Shown here piece by piece: positions 1 through 40,670 of a stretch of DNA of 40,670 nucleotides. Position 1 is the stretch's first letter. Each line of letters opens with the position of its first letter. Position numbers and translations under genes: made by a program. The notes beneath the pieces were generated by a model that was given only the letters and a program-made list of their open reading frames with translations, made no database searches and was not told the DNA's origin. Source of the DNA: Thermostichus vulcanus str. 'Rupite' (GTDB lineage: Bacteria; Cyanobacteriota; Cyanobacteriia; Thermostichales; Thermostichaceae); contig NZ_JAFIRA010000037.1 in the NCBI RefSeq assembly GCF_022848905.1, positions 1 to 40,670 of the forward strand, in the 5' to 3' direction.

Positions 1-108
1 GGCAATCGCGCTGCGTTGCGAACCACCCATGCCTATGTGGGCAGCCTGATTCTCTGTGTGCTGGTTGCCCATGCGGCGTTGGGGATCAAGTTGGGCCTGT
101 CTTTGTAG
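1..108 (+). CDS. C-terminal tail of a membrane protein (5' end outside window)
   Basis: An open frame enters from the left edge and ends at a TAG at 106-108, giving the last 35 residues of a protein. They contain RTTHAYVGSLILCVL followed by a hydrophobic stretch ending GIKLGLSL, consistent with one last transmembrane helix preceded by a His/Arg-containing loop. It recalls the tail of small cyanobacterial four-helix membrane proteins of the DUF4079 type, but the visible part is too short to assign a family. The coding direction matches the glycosyltransferase that follows after about 120 bases. Confidence 0.5.
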   Translation, partial: GNRAALRTTHAYVGSLILCVLVAHAALGIKLGLSL

Positions 109-228
109 TCCTCGGTGTAATTTGATCGCGTGGGGCTCCCCTTATTGCGGAAGGGCATTTGGGTTTAACCTGCAACAGGCCTGTTCGAGTCACCCCTCCC
201 AGTCCACGCTCATTGGGGATCCCGCCCA

Positions 229-1821
229 TTGCCTGCCATTGTCCTACTGATTTTGGCGTTTAGCCTGATCCTGCGTCTGTTGATTGCGGCTGGGTTACCG
301 CCTGGCTTTGACGAAGCCTATTACTACCTCTACACTCGCTATTTGGATTGGAGCTACTTTGACCATCCTCCCTTGGTGGCTTGGGTCACGGGGTTGGGGC
401 CGCTGCTGACGGGGCAGGTGTCAGCCTTTTCCATCCGTTTGGGCTCTGTGCTACTGTTTACAGGGTCCTCTCTCCTCCTCTACCAGACAGCGGTTCACCT
501 CTTTTCCGTTCGAGCTGGGTTGATCACCTTGGCGGTGGTCAATGTTGCCCCGATTCTGCTGGTGGGGTTTGGGGTACTCACGTTGCCGGATAGCCCGCTG
601 ATTTTTTTTATGTCGGCGACGCTGTGGGTGTGTGGCCGAGAATTTTTTCCTCTCCCTTCTCGCAGTCTGCAAGGGCAGTTTGGGCTATACGGGGCCACTC
701 GGTACCAGCCGGGGCCCAGATTGGCGTTAATTGGGCTGTTGGTGGGCCTGGCCTGTTTGGGGAAATACCATGGGCTGGCGTTGGGGTTTGGTCTGGTGTT
801 GTTTTGTTTGCTGAGCTCTCACCATCGGCGTGCCTTGGGGTCAAGGTGGACGCTCATGGCTGTGCTGGGTTTTTTGCTGGCCCTCAGCCCAGTGTTGCTG
901 TGGAATGCCCAGCAGGATTGGGTTTCCTTTCGCTTTCAGGGGGGGCGGGCGTTGCCGCAGGCGGGGTATCAGCTGTGGGATCTGGCTCTGACGGCTGGGG
1001 TCGGGATCCTCTATTTGTTGCCCAGTTTGGGGATCCCCTTATGGCAGGTGAGTTTGGCCGATAGCGGACGGATTCTTCTGCAGACGGTACAAGGGCTACG
1101 CCTCACGGATGCGGATCTGAAGCGGCTGCTGATTCTGGCCTGTGGGTTACCGCTGGTGATGGGGTTCACGGTGATGGGGGGCTACCGCCAAATTTTGCCC
1201 ACTTGGCCGATGCCAGGGTTTTGGGTCTTGACTTTGTTGTTGGGATCCCACTGGCAAGGGTGGGGGCGGGTGGGGCGTTGGTTGGTGGGTTCAGCACTGG
1301 TGGTGCTGTTGCTGGTGGGGGTGGGGTTGGCTCATGTGCGGTTGGGCCTGTTGCAGGCGCCGGGAGGGTTGGGACTGTGGCCGGTAGAGGCGGATCCCTC
1401 CACCCAGCTCATCGAGATCGAGCAGTTACGCCAGGCTTTTCAGACCGATGCTGCTCTGGCGGGGGCACTGGCGGAAGCCGACTTTATCTTTACCAATGCC
1501 TACTTTTTGGCAGGACAGATCGGTATGGCGCTGGCCCCCCTGACGGACAAGCCCCTCACTTGCTTGGATGGGGATCTGCGGGGGTTTGCCTTTTGGTCTG
1601 AACCCCAAGATTGGCTGGGTCAGGATGGGCTGTTGATCACCTCAGAGCTATTTCGACCGAGTGAAGGGATCCCGGCCACCTATGGCGACTATTTTGCCAG
1701 CCTCGAACCTGTGGCAGACATTCCGCTTCTGCGGGCAGGAGCAGTGGCGCAAACCTTCCAGGTGTACCTGGCACGCCAAATGCTCAGGCCCTATCCTCGT
1801 CCTTATTCCCGCTTGCGGTAG
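229..1821 (+). CDS. GT39/ArnT-like integral membrane glycosyltransferase
   Basis: This 530-residue protein is probably a polyprenyl-phosphate-sugar-dependent glycosyltransferase of the PMT/ArnT superfamily, acting in the plasma membrane with its catalytic loop outside. The diagnostic first loop is clear: a helix, then GFDEAYYYLY, then DWSYFDHPPLVAW, where the acidic residues of the DE and FDHPP segments form the usual metal/donor site. About ten further hydrophobic segments follow, and the last ~130 residues form a soluble tail. No ATG exists near the N-terminus; the first plausible start is TTG at 229, and the frame is closed by a TAA at 166-168. There is no strong ribosome binding site, so the start is uncertain. 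The acceptor (lipid, protein or glycan) cannot be told from sequence. The gene ends 8 bases from the convergent dehydrogenase gene. Confidence 0.85.
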   Translation: MPAIVLLILAFSLILRLLIAAGLPPGFDEAYYYLYTRYLDWSYFDHPPLVAWVTGLGPLLTGQVSAFSIRLGSVLLFTGSSLLLYQTAVHLFSVRAGLITLAVVNVAPILLVGFGVLTLPDSPLIFFMSATLWVCGREFFPLPSRSLQGQFGLYGATRYQPGPRLALIGLLVGLACLGKYHGLALGFGLVLFCLLSSHHRRALGSRWTLMAVLGFLLALSPVLLWNAQQDWVSFRFQGGRALPQAGYQLWDLALTAGVGILYLLPSLGIPLWQVSLADSGRILLQTVQGLRLTDADLKRLLILACGLPLVMGFTVMGGYRQILPTWPMPGFWVLTLLLGSHWQGWGRVGRWLVGSALVVLLLVGVGLAHVRLGLLQAPGGLGLWPVEADPSTQLIEIEQLRQAFQTDAALAGALAEADFIFTNAYFLAGQIGMALAPLTDKPLTCLDGDLRGFAFWSEPQDWLGQDGLLITSELFRPSEGIPATYGDYFASLEPVADIPLLRAGAVAQTFQVYLARQMLRPYPRPYSRLR

Positions 1822-1829
1822 TAGATCCC

Positions 1830-2972
1830 TCAAGCTCTGGGCGCGACGGGACTTGAGCTGGTCAAATCGGTGGTGGTGAGGGCAACCAGCAGCGCTTCCG
1901 GGCTGACTGGAAACGGCAAATGATGAATATCCGATCCCGCTTGACAGGCCACTTGAGCCGCTTGTAAAAGTTCAGCGGATCCCAGATGAGCCAGGTGCAA
2001 ATCTCGCAAACTGAGGGGTAGGCCCACCTGACGATAAAACTCCATCAACTGGGTCCGTGCCGCCAAAGCCAACTGACTACCTTGCAAAATCTCTTCAAGA
2101 CGCAATTGGGCCAGGATCCCGAAGGCAACCTTTTCACCATGCAGAGTGGCACGATGCCCCAACAGATGGGTCAAGCCATTGTGAACCGCATGGGCAGCAA
2201 CTGTGCGACATTTGGCCCCCCCCATACCGCCGACGATCCCTGCCAGACAAATACAAGCATCTACCACCTGCTTCCAAGCCACTCCACCGGGTTCTTGTAG
2301 AGCCGCCAGGGATCCCTGTAGCAGCAAATCCCGCAAAATTCGGGCCTGTTGCACCGCCCCGATCACCAGGGCATCGTTAGAGGCGCCACTACTGACCGAA
2401 GATTCATACCACTTGGCCAAGGCATCCCCAATTCCAGCCACTAGGGTGCGCAGCGGAGCCTGTCGAATCAGCTCATAGTCGAGAATAAGGGCATCAGGCG
2501 CTTTGTCCAACGCCACATCCCGCTGAAAGGCGCCGGCATCGGAGTAGATATTGGAGAGCGCGCTCCAAGCAGCACAGGTGGCGGCAGAAGTAGGCACGGT
2601 TACAATCGGGAGCCGCAGTCGATGGGCTACCAATTTGGAGGTATCCAGGGCTTTTCCTCCACCCACCCCTAGGATCCCGGTGATCTGTTCCGCTGTGGCC
2701 AAAGCCTGTAAACGCCCCAACTCCGACTCGCTACAATCCACACCGTAGGTGGTCCAGTAGGTTTGGATCCCCGGATCCCGAGCAAAATTTCGCTCTAAAG
2801 CGGGCCGCACCCCGGCTAACGATCGTTCTCCTCCGATCACCAACACACGGGATCCCAGCACAGTCAGGGGAACCCACTCCAGAATGCGGTGCCCGCGATA
2901 CACTCGGCCTGGGGCAGGAATGGCAAGATCAAAAGTCAACTCAAAGTCAGAAGGGGTGCTCAACATCGGCAA
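1830..2972 (-). CDS. Iron-containing alcohol dehydrogenase, glycerol dehydrogenase-like
   Basis: A 380-residue NAD(P)-dependent polyol dehydrogenase of the Fe-ADH/GldA branch. The nucleotide-binding glycine motif is seen as GVGGGKALDTSK, followed by PTSAATCAAWSALS, typical of glycerol dehydrogenases. Metal ligands are the Asp of GIGDALAKWYE and the two His of AHAVHNGL and TLHGEKVAFG. Length is normal for the family (~360-380). The true substrate is unknown: cyanobacterial members are usually annotated glycerol dehydrogenase or sn-glycerol-1-phosphate dehydrogenase-like without proof. It is convergent with the glycosyltransferase and divergent from the DUF2252 remnant. Confidence 0.88.
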   Translation of the reverse strand: MPMLSTPSDFELTFDLAIPAPGRVYRGHRILEWVPLTVLGSRVLVIGGERSLAGVRPALERNFARDPGIQTYWTTYGVDCSESELGRLQALATAEQITGILGVGGGKALDTSKLVAHRLRLPIVTVPTSAATCAAWSALSNIYSDAGAFQRDVALDKAPDALILDYELIRQAPLRTLVAGIGDALAKWYESSVSSGASNDALVIGAVQQARILRDLLLQGSLAALQEPGGVAWKQVVDACICLAGIVGGMGGAKCRTVAAHAVHNGLTHLLGHRATLHGEKVAFGILAQLRLEEILQGSQLALAARTQLMEFYRQVGLPLSLRDLHLAHLGSAELLQAAQVACQAGSDIHHLPFPVSPEALLVALTTTDLTSSSPVAPRA

Positions 2973-3023
2973 CAGCTTGTCAGAAAAGAGCTAGATGAGG
3001 TCTCGGTATCCGGGAACACAGGG

Positions 3024-3637
3024 ATGATCTTAGCCGTAAATCTTATCTTGCCTCAGACTGTACCCCGATCCGTTCACCGAGAATGGCAACCCTCTGAGAC
3101 CCGCCAGGATCCGATTGCGCTCATTGAGCAGTCTAACCAGGGGCGGAGGCCAGAGTTAATCCCAATTCGGTACTGGCGCATGATGCAATCTCCGTTCACG
3201 TTTCTACGGGGCAGCGCCATTGTCATGACCGCCGATTTGGCTACATATGACCATGCAGTGAGCATGCAGGGCAACGTATTGTAACGGGACAACGATTAAT
3301 CCAAGCCGCCAGTGATATCTTTCTGGGTTGGACGAGCAATACTACCGGACAAGATTTTTATTTCCGTCAACTAAAAGATTGGAAAACCTCTATTAAACTC
3401 AAAGGAATGTCTGTTCGCAGTTTGGAAGACTATTCTGAGATTTGTGGTTCTGCCCTAGCCCGTGCTCATGCTCGGACAGGCGATGCTGCAATGATCAGTG
3501 GCTATCTAGGAAAGACAGACACTTTTGATCGATTGATCACAGATTTTGCAATCGCTTATTCCCATCAGGTGAGGTCAGATTTCCAACGCCTATTAGAGGC
3601 AGTAGAAGCTGGAGATATTGTTGCTAGAGAAAGGTAA
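3024..3637 (+). pseudogene. DUF2252 gene with large internal deletion and frame break
   Basis: Two pieces of one DUF2252 protein lie head to tail in different frames. From the ATG at 3024 to about 3250 the reading gives the family N-terminus, including ALIEQSN, ELIPIRYWRMMQSPF and FLRGSAIVMTADLA. From about 3263 to the TAA at 3637, in another frame, it gives the C-terminus, including GQRIVTGQRLIQAASD, FLGWTSNTTGQDFYFRQ and ARAHARTGDAA. Intact members are roughly 400 residues or more, so some 250 residues between DLA and GQR are missing. The N-terminal frame stops at 3282-3284, and the C-terminal frame is closed upstream by TGA at 3248-3250. The heptamer CATGCAG occurs twice at the junction (3252-3258 and 3263-3269). 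DUF2252 proteins are kinase-fold-like and of unknown function. Both family matches are from memory. Confidence 0.8.
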
Positions 3638-3697
3638 GATAGCAGGCTATCGAATCAAAAGCACAAGTGTTGCGCGATAGCTTAAAGGACAAGAAAA

Positions 3698-3723
3698 AGG
3701 GCCAGATATGTTAATCTAGCCCT
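3698..3723 (-). terminator. Hairpin with T-tract on the minus strand
   Basis: AGGGCCAGAT and ATCTAGCCCT pair as a 10-bp stem with one G-T position around a 6-nt loop. On the minus strand the stem is followed by TTTTTC, the form of a rho-independent terminator. It lies just upstream of the transposase remnant, so it may be an IS-end device limiting readthrough, or a subterminal inverted repeat of the element. Confidence 0.5.
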
Positions 3724-3785
3724 TACAAAAACATTATTTAGCAACGACTAGCTTACGTTCCCTTCCAGGAGTTGTCAAGTCTCTG

Positions 3786-4466
3786 TTGGCTCAACTTCCT
3801 AGCCACGACTATCCGGTGATGAACACCCAGTTGTTCGTCAAAATCTGGCTGACCTATATTTTGGATAAGTCAGTCACAAGCTTGAGAGATCTATTCTTTC
3901 AACTCCACCACACTGGAGTAGAAGGTAGTTTATCTTCATTCTCTAGAGCTTGTTCAAGCCGAAGCTTACAGTCTATCAACCGACTTTTTGTGGATTTACT
4001 CCACCAAGTGCGTCGTCGGCCCAGCCAGAAAGATGTGATTATCTGTCCCCTTGATTCAACGGTCATCAGTTTGACAAGCAAGTTCTTCTGGATAAAGCAG
4101 TATCATCAAGTCAAACTATTAACCACCTTGAACCAAGAGACGCAGGCTCCCAGTGAATTATTGATTCGTTTTGGAGATAAACACGACGCTTATTGTTGGG
4201 AACTAGTCTTAGGGATGACACCTGAGAATGGTCTAGCCGTAGGGGATAGAGGGTTTGCGCGCAAAGAGTTGTTCAATGAGTTTATCAATAGTAACAAACT
4301 GTTTTTAATCCGCATCAATAGCAACTGGATTATTGAAGGATTGAAGGGCTGTAACTACAGAGGCTCGGTTCTAGCAGAGTATTCTCGCTCGATGACAGTG
4401 GCAAGGGATCCTTACTTCCTGATCAGGGAGGCTATGAATAGTCTGCGCATTGGACGCACAGCATAG
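3786..4466 (+). pseudogene. IS4-type DDE transposase, 3' truncated
   Basis: The 226-codon reading resembles cyanobacterial IS4-family transposases: an N-terminal helical part (SVTSLRDLFFQLHHTG), the first catalytic Asp in CPLDSTVISLTS, then FFWIKQYHQVKL, and the second Asp in VGDRGFARKELF. The expected third acidic residue with its Y-x2-R-x3-E-x6-K signature is absent. After about SVLAEYSRSMTV the reading loses family character and ends at a TAG, so the gene is cut off and should be inactive. The frame is open upstream to 3720 and the native start may be ATG 3822 or an upstream TTG. The lack of GGATCC between about 3116 and 4404 fits foreign origin. IS4 family assignment is by motif, not by database search. 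Confidence 0.75.
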
Positions 4467-4660
4467 ATGGCTGAGAGCAGCTCAGCCAGGGTGCTCTGGG
4501 TTGGCAACCACTAGCATTGGCCTATTTTACGCCTTGAAGTTGCCGCCTCTAGTGCCGGATGTGATGCTGAGTGTGGGAGTATCCCTGGCTCCTTCCTAAC
4601 GGCAGGTGGTTGAGTTTGTTCCCTTTAACTCCACCTGGATAGAAGAAATCGAGCTGGGGT
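4400..4660 (+). other. Decayed coding sequence between the IS remnant and lysS
   Basis: No intact gene is present. Two coding-like stretches in different frames can be read: about 4400-4500, interrupted by TAG and TGA codons, and 4501-4599, which reads LATTSIGLFYALKLPP through VGVSLAPS before TAA. Together they look like the remains of a native gene: GGATCC reappears here at 4405, unlike in the IS remnant. The parent family could not be identified. Confidence 0.4.
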
Positions 4661-4757
4661 TGTGATGCTGTTTGCTAATGTGAAGCTTACTGATCTCGTC
4701 ATCCCAGATTGGGCTTGACTGGATTGATGACCGTCCACTGAATCCCTCCCCATTCCC

Positions 4758-6305
4758 ATGTCCACTCTACCCAGCAGCAGCGAAGCAGCCCAGCGTTTTG
4801 CCCGCTTGGAAAAAGCTCAGCATCTTCAGGAGCAAGGGATCCCTCCCTATGCTTATCGGTTTGAGGTGACCCACCTAGCTGGAGATTTACAAGAGAAATT
4901 TGCCGATCTAGAACCGGGTGCTACGCGAGAAGAGGTGCAGGTTTCTGTGGCAGGGCGGATTCGGGCGCGGCGAGTCATGGGCAAACTGGCTTTTTTCACC
5001 CTTCAGGATCGCTCTGGTAGCATCCAGCTTTACCTGGATAAAAAACGGCTAACGGAGAAAATGGGAGAGCTGGCCTTCAGGAATTTGGATAAGCTCATCG
5101 ACTCCGGCGACTGGATCGGAGCCAAGGGTTGCCTGAAGCGGACTGAGAAAGGGGAACTATCGGTACTCGTGGACGAGTATCAGGTGCTCACCAAAGCCCT
5201 GCTGCCCCTACCGGATAAGTGGCATGGCCTTCGGGATGTGGAAAAGCGTTACCGCCAGCGCTACGTGGATTTAATCGTCAACCCCGAGGTAAAACAAACC
5301 CTGATCGATCGGGCCAAAACCATTCAGTCGATACGACAAACCTTAGAAAGTCAGGGGTTTCTGGAAATTGAAACCCCCGTGCTGCAGTTGATCCCTGGTG
5401 GGGCAGAGGCACGACCTTTTATCACCCATCACAATGCCCTGGATTTGGATCTGTACCTGCGCATTGCCACAGAACTGCACCTGAAGCGCCTAGTGGTCGG
5501 GGGCATTGAGCGGGTCTATGAGATCGGGCGTATTTTTCGCAATGAAGGCATTTCCACCCGTCATAACCCAGAATTCACCTCGCTGGAGGTGTATCAAGCC
5601 TTTGCCGACTATCACACCATGATGGAGCTGACGGAGACGCTGATCTGCCATGCCGCCCAAACGGTGCGGGGATCCCTGCAGCTGAGCTACCAGGGAGAAT
5701 CTGTTGATCTCACCCCCCCCTGGCGACGGGTCACGATGCAGGAGTTGGTGGAAGAGGCGACCGGGATCCGCATCGAGGTAGAGAATGTGGAGAAGGGATC
5801 CACTGCCAAGCTGCTGTCCGCCCTGAAAGAACAAGGGATCCCCGATCTATCTGAGCAGGACTCCCCTGGCAAGCTACTGGTAAAAGCCTTTGAGCACTGT
5901 TGTGAAAGCCAGTTGCGCCAGCCTACGTTTGTCTTAGACTATCCAGTCGAGGTTTCCCCCTTAACCAAACCCCACCGCAGTAAACCGGGGTTGGTAGAGC
6001 GCTTTGAACTATTTATCGTCGGGCGAGAGACCGCCAATGCCTACTCGGAGCTAACGGATCCGGTGGATCAACGGCAACGATTGGAGGCTCAGGCAGCCCT
6101 GAAAGCAGCCGGGGATGAAGAGGCCCATTTTCTAGACGAAGACTTTCTCACCGCCCTGGAATACGGCTTACCACCCACAGGCGGCATGGGTATGGGGATT
6201 GACCGGCTGGTGATGCTCCTCTGTGATGCCCCTAGCATTCGGGATGTGATCGCCTTTCCGTTGCTGCGACCAGAGGCTACTGAAGGGGCTGACGAAGCCC
6301 AATGA
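4758..6305 (+). CDS. lysS: Lysyl-tRNA synthetase, class II
   Basis: This 515-residue enzyme charges tRNA-Lys. An N-terminal OB-fold anticodon-binding domain covers roughly residues 60-165 ([21 protein letters not shown]). The class II core follows, with motif 1 around [18 protein letters not shown], motif 2 in [18 protein letters not shown] and motif 3 in [14 protein letters not shown]. Length and order match bacterial LysS. The ATG at 4758 follows CCCATTCCC with no recognisable Shine-Dalgarno. The gene stands alone between the accessory scar and a hairpin cluster. Confidence 0.97.
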
Positions 6306-6332
6306 AGGGGATTGACTCTGTGCTAAGTGACT

Positions 6333-6425
6333 CGTGCGGAGCACGATGACCCTCCGGGTCGTCCATAGGACGAGAGACGTTGGCAAAGCCTGTCGCAGAT
6401 ATAGGCGCTAGCGTGCCCTTGGCAC
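6333..6425. repeat. Cluster of mini-hairpins with 3-nt loops
   Basis: Three perfect inverted repeats lie nearly back to back: CGTGC-GGA-GCACG (6333-6345), GACCC-TCC-GGGTC (6348-6360) and GTCC-ATA-GGAC (6361-6371). A fourth, GTGCC-CTT-GGCAC, lies at 6413-6425. All have 4-5 bp GC-rich stems and trinucleotide loops. There is no T-run, so these are not classical terminators, although they follow lysS directly. A related cluster lies near 32,200-32,340. Confidence 0.7.
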
Positions 6426-6595
6426 AAAGGACTGTAAATCTGTGAAGAACTTCTTGGGCGCGGCGCTGTTGACGGAACTTGGGGATCCCCTCCCTAGGGG
6501 TGTATCCCCTGAGTACAGTTGCTTTTTGAACCCCACAATCGCTGCTGAGAAGGCTAAAATTTCATTACACTTTGTCACCTTGTTGTCGTCACCTT

Positions 6596-6601
6596 AAGGA
6601 G
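6596..6601 (+). promoter_or_regulatory. Shine-Dalgarno AAGGAG deciding the clpS start
   Basis: AAGGAG at 6596-6601 overlaps an in-frame GTG at 6601, which therefore cannot be used. It stands 8 bases before the next in-frame GTG at 6610, the ideal distance, so translation most likely begins at 6610. Confidence 0.75.
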
Positions 6602-6609
6602 TGATCCTC

Positions 6610-6891
6610 GTGCCTACGGAGACTCTGGTTAAGCCCTCTGTCACCCCAAAGCACATGCCCATGTATCGGGTGTTGTTGCACAATGACGACTTTAACACCA
6701 TGGAATATGTGGTGGGGGTTTTGGTACAGGTGATCCCGGCCATGATGCCACCTCAGGCCACTGAGATCATGCTAGAAGCTCACAACAATGGTATGGCTGT
6801 AGTGATCGTGGTGCCTCGAGAGCACGCCGAGTTTTACTGTGAACAGTTACGCCAGCACGGCCTGACCAGTTCGATTGAACCGGAACGCTGA
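6610..6891 (+). CDS. clpS: ATP-dependent Clp protease adaptor ClpS
   Basis: A 93-residue ClpS adaptor, which binds the N-domain of the ClpC/ClpA unfoldase and delivers N-degron substrates to ClpP. The family core is clear: MYRVLLHNDDFNTMEYVV, where the NDD..T.E cluster forms part of the N-degron pocket. It is followed by ATEIMLEAHNNGMAVV and a C-terminal strand. The start is placed at GTG 6610 because the AAGGAG at 6596-6601 would overlap the alternative GTG at 6601. The CPBP protease gene begins 5 bases after the stop, so the two are probably cotranscribed. Cyanobacteria often have two ClpS paralogues; which one this is was not resolved. Confidence 0.95.
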   Translation: MPTETLVKPSVTPKHMPMYRVLLHNDDFNTMEYVVGVLVQVIPAMMPPQATEIMLEAHNNGMAVVIVVPREHAEFYCEQLRQHGLTSSIEPER

Positions 6892-6896
6892 GCCTG

Positions 6897-7733
6897 ATGT
6901 TCCCTCGGCTGAGTGCCAGTCCTTTTCCGGGGCGGCTGTTGTACTTCCTAGGGATCCTGGCTCTGGGTTGGTTGCCGTTTGTCGGGGTGGGCTGGTGGCT
7001 CTTTCCCAACGGGCGCGACTACCTGTGGCTGCCCCTGTACGGGCTGTTGCTGGGCTGGATCTGGCTTTGGGGCGAGTGGCGGGGATCCCGTGGCTTTGCC
7101 ACCTATGGATTGGATCGTAGTTGGGCGTGCCGGGGGGGGATCCTGCAGGGTCTAGTGACAGGGTGCGGGGGGCTGCTGCTGCTCTTTGCCCTGGAAGGAG
7201 GGTTGGGGTGGTTGACTTGGAGGCCGGTTGGCTGGGGATCCCTGCTGGGCTTTGGTCTGCTGGGGTTGCTCTTGGGCTTGGCTGTGGCACTGGTGGAGGA
7301 GCTGTTTTTTCGGGGTTGGATGCTGGAGGAAATGACTCTGGACTATGGGATGGCCTTTGCCACCTGGGGATCCAGCCTGATTTTTGCCATCGCTCATTTT
7401 CTCAAGCCGCTGCCGGAGATTCTGGCCACTTGGCCCCAGTTTCCGGGCTTAGGATTGATGGGATTACTGCTGGTGCAAGCCCGTCGTTGGACCCACAACA
7501 AATTGGGCCTCAGTCTCGGCCTTCATGCTGGTTGGGTGTGGGGCATGACCTGGGTGAATAATCTCAACTGGGTGGACTATACCGGCAGAGCCCCCGAATG
7601 GGTGACAGGCGTTGGGGGCAATCCCTTGGCAGGAGTGCTAGGGGTCTTGTCTTTGGGGATTACCTTTTGGGTGTTGGATATTTCTTTCAAGATTTCTCGA
7701 AGCTCCGCCAAGTCCACTGATGAATCGCTTTGA
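6897..7733 (+). CDS. CPBP family intramembrane glutamic protease
   Basis: A 278-residue polytopic membrane protein of the CAAX-protease and bacteriocin-processing (CPBP/Abi) family. The catalytic signature EELFFRGW lies near residue 140, with later conserved His in FAIAHFLKP and SLGLHAGW. Seven to eight hydrophobic segments surround them. Starting only 5 bases after clpS, it is likely in the same transcript, which puts an intramembrane protease next to a Clp substrate adaptor. Its substrate is unknown. Cyanobacterial members have been connected with photosynthetic-complex and ion homeostasis, but that is family context and not shown here. Confidence 0.88.
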   Translation: MFPRLSASPFPGRLLYFLGILALGWLPFVGVGWWLFPNGRDYLWLPLYGLLLGWIWLWGEWRGSRGFATYGLDRSWACRGGILQGLVTGCGGLLLLFALEGGLGWLTWRPVGWGSLLGFGLLGLLLGLAVALVEELFFRGWMLEEMTLDYGMAFATWGSSLIFAIAHFLKPLPEILATWPQFPGLGLMGLLLVQARRWTHNKLGLSLGLHAGWVWGMTWVNNLNWVDYTGRAPEWVTGVGGNPLAGVLGVLSLGITFWVLDISFKISRSSAKSTDESL

Positions 7734-7764
7734 TCTCTGTACCCAACTTCAATCAACAAAACCA

Positions 7765-7845
7765 TGCGGATGGCGAGACTCGAACTCGCAAGGCAAAGCC
7801 ACACGCCCCTCAAACGTGCGCGTATACCAATTCCGCCACATCCGC
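7765..7845 (-). tRNA. tRNA-Leu (anticodon GAG)
   Basis: Read on the minus strand, the sequence folds as a class II tRNA. The acceptor stem GCGGATG pairs with CATCCGC, and the D-arm contains GGTATACGC. The anticodon arm CACGT-TTGAGGG-GCGTG gives anticodon GAG. A long variable arm and the T-arm GCGAG-TTCGAGT-CTCGC follow. The discriminator is A, as required for tRNA-Leu. The 3' CCA is not encoded, since TGG follows. Confidence 0.95.
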
Positions 7846-7929
7846 TGCTGAGCTTAATTATCATAGCGGCAGATCGGCCTTGCTGTTAAGGGAGCTGCCA
7901 GCTTTGGCACGGATAGATTGGCATAGCAA

Positions 7930-8865
7930 TTAGCTTTCCGTCCAAAACCGCTCCGAGAGATATTTATCCGCCCCATCGCAGAAAATGGTCACCACCACTC
8001 CCGAAGAAAGCTGACGCGCCACCTGCAGTGCTGCCACCACATTGGCTCCAGCGGAAATGCCCACCAATAAACCTTCCTCCAACGCCAAGCGCTTTACCAT
8101 GTTCTGAGCCGCTTCCGTCGAGACCTCTAGGTTTAGATCCGGCAGTGAAGGATCGTAAATATCCGGCTTCAAGGCCGTAGCCATATGCTTCAACCCCTCC
8201 AGCCCGTGAAAGGGAGAATCCGGCTGCATCGCCACAATTTGAATATCCGGGCGATAGTCCCGCAGACGACGACCTACCCCCATACAGGTGCCGCTGGTGC
8301 CCAGTCCGGTAACAAAATGGGTGACCTGCCCTTCGGTTTGTTGCCAAATTTCCACCCCTGTACCGTGATAATGGGCCTGCCAGTTGGCGGGGTTGCTGTA
8401 TTGATCGGGGTAAAAGTAAAGATCGGGATTCGCGGCATAAAGAGCACGTGCTTTTTCAATAGCCCCATCTGACCCAAGCGCCGGATCCGTCAGCACCAGA
8501 TCCACCCCATAGGCGGTGAGGATCTTTTTGCGCTCTGGGCTAGCGTTGGCCGGGAGAGCCAGCTTGACCTTGTATCCCAAAGCTGCCCCGATCCAGGCAT
8601 AGGCGATGCCGGTATTGCCACTGGTGGCATCCAGAATAATCTTGCCGGGAGTGAGTTTGCCCTGTTTTTCCCCGGTTTGGATCATGTTCAGGGCAGGTCG
8701 ATCCTTCACCGACCCCCCAGGGTTGTACCATTCCGCCTTGGCATAAAGGCGCACAGATTCTGGTAAATCGGCAGCAATCCGCCGCAAGCGAATCAGGGGG
8801 GTTTGCCCCACCAGCTCAATCGGACTTTCGACGGCAGGGAACAACGGGCGAGAGGAAGATTGCAT
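7930..8865 (-). CDS. cysM: Cysteine synthase (O-acetylserine sulfhydrylase B-like)
   Basis: A PLP-dependent beta-replacing enzyme of about 311 residues that makes cysteine from O-acetylserine (or an analogue) and a sulfur donor. The PLP Schiff-base Lys is in NPGGSVKDRPA, the substrate loop in DATSGNTGIAYA, and the phosphate-binding loop in GLGTSGTCMG. The terminal segment GLLVGISAGANVVAAL is typical. The start is placed at ATG 8865 (MQSSSRPLFPAVE): homology begins just after it, whereas the longer frame to GTG 8925 adds 20 unlike residues. The CysK/CysM distinction is by general resemblance. The tRNA-Leu gene lies just downstream on the same strand. Confidence 0.9.
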   Translation of the reverse strand: MQSSSRPLFPAVESPIELVGQTPLIRLRRIAADLPESVRLYAKAEWYNPGGSVKDRPALNMIQTGEKQGKLTPGKIILDATSGNTGIAYAWIGAALGYKVKLALPANASPERKKILTAYGVDLVLTDPALGSDGAIEKARALYAANPDLYFYPDQYSNPANWQAHYHGTGVEIWQQTEGQVTHFVTGLGTSGTCMGVGRRLRDYRPDIQIVAMQPDSPFHGLEGLKHMATALKPDIYDPSLPDLNLEVSTEAAQNMVKRLALEEGLLVGISAGANVVAALQVARQLSSGVVVTIFCDGADKYLSERFWTES

Positions 8866-9176
8866 CGGAGACAAGCGGGATCCCTCGCTAAAGGATGGAG
8901 CGTGCCCTAGGCATTGGACAATCACTGCTCATCTTATCCCGGTCTCTTGAACAATTTGGTGAACCGTTTCTTCGTTCCTGTTAGGGTTGGGCATTGAGGT
9001 TGGGCATTAAGGATGAAAGCCCCAGAACAGGGATCCCATACCACCCGTAGCTCCTCGGTAGCTGACTGTTTTCCCTGCTAGACCTTAAGATGGGGGTAGG
9101 GTGGCGCAAGTAGTTGCGTAAAGTAGTTGTATTATGCCTACGGCACCCTAGGGGCAACTGCACAAGCCGGAGGGTC
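8866..9176. other. Intergenic region between divergent cysM and adenosyltransferase genes
   Basis: No gene is seen. The region holds a tandem direct repeat of GGTTGGGCATT (8985-8995 and 8998-9008, 13-bp period), an inverted repeat CGCAA-GTAG-TTGCG near 9104-9117, and a mini-hairpin TGCC-TAC-GGCA at 9135-9145. Promoters for both divergent genes should lie here. No cobalamin riboswitch consensus was recognised, although the right-hand gene is a corrinoid enzyme. Confidence 0.5.
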
Positions 9177-10316
9177 ATGGCAGAAATTGGCATTGTTACC
9201 GCCCAAAATTTCGACCGGCGGCGGGGCCAAATCCATGTTTACGATGGCGAGGGCAAAGGCAAGTCTCAGGCGGCCCTGGGTGTTGTGCTGCGTTCCATCG
9301 GCTTAGGGATTGAAAATGCTGCCCCCAGCCGTGTGTTGTTGGTGCGTTTCTTGAAAGGGCCGGGCCGCCCTTATGCAGAAGATGCTGCCATTGCTGCCTT
9401 GCAGCGGGGTTTTCCCCATTTAATCGATCAATTGCGCACCGGACGGGGTGAGTTTTTTGGCCCAGAAGAGATCACCAAATTCGACCGGCAGGAGGCTCGC
9501 CGGGGTTGGGATGTGGCCAAAGGGGCCTTGGCCTCTGGGTTTTACTCGGTGGTGGTCTTGGATGAACTGAACCCGGTGCTGGATCTGGGCCTATTGTCTG
9601 TAGATGAGGTGGTGAGCACCCTGCGGCAAAAGCCGGAACCGATGGAAGTGATCATCACCGGGCGGGGTGCCCCCAAAGAAATTATCGATTTGGCCGACCT
9701 GCACTCGGAAATGCGCAGCATGCGCCAAGCAGAGGAGGTAAATCGACAGAATGGCCAGTTTCATTCCAGCGGCATTGAGATCTACACCGGAGCCGGTAAA
9801 GGCAAATCCACCAGCGCCTTGGGAAGGGCTTTGCAGGCGATTGGCCGCGGCATTAGCAAAGATCTCTCCCATCGCGTGTTGATCATGCAATGGCTGAAAG
9901 GGGGGACAGGCTACACCGAAGATGCAGCCATTCGGGCTTTGCGGGAAAGTTATCCGGACTTGGTGGATCACCAGCGCTGTGGCCGGGATGCGATCGTGTG
10001 GCGAGGTAAGCAACAGGAAATTGACTATGTGGAAGCGGAACGGGGTTGGGAATTGGCACGGGCAGCCATGGCCTCAGGGCTTTACAAAACGATCATCATG
10101 GATGAGCTGAACCCGACGGTGGATCTGGAACTGCTGGATGTGGAGCCAATTGTGCAGGCGCTGTTACGCAAACCCCGCGACACGGAAATCATCATCACAG
10201 GTCGCTGCCATGCCCCGCTGCCCTATTTTGAGCTGGCTTCTGTCCATTCGGAAATGGTGAGTCATAAGCACTATGCTGAGCAGGGGGCTGATCTGCGGCG
10301 GGGAGTGGATTATTGA
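9177..10316 (+). CDS. Tandem two-domain cob(I)alamin/corrinoid adenosyltransferase (CobA/CobO type)
   Basis: A 379-residue protein made of two copies of the CobO/BtuR fold, a P-loop enzyme that transfers 5'-deoxyadenosyl from ATP to cobalt of corrinoids. Copy 1 has P-loop YDGEGKGKSQAALG, VLDELNPVLDLG and EVIITGRGAP. Copy 2 has YTGAGKGKSTSALG, IMDELNPTVDLE and EIIITGRCHA. Both keep the Walker-type and DELN motifs, so both could bind nucleotide. Ordinary CobA/CobO is about 200 residues, so this is an internal duplication or fusion. ATG 9177 is preceded by GGAGGG at 9169-9174, which rejects the longer TTG 9114 start. The stop overlaps the next start as TTGA. Confidence 0.88.
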   Translation: MAEIGIVTAQNFDRRRGQIHVYDGEGKGKSQAALGVVLRSIGLGIENAAPSRVLLVRFLKGPGRPYAEDAAIAALQRGFPHLIDQLRTGRGEFFGPEEITKFDRQEARRGWDVAKGALASGFYSVVVLDELNPVLDLGLLSVDEVVSTLRQKPEPMEVIITGRGAPKEIIDLADLHSEMRSMRQAEEVNRQNGQFHSSGIEIYTGAGKGKSTSALGRALQAIGRGISKDLSHRVLIMQWLKGGTGYTEDAAIRALRESYPDLVDHQRCGRDAIVWRGKQQEIDYVEAERGWELARAAMASGLYKTIIMDELNPTVDLELLDVEPIVQALLRKPRDTEIIITGRCHAPLPYFELASVHSEMVSHKHYAEQGADLRRGVDY

Positions 10317-11098
10317 CGAGACTTTTTGAAACTTCTTTTGAAACCATCTTGAATCCAGCCGTGCTAGCACCCTCTTGGTTTCCTCCTCTGTCCCTTCACC
10401 CGCATCCGACGGATCTGGCGCATCTATTGCTCTCCCTCTGTCAGACAGAGGTGTGGGTTGAAGGTTCGGAGCAGCTTCCAGATGGTCCCATGGTGGTGGT
10501 GAGTAATCACCGCAGTTTTCTGGATGCGCCGGTTTTGATCGCGGGGTTGGGCCGCCCGATCCGCTTTGCCTGCCACTATTACCTCTCACAAGTGCCACTC
10601 CTAAGAGAGATCGCCTTGGGTTTGGGCTGTATACCGCTGCGGCAGGGATCCCAGCGGCAGATGCATTTTTTTCGGCAGGCGCAGGCCAGTTTGGCGGCGG
10701 GTATGGGGGTAGGGATTTTCCCCGAGGGGGCTGAGCAGATCACCCGCGAGACTTCGCCCCAAGCCGTAGGCCGTTTTCAACCGGGGTTTGCCCATTTGGC
10801 TTTAGCTTCGGGTGTGGATCCCTTGCCGATTGTGCCGGTGGCGGTGCGGGTTTGGGAGGAATGGCGGGGGGTAGATATCCCAATGGCTTTTTTCCGCTGG
10901 TTTGACCCGACAGAGCCGATGTTTCAACAGGAAACCGGGCATCCGGTGGTGTTTTATCGCCGCGTTGCCCTCAAGGTGGGATCCCCGCTTTGGCTGACTC
11001 ATGCCCAGCGCCGTGGATCCCGGCGGGAACGACTGCAGGTGATCCAACAGTTGGCTGCTGCCGCTCGAGAACAAGTACAAGCTGGATTGAACCCTTGA
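10313..11098 (+). CDS. PlsC-like glycerolipid/lyso-lipid acyltransferase
   Basis: A 261-residue LPLAT-family acyltransferase. The catalytic HxxxxD box appears as SNHRSFLDAP, and the acceptor-phosphate motif as IFPEGAEQITRE, followed by a proline-containing PIVPVAV segment. Such enzymes acylate lysophosphatidate or other lipid alcohols at the membrane. The start is TTG at 10313, with a GGGGAG 7 bases upstream and a 4-base TTGA overlap with the previous stop, implying translational coupling. The next gene, an alpha/beta hydrolase, starts 2 bases after the stop. That pairing resembles a split form of plant phytyl ester synthases, which fuse a hydrolase and an LPLAT domain. Confidence 0.88.
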   Translation: MTRLFETSFETILNPAVLAPSWFPPLSLHPHPTDLAHLLLSLCQTEVWVEGSEQLPDGPMVVVSNHRSFLDAPVLIAGLGRPIRFACHYYLSQVPLLREIALGLGCIPLRQGSQRQMHFFRQAQASLAAGMGVGIFPEGAEQITRETSPQAVGRFQPGFAHLALASGVDPLPIVPVAVRVWEEWRGVDIPMAFFRWFDPTEPMFQQETGHPVVFYRRVALKVGSPLWLTHAQRRGSRRERLQVIQQLAAAAREQVQAGLNP

Positions 11099-11100
11099 GT

Positions 11101-11895
11101 ATGGAGTTACTGGTGTCTACCCTCGTTAGCCCTTCGACCGGATCCAGCCGTGAAGAACGGCCTCCCTTGCTGTATTTGCCAGGCATGGACGGCACAGGCG
11201 ATTTGTTTTACCGGCAGGCACAACTCTTGCAGCAGGAATTTCGCATTCGCCCCTTGAGCTTGAATCATCCCGAGTCGGGGGATAGTTGGGAGGCCCTCGC
11301 GGATTGGGTGGGATCCCAGATGGAGGGAGGAGCCTACTTGTGTGGGGAGTCTTTTGGTGCTTGCCTAGCTTTACAGGTGGCGACTCGTTGGCCACAGCGG
11401 TGTCGGGGCTTGATTTTGGTGAATCCGGCCTCTTCGTTGCGGCGAGGACCTTTGTGGCTGGCGGGACGGTTTTTGTTGCCCTTTTTGCCGCCAGGTCTCT
11501 ATCGCACTCTGTCGGAGCGGGGGTTGGGGTTCTTGGCGGAGTTGAACCAGATGGAGCCTGAGGATCGGGAGCAACTGCGTCGGGCGGTTCACAGTGTTGA
11601 TCAAGAGGTGGCAGCCCATCGCTTGGCGTTGCTGGGATCCTTTGCGGTGGATGAATTGCCCCTGGAATCCTTGGCTCTGCCCACGCTCTTGGTAGCGGGG
11701 GGACGGGATCGACTGTTGCCCTCTGTGAATGAGGTGCGACGGCTGGCGGAGCGGTTACCTCAGGTGCAGGTGGAGATTTCCCCCTCCAGTGGCCATGCCT
11801 GCTTGTTGGAGCGGCAGATGAACCTGCGGCGTTACTTGCTCAAGCGGGATGGCGTTCTTGCCCCAACCCTGTTTAGCGCTTCTGGAACGCGGTGA
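11101..11895 (+). CDS. Alpha/beta hydrolase resembling the hydrolase domain of phytyl ester synthases
   Basis: A 264-residue alpha/beta hydrolase. The oxyanion-hole region LYLPGMDGTGDLF and nucleophile elbow CGESFGACLALQVA are clear. LILVNPAS, the Asp-bearing loop LVAGGRDRLLPS and the His in SSGHACLLE complete a Ser-Asp-His triad. The combination LPGxDGTG, GESxGACLAL, LILVNPA and GRDxLL is the one I recall from the N-terminal half of plant PES1/PES2 proteins. The ATG at 11101 follows the acyltransferase stop by 2 bases. The last 23 bases overlap convergently with the HAD gene. Activity on phytyl or acyl esters is inference. Confidence 0.85.
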   Translation: MELLVSTLVSPSTGSSREERPPLLYLPGMDGTGDLFYRQAQLLQQEFRIRPLSLNHPESGDSWEALADWVGSQMEGGAYLCGESFGACLALQVATRWPQRCRGLILVNPASSLRRGPLWLAGRFLLPFLPPGLYRTLSERGLGFLAELNQMEPEDREQLRRAVHSVDQEVAAHRLALLGSFAVDELPLESLALPTLLVAGGRDRLLPSVNEVRRLAERLPQVQVEISPSSGHACLLERQMNLRRYLLKRDGVLAPTLFSASGTR

Positions 11896-12664
11896 GGGAT
11901 CCCCACAGGTCGGGAATCCTTTCCTGAGTTTTGGTGGGTTGATGATCTGTCTTGTAATCAGAGTAATCAGGGTGCTCAGAGCGATCTAACCAAAGGGCAT
12001 TGAGTCCGGCTGCTTTGGCCCCCAGATAGTCTTGGTTGTAGCTATCGCCAATGTGTAAAGCCTGTAAAGCTTGCTCAGAAGGGATCCCTTGCGCTTGCAG
12101 GGCGGTGTGAAAAATCTTGGCATCCGGCTTGGCATAACCCACCTGGGTAGAGAGGGTAATGCTGGAAAAGTATTCCTGCAACTGCAACCGTTTCAACACC
12201 GGCAACAGGCGGCTATCGAAATTGGAGATCACGCCCAACGGGATCCCGTGCTCTCGCAAGGTGTGCAACACAGGCAGTGTTTCTGGATACAGTTCCCAAG
12301 GCTCTCCTTCAGCAAAGAGATCAAACACCTGATCGAAAAAGGCTTCAAATTCAGGAAAAACCGGCGCGGTTCCGATGGGATCACCTCTGAGATTATCCCC
12401 TGGATCCCCGAGTTGGCTAAGGCTAAAAGTATCCTGCACCACCTGTCGCCACCAAGCCCGCTCCCACGCCAATAATTCGGATCCGGTCAACCCTGGACAT
12501 GCCGCCGCCGGAGCCCTAGCAAACGCCTGATAAAACGCCCGATTCAACTCCTGGGGATCCACCTGCACCCCATAGTCTGCCGCCACCCGACCATAAATTT
12601 CCCCAACACTGCCTCGCACCCGAAACAGCGTACCCACTGCATCGAAAAACAGCACCAACACCAT
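11873..12664 (-). CDS. HAD-superfamily hydrolase (HDHD3-like)
   Basis: A 263-residue haloacid-dehalogenase-like hydrolase. Motif I is FFDAVGTLF, with the usual DxD altered to DxV as in the HDHD3/REG-2 branch. Motif II is GVISNFDSR, the motif III Lys is in GYAKPDAKIF, and motif IV is HIGDSYNQDYLGAKAAG. The loss of the second motif I Asp is characteristic of this subgroup, so phosphatase activity is not assured. Its start codon overlaps the stop of phoH by one base (TAATG), so it is translated behind phoH. Its 3' end overlaps the convergent hydrolase by 23 bases. Confidence 0.87.
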   Translation of the reverse strand: MVLVLFFDAVGTLFRVRGSVGEIYGRVAADYGVQVDPQELNRAFYQAFARAPAAACPGLTGSELLAWERAWWRQVVQDTFSLSQLGDPGDNLRGDPIGTAPVFPEFEAFFDQVFDLFAEGEPWELYPETLPVLHTLREHGIPLGVISNFDSRLLPVLKRLQLQEYFSSITLSTQVGYAKPDAKIFHTALQAQGIPSEQALQALHIGDSYNQDYLGAKAAGLNALWLDRSEHPDYSDYKTDHQPTKTQERIPDLWGSLTAFQKR

Positions 12665-13647
12665 TACTCCCGCGCCTCGTACCGCTCATAAGCCTCGACA
12701 ATCCTTTGAACCAGAGGGTGACGCACCACATCCCGCTGGTCGAAGTAGCAGAAGGCAATGCCCTCCACTCCCCCCAAAATCCGTTCTGCTGTTGCCAAAC
12801 CCGAAGGGCGGTGGCTGCCCAGATCCGTTTGGGTTAGGTCTCCGGTCACCACCATGCGCGACTTAAATCCCAGTCGGGTGAGCACCATCTTCATCTGTTC
12901 GGGAGTGGTGTTTTGGGCTTCATCCAAAATAATGAAGGCATTGCTGAGGGTACGGCCCCGCATATAGGCCAAAGGAGCGACCTCGATTACCCCTTGTTCC
13001 ATCAGCTGTGGCAATTTGGTGGGGTCAATGAATTCAAACAGGGCATCGTAGAGAGGGCGCAGATAGGGATCCACCTTCTCCACAAGATCTCCCGGCAAGA
13101 AGCCCAATTTTTCCCCTGCTTCTACCGCAGGTCGGGTCAGGATCAAGCGCTCGTACTCCCGGTTTTGGAGGGCGGCTATTGCCATGACCGCCGCCAAGTA
13201 GGTTTTGCCAGTCCCTGCCGGGCCAATGCCAAAGCAGAGATCGTGGGCACGAATGGCTCGCACATAATCTTGCTGGCGGGGAGTTTTGGGTCGGATCAGT
13301 TCTCCTTTGCGAGTCCGAGCCAATACCGTTGCCTGCGCCTGTCGGTAAACCAGAGCATCTTCGTCGGTAAGGGCACGAAAGGCTTGCTCTGCATCCAGGG
13401 TGGTAACTGGTTGACCAGCCTGCCAGAGGGGCTTGAGCAACTCCAGCCATTGCCGCACCTGCTGCCGCTGTTGAGGGGTGCCTTTCAGGTACAGATCTTG
13501 CCCCCGTAAGGTGACCCATGCACCGCTATAGCGACTAATCCATTTCAGGTTAGCCTCTCGCATACCCGCCAAGGACATCGCTTGCTGGGGATCAGGCAGA
13601 GGAATGACCTCAAAATCAGTGGCGGTGGAGGAGGGGTCGTCGTGCAT
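12664..13647 (-). CDS. phoH: PhoH-like ATPase
   Basis: A PhoH-family protein of about 327 residues: a P-loop ATPase proposed to act with RNA or in RNA/ribosome quality control. A short N-terminal nucleic-acid-binding-like region (ANLKWISRYSGAWVTLRGQ) precedes the ATPase core. Walker A is GPAGTGKTYLA and Walker B is AFIILDEAQNTTPEQMK, followed by SRMVVTGDLTQTDL. The ATG at 13647 is chosen because homology begins shortly after it; a frame open to 13818 adds 57 residues unlike the family. The HAD gene follows with a TAATG overlap. Confidence 0.93.
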   Translation of the reverse strand: MHDDPSSTATDFEVIPLPDPQQAMSLAGMREANLKWISRYSGAWVTLRGQDLYLKGTPQQRQQVRQWLELLKPLWQAGQPVTTLDAEQAFRALTDEDALVYRQAQATVLARTRKGELIRPKTPRQQDYVRAIRAHDLCFGIGPAGTGKTYLAAVMAIAALQNREYERLILTRPAVEAGEKLGFLPGDLVEKVDPYLRPLYDALFEFIDPTKLPQLMEQGVIEVAPLAYMRGRTLSNAFIILDEAQNTTPEQMKMVLTRLGFKSRMVVTGDLTQTDLGSHRPSGLATAERILGGVEGIAFCYFDQRDVVRHPLVQRIVEAYERYEARE

Positions 13648-14122
13648 GCCGTGGGCGCTGAGCACCCAGAAGACGTGTGATGGTGATCTTATCAGAAGGG
13701 TTTGCGGTGATGCTGCGCATCTTGCTCGGTAAAAGACCTTAACAGATTCAGATTCAGAACTGAACCAACAGCCAATGTGTCCTGGAATACGCAACCAGGG
13801 AAGATCTTTATCCCACAAGGATCACTGCCAAACCTGCATCCAAGCTCAAATCATGATGGCTTAACGGATTCCTAAGAGATATTGCAAAGGGCCTTTTTTG
13901 AGGATTTTGACTTTATTCATCAAGTAATCTTGGTATATTATCGAGAACGTCTGAAGGCTGGTTGATCTTCACTTGGGTTGAAATCTTCAGGAGCTTTACT
14001 CAGGCTGGTCATTCATCTTTTGTTGATTTAGGCAAACTTCTATTAAGGTTCCAGATCCCAAATTTTTAGGATCCATTTTGTGTTGCGTTCACTTTGAAAT
14101 AGTTACCAAAAAGGAGAAACCC
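13648..14122. promoter_or_regulatory. AT-rich divergent intergenic region upstream of phoH and the LecA-like gene
   Basis: About 475 bases without a gene, clearly more AT-rich than its surroundings. A TTGACT at 13907-13912 and a TATATT at 13934-13939 look like promoter elements for the plus strand. Their 21-base spacing is too long for a standard sigma-70 promoter, so the pair is only tentative. AAGGAGA immediately upstream of 14123 is a good ribosome binding site. The long AT-rich leader (from about 13,950) suggests an untranslated region with possible post-transcriptional control. Confidence 0.35.
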
Positions 14123-14671
14123 ATGTCTACTCAATCTGCATCCGATACTTTAGGCTTACCGGAAATGCAATTGGCTGCTGTTCCTGTGCAGATCACCTGT
14201 GATGGCAGCGACTTGGATTGGAGTCAGGCTTTGGTGATCGAGGGTAACCGTTCTGCAGAAGAGGGGTTGCAGGACTGGCTTTGCTTCCAAGGGTTACGGG
14301 TGAATCAAGAGCTGGGGAATATCTTGCGCTGGGAAGAACGTCCGCTGCGGGCTAGCCGGATCCGATTTTTCGTCAGCAATGTGGCCTGGCGCTACGGCTT
14401 CTCATTTTCCACGGGGATCAAATCTCCTCTCGGCAAAGGGATCCCGACTCCGGATGGCTGGCGCTATCCTGGTCTCTGCCGCTATGGCATTGTTCTGTTC
14501 CAGCCCAACGCCCAACTGGTGGTTCATCAAGTGCAAGAGGCTTCGCCAGAGCAGCCCCAAGAGGTGGAGCTGGATCCCAGTCTGGATATTGCCTTCAATG
14601 TCAACGATGCCAAGGGCAGCTATGGTGACAACAGCGGCAGCTTTGATGTGTATGTGCAGGTGGTGAGCTAG
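14123..14671 (+). CDS. Small beta-sandwich protein with LecA (PA-IL)-like calcium/sugar motif
   Basis: A 182-residue protein with no signal peptide or membrane segment. The sequence is beta-rich, and its end, containing FNVNDAKGSYGDNSGSF, closely follows the C-terminal loop of the Pseudomonas galactophilic lectin LecA (NDVPGTYGNNSGSF). In LecA this loop supplies the calcium and galactose ligands; here the corresponding positions read Asp, Ser, Asp, Asn. The middle segment FFVSNVAWRYGFSFSTG and the aromatic KGIPTPDGWRYPGL would form the rest of the sandwich. The ATG at 14123 is chosen for the AAGGAGA just upstream; an ATG at 14078 has no such site. Sugar binding is inference from this loop, and a generic galactose-binding-like fold is the alternative. 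Confidence 0.6.
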   Translation: MSTQSASDTLGLPEMQLAAVPVQITCDGSDLDWSQALVIEGNRSAEEGLQDWLCFQGLRVNQELGNILRWEERPLRASRIRFFVSNVAWRYGFSFSTGIKSPLGKGIPTPDGWRYPGLCRYGIVLFQPNAQLVVHQVQEASPEQPQEVELDPSLDIAFNVNDAKGSYGDNSGSFDVYVQVVS

Positions 14672-14801
14672 GAGAGTTGCCGGGTCGGATCCCATCTTCT
14701 ACAATGGTTGAGCTACTCGCTGGGAGGCATCCCGGTTAGGGGCTTCTGTACCTGGTTTTGCGGAACTGTTTTGCCGAACTGGGACAAGCCTGAGCTTAAC
14801 T

Positions 14802-14891
14802 GGAGAGGTGGCTGAGTGGTCGAAAGCGGCTTCCTGCTAAGAAGTTACGGGGTCAAAAGCTCCGTCGAGGGTTCGAATCCCTCCCTCTCCG
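14802..14891 (+). tRNA. tRNA-Ser (anticodon GCT)
   Basis: A class II tRNA with acceptor stem GGAGAGG / CCTCTCC and D-arm TGGCTGAGTGGTCGAAAGCG. The anticodon arm CTTCC-TGCTAA-GAAG gives anticodon GCT. A long variable arm and the T-arm GAGGG-TTCGAAT-CCCTC follow. The discriminator is G, as expected for tRNA-Ser. CCA is not encoded. Confidence 0.96.
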
Positions 14892-14942
14892 TTCCAGTTA
14901 CCAAATTAGCTCACTAACAGTCTCACCAATATCTATGGGCAT

Positions 14943-15701
14943 ATGTGGCAGGCGTGGCTCCTGAGTCAATGGGGTGTGGCTCTCTGGCTCAATCTTGCTC
15001 TGGTGTTGTTGGGCCTGTTGAGCCCGCAGAAAGCATTGACCCGAGCAGGGGTTATCCACGCGGGCATTCTTGGGCTGCTGGTTTGGGGGGGCCTAGGGGG
15101 GCGGGGGTATGGGGTAGTAGCGGCCTACTTTTTGATCGGAACAGCCGTGACTAAGCTTGGGCTCCGTCGCAAGCAAGACCAAGGGATTGCCGAAAAACGA
15201 GGTGGGGCGCGGGGGCCGGAAAATGTTTGGGGATCCGCCCTGACAGGGGCCATTTGTGCGGTGGGCTATACCCTTTTCCCACATCCGTTGTGGTGGCTGG
15301 GGTACAGTGCCAGTTTTGCTGCCAAGCTAGCCGATACGGTGAGCAGCGAGGTAGGGAAAGCCTATGGCCGCAAGACTTTTTTGATTACCACCTGGCAAGC
15401 CGTACCGGCAGGTACAGAAGGGGCGATTAGCCTAGAGGGATCCCTGGCGGGAGTCACAGCGGCAGCAGGACTTTCGGCATTGGCTTGGGGCATAGGTGGG
15501 GAATGGGTGGCAGCCAATCTACTGTGGTTGGGCATCTGCTGGCTGGCCGGGATCCTGGCGACCCTGGCGGAAAGTTGGATTGGGGTGGTGTTGCAACCTC
15601 GTATTGCCTGGCTGACCAATGAAGTCGTGAACGGCATTCAAACCAGCTTGGCAGCCCTTCTGGCAGTAGGACTGGGATCCCTTATGGGTATCGGACGATA
15701 A
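14943..15701 (+). CDS. DUF92 membrane protein, VTE6-like phytyl-phosphate kinase candidate
   Basis: A 252-residue protein with about six membrane helices that carries the DUF92 signatures EKRGGARGPENVWG and ASFAAKLADTVSSEVGKAYG. DUF92 includes plant VTE6 and its Synechocystis relative, which phosphorylate phytyl phosphate to phytyl diphosphate so that phytol released from chlorophyll can feed tocopherol and phylloquinone synthesis. It is annotated on that basis, and the activity is inferred from the family. The ATG at 14943 begins in a short gap after tRNA-Ser. Within the window it is one of several genes tied to phytol, tocopherol or chlorophyll. Confidence 0.82.
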   Translation: MWQAWLLSQWGVALWLNLALVLLGLLSPQKALTRAGVIHAGILGLLVWGGLGGRGYGVVAAYFLIGTAVTKLGLRRKQDQGIAEKRGGARGPENVWGSALTGAICAVGYTLFPHPLWWLGYSASFAAKLADTVSSEVGKAYGRKTFLITTWQAVPAGTEGAISLEGSLAGVTAAAGLSALAWGIGGEWVAANLLWLGICWLAGILATLAESWIGVVLQPRIAWLTNEVVNGIQTSLAALLAVGLGSLMGIGR

Positions 15702-15732
15702 ATAGGAACTTGCTAATTCGGCTCTGACCAGA

Positions 15733-16980
15733 ATGTTAGGATCCAGGGTATTTCAACCTGCTCTGAGCATGACCCCTGAGCAAGAACAGTTGCTAACCGC
15801 CGCCATCCTTGAACTGAAGCAGAACTTCAATGTTTTGACGGAAAATCTGGCGCGGCAGGAAACTCGGCAAGACAGGGTAGAACAACTTCTGGCGCAGCAA
15901 GAAGCTCGACAAGAAACCCTCGAACAGATCCTAGCTCGGCAGGAAACTCGACAAGACAGGGTAGAACAACTTCTGGCGCAGCAAGAAGCTCGACAAGAAA
16001 CTCTCGAACAGCTCCTGGCGCGGCAGGAAACTCGGCAAGACAGGCTAGAGGAACTCCTAGCTCGGCAGGAAACTCGACAAGACAGGGTAGAGGAACTCCT
16101 AGCTCGGCAAGAAACTCGGCAGGACAGGCTAGAAGAACTCCTGGCGCGGCAGGAAACTCGACAAGACAGGGTAGAGGAACTCCTAGCTCGGCAAGAAACT
16201 CGGCAGGACAGGCTAGAAGAACTCCTGGCGCGGCAGGAAACTCGGCAAGACAGGCTAGAGGAACTCCTAGCTCGGCAGGAAACTCGACAAGCAACCCTCG
16301 AACAGATCCTGGCGCGGCAGGAAACTCGGCAAGACAGGCTAGAGGAACTCCTAGCTCGGCAGGAAACTCGACAAGCAACCCTCGAACAGATCCTAGCTCG
16401 GCAAGAAACTCGGCAGGACAGGCTAGAAGAACTCCTGGCGCGGCAGGAAACTCGACAAGACAGGGTAGAGGAACTCCTAGCTCGGCAGGAAACTCGGCAA
16501 GACAGGCTAGAGGAACTCCTAGCTCGGCAAGAAACTCGGCAGGACAGGCTAGAAGAACTCCTGGCGCGGCAGGAAACTCGGCAGGACAGGCTAGAAGAAC
16601 TCCTGGCGCGGCAGGAAACTCGGCAAGAAACTCTCGAACAGCTCTTGGCGCAGCAAGAAGCTCGACAAGACAGACTGGAGCACAACCAAGAGATACTGAC
16701 GCAACTTCTGCAGCGGCTAGATGCCCGAGTGGATAACCTATCTCGCAGCCAAGCAGCCTTAGAGGAAGCGACACTGGCGGCACGACGAGGTCAGGAACTG
16801 CTTTTGGATCTCATGCTACAAGCCAATCGCACCCAAGAACGGCTGGCTCAACTGTTGGCGAACCAGGAACAACGCCTCAACCAGCACGACGAAACGCTTG
16901 TGCAGCTGGCGGAAACCATTCAAGAAATCCGCTCCTACATTCGCTTTGCCCGAGAAAATGGCCATCCCAACGGCGGATAG
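15733..16980 (+). CDS. Coiled-coil protein built of twenty 14-residue tandem repeats
   Basis: A 415-residue hydrophilic protein. After a short N-terminal region (MTPEQEQLLTAAILELKQNF), residues 39-318 are 20 consecutive copies of a 14-residue unit, consensus LARQETRQDRLEEL, i.e. two heptads each, predicting an unbroken coiled coil about 40 nm long. Units vary at only a few places (DR/ET/AT, LEEL/VEQL/LEQI). The C-terminal ~95 residues stay heptad-like but are diverse (LTQLLQRLDARVDNL). No membrane segment or enzymatic motif is seen. The start may be ATG 15733 or ATG 15769; neither has a clear ribosome binding site. Antisense frames are also open through the repeats but are artefacts of composition. 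Function unknown; a structural, spacer or oligomerisation role would fit. Confidence 0.8.
   Translation: MLGSRVFQPALSMTPEQEQLLTAAILELKQNFNVLTENLARQETRQDRVEQLLAQQEARQETLEQILARQETRQDRVEQLLAQQEARQETLEQLLARQETRQDRLEELLARQETRQDRVEELLARQETRQDRLEELLARQETRQDRVEELLARQETRQDRLEELLARQETRQDRLEELLARQETRQATLEQILARQETRQDRLEELLARQETRQATLEQILARQETRQDRLEELLARQETRQDRVEELLARQETRQDRLEELLARQETRQDRLEELLARQETRQDRLEELLARQETRQETLEQLLAQQEARQDRLEHNQEILTQLLQRLDARVDNLSRSQAALEEATLAARRGQELLLDLMLQANRTQERLAQLLANQEQRLNQHDETLVQLAETIQEIRSYIRFARENGHPNGG
15847..16686 (+). repeat. 42-bp coding minisatellite, 20 units
   Basis: Twenty in-frame 42-bp units fill 840 bases without interruption. The units fall into a few nucleotide classes: those beginning CTCCTAGCTCGGCA and those beginning CTCCTGGCGCGGCA often alternate, giving an 84-bp higher-order period in parts. 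Near-identity of many copies at silent sites implies recent duplication or gene conversion. Confidence 0.95.
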
Positions 16981-16991
16981 CTGGGCTGGGA

Positions 16992-18134
16992 TCAAATCTT
17001 TTTGGTCTCGGGCTTAGTCAGACTGGGATCCCGGTAAAGTTCAACCTTGTTATCGCTATCAGCAGCACCTTTTGCACCAGAACTTAACCCACCCTCTGCG
17101 ACTAAATCGGCAGAACGGGAGATCTCATAAATACTTTTCACCACACTGGTCAAGGGTATGGCGATAATCACTCCAAGGATGCCCCCCAGTTGTGCCCCTA
17201 CCAAAAGAGCAATCAAAATCCACACTGGGTTCAAGCCGATCAACTCCCCCATTAAGCGTGGGGCGATCACCCGATCCTTTATCTGTTGCACAATCAAGGA
17301 AACCAGCACCACCTTCAGGCTCAACCATATATCCTGAAAAGCCAGCAACACCGCTGCTGCCCCAATGCCAATCACCCCGCCCACCAACGGGATCACCTCC
17401 AGCAAGCCGATCAATAGGCCAAATAGCAACCCAAAGGGCACTCGCAAAACGCCAAAAACCGGCACCAGCATCAGGGCCATGATGAACCCCAACACCAATT
17501 GGCTGATCAAGAAATTTTGAAAGCTCAAGGTCAGGGCTTCACCAATGCGGGGCCCCCAAGGTTGGGGAAAGAGGCTGAGCAGCCCATGCCAAAACTGCCC
17601 CCCATACAGCAACATATAGAGGGCCAAAACCAGCACCAGCACCAAATCAATCACCTGGTTAAAAGTACCCAAGAGAAGATCTAAAGATTGTCCGGCAATT
17701 TTCTCGGCACTGGCTTGCAGACGATTCAGGAGGGTATTCACCAGCTCCGTTTGGCCAAAAGGAAGATTGATATTCCGTTCGGCGGCCCAAAGGCTGATTT
17801 GATTCAGCCAATTTTGTAGCGTGTCTACCCAATCCGGGATCCGCGCCCCCAATTGAACCACTTGCTTGGCCAAAACCGGCACCACTGCAATCCCCACCAG
17901 CACCAGAAGAACCACTGACAGGGCAAAGACGAGAGTCACTGCCAAAGCCCGACTAACCCGGTAGCGCCGTAACACCTGCACCGGATAGTTCAGCAAAAAG
18001 GCCAGCACTGCTGCCGTCAAGATATTGGTGAGCAAATGCCCAAATAGCTGACCTACCCGTATGGCCAGCCAACCGCTAATCACGATCAAAATCCAGGTGA
18101 GCAGCAACCGCTGCAAAGGAGAAAAACGATTCAT
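16992..18134 (-). CDS. AI-2E family (UPF0118/PerM) transporter
   Basis: A 380-residue polytopic membrane protein. Paired N-terminal helices (LLLTWILIVISGWLAIRVGQ, then NILTAAVLAFLLNYPVQVLR) precede a long amphipathic loop. A C-terminal cluster of helices contains GLLIGLLEVIPLVGGVIGIG and IKDRVIAPRLMGELIGLNP, both hallmarks of the family. Members export autoinducer-2, act in Na+/H+ exchange or have unknown roles; the substrate here is not predictable. It follows fabI on the same strand after 33 bases and is convergent with the coiled-coil gene (11 bases apart). Confidence 0.92.
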   Translation of the reverse strand: MNRFSPLQRLLLTWILIVISGWLAIRVGQLFGHLLTNILTAAVLAFLLNYPVQVLRRYRVSRALAVTLVFALSVVLLVLVGIAVVPVLAKQVVQLGARIPDWVDTLQNWLNQISLWAAERNINLPFGQTELVNTLLNRLQASAEKIAGQSLDLLLGTFNQVIDLVLVLVLALYMLLYGGQFWHGLLSLFPQPWGPRIGEALTLSFQNFLISQLVLGFIMALMLVPVFGVLRVPFGLLFGLLIGLLEVIPLVGGVIGIGAAAVLLAFQDIWLSLKVVLVSLIVQQIKDRVIAPRLMGELIGLNPVWILIALLVGAQLGGILGVIIAIPLTSVVKSIYEISRSADLVAEGGLSSGAKGAADSDNKVELYRDPSLTKPETKKI

Positions 18135-18167
18135 GCCGGAGTCAACTCACAAGGGATCCTGAGGATC

Positions 18168-18944
18168 CTAAAAACCAAGGATGCTGTAGCCACTGTCTAC
18201 ATAAAGAATCTGCCCAGTAATACCACTGGCCAGATCGCTACCCAGGAAGACGGCTGTATTGCCCACTTCCACCTGATCGATGTTACGCCGCAGGGGGGCT
18301 TTCTCCTCCACTGCCCGTAGCATGGCATGAAAATCAGAAATGGCTGAAGAGGCTAAGGTGCGAATCGGGCCAGCAGAAATGCCGTTGACTCGGATCCCGG
18401 CGGGGCCGAACTCGGCTGCTAGGTAGCGCACACAGGTTTCCAGGCCCGCTTTGGTCACGGCGGCCATGTTGTAGTTGGGTACTACCCGCACCCCTCCCAA
18501 GTAGGTCAGCGTCAGAACGCTGCTGCCAGATTTCAACAGGGGCTTGGCGGCACGGCAGAGAGCAATCAGGGAGTAGGTGCTCACATCCATGGCCAGAGCA
18601 AACCCATCCCGAGAAATGTTGCTAAAGTCGCCCGTTAATTCTTCTTTTTTCACAAAGGCTAGGCAATGAACCAAGATGTCGATCTGATCCCATTTTTGGC
18701 TAACGGCTTGAAACAGATCCGCAATCTGCTGATCACTTTGGACATCACAGGGGAGGAGAAAATCCGGTTGCAAGGGATCCGTGAGTTGTTGGACTTTGGT
18801 TTTGAAGCGATCCCGCTCATCGGGCAAATAGGTAACCCCTAAACGAGCCCCAGCTTTGTGCAACTGTTGGGCAATGCCCCAGGCGATGGAGCGTTCGTTG
18901 GCAATGCCAGTCACCAAGGCTTTTTTTCCGGTCAGATCTAACAT
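18168..18944 (-). CDS. fabI: Enoyl-[acyl-carrier-protein] reductase (NADH) FabI
   Basis: A 258-residue short-chain dehydrogenase-like enzyme that reduces enoyl-ACP in the last step of fatty acid elongation. N-terminal nucleotide site: GKKALVTGIANERSIAWGIA. DILVHCLAF and LTLTYLGGVRVVPNYNMAAVTKAGLE follow, the latter holding the Tyr-x6-Lys catalytic pair, then GIRVNGISAGPIRTLASSAI. The start is set at ATG 18944 (MLDLTGKKALVTG), the family's usual beginning; the frame is open to 19052, but the extra 36 residues are low-complexity. Confidence 0.96.
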   Translation of the reverse strand: MLDLTGKKALVTGIANERSIAWGIAQQLHKAGARLGVTYLPDERDRFKTKVQQLTDPLQPDFLLPCDVQSDQQIADLFQAVSQKWDQIDILVHCLAFVKKEELTGDFSNISRDGFALAMDVSTYSLIALCRAAKPLLKSGSSVLTLTYLGGVRVVPNYNMAAVTKAGLETCVRYLAAEFGPAGIRVNGISAGPIRTLASSAISDFHAMLRAVEEKAPLRRNIDQVEVGNTAVFLGSDLASGITGQILYVDSGYSILGF

Positions 18945-19086
18945 AGGAAACAGAGACAGGGGGTATGCACTCTTCCATCCTCCCATAGGTGGGGGGTAAG
19001 AACTGGCCCAGGGATCCTTTCCTGCTGTCATCAGCACTCCTTCTCCACCCATCCAGGCATACTTGTCAGAGAATCTGCCCTCTGCT

Positions 19087-20541
19087 ATGAAAATCCTTTT
19101 AATCGAAGATGATCCTGTACTGGCCGGTTGGATAGCCTCCGTACTGCGGCAAGAACGCTACACCTTAGAACGGGCAGAAGATGGCCAACTGGGGTACGAA
19201 ATGGCCTTGGCCACGCAGCCGCAGTTGATGATTATCGACGTGGATATACCCGGACTGGACGGGATCCAACTGTGTCGAAAAATTCGCGCTCAGGGGATCT
19301 CCACCCCAATTTTGATCCTGACGGGCCTAGCTGCCGAGCAAGACAAAGTGCGGGGGCTGGATGCCGGGGCCGATGACTACCTGGTGAAGCCCTGTAGCAC
19401 AATGGAGCTGCTGGCCCGTTTGCGAGTTCTGTTGCGACGGTGCACTCAACCCCCACAAATCCTGTTGCAGTGGGGGAAGCTCTGCCTCGATCCCGTACAG
19501 GCAACCGTCTACTACGATGGCACTCCTGTGGCACTGCGCCCGAAAGAATATCGCCTGTTGGAGCTGTTTTTGCGCTCTCCGCTACGCCTGTTCACCCGTG
19601 CCGAAATTATCGATCATCTTTGGTCTTTAGAAGATACTCCCCAAGAAGAGACCGTCAAAGCCCACATCAAGGGTCTACGCCAAGGATTGCGCAAAGCCGG
19701 TGCGCCTGCCGAACTGATTCAAGCCGTGTATGGGATGGGGTTTCGCCTCAACACTGAATATGGCCCTTCTCCAGTACAGGATCCCGCCACTAGCCCAGAT
19801 GCAAATACCCTAAATACCCCCACCAAACCCCAAGCCCTGATCAGTACTGTCTGGCCGGAGTTCCATCCCAGACTGATGGCCCGCCTCAGCCAAATTGAAG
19901 CAGGGCTCATCGCTCTCGAACAAGCCGCCCTTACCCCAGAACTGCAAGCCCAAACCCGCAAAGCAGCGCACATGTTGGCCGGATCCCTGGGCACTTTTGG
20001 TCTGACAGCAGGTACAGAACTAGCCCGTCGTCTAGAGCAGTGGATTGATAGCCAACACCCTGATCCTCAAGAAGGCAGAACCCTCTGGCAAGCCCTGAAG
20101 AAAGAACTGGATACCACTCAGCCCCAAATCTCGAGCCCTACCCCCCATGCCCCAATGGATTCTCTGAGTCAAGCTCGTTTGCTGCTGGTGGATGATGACC
20201 CAGCCTATTTGCAAATCTTGGCCCACTTTCTCAAGGGTTTTCAGGTGGAGCTGCTGGCGGATCCCACCTTGTTTTGGCACTACCTAGAAACCTATTCGCC
20301 TCAGTTAGTGCTTCTGGATTGGGATATGCCACAGCAGTCTGGTCTGGATTTGTGCCAAGCTTTACGCCGCTCTCCTCGCTACCAACACTTGCCGACTCTC
20401 ATGCTCACCTCCCACCAGGATCCAATCTTGATCGCTCAGGCTTTTGACTGTGGCGTGGATGATTTTATCAGCAAGCCCGTGACCCAAGTGGAGTTGGTAG
20501 CCCGAATTAGCAATCGTCTGCGTCGTCATTACGGGGAATAG
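19087..20541 (+). CDS. Multidomain response regulator: REC - OmpR-type wHTH - HPt - REC
   Basis: A 484-residue regulator. REC1 (residues 1-115) has phospho-acceptor Asp51 in IIDVDIPG and the KP lysine in DDYLVKPC. An OmpR/PhoB winged helix (about 125-225) contains LRPKEYRLLELFL and VKAHIKGLRQGL. An HPt-like domain (about 260-340) follows, with the phosphorylatable His in AAHMLAGSLGTFGL. REC2 (about 365-484) has the acceptor Asp in LLDWDMPQQSG and Lys in DDFISKPV. It thus combines DNA binding with a phosphorelay. ATG 19087 is chosen over TTG 19063. The TnpB element begins within about 7 bases of the stop, and a large histidine kinase lies beyond it, so a once-adjacent kinase-regulator pair is plausible. 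Confidence 0.93.
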   Translation: MKILLIEDDPVLAGWIASVLRQERYTLERAEDGQLGYEMALATQPQLMIIDVDIPGLDGIQLCRKIRAQGISTPILILTGLAAEQDKVRGLDAGADDYLVKPCSTMELLARLRVLLRRCTQPPQILLQWGKLCLDPVQATVYYDGTPVALRPKEYRLLELFLRSPLRLFTRAEIIDHLWSLEDTPQEETVKAHIKGLRQGLRKAGAPAELIQAVYGMGFRLNTEYGPSPVQDPATSPDANTLNTPTKPQALISTVWPEFHPRLMARLSQIEAGLIALEQAALTPELQAQTRKAAHMLAGSLGTFGLTAGTELARRLEQWIDSQHPDPQEGRTLWQALKKELDTTQPQISSPTPHAPMDSLSQARLLLVDDDPAYLQILAHFLKGFQVELLADPTLFWHYLETYSPQLVLLDWDMPQQSGLDLCQALRRSPRYQHLPTLMLTSHQDPILIAQAFDCGVDDFISKPVTQVELVARISNRLRRHYGE

Positions 20542-20548
20542 CGTAAAG

Positions 20549-20569
20549 CCCCCGGTTTCTAACCGGGGG
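20549..20569. repeat. Left-end hairpin of the TnpB element
   Basis: Perfect inverted repeat with 9-bp stem CCCCCGGTT / AACCGGGGG and loop TCT, 8 bases after the response-regulator stop codon. The same 21-bp sequence recurs at 21807-21827. Confidence 0.85.
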
Positions 20570-20623
20570 ATATAAGCGCACAGACTGAATTTATTCAGCA
20601 ACAGAAACAGTACAATAGTCTGC

Positions 20624-21796
20624 ATGAAACGGGTCACCACCACACTCAAGCTCAAGTTTCTTGATCTCAACGCGGTCAAAGCGGAGATGTTGGCCCAGAC
20701 GGTTTGGGCGACAACCGCACTGGCAAACGAGCTGCTGCGCATGAGTCCGAAGGAACGCAAAGCCTTGACCACCGCCAAAGTGGTGACACCGCTCAAGTCT
20801 GCCCTCTCCAACCAGGTGATTCGTGTCCTGAAGGGGAAGGCAGGTCAGCGGGCTAAACACTTCAAGGTGTTCTGGCCAGAGGTCAACAACCAAAACTGGA
20901 AGCTGCACAAAGTAGGCAGCACCTACTCAGTGAGCTTCCCCACAATTCAGGGTGACAAGCGGGTTCCCCTTGAGGTTAGCAGTTCCTACTATGCTGAACG
21001 CCTTGAGCGCATCTTGGCTGAGCAGGATTGTGAACGGGGAACCTTGAAGCTGATGCAAATACGTGGGGTTTGGTATGCCGTTCTATCTATCACTTGGGAA
21101 GTTCCCGAAGTGAAGAGTACAGAGCGGCTGGGTGTTGACCGGGGGCAGAACCGTTTGGCGGTGGCGGCCACCCGTTGGGGTCGGGCGGTGTTTTTTGGGG
21201 GTGGAGAGGTAGCCTATCGTCGTCGTCGTTTCCAGAAGCGTCGTGCCCAGTTGCAACAGGCGGGTAAATACCGAGCACTCAAGCGACTGGAGCGCAAAGA
21301 AGCCCGTTGGATGAGGGCAGTCAACCACACCGTTAGCCGCCGCATTGTGCGGTTTGCCAATGCGGTAAATGCGGATGTGTGGATGGAAGACCTATCGGGT
21401 ATCCGCCAATCCAGACAGAGCCAGAAGGCGCGTTCGGATGCCGGGAAATCGCGCCATACCTGGTCGTACTACGACCTGGAGTGGAAGGTTGCCTACAAGC
21501 TGGAGATGGCGGGTAGGACGCTGCATAAACGTCCTGCTGCCTACACATCCAAAACCGACCACAGGACAGGATTGATTGGGAAAAGGAGTGGGCATTTGTT
21601 CACCGGGCAGGACGGGTATTGCTGTGATGCCGACTGGAATGCCGCAATGAACCTAGCCCAGTGGGACGGGTTTTCGTGTCCTTTGAGTCTAAAAGAAGCC
21701 CTGCCCGTAATAGGTAGGGTCGGCTCAGGGGATGGGGTAGTTGGCAATCCCCTGAACTCCATGAATACCTTGCAGTCTAAGGTTGCAAGGGGCTAG
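20624..21796 (+). CDS. tnpB: TnpB, RNA-guided nuclease of IS200/IS605 family
   Basis: A 390-residue TnpB, the ancestor-type relative of Cas12: an omega-RNA-guided nuclease that favours retention of the element. The RuvC catalytic residues are visible: Asp in LGVDRGQNRLAVAA (about residue 170), Glu in DVWMEDLSGI (about 254), and Asp in CDADWNAAMNLA (about 335). An arginine-rich stretch (YRRRRFQKRRAQLQQ) lies between. The usual four-Cys zinc ribbon (CxxC...CxxC) is degraded to YTSKTDHRTGLI...GYCCDADW, leaving no intact Cys pairs. No frameshift is present, so the protein is probably made. The ATG at 20624 follows the left end by 54 bases. The stop lies 10 bases before the right-end hairpin. Confidence 0.92.
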   Translation: MKRVTTTLKLKFLDLNAVKAEMLAQTVWATTALANELLRMSPKERKALTTAKVVTPLKSALSNQVIRVLKGKAGQRAKHFKVFWPEVNNQNWKLHKVGSTYSVSFPTIQGDKRVPLEVSSSYYAERLERILAEQDCERGTLKLMQIRGVWYAVLSITWEVPEVKSTERLGVDRGQNRLAVAATRWGRAVFFGGGEVAYRRRRFQKRRAQLQQAGKYRALKRLERKEARWMRAVNHTVSRRIVRFANAVNADVWMEDLSGIRQSRQSQKARSDAGKSRHTWSYYDLEWKVAYKLEMAGRTLHKRPAAYTSKTDHRTGLIGKRSGHLFTGQDGYCCDADWNAAMNLAQWDGFSCPLSLKEALPVIGRVGSGDGVVGNPLNSMNTLQSKVARG

Positions 21797-21835
21797 AAGG
21801 GAGAATCCCCCGGTTTCTAACCGGGGGAGTGTCAA
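21650..21835 (+). ncRNA. Candidate omega-RNA (reRNA) overlapping the tnpB 3' end
   Basis: In characterised TnpB systems the guide RNA is transcribed across the 3' end of tnpB and the right end, and its guide is the flanking host sequence. Here that would include the right-end hairpin at 21807-21827, with the guide beginning around 21836. The 5' boundary is a guess. Assignment rests on position and family knowledge, not on a covariance match. Confidence 0.35.
21807..21827. repeat. Right-end hairpin of the TnpB element
   Basis: Identical to the left-end hairpin: 9-bp stem CCCCCGGTT / AACCGGGGG, loop TCT. It lies 10 bases after the tnpB stop and is followed by AGTGTCAA. Confidence 0.85.
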
Positions 21836-21915
21836 CCCTTTCCTTCCCCTTTTGAACTGTAAGATCCACAGGATGTTGAGAATGGCCTCAGGATGGTCTG
21901 CCCAGAAGAGGGTTA

Positions 21916-24900
21916 ATGAGCCTACCCTTGGGCACTGCGATTGTAAGGATGGTACCAGTGGCTGAATTGCCGAAACCTTGGCCGCAATTTCCCATTCGTT
22001 GGGTTCTGGTTGTGCCTTTTGTGGTGCAACTCACGGCAACGATTGGTTACACAACGTGGTTTAGTATTCAACAAGGGCAACGCAATGCCGAAAATCTGGT
22101 TGCAGAATTGGCCCAAGAAATCACCAATAGTGTGGGGGAGCACGTTAAGGCTTTTGCCGAAAAACCCTTTTTGATGCTGCGGCTGAATGAGGCTGTGTTC
22201 AATCAGGGTCTTTTGAATCCTGAGGAGGTTGAACAGCTACGGCCTTTTTTCTGGCAGCAGGTGCAATCGGATCTTTTCTTGAATACGTTATATTTGGGCA
22301 GTTCCTCAGGCAATTTTTTGTTGGTTGAGGGTGCCCCAGGTTTTCTCTTGCATCGCCGGGATCCCTCCACAAATAACCTCAGAGAAATTTGGCGTGTCGA
22401 TGAGAACGGGATCCCGATTGAACTGCTCAGAACCGACAACTTTGACCCACGCCTACGCCCTTGGTACCAGGCTGCTCTGAAGGCTGGAACGGCAACCTGG
22501 TCACCCATTTACGTCTATGCAGCGGATCCCGTCCTGGGGATTACCGCAACCTTACCCCTTCGGGATAGAAGAGGAATGTGGCAAGGAGTCTTGGGTATTG
22601 ATTTGACCTTGTCTCAGATCTCTGAATTTCTCAAAGGTTTACAAGTAGAAAAGTCTGGCCAGAGCTTTATTGTGGAGCGCAGTGGTGAGTTGGTGGCAAC
22701 TTCTACAGAAGAAGTGCCCTTTATTCGCACCCCAGGTGGGCAGGAGCGGTTGCCAGCAGCCCAAAGTACAGATCCACTCGTTCGTGCAGCAACACAGGCT
22801 ATCGAAAGAGAATGGAACGGTTTCTCGGATATTTTTTCTCTACAAACTACTTTTCAACAAACAGCTGATGGGGATCCATTTTTCTTGCAAGTCACCCCGA
22901 TTCAGGATGCACAAGGTTTGGATTGGTTGCTAGTGGTGATGATCCCGGAGGCGGATTTTGCCGAAGCCATTCGAGCCAGTACACGCCCGATTCTGATGCT
23001 CAGCTTGCTAGCAACAGGGATCTCCGTTGTCATGGGTGTTGTCATTTATCGCTGGCTCAGTCAGCCTATCTGCTCCCTGACAAAGCAGACGCAACGTTTG
23101 ATGGAGGGAGAGTTGGGTCAGCCCATTCCTGCAGGTTGGATTCAGGAACTGAATGTATTGGCTCACACATTCAACCAAATGAGCTTGGTGGTGACGGGAT
23201 CCCTGCATGAGCTACAGCAAACCAATCAACGCATCGAGCAGCAAATTCTGGAGCGGACAGAGGCCTTGCGCCAGAGTGAAGAAAAGTTCCGGAGTATTTT
23301 CGATTATGCCCCGATTGGTATGGTGTTGATAACTCCAGAACTTCCGCCTCAGTTTTTGCAGGCGAATCAGGCTGCTCTCGATTTGCTAGGGATTTCAGCA
23401 GAAGACTTGAAGACTTTACACTGGGAAGATTACAATCTGCCGGAATATCTTGAGGTGACCCGAGAGAATTGGCAGCGGTTAATTGAGGGATCCCTTCAGT
23501 TTGTAGACTACGAGAAAGTCTATCATCATTGTAATGGTTCCCTAATAAATGTTCAGGTTCGCAATTTTGCTATTCGAGATCAACAGGGATCCCCGAAACT
23601 TATTGTTTCTTTCGCAGAAGATATTTCTGAACGCAAGCGAGCCCAAATCTCTTTACAAGAAAGCGAGCAGCGATTTCGAGGTATTTTTGAGAATGCTCCT
23701 TTAGGTATTGTGATCATGAAATATGATCCAACACCACAATATTTGTTTGCCAACCCATTAGCCTGCCAAGAAAGTGGCTACACCTTAGAAGAAATTCAAC
23801 GGCTTGGAACAGAAGTACACACCCTAGAGGAAGATTTAGAAAGATCGAAAGCTTTATGGAAATCCCTCATTTCTGGGGAACGGGAAAAATTCACCTACGA
23901 GCGACGGTTTCGACGAAAGGACGGATCCCTAATTTGGGTAAGTTTTCATGTGTTTACCGTCCGAGATAAACAAGGTGAGCCTGCTTTTGTGGTATCCTTT
24001 AGCGAAAATATTAGCGAGCGCAAACTAGCAGAAGAACAACTGGCTCGTTTGGCTGCAATTGTAGAATTTTCTGTGGATGCAATTTTTAGCACCGATCTAC
24101 AAGGGGTGGTGACCAGTTGGAACCGAGGAGCTGAACATCTTTATGGATACTCTGCCGCAGAGGCAATAGGGATCCCGATCCAGAGCTTAATTTTGGGTGA
24201 AGAGCTGAATCTGGATCCCGATCATGTTGAAGATGCTCGCGAAACAGTACATCGCAATCGACTTGGGGAACGCCTGGAGGTTTTTCTGTCGGTGTCTCCT
24301 ATTTGCAATTCTCAAGGAGATTGGATAGGTTTTTCTTGGATCGTCCGTGATATCCGCGAAAAGCGGGAATTGGAGCGTATGAAAAGGGAGTTTGTTTCGA
24401 TAGTGAGCCATGAACTTAGAACTCCCCTCACAGCAATTCATGGATCCCTGACAGCGCTTAACACTGGCAAACTGGGATCCCTTTCTCCGGCTGGGGAACG
24501 CCTACTTCAAATTGCTGAGCAAAGTACGACTCGATTGATCAAACTGATTAACGATATTCTCGACTTAGAGCGCTTGGAATCTGGGAAAGTCAGCCTTAAC
24601 CTCCAGATTTGTCCTATCGAGGAAGTTCTAGCCCGCTCTATCGAAACGGTTCAAATGGTGGCTGAGCAAGGCAATATCCAGATTCACTGTGAAGCACAAC
24701 CCAGTTTACAGGTACAAGGGGATCCCGATCTTTTAATCCAAGTGTTCACCAATTTGCTTAGCAACGCCATTAAATTCTCTCCTCCATCGGGACAAATTTG
24801 GGTTGCTGCAGAATCCATAAATCAACAGGTTCATATCCGCGTTCAAGATCAAGGGCGAGGGATCCCTGTCGATAAACTAGAACACATCTTCGAGCGCTTC

Positions 24901-25056
24901 CAGCAAGTTGATGCTTCCGATGCTCGAAAAAAAGGAGGATCTGGACTGGGCCTAGCGATTTGCCGGCTTATTGTTCAGCAGCATGGTGGCCGTATTTGGG
25001 CTGAAAGTGAACTGGAGAAAGGTAGCATCTTTCATGTTCTCCTTCCTCTTTCTTGA
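21916..25056 (+). CDS. Membrane-bound sensor histidine kinase: Cache - HAMP - 3xPAS - HisKA - HATPase
   Basis: A 1046-residue sensor kinase. A first transmembrane helix at about 28-50 (RWVLVVPFVVQLTATIGYTT) leads into a ~300-residue periplasmic dCache-type sensor containing DPRLRPWYQAALKAG and GVLGIDLTLSQIS. The second helix (about 358-380) is followed by a HAMP linker. Three PAS domains start near residues 455, 584 and 705, each beginning with a SIF/GIF/AIVEFS type helix, and each ends in an SERK-like C-cap or equivalent. The H-box FVSIVSHELRTPL is near 832. The ATPase has N-box NLLSNAIKFS, G1 VQDQGRGIP, F-box FERFQQV and G2 GSGLGLAI. There is no fused receiver, so it needs an external one; the REC/HPt regulator across the TnpB element is the obvious candidate. 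The cue is unknown. Confidence 0.95.
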   Translation: MSLPLGTAIVRMVPVAELPKPWPQFPIRWVLVVPFVVQLTATIGYTTWFSIQQGQRNAENLVAELAQEITNSVGEHVKAFAEKPFLMLRLNEAVFNQGLLNPEEVEQLRPFFWQQVQSDLFLNTLYLGSSSGNFLLVEGAPGFLLHRRDPSTNNLREIWRVDENGIPIELLRTDNFDPRLRPWYQAALKAGTATWSPIYVYAADPVLGITATLPLRDRRGMWQGVLGIDLTLSQISEFLKGLQVEKSGQSFIVERSGELVATSTEEVPFIRTPGGQERLPAAQSTDPLVRAATQAIEREWNGFSDIFSLQTTFQQTADGDPFFLQVTPIQDAQGLDWLLVVMIPEADFAEAIRASTRPILMLSLLATGISVVMGVVIYRWLSQPICSLTKQTQRLMEGELGQPIPAGWIQELNVLAHTFNQMSLVVTGSLHELQQTNQRIEQQILERTEALRQSEEKFRSIFDYAPIGMVLITPELPPQFLQANQAALDLLGISAEDLKTLHWEDYNLPEYLEVTRENWQRLIEGSLQFVDYEKVYHHCNGSLINVQVRNFAIRDQQGSPKLIVSFAEDISERKRAQISLQESEQRFRGIFENAPLGIVIMKYDPTPQYLFANPLACQESGYTLEEIQRLGTEVHTLEEDLERSKALWKSLISGEREKFTYERRFRRKDGSLIWVSFHVFTVRDKQGEPAFVVSFSENISERKLAEEQLARLAAIVEFSVDAIFSTDLQGVVTSWNRGAEHLYGYSAAEAIGIPIQSLILGEELNLDPDHVEDARETVHRNRLGERLEVFLSVSPICNSQGDWIGFSWIVRDIREKRELERMKREFVSIVSHELRTPLTAIHGSLTALNTGKLGSLSPAGERLLQIAEQSTTRLIKLINDILDLERLESGKVSLNLQICPIEEVLARSIETVQMVAEQGNIQIHCEAQPSLQVQGDPDLLIQVFTNLLSNAIKFSPPSGQIWVAAESINQQVHIRVQDQGRGIPVDKLEHIFERFQQVDASDARKKGGSGLGLAICRLIVQQHGGRIWAESELEKGSIFHVLLPLS

Positions 25057-25072
25057 GTTTACATGCCATGTA

Positions 25073-25101
25073 TTCAACTCAGTAGGTTGAAAGCGTTTTT
25101 T
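25073..25101 (+). terminator. Rho-independent terminator after the histidine kinase
   Basis: TTCAAC (25073-25078) pairs with GTTGAA (25086-25091) around a 7-nt loop. AGCG and a run of six T (25096-25101) follow. It sits between the convergent kinase and aspS genes and serves the plus strand. Confidence 0.65.
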
Positions 25102-25107
25102 CTACTT

Positions 25108-26913
25108 CTACTCGGACTGATAGGTAGAAGCAACGTATAACTCCTTCAGTTGCTTACTCTCAACCTCTGAGGGTGCCCCTGTCAGCAAGCATTTCGCCAG
25201 CTGAGTTTTCGGGAAAGCAATCACATCCCGAATCGAGTCTTCACCGGCCAAGAGCATCACCAACCGATCAATGCCATAGGCAATGCCCCCATGGGGAGGT
25301 GTGCCATATTCAAAAGCTTCCAGTAAAAAGCCAAATTTTTCGCGGGCTTGTTCCGGGGTGAGGCCAATTGCTTGAAACACCTGCTCCTGAATCTGCCGCT
25401 GGTAAATCCGCAGGGATCCGCCGCCCACCTCAATACCGTTCCACACCAAGTCATAGGCTTGGGCCCGCGCTGTTTTTAAGTCGGCCAAATCGTCGGGATG
25501 AGGTGCCGTAAAGGGGTGGTGGAGGGCTTCGAGGCGATTTTCTTCTGCATTGAACTCAAACATGGGGAAATCGGTAACCCAAAGCAAATTGAGGGCATGT
25601 TCCGGAATAAGCCCCAATTCGTGGCCCAAATGCAATCTCAGTCGGTTCAAGGACTCATTCACAATAGCGGTAGGGCCTGCACCAAATAGCAATAAGTCTC
25701 CCGGTTTGGCTGCGGTTAGGGAAAGTAATTTCTGCTCCTGTTCTGGACTGAGGCTCTCTTTCAGAGCACCAATGGTGTCTAGACTATCGGGCCGTACCCG
25801 AATGAAGGCTAAGCCACCCGCACCGTATTGAGTGACCAGTTTGAACAGATCCCCACCGGGTTTGATCCGGGTATTGGAGATTTTTTCATCCCCACCCGGT
25901 ACGGGCAAAATCTTGATTGAGCCGCCCTCTGCCAAGACCTTAGAAAAGACCTTAAACCGGGATCCCTGAAACAACTCCGAAACATCCACCAGTTCCATGC
26001 CAAAGCGGGTATCTGGCTTATCGGATCCATAGCGGGCCATGGCTTCTGCATAGGTCAACCGTGGAAAGGGACGGGGTAAATCAATGCCCTTAACGGTCTT
26101 GAAGATGTGGCAGACCAACTGTTCGTTCAGTTCCAGGATCCCTTCTTGATCCAAAAAGCTCATCTCCATATCCAGTTGGGTGAACTCCGGCTGCCGATCC
26201 GCCCGCAGATCTTCATCCCGGAAACAGCGGGCAATTTGGTAGTAGCGATCCAACCCAGCCACCATCAGGAGCTGCTTAAAAAGCTGGGGGGATTGAGGCA
26301 GAGCAAACCACTCACCAGGGTTAACCCGGCTGGGCACCAAGTAATCTCGGGCTCCTTCTGGGGTAGAACGGGTCAGGATTGGGGTTTCCACCTCCACAAA
26401 CCCAGCCTCATCCTCCAAAAAGCGGCGAATTGCCTTAATCACCTGATGGCGCAATTGCAGGTTGCGAGACATGCGTTCCCGGCGCAAATCCAGGTAGCGA
26501 TAGCGCAGGCGAATTTCTTCCCGCACATCCTCTGCGTCTTCTCCCGAAACACTGAAGGGGATCTGCTTGCTGACCCGACTGAGAATCTCCAGCTGTTCTG
26601 CATAGATTTCAACTTCCCCCGTTGCCAGACGGGGATTCAAGGAATCGGTGGGCCGTTTTTGAACTACCCCCGTTACCCGTACCACGTATTCATTGCGCAC
26701 TTCCCCAGCCAGAGGGTAAGACTGCGGGGTTTTTTGGGGATCGGCCACCAACTGCACCACGCCAGAGCGATCCCGCAAATCCAGGAAAATTACTCCCCCA
26801 TGATCGCGGCGGCGGTCGATCCAGCCGTAAAGGGTCACGGTTTTGCCAATATGGGCAGAGCGCACTTCTCCACAATACAGAGAGCGAGCCGGGCGACGGA
26901 TGGCAGAGGACAT
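25108..26913 (-). CDS. aspS: Aspartyl-tRNA synthetase, bacterial type
   Basis: A 601-residue class II synthetase that charges tRNA-Asp (and tRNA-Asn if non-discriminating). The N-terminal OB-fold shows [24 protein letters not shown]. Motif 1 surrounds [20 protein letters not shown], and motif 2 is [19 protein letters not shown]. The bacterial GAD insertion domain lies in the middle, and motif 3 is [17 protein letters not shown] 26913 ([16 protein letters not shown]) is the natural start; the frame extends to 27021 with an unrelated prefix overlapping the upstream gene. The bacterial long form would be expected to be non-discriminating if Asp-tRNA amidotransferase is present. Confidence 0.97.
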
Positions 26914-26995
26914 GGAGGAAAGGGGATGACGAAAGGCTGATTTCCCATCATACAAAACTCGGTTCCCTTGCCTGGGATCCCTTAGGATTGAATGC

Positions 26996-27925
26996 TCAAT
27001 TCGGGGATCCACCCAAGGCATTCACAATCGTCAGCGTATTCAGGCGCATCATCTCCAGATAGGTTTCAGCCCCGCTACCGGGTTCCCCCAACGAGTCTGA
27101 GTACAACTCCTGTTCGGCTACCTGTACCCCAGCTTCGGCAGCAACCGTTTGAATCAGGGCCGGGTTGATGGTGGTTTCGGCGAAAATGGCCGGTACCTGC
27201 AGAGCGCGAATCTCTCGCACCAGTTGGGCTACGGTTTGGGCGCTGGGCTGTTCTTCGGTACTGATGCCGATCAGAGATCCCCCCATAGTCAGCCCATAGG
27301 TTTGGGTGTAGTAGGCAAAGGCATCATGGGTGGTGACCAAAACCCGGTTGGGGGGGGGGATGGTTTGAATTTGCTGAATAATCCAGGTGTGTAATGCCTC
27401 CAGTTCTGCTTGATAGGCGGCGGCGTTGGCCTGAAAAAAGGCAGCCTCCGTTGGGGCTAGTTGGGTGAGTTCCTGGCGAATCTGCTCCACCATCGTGATG
27501 ACGTTTTCTACATTGCCCCACACATGCGGGTCGGGGGTCGGGATCCCGTTCTCCGCAGTCACAATCGGGTCAATCTTCTCAGCCAAAGGGATCCGTCGCG
27601 CCTGCTGGGCGGTGGCGTTGATCAGCCGGATCAGGCCCGGCTCCAGGTTATAGCCGTTGTAGAACACCAGTTCCGCCTGCTCTAGGGCCACCCCATCGGC
27701 AGGCACCGGCTCGTACACATGGGGATCCACCCCCGGCTGCAGGAGGCTGGTGAGCTGGATGCGATCTTGGCCGACTTGCTCCACCCAATCGGCGATCAGA
27801 GTCGTGGTCGCCACCACGCGGGGACGAGCCCAGGCAGAGCCCGAAAAAACCAGGATCCCGCCTACCACCCAACAGCAACGGCCACCCAAGCGCCGCAGCC
27901 AGAGCATGAAAGCATTGCTTTTCAT
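26996..27925 (-). CDS. mntC: Manganese-type ABC transporter solute-binding protein
   Basis: A 309-residue cluster A-I metal-binding lipoprotein/periplasmic protein. An N-terminal signal segment ([17 protein letters not shown]) precedes the mature protein beginning [15 protein letters not shown]. Metal ligands are His in PHVYEP, His in DPHVWGN, Glu in IFAETTINP and Asp in ELYSDSLG. This His-His-Glu-Asp set is the one of Mn(II)/Fe(II) binders such as PsaA/MntC, and the His-rich loop of zinc ZnuA proteins is absent. ATG 27925 (MKSNAFM) is preferred; ATG 27946 is possible. It is transcribed away from its ATPase and permease, whereas in Synechocystis the three genes form one operon. Confidence 0.88.
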
Positions 27926-27988
27926 AATTGTTTCATTATTTGGCAACCCCCATAGTGTACACTGGGCTTAGCAGAAAATGAAATCAAA
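27926..27988. promoter_or_regulatory. Divergent promoter/operator between mntC and mntAB
   Basis: Only about 63 bases separate the two divergent start codons. They contain a perfect 10-bp palindrome AGTGTACACT at 27954-27963 inside an AT-rich context, suitable for a dimeric metal-responsive regulator controlling both directions. Which regulator (ManR-, Fur-, Zur- or MntR-type) cannot be told. Confidence 0.45.
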
Positions 27989-28750
27989 ATGAAAGAGCAA
28001 CCCACCCCAATCCGTCTTCATTCAGCGAGGGGATCCCTCTCGGTGCAGGATCTGTCAGTGCGCTACGGCAGCTCCAGGGTGTTGCGGGGGGTGAGCTGTG
28101 AGATTCGACCGGGAGGGATAACCGGCATCCTCGGGCCGAACGGAGCCGGCAAGAGTACTTTTCTGAAGGGGATCCTTGGCTTAGTGCCTGTGGAAACAGG
28201 GGTGGTGCGCTACAAGGGACAAAATCTTAGATCTGAGCAAGTCGCCTACCTGCCGCAGCGGTCGCTGATTGACTGGACGTTTCCCGCCACGGTTTGGGAT
28301 GTGGTGTTGATGGGGCGGGTGAAGCCCACCGGCTGGTTGCGCCGTATTGGTCGGCAGGGGCGGCAGCGGGCGGCTCAAGCTCTAGAGCGGGTGGGTATGC
28401 AGGACTACCGGGATCGACCGATTGGCCAGTTGTCGGGGGGGCAACAGCAACGGGTGTTTTTGGCCCGGGCTTTGGCTCAGGAAGCAGAGATCTACGCCCT
28501 CGATGAACCCTTCGCCGGGATCGATCACCCCAGCGAGGCGATTCTGTTTCAGGTGTTACGGGAGCTGGCGGATTCCGGGCACGTCGTCATGGTGGTGCAT
28601 CATGATCTGGGGCAGGCGCTGACCTATTTCGATGAAGTGCTGCTGTTAAACCAAGTGGTGATCGCCCAGGGATCCCCGGCTCAGGTTCTACAGCCACACC
28701 TGTTGCAGCAGGCTTATGGTCACTCCATGACTTTGGATTTGGCCGCCTAA
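27989..28750 (+). CDS. mntA: Manganese-type ABC transporter ATP-binding protein
   Basis: A 253-residue ABC ATPase with Walker A GPNGAGKSTF, Q-loop in VAYLPQRS, signature LSGGQQQRVFLARAL, Walker B EIYALDEPFAG and switch His in MVVHHDL. It has the closely related sequence style of metal-importer ATPases (DWTFPATVWDVVLMGR). It forms an operon with the permease gene 36 bases downstream and is divergent from mntC. Confidence 0.92.
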   Translation: MKEQPTPIRLHSARGSLSVQDLSVRYGSSRVLRGVSCEIRPGGITGILGPNGAGKSTFLKGILGLVPVETGVVRYKGQNLRSEQVAYLPQRSLIDWTFPATVWDVVLMGRVKPTGWLRRIGRQGRQRAAQALERVGMQDYRDRPIGQLSGGQQQRVFLARALAQEAEIYALDEPFAGIDHPSEAILFQVLRELADSGHVVMVVHHDLGQALTYFDEVLLLNQVVIAQGSPAQVLQPHLLQQAYGHSMTLDLAA

Positions 28751-28786
28751 CCCAATCCACACCCCAGCACTCTTCCAAAAGCTTCC

Positions 28787-29632
28787 ATGGAATTCCTTTG
28801 GCACAGCCTGATGGATCCCCTCCGTTTTGCCTTCATGCAGCGGTCATTGCTGGTGGCCGTGGCGGTTGGGATCCTCTGTGCGGTGGTGGGCAGTTACCTA
28901 CTGGTGCAGAGCATGGCCCTGCTGGGGGATGCCATCAGCCATTCCCTGCTGCCGGGTTTGGCCCTGGCCTATATGTTTGGCCTGAATCTCTTTGTCGGGG
29001 CGTTTGTGGCAGGGGTGCTCAGTGCCCTGTTGATCCAGTGGATTCGTTCCGCTAGCCCCATTAAAGCGGATGCCGCCATGGGGATCGTCTTTTCCGCCTT
29101 TTTTGCCCTCGGCATTGTTTTGATCACGCTGATCCAACGGCGGGCCCGTATCGATCTGAATCATTTTCTCTTCGGTAACATCCTCGGGGTGAGCGCTGCC
29201 GATGTGCTGACGGTGGTGGCCATTGCCCTGTTGGTGCTGGCTTTGGTGGCTCTCTTTTTTAAGGAACTCACCTTCTATAGCTTTGATCCCCTGGGGGCCA
29301 AGGCGGCGGGTTTGCCCACCGCCCAGCTGGGGTGGGGGTTGATGGTGCTCACCTCCCTGACTTTGGTGGCCAGCATGAAAGCTGTGGGAGTGCTGTTGGT
29401 GTTGGCGATGTTGATCACCCCAGCGGCTACAGCCTATCTGCTGGTGCCTCAACTGCAACAGGTGATGTTGCTGGGATCCCTATTTGGGGTGAGTGCCAGC
29501 TTAATCGGTATGTATGCCAGTTACTACCTGAATATTGCCTCTGGCCCGGCCATCGTCTTGGTGGCCTCCTTCTGGTTTGGGTTGGCTTTTCTGGGCAGAG
29601 TACTGGGCAAAGTGTTTATGCACTCACGCTGA
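28787..29632 (+). CDS. mntB: Manganese-type ABC transporter permease
   Basis: A 281-residue ABC-3 family permease with about eight to nine hydrophobic helices. Family signatures are LGDAISHSLLPGLALAYM near the N-terminus, ASPIKADAAMGIVFSAFFALG in the middle, and KAVGVLLVLAMLITPAATAYLL towards the end. It pairs with the ATPase just upstream and the binding protein on the opposite strand. Confidence 0.93.
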   Translation: MEFLWHSLMDPLRFAFMQRSLLVAVAVGILCAVVGSYLLVQSMALLGDAISHSLLPGLALAYMFGLNLFVGAFVAGVLSALLIQWIRSASPIKADAAMGIVFSAFFALGIVLITLIQRRARIDLNHFLFGNILGVSAADVLTVVAIALLVLALVALFFKELTFYSFDPLGAKAAGLPTAQLGWGLMVLTSLTLVASMKAVGVLLVLAMLITPAATAYLLVPQLQQVMLLGSLFGVSASLIGMYASYYLNIASGPAIVLVASFWFGLAFLGRVLGKVFMHSR

Positions 29633-29633
29633 A

Positions 29634-29665
29634 AACCAGGGATTGCACCTTCGGGATCCCTGGTT
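29634..29665 (+). terminator. Hairpin after mntB
   Basis: AACCAGGGAT (29634-29643) pairs perfectly with ATCCCTGGTT (29656-29665) around a 12-nt loop, starting one base after the permease stop. No clear T-run follows, so its terminator role is probable rather than certain. One stem arm contains most of a GGATCC site. Confidence 0.5.
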
Positions 29666-29709
29666 CAAGGCTTTCTGAGGAAGTGGGAATAAGCTACGGC
29701 TAGGCCGGT

Positions 29710-30003
29710 TTACATCCGGGGAGAGCGGCTATCCCGACCGCCACCGCCTCCAGCACCTGCTTGACGAGGCAATGCTTTGTTGACCCGCAGATCCCGTCCC
29801 ATCCATGTGGCTCCATCCAACTCATCGATGGCCTTTTGCTCATCGGCTTCGTCTTCCAGTTCCACAAAGGCAAATCCCCGCTTTCGACCGGTTTCACGAT
29901 CGACAGGTAACTTAATCTGCTTGACAGCACCATACTCAGCGAACACGAGTCGCAGGTCTTCTTCGCTGGCCTTAAAGGACAGATTACCCACAAAAATGGT
30001 CAT
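29710..30003 (-). CDS. RRM-type RNA-binding protein (cyanobacterial Rbp family)
   Basis: A 97-residue single RNA recognition motif protein. RNP2 is IFVGNL at residues 3-8 and RNP1 is KRGFAFVEL at about 41-49, followed by a short glycine-rich tail (GAGGGGGRDS). This is the Rbp architecture of cyanobacteria, where such proteins are often cold- or stress-regulated and bind mRNAs, including thylakoid-targeted ones. It is a single gene with a 215-base leader region up to rsmG that contains the short direct repeat TACCCTT-TACCCTT near 30,025. Confidence 0.95.
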   Translation of the reverse strand: MTIFVGNLSFKASEEDLRLVFAEYGAVKQIKLPVDRETGRKRGFAFVELEDEADEQKAIDELDGATWMGRDLRVNKALPRQAGAGGGGGRDSRSPRM

Positions 30004-30218
30004 GATGTAGCGAATCTCCGAACCTTACCCTTTACCCTTTAGCGTTCAGTTCGGAAACTCACCTGGTCAGGACACCCGTTAAATCCGAACTTGATGCCAA
30101 CCACATCTTAGTCCCCCTATTGACGTTTGCAAACCCACCCATTCAAGGTCTTTTTTAAGGGTTTAAGAACCCATTTGTACAGAGCACAACCGGGTACCCA
30201 AGCCAGGGATCCAAGCCT

Positions 30219-30998
30219 TTAGGTTGAAGGCTTACTTTGCCCAAGCGGTTGGCGTTTGGGAATGCCAGGAGAGCGAGGATAGATGGCCGGAGTAGGGGCA
30301 ATTTTTTCCAGAAGCAGGCAGTGACGTACCCCTTGGCTGAGGGGCGTGGTAAACGCTTCCACCTGAGCCAACGTTCCCCCCAAAGGTTTAAGGGCTTGTC
30401 GCAGGGTTTGGGCTTCCGCCTCTGTCCAGTAGCCCCGGTAGAGGATGGCCCGTCCACCCACCTTCAACAGCGGTAGGCAATATTCAGCGCAAATTTCAGC
30501 CGCAGCCAAGGCTCTGGCTAAGGCCACGTCGTAGCTACCCCGTTCCTGTCGGGTTTGCCCCCAAACTTCTGCCCGCTGAGCCACCGCCCTAGCCTGATTG
30601 AGGGAGAGCTTTTGCAGTGTGTCTCGAACAAAGGCAATTTTGCGCTGGGTGCTATCCAGCAGCGTAAAAGAGCTTCGGGGTAGGGCAATTTGGGCCGGGA
30701 TCCCTGGGAAACCTGCACCAGTACCGATGTCAATGCCTCGCCAAGTTTGAGATTGCAGGGTATCCCAATCCCCTAACAGGGTTAATCCCCGTAGAGAATC
30801 CCACAGATGTTTCTCCCAAAAGTCCACAGGGTTCGTAATGCGGGTTAAGTTTTGGGTTTGGTTTCCGGCCATCACCAGCGGATAAAGCTGTTGCAATTGC
30901 TGCTGCTGGAGAGGGGACGGCTGCCAACCCAGATCAAGAGGCCAACGTTCCCACAAAGATTGTGGGGAATCCGACGGGGAGGGTTCTGCCTCCGTCAT
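30219..30998 (-). CDS. rsmG: 16S rRNA m7G527 methyltransferase RsmG
   Basis: A 259-residue SAM-dependent methyltransferase modifying G527 of 16S rRNA. Family motifs are QNLTRITNPVDFWEKHLWDSL and GIDIGTGAGFPGIPAQIALP (SAM site). LLDSTQRKIAFVRDT and YDVALARALA follow. The start is set at ATG 30998 because it forms an ATGA overlap with the stop of the upstream membrane-protein gene, implying coupled translation. A frame open to 31769 only reads through that gene in another frame. Confidence 0.94.
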   Translation of the reverse strand: MTEAEPSPSDSPQSLWERWPLDLGWQPSPLQQQQLQQLYPLVMAGNQTQNLTRITNPVDFWEKHLWDSLRGLTLLGDWDTLQSQTWRGIDIGTGAGFPGIPAQIALPRSSFTLLDSTQRKIAFVRDTLQKLSLNQARAVAQRAEVWGQTRQERGSYDVALARALAAAEICAEYCLPLLKVGGRAILYRGYWTEAEAQTLRQALKPLGGTLAQVEAFTTPLSQGVRHCLLLEKIAPTPAIYPRSPGIPKRQPLGQSKPST

Positions 30999-32014
30999 CC
31001 CAGGGATCCCAGCCATCGTCCCGATTTCACCCGCACCGGAATGGCTTGATCGGCCCAGCCCTTCAGTTCTTGGGTCAGACCCTGTAGAGAGCGATCCGTA
31101 CCCAGCAGTTCCTGGTTCAAAGAAACCAGCTCTTGTAAATCCAGCTCTCGCCAACCCGCCCAATCTTCTGCTAGCAAATTGATTGGTTGGGGCTGAGCCT
31201 GCAGCGGTTGATGGGCTTCCAACTCCAGTTCCACATCCAATAGAACCTTCTCTAGCCGTTCGACCCGTTCTTGCATTTGCGCCAACAGACCCGATAGCTG
31301 CTGACAACACTGATGCACCTGCTGGGCATAAGCCCGCAACGGCCAGGTCAGGGGTAGCAAAGATTCTGAGAACAACTGCAGCAGGTGCTGAGCTTCCATC
31401 TCCTCCAATTGCAGGTCTTGCCAAATGGCGTGATAGAGACGGAGCGAGTGGCGACAGGTTTCCAGCCGTTGGTAGCAGGGCTGCAAAACGGATCCCCGCA
31501 GCTCTTGCAGATAATCGGTCCATAGCTGGCCCGCCTCCACCATCCACCCCGGTCGGATAAGAATCCACCCCTGGGCCAAAAGCCAGCTGATCAACAGACC
31601 TGCCAACAGTTGCGGTTTTTGCCGAACCAAAAGGGGCATGAGGTGCTCTCCCCACACTGCCAGCCCCAGCCAGATGAGAGCCGCCAGAGCCAGGTGGGGC
31701 AAGCTGATCATTTGGGCCAACAGGTGGGTCGAACGCCGGGATCCTTGTCCTGAGGCAGGAGCGAGCCACTGCTGACGCAGTATCCAGATCAGCCCTGCGC
31801 CCAAACTATAAAGTCCTCCCCCCAACAACGGGATCAACACCAGCCACCAAGTTTGCCCAGCCCACTGCCGAGGCGAGAGTCCCTCACAACGGATCAAATA
31901 CAAAGCCAGCAAAGCGAGAACCAAAACCCACCCCTGTTGTCGTTTAAGGCGGCGGGTGAGCTGACGACGGCGGCGATACAAGTAGGTTTGAAAGGACTCG
32001 GCAGCAATGAGCAT
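30995..32014 (-). CDS. Unknown membrane protein with C-terminal coiled coil
   Basis: A 339-residue protein I do not recognise. A basic N-terminus (YRRRRQLTRRLKRQ) is followed by about four hydrophobic segments in the first ~160 residues, including WVLVLALLALYLI, WWLVLIPLLGGGLYSLGAG and AALIWLGLAVW. The remainder is soluble, Gln/Leu/Glu-rich and heptad-like (CCQQLSGLLAQMQERVERLEKVLLDVEL), predicting a coiled coil on one face of the membrane. Translation is coupled to rsmG through ATGA. Positive-inside bias suggests the N-terminus is cytoplasmic. Confidence 0.75.
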   Translation of the reverse strand: MLIAAESFQTYLYRRRRQLTRRLKRQQGWVLVLALLALYLIRCEGLSPRQWAGQTWWLVLIPLLGGGLYSLGAGLIWILRQQWLAPASGQGSRRSTHLLAQMISLPHLALAALIWLGLAVWGEHLMPLLVRQKPQLLAGLLISWLLAQGWILIRPGWMVEAGQLWTDYLQELRGSVLQPCYQRLETCRHSLRLYHAIWQDLQLEEMEAQHLLQLFSESLLPLTWPLRAYAQQVHQCCQQLSGLLAQMQERVERLEKVLLDVELELEAHQPLQAQPQPINLLAEDWAGWRELDLQELVSLNQELLGTDRSLQGLTQELKGWADQAIPVRVKSGRWLGSLG

Positions 32015-32166
32015 GGAAAGATGGTCTTGATGGGATCCCTGCTGACATAGGTCTTACTCCTGATCATAGGATAGTGCGCCCTTTGCTACAGGAGAGCGCC
32101 CACAAGAGCAGCTCTGGGCTAGGGGGTGAGGCCAGGTCGGCCCCACCGACACTAGTCATCTAGCAC

Positions 32167-32337
32167 GGGGTTAATCCCCTTCGCGACAGCGGTGCGGAGC
32201 ACCCTAGCACGGTTGAAATGGGCTAGGGACACCACCGTTGTTGTTGCAAACCTGCGTTTACTGTTGGGTTGGCGCAGCCTGCCGTAGGCATCGTTGCTAC
32301 GCAACGCTAATGCTACGCGACACGCGACTGCGGAGCA
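32167..32337. repeat. Second cluster of mini-hairpins with 3-nt loops
   Basis: The gap of about 333 bases between rarA and the membrane-protein gene carries no gene. It holds GGTGC-GGA-GCACC (32191-32203), TGCC-GTA-GGCA (32280-32290), CGTTGC-TAC-GCAACG (32292-32306), CGCG-ACA-CGCG (32316-32326) and a weaker CTGC-GGA-GCA at 32328-32337. GGGG-TTAAT-CCCC lies at 32167-32179. The GGA and TAC/GTA loops repeat those at 6333-6425 and 9135-9145. Confidence 0.7.
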
Positions 32338-32347
32338 TGAAAAGGGC

Positions 32348-33670
32348 CTATTCAGGCTGGATGGCTCGGCGCTTGAGAACCTGATTCCGAATTTTGCCTT
32401 CGTAACCCTGATCGGAAGGTTGATAAAAATGGGATCCCTGTAAATGGTCGGGTAGGTATTGTTGAGGGACCCAGTGTTCTCGAAAAGCGTGAGGATAGCG
32501 GTACCCTGACCCATGCCCTAAGCCTTTTTGATCTCGATTGCTATCTTTTAGGTGATTGGGCACTTCACCAGAATACGTTTGTTCAACAGCACGCAGGGCC
32601 TCAAAAAAGCCTAAAACACTGTTGGATTTGGGGGCTGTGGCCAAGTAGAGCGCCGCATGAGCCAAGGCATAATGCCCTTCCGGCAAACCCACCCGATCAA
32701 ACGTGGCAGCACAGGCATTCACCACTACAATCGCTTGCGGATCGGCTAACCCGACATCTTCACTGGCCAAAATTCCCATACGACGGAATAAAAAACGAGG
32801 ATCTTCCCCCGCATGAATCATCCGTGCCAGCCAATACAAAGCAGCATCAGGATCGGATCCGCGCACACTTTTAATGAAGGCGCTGATGCTATCAAAGTGG
32901 GCATCTCCATCACGGTCGTACAATAAGGCCCTTTGTTGAATGGAATCTTCCGCCACTGCCAAGGTGATGTGAACCACGCCCTCGGAATTGGGATCCGTGG
33001 TTTCTACCGCCAGTTCCAGGGCATTGAGCAAAGCACGGGCATCCCCATTGGCAACATTCACCCAATGCTCCAGGGCTGCAGGTTCCACCTGGACTTGACG
33101 TGCGCCATAACCCCGTTCCGGATCCTGGAGAGCCTGTTGAGCAATAAGGGTCAGATCCTCGGGGGTAAGGGTCTTCAGTTGAAACAATCGGGAGCGGCTC
33201 ACCAAAGCAGCATTGACTTCAAAATAAGGATTCTCAGTAGTGGCTCCAATTAAAATGACCGTGCCGTTTTCCACCCAAGGTAAGAGAGCATCCTGCTGCG
33301 ATTTGTTGAAGCGATGCACCTCATCTACAAACAAAATGGTGCGCTGGCCATACAATCGCAATCGTTCTTGGGCTTCATCGATGGCGGCTCGAATCTCTTT
33401 GATCCCAGCCAAGACAGCATTGATGGCGATGAAATGAGCGCGAGTTTGATTGGCAATAATCTGAGCTAGAGTTGTCTTTCCGGTTCCGGGTGGGCCAAAG
33501 AAAATGAGGGATGACAGTTGATCCGCTTGGATGGCGCGTCGCAACAACCGCCCTTCCCCCAAAATGGCTTCCTGACCCACAAATTCATCCAGGGTGCGGG
33601 GGCGCATTCGTGCGGCTAAAGGGGCTTGCTTTTCCCGCTGCTGAGCAGCTTGATACTCGAACAAATCCAT
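32348..33670 (-). CDS. rarA: Replication-associated recombination protein RarA (MgsA)
   Basis: A 440-residue clamp-loader-like AAA+ ATPase acting at stalled replication forks. The N-terminus [20 protein letters not shown] leads into [14 protein letters not shown]. Walker A is [11 protein letters not shown], Walker [20 protein letters not shown], sensor 1 [15 protein letters not shown], and the C-terminal tetramerisation part includes [11 protein letters not shown]. Length matches stand-alone RarA; in some cyanobacteria the gene is fused to a methyltransferase-like domain, not seen here. It is followed by the hairpin cluster. Confidence 0.94.
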
Positions 33671-33703
33671 AATGCCCTTAATGTAAAACCCCCATTTATA
33701 AGG

Positions 33704-33859
33704 TTATGAAGAGGGTTGATCTTTCTGCAGTGGTTGAACCCATTGTTGATGTTCTAAAGTCTGGACCCCAGATTGCAAAGGTTGCAACACTGAGTTGATA
33801 TCTTCCCGAAGCGTGGCGTCGATATTTAGCCACAAACCAGGGGAAAAACGACTTTTCAT
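33704..33859 (-). CDS. Small 51-residue protein of unknown function
   Basis: An ATG at 33859 opens 51 codons ending in TAA at 33704. The protein begins MKSRFSPGLWLNIDATL and continues with an amphipathic stretch REDINSVLQPLQSGVQTLE. It starts 16 bases after the stop of the upstream MshEN-like gene and ends 33 bases before rarA, all on one strand, so it fits an operon position. There is no clear Shine-Dalgarno, but that holds for several good genes here. Nothing is recognised by family. Confidence 0.5.
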   Translation of the reverse strand: MKSRFSPGLWLNIDATLREDINSVLQPLQSGVQTLEHQQWVQPLQKDQPSS

Positions 33860-33875
33860 GGTTTGAGCGGATGAA

Positions 33876-34583
33876 TTACTCTAACAATTCCCGCAAATCG
33901 CTATCTTCCAATAGCTCATCCAATAAATGCTCGCTGGCAGCATCCCACTCCTCCTGGATGGAGTACCCATCTACTTTCAAACCGGAGAAGAAGGTTTCTT
34001 TAGATTTGGAAGATTTGGCTTGGAATAGGGTTGGAGAGGGAAACTGCGTGGGCGGAGCCGTACGGCGGAAGGGATTCAACCCACTGCGGGTACGGCGATC
34101 AGCATGGGGAGGAATGGCTGCTGGAGGCTGTGTAGGCCGTTGCGCTGAGGGGGCGTTGGTGCGGATGGGTACGGAAGGGATCCGCTCCGAACGGGTAATG
34201 TAGCGGGATAAATCCTCATCGGGCGGGGGGGGAGGTTCTGTTGCCGAGGTCAGGGGTTTAGGCACAGTGGCGGGATCCCTCGGGGAAGGGTCGGGCTGAA
34301 AGTCCACGGGCGGAGCGACTGGAGGGATTGTACTGGGGGATTGCTCTTCACTGGTGCGCGGCAAGATCAAGTGATCGAGAAAAAAGGTGATGGTTTCCGG
34401 TTTAATCCAGCCCCGAGCCACCAAGACCTCACCGAACAAAAGCCCGGAATACTTTTGATCCATCAGCGCCACCTGGATCTGCCCTTCATTCAAAAGGCCC
34501 GCTTGTTTTAGAACTTGCCCGATTGGTTGCTTCTCAGGTACTTTAGGTGGCGAGCCTGGCTCATTGGGTAGATCAGCACTCAT
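33876..34583 (-). CDS. Protein with MshEN-like N-terminal domain and proline-rich linker
   Basis: A 235-residue protein. Residues ~20-75 (IGQVLKQAGLLNEGQIQVAL, then GLLFGEVLVARGWIKPETI) have the two-part LGxxLxxxGLLxxxQLxxAL pattern of the N-terminal domain of type II secretion/type IV pilus ATPases (MshEN/T2SSE_N), which in MshE binds c-di-GMP. No ATPase core follows. Instead there is a long Pro/Ser/Thr-rich segment (about 80-190) and an acidic C-terminus EHLLDELLEDSDLRELLE. It could act as a stand-alone adaptor in motility or signalling; this is inference. Confidence 0.65.
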   Translation of the reverse strand: MSADLPNEPGSPPKVPEKQPIGQVLKQAGLLNEGQIQVALMDQKYSGLLFGEVLVARGWIKPETITFFLDHLILPRTSEEQSPSTIPPVAPPVDFQPDPSPRDPATVPKPLTSATEPPPPPDEDLSRYITRSERIPSVPIRTNAPSAQRPTQPPAAIPPHADRRTRSGLNPFRRTAPPTQFPSPTLFQAKSSKSKETFFSGLKVDGYSIQEEWDAASEHLLDELLEDSDLRELLE

Positions 34584-34702
34584 GATTCGGGATCCCTCCA
34601 GAAATTGAGAAACAGCACCCTTCTGCCTCCCACTCTATCCGCAAGCACTCAATCTGCGCTCCGATGGAGTGATCATCCGTGGTCATGGCATGGAAGGTTA
34701 AC

Positions 34703-36235
34703 TCAAGCCCCAACGGCCTCCTTGGCAGCGTACATCACCTCCACACTGATCTCAGTCAATCCCCGTTCGCGGGCAAATTTCTCAGTATTGCGTTTCACCT
34801 TACCCCGCACAAAACCGGGCACCTTATTCAGTTCCGCTTGTGCTTCTCGTGTCCAGTTGATGTCAGAGTCGGCACTTAAGCCTTTGTGAATCACTTCTTT
34901 GGTGTCGTGGCCCCCGAAGATCTCCAGCAGGTGATCCTCCATGCCGAGGGTGAAGGAGTTGTAGATCAAGTCGGTGATTTGGTTGGTGCCTTCGTAGCCC
35001 AAAAAGGGTTTATAGCCAATCGGGAAATCCTGCACATGAATGGGGGCAGAGATCACGCCACAGGGGGTGTGCAGCCGCTTACCGACATGGCGTTCCATCT
35101 GAGTGCCAAAAATCGCTGCCGGTTCCGCCTGGGCAATGGCATCCCCAACGCGGGTGTGATCATCGGTGATCAAAATTTGATCACAATACTGGCCAACCTC
35201 CGCTTGGAACCACTCCGCATCGTACGTGCAATAGCTACCCGCCCACACGACATGGATCCCCATCTCACGGGCCAAAATTTTGGTGATGGCTGCGGCGTGG
35301 GTGGAATCCCCAAAGACCACTGCTTTTTTGCCGGTTAGGTTTTGACAGTCGATGGAGCGAGAGAACCAAGCTGCCTGAGAAACATGTAGGGTTTGCTCCT
35401 GGATATAGGGTTCATAATCGACCGGGATCCCTTGCTCATTCAGGATTTTTTGGATCTGACGGATGAAGCGGGCGGTTTCCACCACCCCCATCGGGGTCAC
35501 CTCAATCGCGGGTGTGCCAAACTGCTCCTGCAAATAGCGAGCCGCCATCGGTCCCAGTTCGCGGTAGGGCACCACATTAAACCAGGCTCGGCCCAGGTGC
35601 TTCAGGTCGTGTACGCTGGCTCCTTCCGGGATCACCAAATTGAGGTCAATTCCCAAATCCCGCAACAACACCTTCAGTTCCCGCAGGTCGTGGGCATTGT
35701 GAAACCCAAGGCTGGAAATGCCGAGAATGTTACAGGAGGGGCGTTCCGTCTTTTGGGGTGAGTCGCTCAGTTCCCCATTTTTCCGAGCTTTGTTGATGTA
35801 GAACTCGACAATCTGCTTCAGGGTGCGATCCGCGGCTTGCAGCTCGTTGACGCGGTAGTGGTTAACATCCGCCAACAACACATCGGAGCGACTCAGCAAT
35901 TGCGCTTGTTGAACAAAGTGGTTCAAATCTTCCTGCAGGATGCTGGAGGTACAGGTGGGGGTGACAACAATTAAATCCGGGTGTTCTTCTTTGTCTTTGC
36001 GGGTGATGTTGTTGATGACTTTTGCGTCGGATCCCCGCGCCAATACATGCCGATCAACAACGCTGGTGGTGACGGGGGTAAAGTCACGCTCCCGCTCCAA
36101 CATGGATCGCATCACATTGAAATAGTCATCTCCGAGGGGAGCATGCATAATGCTATGAACGTTTTTGAACGAGCTAGCCACCCTGAGGGTGCCAATGTGG
36201 GCGGGGCCAGCATACATCCAATAGGCCAATTTCAT
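34703..36235 (-). CDS. chlB: Light-independent protochlorophyllide reductase subunit B
   Basis: The 510-residue ChlB subunit of DPOR, which with ChlN forms the nitrogenase-like catalytic heterotetramer that reduces protochlorophyllide in the dark with electrons from ChlL. The N-terminus [18 protein letters not shown] is invariant. Asp36 in PLGDDYF and Cys in [13 protein letters not shown] are ligands of the [4Fe-4S] NB-cluster. The rest, including [19 protein letters not shown] and the C-terminal [20 protein letters not shown] domain, is typical. ATG 36235 is chosen over 36253 because MKLAYW is the conserved start and GGGAG lies 7 bases upstream. chlN and chlL are not in this window. Confidence 0.97.
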
Positions 36236-36774
36236 AGGGAGGCTCCCAAGCAAGGGGTTAGAACTGGGATCCCGGCTGGAATCTCTCTTGGAATTCTAGA
36301 ACGTCGCTTCGCTGGGATTGGGCAATCGTTATCCTCCGTAACGCTCGCATTACACCAGCTTTGATCAAAAGAAAACTTCTCCCTAAGCGAGTCAAGGCAA
36401 CCGAAACTGCTGGTATCTGCCTGGTTTTAGGTCAGAGATAAGTTTTATAACAGATTATAACAGAAATAGGGAAAGTCAGCTTAGAGTCTATCGCTTGACC
36501 CATCCCTCTAGCCAAAGCGCCGGTGACCGAGAGCGCTGAGGAGGTAATTTTTGTAGTTATCGTTACACATTAACTTTTGAAGACAAAATGTGTAGCTCTA
36601 CAACGTTGGTCGGAGATTTTGTTTTACACAAGCCAGTTTTCGGTTGGGGGAGGCAAACTAAGAGAGGGGATGTAGCCAATGTTTCCCTTGATACAGAAGA
36701 TCGATTGATTTCGTACGTAGTGACTAACCAGTTTAGAAGGAGTGGTGCTCCTTCAGGGTGTGAGGTGAAGACCT
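36236..36774. promoter_or_regulatory. Divergent regulatory region between chlB and the Mo-nitro_C gene
   Basis: About 540 bases hold no convincing gene. The tandem direct repeat TTATAACAGA lies at 36445-36464, one helical turn apart. The inverted repeat TACACATT ... AATGTGTA spans about 36564-36594. A perfect 7-bp hairpin GAAGGAG-TGGTG-CTCCTTC at 36736-36754 has a Shine-Dalgarno-like 5' arm, 20 bases before the start codon at 36775. These could be operator, UTR and translation-control elements. Confidence 0.4.
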
Positions 36775-37143
36775 ATGAGTTCCGCAACAATTTCCTCGCA
36801 ATGTGCTCGCAAAGCTCCTCGGGAGCTGACAGTTTCCATGACTTCCTTGCGCCTCAAACCTACGGCCCGCCTGCGCGACTGGTTGCAGGCCCCGTTACGA
36901 CCCTTTCAAGCTTCTATCGACAACTTCAAAATCCGGGATCCCCGCTTGGCTCACTGGGTTTGTCGGTGGATCCCGGCTCAATGTCCCTTTGAGCGAGATG
37001 TGGTGCTGTTCGGCCATAAGGTAATGCATATTCCCCCTATGTGCAAGCTCAACCCTCTGTACGACCAAATGATGGGCTTACGCTTTCGGGCTTTGTCGTT
37101 TCTGGCTGAGCGAGGGGAAGATATAACCCCCTACTTGCAGTAG
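36775..37143 (+). CDS. Mo-dependent nitrogenase C-terminal-like protein (Mo-nitro_C family)
   Basis: A 122-residue protein of the small cyanobacterial Mo-nitro_C family. The core reads FKIRDPRLAHWVCRWIPAQC, then PFERDVVLFGHKVMHIPPMC, then KLNPLYDQMMGLRFRALSFL, with conserved Cys in IPAQCPFERD and IPPMCKLNPLY. Despite the name these proteins also occur outside nitrogenase operons and their role is unknown. The two conserved Cys and His could bind metal or a cofactor. It is divergent from chlB across a long intergenic region, so it may share regulation. Start ATG 36775; ATG 36838 is an alternative. Confidence 0.8.
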   Translation: MSSATISSQCARKAPRELTVSMTSLRLKPTARLRDWLQAPLRPFQASIDNFKIRDPRLAHWVCRWIPAQCPFERDVVLFGHKVMHIPPMCKLNPLYDQMMGLRFRALSFLAERGEDITPYLQ

Positions 37144-37311
37144 GAACGGGATCCCTCACCTCAAGAACAGTGAAGCCGGGATCCGCAGCCTAGTCTCTAG
37201 GGATCCAGGCTTTCACCCTAGGGCTGGAATGCGGGCGACACCCCCCTTTTTGAGTGGGCGCTCTGCCTAAGGTAGGATGCTGTCGGGTTTATTGGCGTAA
37301 GAGTTCCCTAC

Positions 37312-38307
37312 CTATTGAGAGGTTGCCACGCCGGCTGAAACTTCGGTAGCCAGAGGAGAAGCTGCCGCTCGAACAGCGCGAAACATCCCAAACCGGCACA
37401 AGCCGACTCCAAAGGCCAAGCGCATCAGCAACAGCGTCGGCACTTCCCGGATAGACTTCAGAAAGCCCGCCAGGCCAAAGCGCAGAAACCCTTGGGGCCG
37501 CCGGATCCCTTGCCAAATCGAATCCAGCCAAGAGGGCAATGTCGGTTCCGTCCAGTCGGCGGTGATCACCTCACCTTCCACCCATCCGGTTGCAGCCAAT
37601 AGTTCTGCAAAGCCTTCAATGCTGGCAAAGGCAGGGTGAGACCACTGATCCAACAGTTGTCGCATCACCAGACGTTCCCATCCATTCAGCGGTTTTTGCC
37701 GGTCATCCCGTTGGTTCCAATCCGCGACCACCAGGATGCCCCCCGGTTTGAGCACCCGCAGCAACTCTCTGGCAAACAGAGCTTTATCTGGCATGTGGGG
37801 ACCGGCTTCGATCGACCAAACCACATCAAAACTACCGTCTGGGAAAGACATGGCCAGGGCATCTTCCACCAGAAATTGCACATCCAAACCGGTTGGTGTC
37901 AGTTCTTGCGCCCGCTTCACCTGTTGGGGGCTAATCGTGATCCCCGTTACGGAAAAGCCGTAGTCCTGGGCCAAGATGCGGCTGCTCCCCCCAATGCCAC
38001 ACCCCACATCCAACACCCGGGTTCCGGCAGGCAGTTGATCCAACCCAGCCCAGCGCACCATTTCGTGGACAAAATCCACTTTAGCCTTCAAGAAGTCTTT
38101 GGGTTGCGGCGGGGATCCGTAGTGGCCCAGATGAATGTGTTCTCCCCAGTAAAACTCCAGGATGCCGTCTTCGGTCCATTGGTCATAGGAGTTGGCCACC
38201 GAATCCGCCGATCGGTAGGGGCGAGCGCTGAGTAGATAGAGTCCAATGCCCGCCAACAGCAGCAAACCCAGCAGGCTTAATCCCCAACCCAGCACCATCA
38301 TCGCCAT
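37312..38307 (-). CDS. 2-methyl-6-phytyl/solanesyl-1,4-benzoquinone methyltransferase
   Basis: A 331-residue SAM-dependent methyltransferase nearly colinear with Synechocystis Sll0418, which methylates MPBQ and MSBQ in tocopherol and plastoquinone synthesis. An N-terminal membrane helix (LGWGLSLLGLLLLAGIGLYLL) anchors the protein. SDSVANSYDQWTEDGILEFYWG follows the prototype residue by residue. The SAM motif is RVLDVGCGIGGSSRIL, then GITISPQQVKRAQEL, VVWSIEAGPHMPDK and VLKPGGILVVADWNQRDDRQ. The C-terminal extension after LAFGVGLCRFGMF is typical of this family and absent from ordinary methyltransferases. Confidence 0.93.
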   Translation of the reverse strand: MAMMVLGWGLSLLGLLLLAGIGLYLLSARPYRSADSVANSYDQWTEDGILEFYWGEHIHLGHYGSPPQPKDFLKAKVDFVHEMVRWAGLDQLPAGTRVLDVGCGIGGSSRILAQDYGFSVTGITISPQQVKRAQELTPTGLDVQFLVEDALAMSFPDGSFDVVWSIEAGPHMPDKALFARELLRVLKPGGILVVADWNQRDDRQKPLNGWERLVMRQLLDQWSHPAFASIEGFAELLAATGWVEGEVITADWTEPTLPSWLDSIWQGIRRPQGFLRFGLAGFLKSIREVPTLLLMRLAFGVGLCRFGMFRAVRAAASPLATEVSAGVATSQ

Positions 38308-38519
38308 TCCTCAATCTTGTGGTCAGTGATTTGGTATTCTGTCCAGCTTCTGCCCAATACATTTACCCAATACATTCTGCCTAACCCCAGGGATCCACCC
38401 CGCGAGTTCCAACAGATGAACGCATCCATAAGGATTCCTTGCCTCACCGAGGTCGTTACAAAACTTAGGATAGGATTGCATTGTAGCCTTGAATGAACCG
38501 ATCCCAGGGAAGGATCCCT
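38308..38519. other. Intergenic gap between tamB-like and MPBQ methyltransferase genes
   Basis: Both flanking genes are on the minus strand. The gap holds a direct repeat of the CCCAATACATT type near 38,353-38,380 and two GGATCC sites. No gene or strong terminator was seen. Confidence 0.4.
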
Positions 38520-40670
38520 TTAGAAGCGGGTCTCAAATTCTACGGAAATGACATTATTACCCTCTAGATCGGTACTGGCACGGGTGAGAGTTTGCTCATT
38601 CAGTCGATAGCGGGTGCTGTAGCGGGTGGGCTGGAAGGAATCCGTCAGGTTCCGCTGCACTGACACCGACAGGGCGGGGCCGAGATCTTTGGCCACTTCC
38701 AGAGCCAGTCCCACCGAGGAGCGATTGGGGGCGCGAGTATCGATTTGCGGGACAGGGCTGAGACGAATTTCATCCAGGCCCAAGGTATCCCCCAAGGCTT
38801 CTTGCAAGTCGTTCAGAAGCGCAGTTCCCGCCAAGCCCGCCACCCCCACTTCCGCATTCAGACGGGCCAAAGCCGTTCCCCCCAGGAGGGCGACAATCTC
38901 TTCCGGCGAGCGGCTGGGGCTGCTGGAGAGGGCCAAAATGCCATTGCGGGGATCGGCTTCCCCCAACTCGCTGGCCCGCCCATTCACCGTGGCAAAAATG
39001 TCGATGCTCTGCTGGGATCCCAAGACATTGCGGTTGGTGTCAAAGGGGGAAATATCTTGTGGGAAGCGGTAAACCTCGGTAGCTTGAGTTACCAAGCGCA
39101 AATCCAAAAAGGGATCCAACCCATTGTCCAGATCAAAGATGGCGGTGTTACGACGGGAGCGATCCAGGCGAAAGGCCGCTATAGGCAGGGCAACACGGCC
39201 TCGATCCAAGGTGATGGTGCCCGCTGGGCGCAGATCTTGGGGTGTACCGAACAGGCGCAGGTTACCGGAAGCGGTGAATTCAAACAGGTTGCGACGTACA
39301 ACTTGGATGCCGGATCCCAGAGTCAGTTCCAGTCCGTTTAGGCGCGGTTGCCAGGGGGGCGGATCCGAGGGGATCCCTGGCACTGCTGGGGTCTCCCCAT
39401 TGCGGGGGCTGACATCCACAATCCCCTCCGACACCTGCAGGCGGCCCTCGATCAGCGGTTGCAAAAGCAAGCCCGCCACCACCACTTCCCCTTCCAGTTG
39501 GCCACTGTAGAGATTGGGCAAGGTGAGGTTGATCCCCTGCAGTTGCAGGCTCAAGGGTTGGAACCCTTCCCCCGATTGCAAGGCCCCGCGGGAGTTGATG
39601 GGCAAAATGCCATTGGCCAAGAGGGATCCCTGGCTAAATTGCCCGCTCAGCTGCTGCACCTCCAGTTGGTTGAGGTTAAAGGCAATCTGGCCATTCAGGT
39701 CGGTAATTGGTTCCGGCAAGGCGGCAAAGCTGAGGATCCCGTCGCTGACGCTGAGGTTTCCCCGCAAACTGGGTTCTCGCAAAGTACCTTGAATGGCTAG
39801 CTCCAGTTGACTTTGTCCCCCTTCCCAGCGCACTTGATCGGTAAAGAGGTTGATCAGCCGCAAACCGCCATTTTGGGCTTGTAAAGTGAGATCGATCTGG
39901 TCGGATTCGGCCCGCACTTCCGCAAACGGCAGGGTGTAGGGCACTAGGCCAACCATGCGGATCGGTTCGTCCCCATTGGCCAAGAGAGTGCTATTGAAGC
40001 GCAACTGCCCTTGGTTGTAGTCAAATTGGCCCCCCACCTCCCGCAGTGGCACTTGGTTGATCTGGGCGTTCAACACTGTCAGGGATCCGGTGGCATGGGG
40101 ATCCCGCAGGTTGCCCGCCAATTCCACATCCAGGTTCAGATCCCCCTCCAGCTCCAGCTCATCTGGCAAAAAGCGATCCACCAAGGCCAAGGGCAACCCT
40201 TGAATTTGCAGGGATCCCGACTGTTCGTTCAGGCCCAAGGTACCGGAGAAGCTGGCCTGTCGTTCTCCACTGCGCAGCAGCAGCGGTTCCAAGACCACAG
40301 CTCCATCGGCAAAACTACCACTGGCGGAGAGGGTATCGACCCCAAATTCTTCCGCTTGCCAATTCTGACCCTCCAGTTGAAAGCTGACGCTAGGCTGACT
40401 TAACTCACCAGCAAGGGTGACACTGGCCTGAAACTCACCCCGCAAGCTGCTAGGGGGTGGGATCAAGGGATCCATGCGGCTGGCCAACGTTTCCAGGTGG
40501 GTGGCCAACACCTGGGCATAGTACTGCAGCTGCTCCACCAAAGGGTGTTCGGGCAAGCCTACCGGTTCGCTCTCCAACACAGATGCAGGGCGCAAGGGGG
40601 GCAACTGCAACCCACGACGGGTGAGATCGCTCCATTGCCGCCACTTAAAAGTAGAGATGATATCTTCCAG
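38520..40670 (-). CDS. TamB/DUF490 domain protein, C-terminal part (5' end outside window)
   Basis: The frame is open to the right edge, so only the last ~716 residues are present. It consists of repeated beta-strand-rich segments of the form L.G.G.L...L.QP...G.L, for example GELSQPSVSFQLEGQNW, LNLDVELAGNLRDPHATGSL and IQGTLREPSLRGNLSVSDG. It ends in the TamB C-terminal domain, with LDLRLVTQATEVYRF, EEIVALLGG and the terminal aromatic EFETRF. In bacteria TamB-like proteins span the periplasm as a hydrophobic groove and work with Omp85 proteins in lipid transport or outer-membrane biogenesis; a cyanobacterial equivalent is expected. An internal TTG at 40610 is not the start. Confidence 0.9.
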   Translation of the reverse strand: MEDIISTFKWRQWSDLTRRGLQLPPLRPASVLESEPVGLPEHPLVEQLQYYAQVLATHLETLASRMDPLIPPPSSLRGEFQASVTLAGELSQPSVSFQLEGQNWQAEEFGVDTLSASGSFADGAVVLEPLLLRSGERQASFSGTLGLNEQSGSLQIQGLPLALVDRFLPDELELEGDLNLDVELAGNLRDPHATGSLTVLNAQINQVPLREVGGQFDYNQGQLRFNSTLLANGDEPIRMVGLVPYTLPFAEVRAESDQIDLTLQAQNGGLRLINLFTDQVRWEGGQSQLELAIQGTLREPSLRGNLSVSDGILSFAALPEPITDLNGQIAFNLNQLEVQQLSGQFSQGSLLANGILPINSRGALQSGEGFQPLSLQLQGINLTLPNLYSGQLEGEVVVAGLLLQPLIEGRLQVSEGIVDVSPRNGETPAVPGIPSDPPPWQPRLNGLELTLGSGIQVVRRNLFEFTASGNLRLFGTPQDLRPAGTITLDRGRVALPIAAFRLDRSRRNTAIFDLDNGLDPFLDLRLVTQATEVYRFPQDISPFDTNRNVLGSQQSIDIFATVNGRASELGEADPRNGILALSSSPSRSPEEIVALLGGTALARLNAEVGVAGLAGTALLNDLQEALGDTLGLDEIRLSPVPQIDTRAPNRSSVGLALEVAKDLGPALSVSVQRNLTDSFQPTRYSTRYRLNEQTLTRASTDLEGNNVISVEFETRF

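Follow-up and report, generated by a model that had tools for sequence, protein, structure and literature searches.

The window, that is, the whole stretch of 40,670 nucleotides analysed here, lies on contig C37 of the 3.72-Mb draft genome (G000) of Thermostichus vulcanus str. 'Rupite', an assembly of 120 contigs, and was compared with five congeners (G001 to G005). It contains a gene for a protein that consists mainly of repeated units of 14 residues, an unusual design for a rod, flanked by genes for a DUF92 membrane protein and for a transporter of the AI-2E family (Table 1). TRF reports a single strong coding array in the window, 42 bp in 19.7 copies (15847-16673, score 975, 80% matches, zero indels). 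Cutting this array in frame gives exactly 20 full units and 280 residues with the frame intact throughout, a count that comes from a single draft assembly with exact internal repeats of at most 98 bp. In this respect an earlier note on the same DNA, which had described a 42-bp tandem array of 20 in-frame units, is borne out. The start at position 15733 that it had assigned to the gene is, on the other hand, very unlikely. The ATG at 15769 is the first in-frame start common to the window gene and its syntenic ortholog in the sister species G003 (L044:5970-6425), while the ortholog's counterpart of the upstream ATG is out of frame; the upstream start is not conserved and the protein has 403 rather than 415 residues. 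Two open frames antisense to the array, at 15753-16685 and 15827-16783 on the reverse strand (310 and 318 aa), were rejected as a mechanical by-product, because a stop-free repeat with a period divisible by three yields such frames. The sequence GGATCC occurs 134 times in the 40.7-kb window against about 16 occurrences expected from dinucleotides, with none inside the repeat gene; 55 of these 134 sites are present as GGGATCCC, and the window lacks GCGATCGC, the HIP1 octamer usual in cyanobacteria.

Table 1. Coordinates of the repeat gene, its parts and neighbours in the window, and of family B genes in congeners (feature, position, strand, description)
Repeat coiled-coil CDS	15769..16980	+	403 aa, MTPEQEQLL... 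to ...ENGHPNGG, stop included; corrected start
N-cap	15769..15846	+	26 residues; 26/26 amino acids the same as in sister species G003
Array	15847..16686	+	20 units of 42 bp, 14 residues each, consensus LARQETRQDRLEEL
Longest exact internal repeat	16063..16244	+	98 bp, copies at 16063 and 16147, 84 bp apart
C-cap	16687..16977	+	97 residues, non-repeated heptads, tail EIRSYIRFARENGH at the end
Upstream neighbour, DUF92 membrane protein	14943..15701	+	Pfam PF01940, E 2e-55; synteny marker
Downstream convergent neighbour, AI-2E family transporter	16992..18134	-	Pfam PF01594, E 6e-68; synteny marker
Family B gene, G001	L114:2207-3226		8 complete near-perfect 75-bp units, one silent difference
Family B gene, G005	L117:2605-3495		5 near-perfect 75-bp units
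Family B gene, G004	L116:2520-3110		1 75-bp unit

Hydrophobic residues recur along the array with a period of exactly 3.5 residues, which none of 1000 shuffles matched. According to a simple register scoring scheme of our own, which is not COILS, the best of the seven registers is the same in all 27 overlapping 28-residue segments, covering the N-cap, the array and the C-cap. AlphaFold2, applied to a single chain with no alignment and thereby informative on the helix while saying nothing on oligomers, predicts one helix from residue 3 to 397 (mean pLDDT 79.7, dip at 185-192, pTM 0.28). In each unit the core reads Leu-Gln-Gln-Leu: position a is occupied by 20 Leu and 20 Gln, and position d by 20 Gln, 15 Leu and 5 Val. 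Further Leu or Ile residues are found at position g of the array heptads, Leu (or Val/Ile) is conserved at unit positions 1, 11 and 14, and charged residues constitute 44% of the array. The unbroken coiled coil that had been proposed can be retained as far as the heptad phase is concerned, which runs without interruption from N-cap to C-cap, but half of the a and d positions in its core are Gln, and a stable oligomer is therefore not guaranteed. The protein probably forms a genuine coiled-coil oligomer. Its 403 residues contain neither a signal-peptide-like nor a transmembrane stretch (maximal 19-residue Kyte-Doolittle mean of 0.41, polar N-terminus).

The order of the units in the array is ABCDEFGHGEIEIGHJGKLM, with 13 distinct sequences among the 20, a mean pairwise identity of 82% and variation at 11 of the 14 third positions. 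The supposed near-identity of the silent sites proved to be wrong: two randomly chosen units differ on average at about 35% of third positions (0.354) as opposed to 0.091 of first and second positions. Between the window and G003, the third-position difference is 19% in the C-cap, and 35% and 32% in the two neighbour genes. Since the silent sites have diverged while the amino acids have been kept, the array is not a freshly amplified minisatellite, and a young, homogeneous one is ruled out by the silent-site counts. With the NG86 method, dN is 0.11 and dS 0.68 between units (dN/dS about 0.16, such estimates being noisy on 42 bp). For the caps and other non-repeat parts compared with G003, dN is 0.033 and dS 0.338 (dN/dS about 0.1), so that the gene is under purifying selection; as judged from these ratios, selection on units and caps is purifying and acts at the level of the protein. 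Several units are nevertheless exact copies, class G being present four times, E three times, and H and I twice each, whereas the remaining units differ at about one third of the silent sites. Old copies of the unit stand beside recent ones in the array. The identity of units two places apart is 0.869, compared with 0.821 for shuffled units (5000 shuffles; p = 0.0046, or about 0.03 when seven lags are allowed for), so that the 84-bp higher-order period that had been described does exist as an excess. However, it is modest and local, being confined to A/C and B/D at the start of the array, G.G, and EIEI, and the units do not alternate steadily.

In G003 the repeat gene has the same DUF92 and AI-2E transporter genes on its two sides as in the window. 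Its product has 151 residues and exactly 2 units instead of 20, while both caps are intact; the difference of 252 residues corresponds to 18 x 14. The C-cap is 89% identical (about 90%) over residues 301-415 of the uncorrected frame. One genome per species was compared, and the variation in length is thus a variation between species. The gene is absent from G001, G002, G004 and G005, and hence present in two of the six genus genomes examined; in G001, G004 and G005 the DUF92 and AI-2E genes are located at separate sites. Unit 1 of G003 differs from window class G at only 2 of 42 positions, whereas the window classes differ mutually at up to 14. The unit classes are thus probably older than the divergence of the two species, and the G003 array has probably contracted, rather than the window array having expanded from two units, a reading of moderate strength given the short units and the single ortholog. 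The genome of the window also carries, at L005:1414-1767 (G000:C29:5295), a paralogous open frame of 118 aa with three INQEQQR heptads, and its C-terminal tail LRFSRENGHRNGAE is approximately the same as the tails of the window gene and of the G003 ortholog.

Elsewhere in the genus, at least four other coiled-coil loci vary by whole units, of 25, 14, 28 and 7 residues. Family B, with a 25-residue unit (75 bp), encodes proteins of 330 aa in G001, 268 in G005, 168 in G004, 161 in G000 and 136 in G003. The G005 and G004 proteins differ by 100 residues, or 4 x 25, although the surrounding 5.5 kb are 93-94% identical, and those of G000 and G003 differ by a single unit. In G001 and G005 the 75-bp units match at about 98%, and if length varies actively anywhere in the genus, these near-perfect arrays are where it is most likely to do so. 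Weak relatives of this family were found outside the genus. Family C, with a 14-residue unit, shows a difference of one unit (187 versus 173 aa); downstream of one of its genes lies a tandem array of the CCCACTCC type (L068:2276-2534, G001), and a similar short array is present in G005 (L072). Family D, with a 28-residue unit, is represented by a protein of 220 aa in G000. In its G003 ortholog (L123, G003:C2, about 173061-173455), which is apparently a pseudogene, the repeats are missing and the reading frame is disrupted close to the junction. The members of family E (L124 to L128), in which 7-residue units are followed by a C-terminal membrane segment, differ in length by whole heptads. Three syntenic genomes encode proteins of 118, 111 and 104 aa, each 7 residues shorter than the one before, and in the other syntenic pair the lengths are 153 and 132 aa, a difference of 21. 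The hydrophobic period tracks the unit, amounting to 3.5 for units of 7, 14 and 28 residues and to 3.575-3.58 for the 25-residue unit, for which 25/7 = 3.571 is expected. Each of the four unit lengths closes a whole number of turns of the hydrophobic stripe, and steps in whole units preserve helical phase. The prediction that unit number can change without breaking the frame or the heptad phase is supported between species, at the window locus as well as at other loci. As to the two observations that the earlier note had named as adverse, a constant copy number is not what is seen at the window locus, and among the relatives a lost frame is found only at the paralogous family D in G003.

No convincing homolog of the window protein was found outside the genus among 84,980 GTDB r220 species, nor in the plasmids and viral contigs searched, and the 388 genomes of the class yielded only one weak coiled-coil match of 27%. 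A search by sequence of solved structures gave no match, and nothing relevant was found in the literature on tandem-repeat coiled coils in this genus. The Pfam and NCBIfam matches to SMC, Rad50 and ABC_tran_CTD were rejected as compositional coiled-coil matches. SMC_prok_B scores 24 bits against a cut-off of 567, and ABC_tran_CTD, at 32 bits just at its cut-off, was dismissed because the match lies wholly inside the repeats and covers no non-coiled domain.

On the basis of these observations, it is proposed, with a probability of about 0.6, that the gene encodes a soluble, intracellular coiled-coil rod or scaffold that is tolerant of length and whose length changes by gain and loss of units. 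The protein would be mostly alpha-helical, its two caps conserved and its middle part built from units of two heptads, each adding four turns of the hydrophobic stripe and about 2.1 nm. Because the unit is two heptads long, gain or loss of units leaves frame and phase undisturbed. Over evolutionary time, unit number would shift by recombination or slippage between units, which we infer to be the mechanism at the DNA level, and the difference between 20 and 2 units would amount to about 37 nm of helix. The rod would most likely serve as a spacer or scaffold in which the caps do the binding, although no conserved operon partner pointing to a scaffold role was found. The genus reuses this design, with other units, in no fewer than four further families of coiled-coil genes; family D in G003 counts against the proposal in that a gene of this design can lose its frame.

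It could be imagined that length is of little consequence to an accessory gene, and that units drift by recombination under weak selection against frame loss alone. The presence of the gene in only some of the genomes, the tenfold change in unit number and the lost frame of family D would all agree with such near-neutral behaviour, which we regard as possible but not probable; the low dN/dS of the caps, the identical amino acids of the N-cap, the low ratio between units and the persistence of several independent loci of this design in the genus argue against it. A different view, of which a molecular ruler varying between cells had been put forward in the earlier note, is that the rod sets a cellular distance as a ruler, or that the gene is a contingency locus, with a unit number that differs among cells or strains under selection. 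This view can appeal to the steps in whole units between species, to the identical unit copies and the 84-bp repeat as signs of some turnover, and to the near-perfect related arrays of G001 and G005. The window array, however, is heterogeneous at silent sites, contrary to rapid slippage, and no known partner scales in size with the rod. A tightly tuned ruler is further disfavoured by the tenfold difference in unit number between sister species and the absence of the gene from four congeners. The ruler and the variation between cells are unsupported, and we consider them unlikely.

The remaining alternatives concern the nature of the molecule itself. The high charge of the array and the Gln residues at half of its core positions would also suit a charged single alpha-helix in monomeric form, or a helix that is weak and dynamic, and the AlphaFold2 prediction supports a helix only. 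Against such a helix stand the exact 3.5-residue hydrophobic period, the hydrophobic residues kept at three positions of the unit and the heptad-like C-cap, and this possibility is rather doubtful. Finally, the array could be a minisatellite of relevance to the DNA only, or an artefact of assembly, without meaning for the protein. Arrays of this kind are prone to misassembly, and the assembly is a draft; yet silent differences between units exceed replacement differences, which contradicts a role in DNA only, the frame is unbroken over 20 units, and the caps are conserved in the ortholog. In addition, the longest exact internal repeat is just 98 bp, and can therefore be resolved by assembly with longer words or reads. 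Such an explanation is highly improbable.

That bacterial surface proteins vary in length by turnover of units is well established, and is explained by immune or adhesive selection. In a free-living cyanobacterial genus, several apparently intracellular coiled coils change in whole-unit steps that preserve phase, and one may ask what kind of selection acts on the length of a rod within the cell. The forms with 2 and 20 units, and those of 104, 111 and 118 residues, constitute a natural length series for testing such selection. One might go further and speculate, tentatively, that throughout the genus intragenic turnover of units of 7, 14, 25 and 28 residues re-scales intracellular coiled coils of several unrelated or distantly related families while their caps are conserved, and that at least the near-perfect arrays (G001 and G005, family B) differ in length among members of a population, with functional consequences.

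Among known systems, the streptococcal M protein may be considered the closest analogue in its way of working, being a tandem-repeat coiled coil that varies in unit number, as the window protein does between species. The repeats of M6 are 14, 25 and 42 residues long, and its variation in size arises from recombination between intragenic repeats. M-protein dimers are heptad-based, and the protein is a long alpha-helical coiled coil built from repeats, the number of which differs between isolates (PMC8633249). It is a secreted, wall-anchored surface antigen, whereas the window protein is cyanobacterial and has no signal-like or membrane segment; lacking these features of secretion and anchoring, it is excluded from membership of the M-protein group. 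Periscope proteins resemble it in that rod length depends on a tandem array and the number of repeats differs among relatives. They are cell-surface stalks of folded domains, which were searched for as repeats of more than 50 residues with high identity (PMC8201768), unlike the window protein with its 14-residue helix segment as unit, its heterogeneous DNA units and no surface-targeting segment. In the same study, variation in repeat number was tied to high repeat identity (PMC8201768), and by this rule the window array is less likely to vary actively than the 75-bp arrays of G001 and G005.

Within cyanobacteria, the ssr2422 family of thylakoid membrane proteins (NCBIfam NF053525) is matched by the paralogous family E alone, with 65.2, 58.5 and 55.8 bits at a curated cut-off of 38; even the shortest form lies above this cut-off. 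Members of family E also show whole-unit steps in length, in contrast to which the window protein has neither a match to NF053525 nor a membrane segment. Coiled-coil-rich proteins (CCRPs) are defined by at least 80 residues in coiled-coil conformation according to COILS (PMC7002697). Set beside this COILS-based definition, our own scoring gives the window protein a 3.5 periodicity over 403 residues, together with one predicted helix and a core that is half Gln. It is likened to the characterized CCRPs in kind, not by sequence relation. The survey of cyanobacterial CCRPs does not treat turnover of tandem units, the word "tandem" having 0 occurrences in it, and reports that most families contain both CCRP and non-CCRP members (PMC7002697). 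Such mixed families are in line with a variable length of the coil, and by analogy the CCRPs would seem to be the natural functional home of this cyanobacterial rod.
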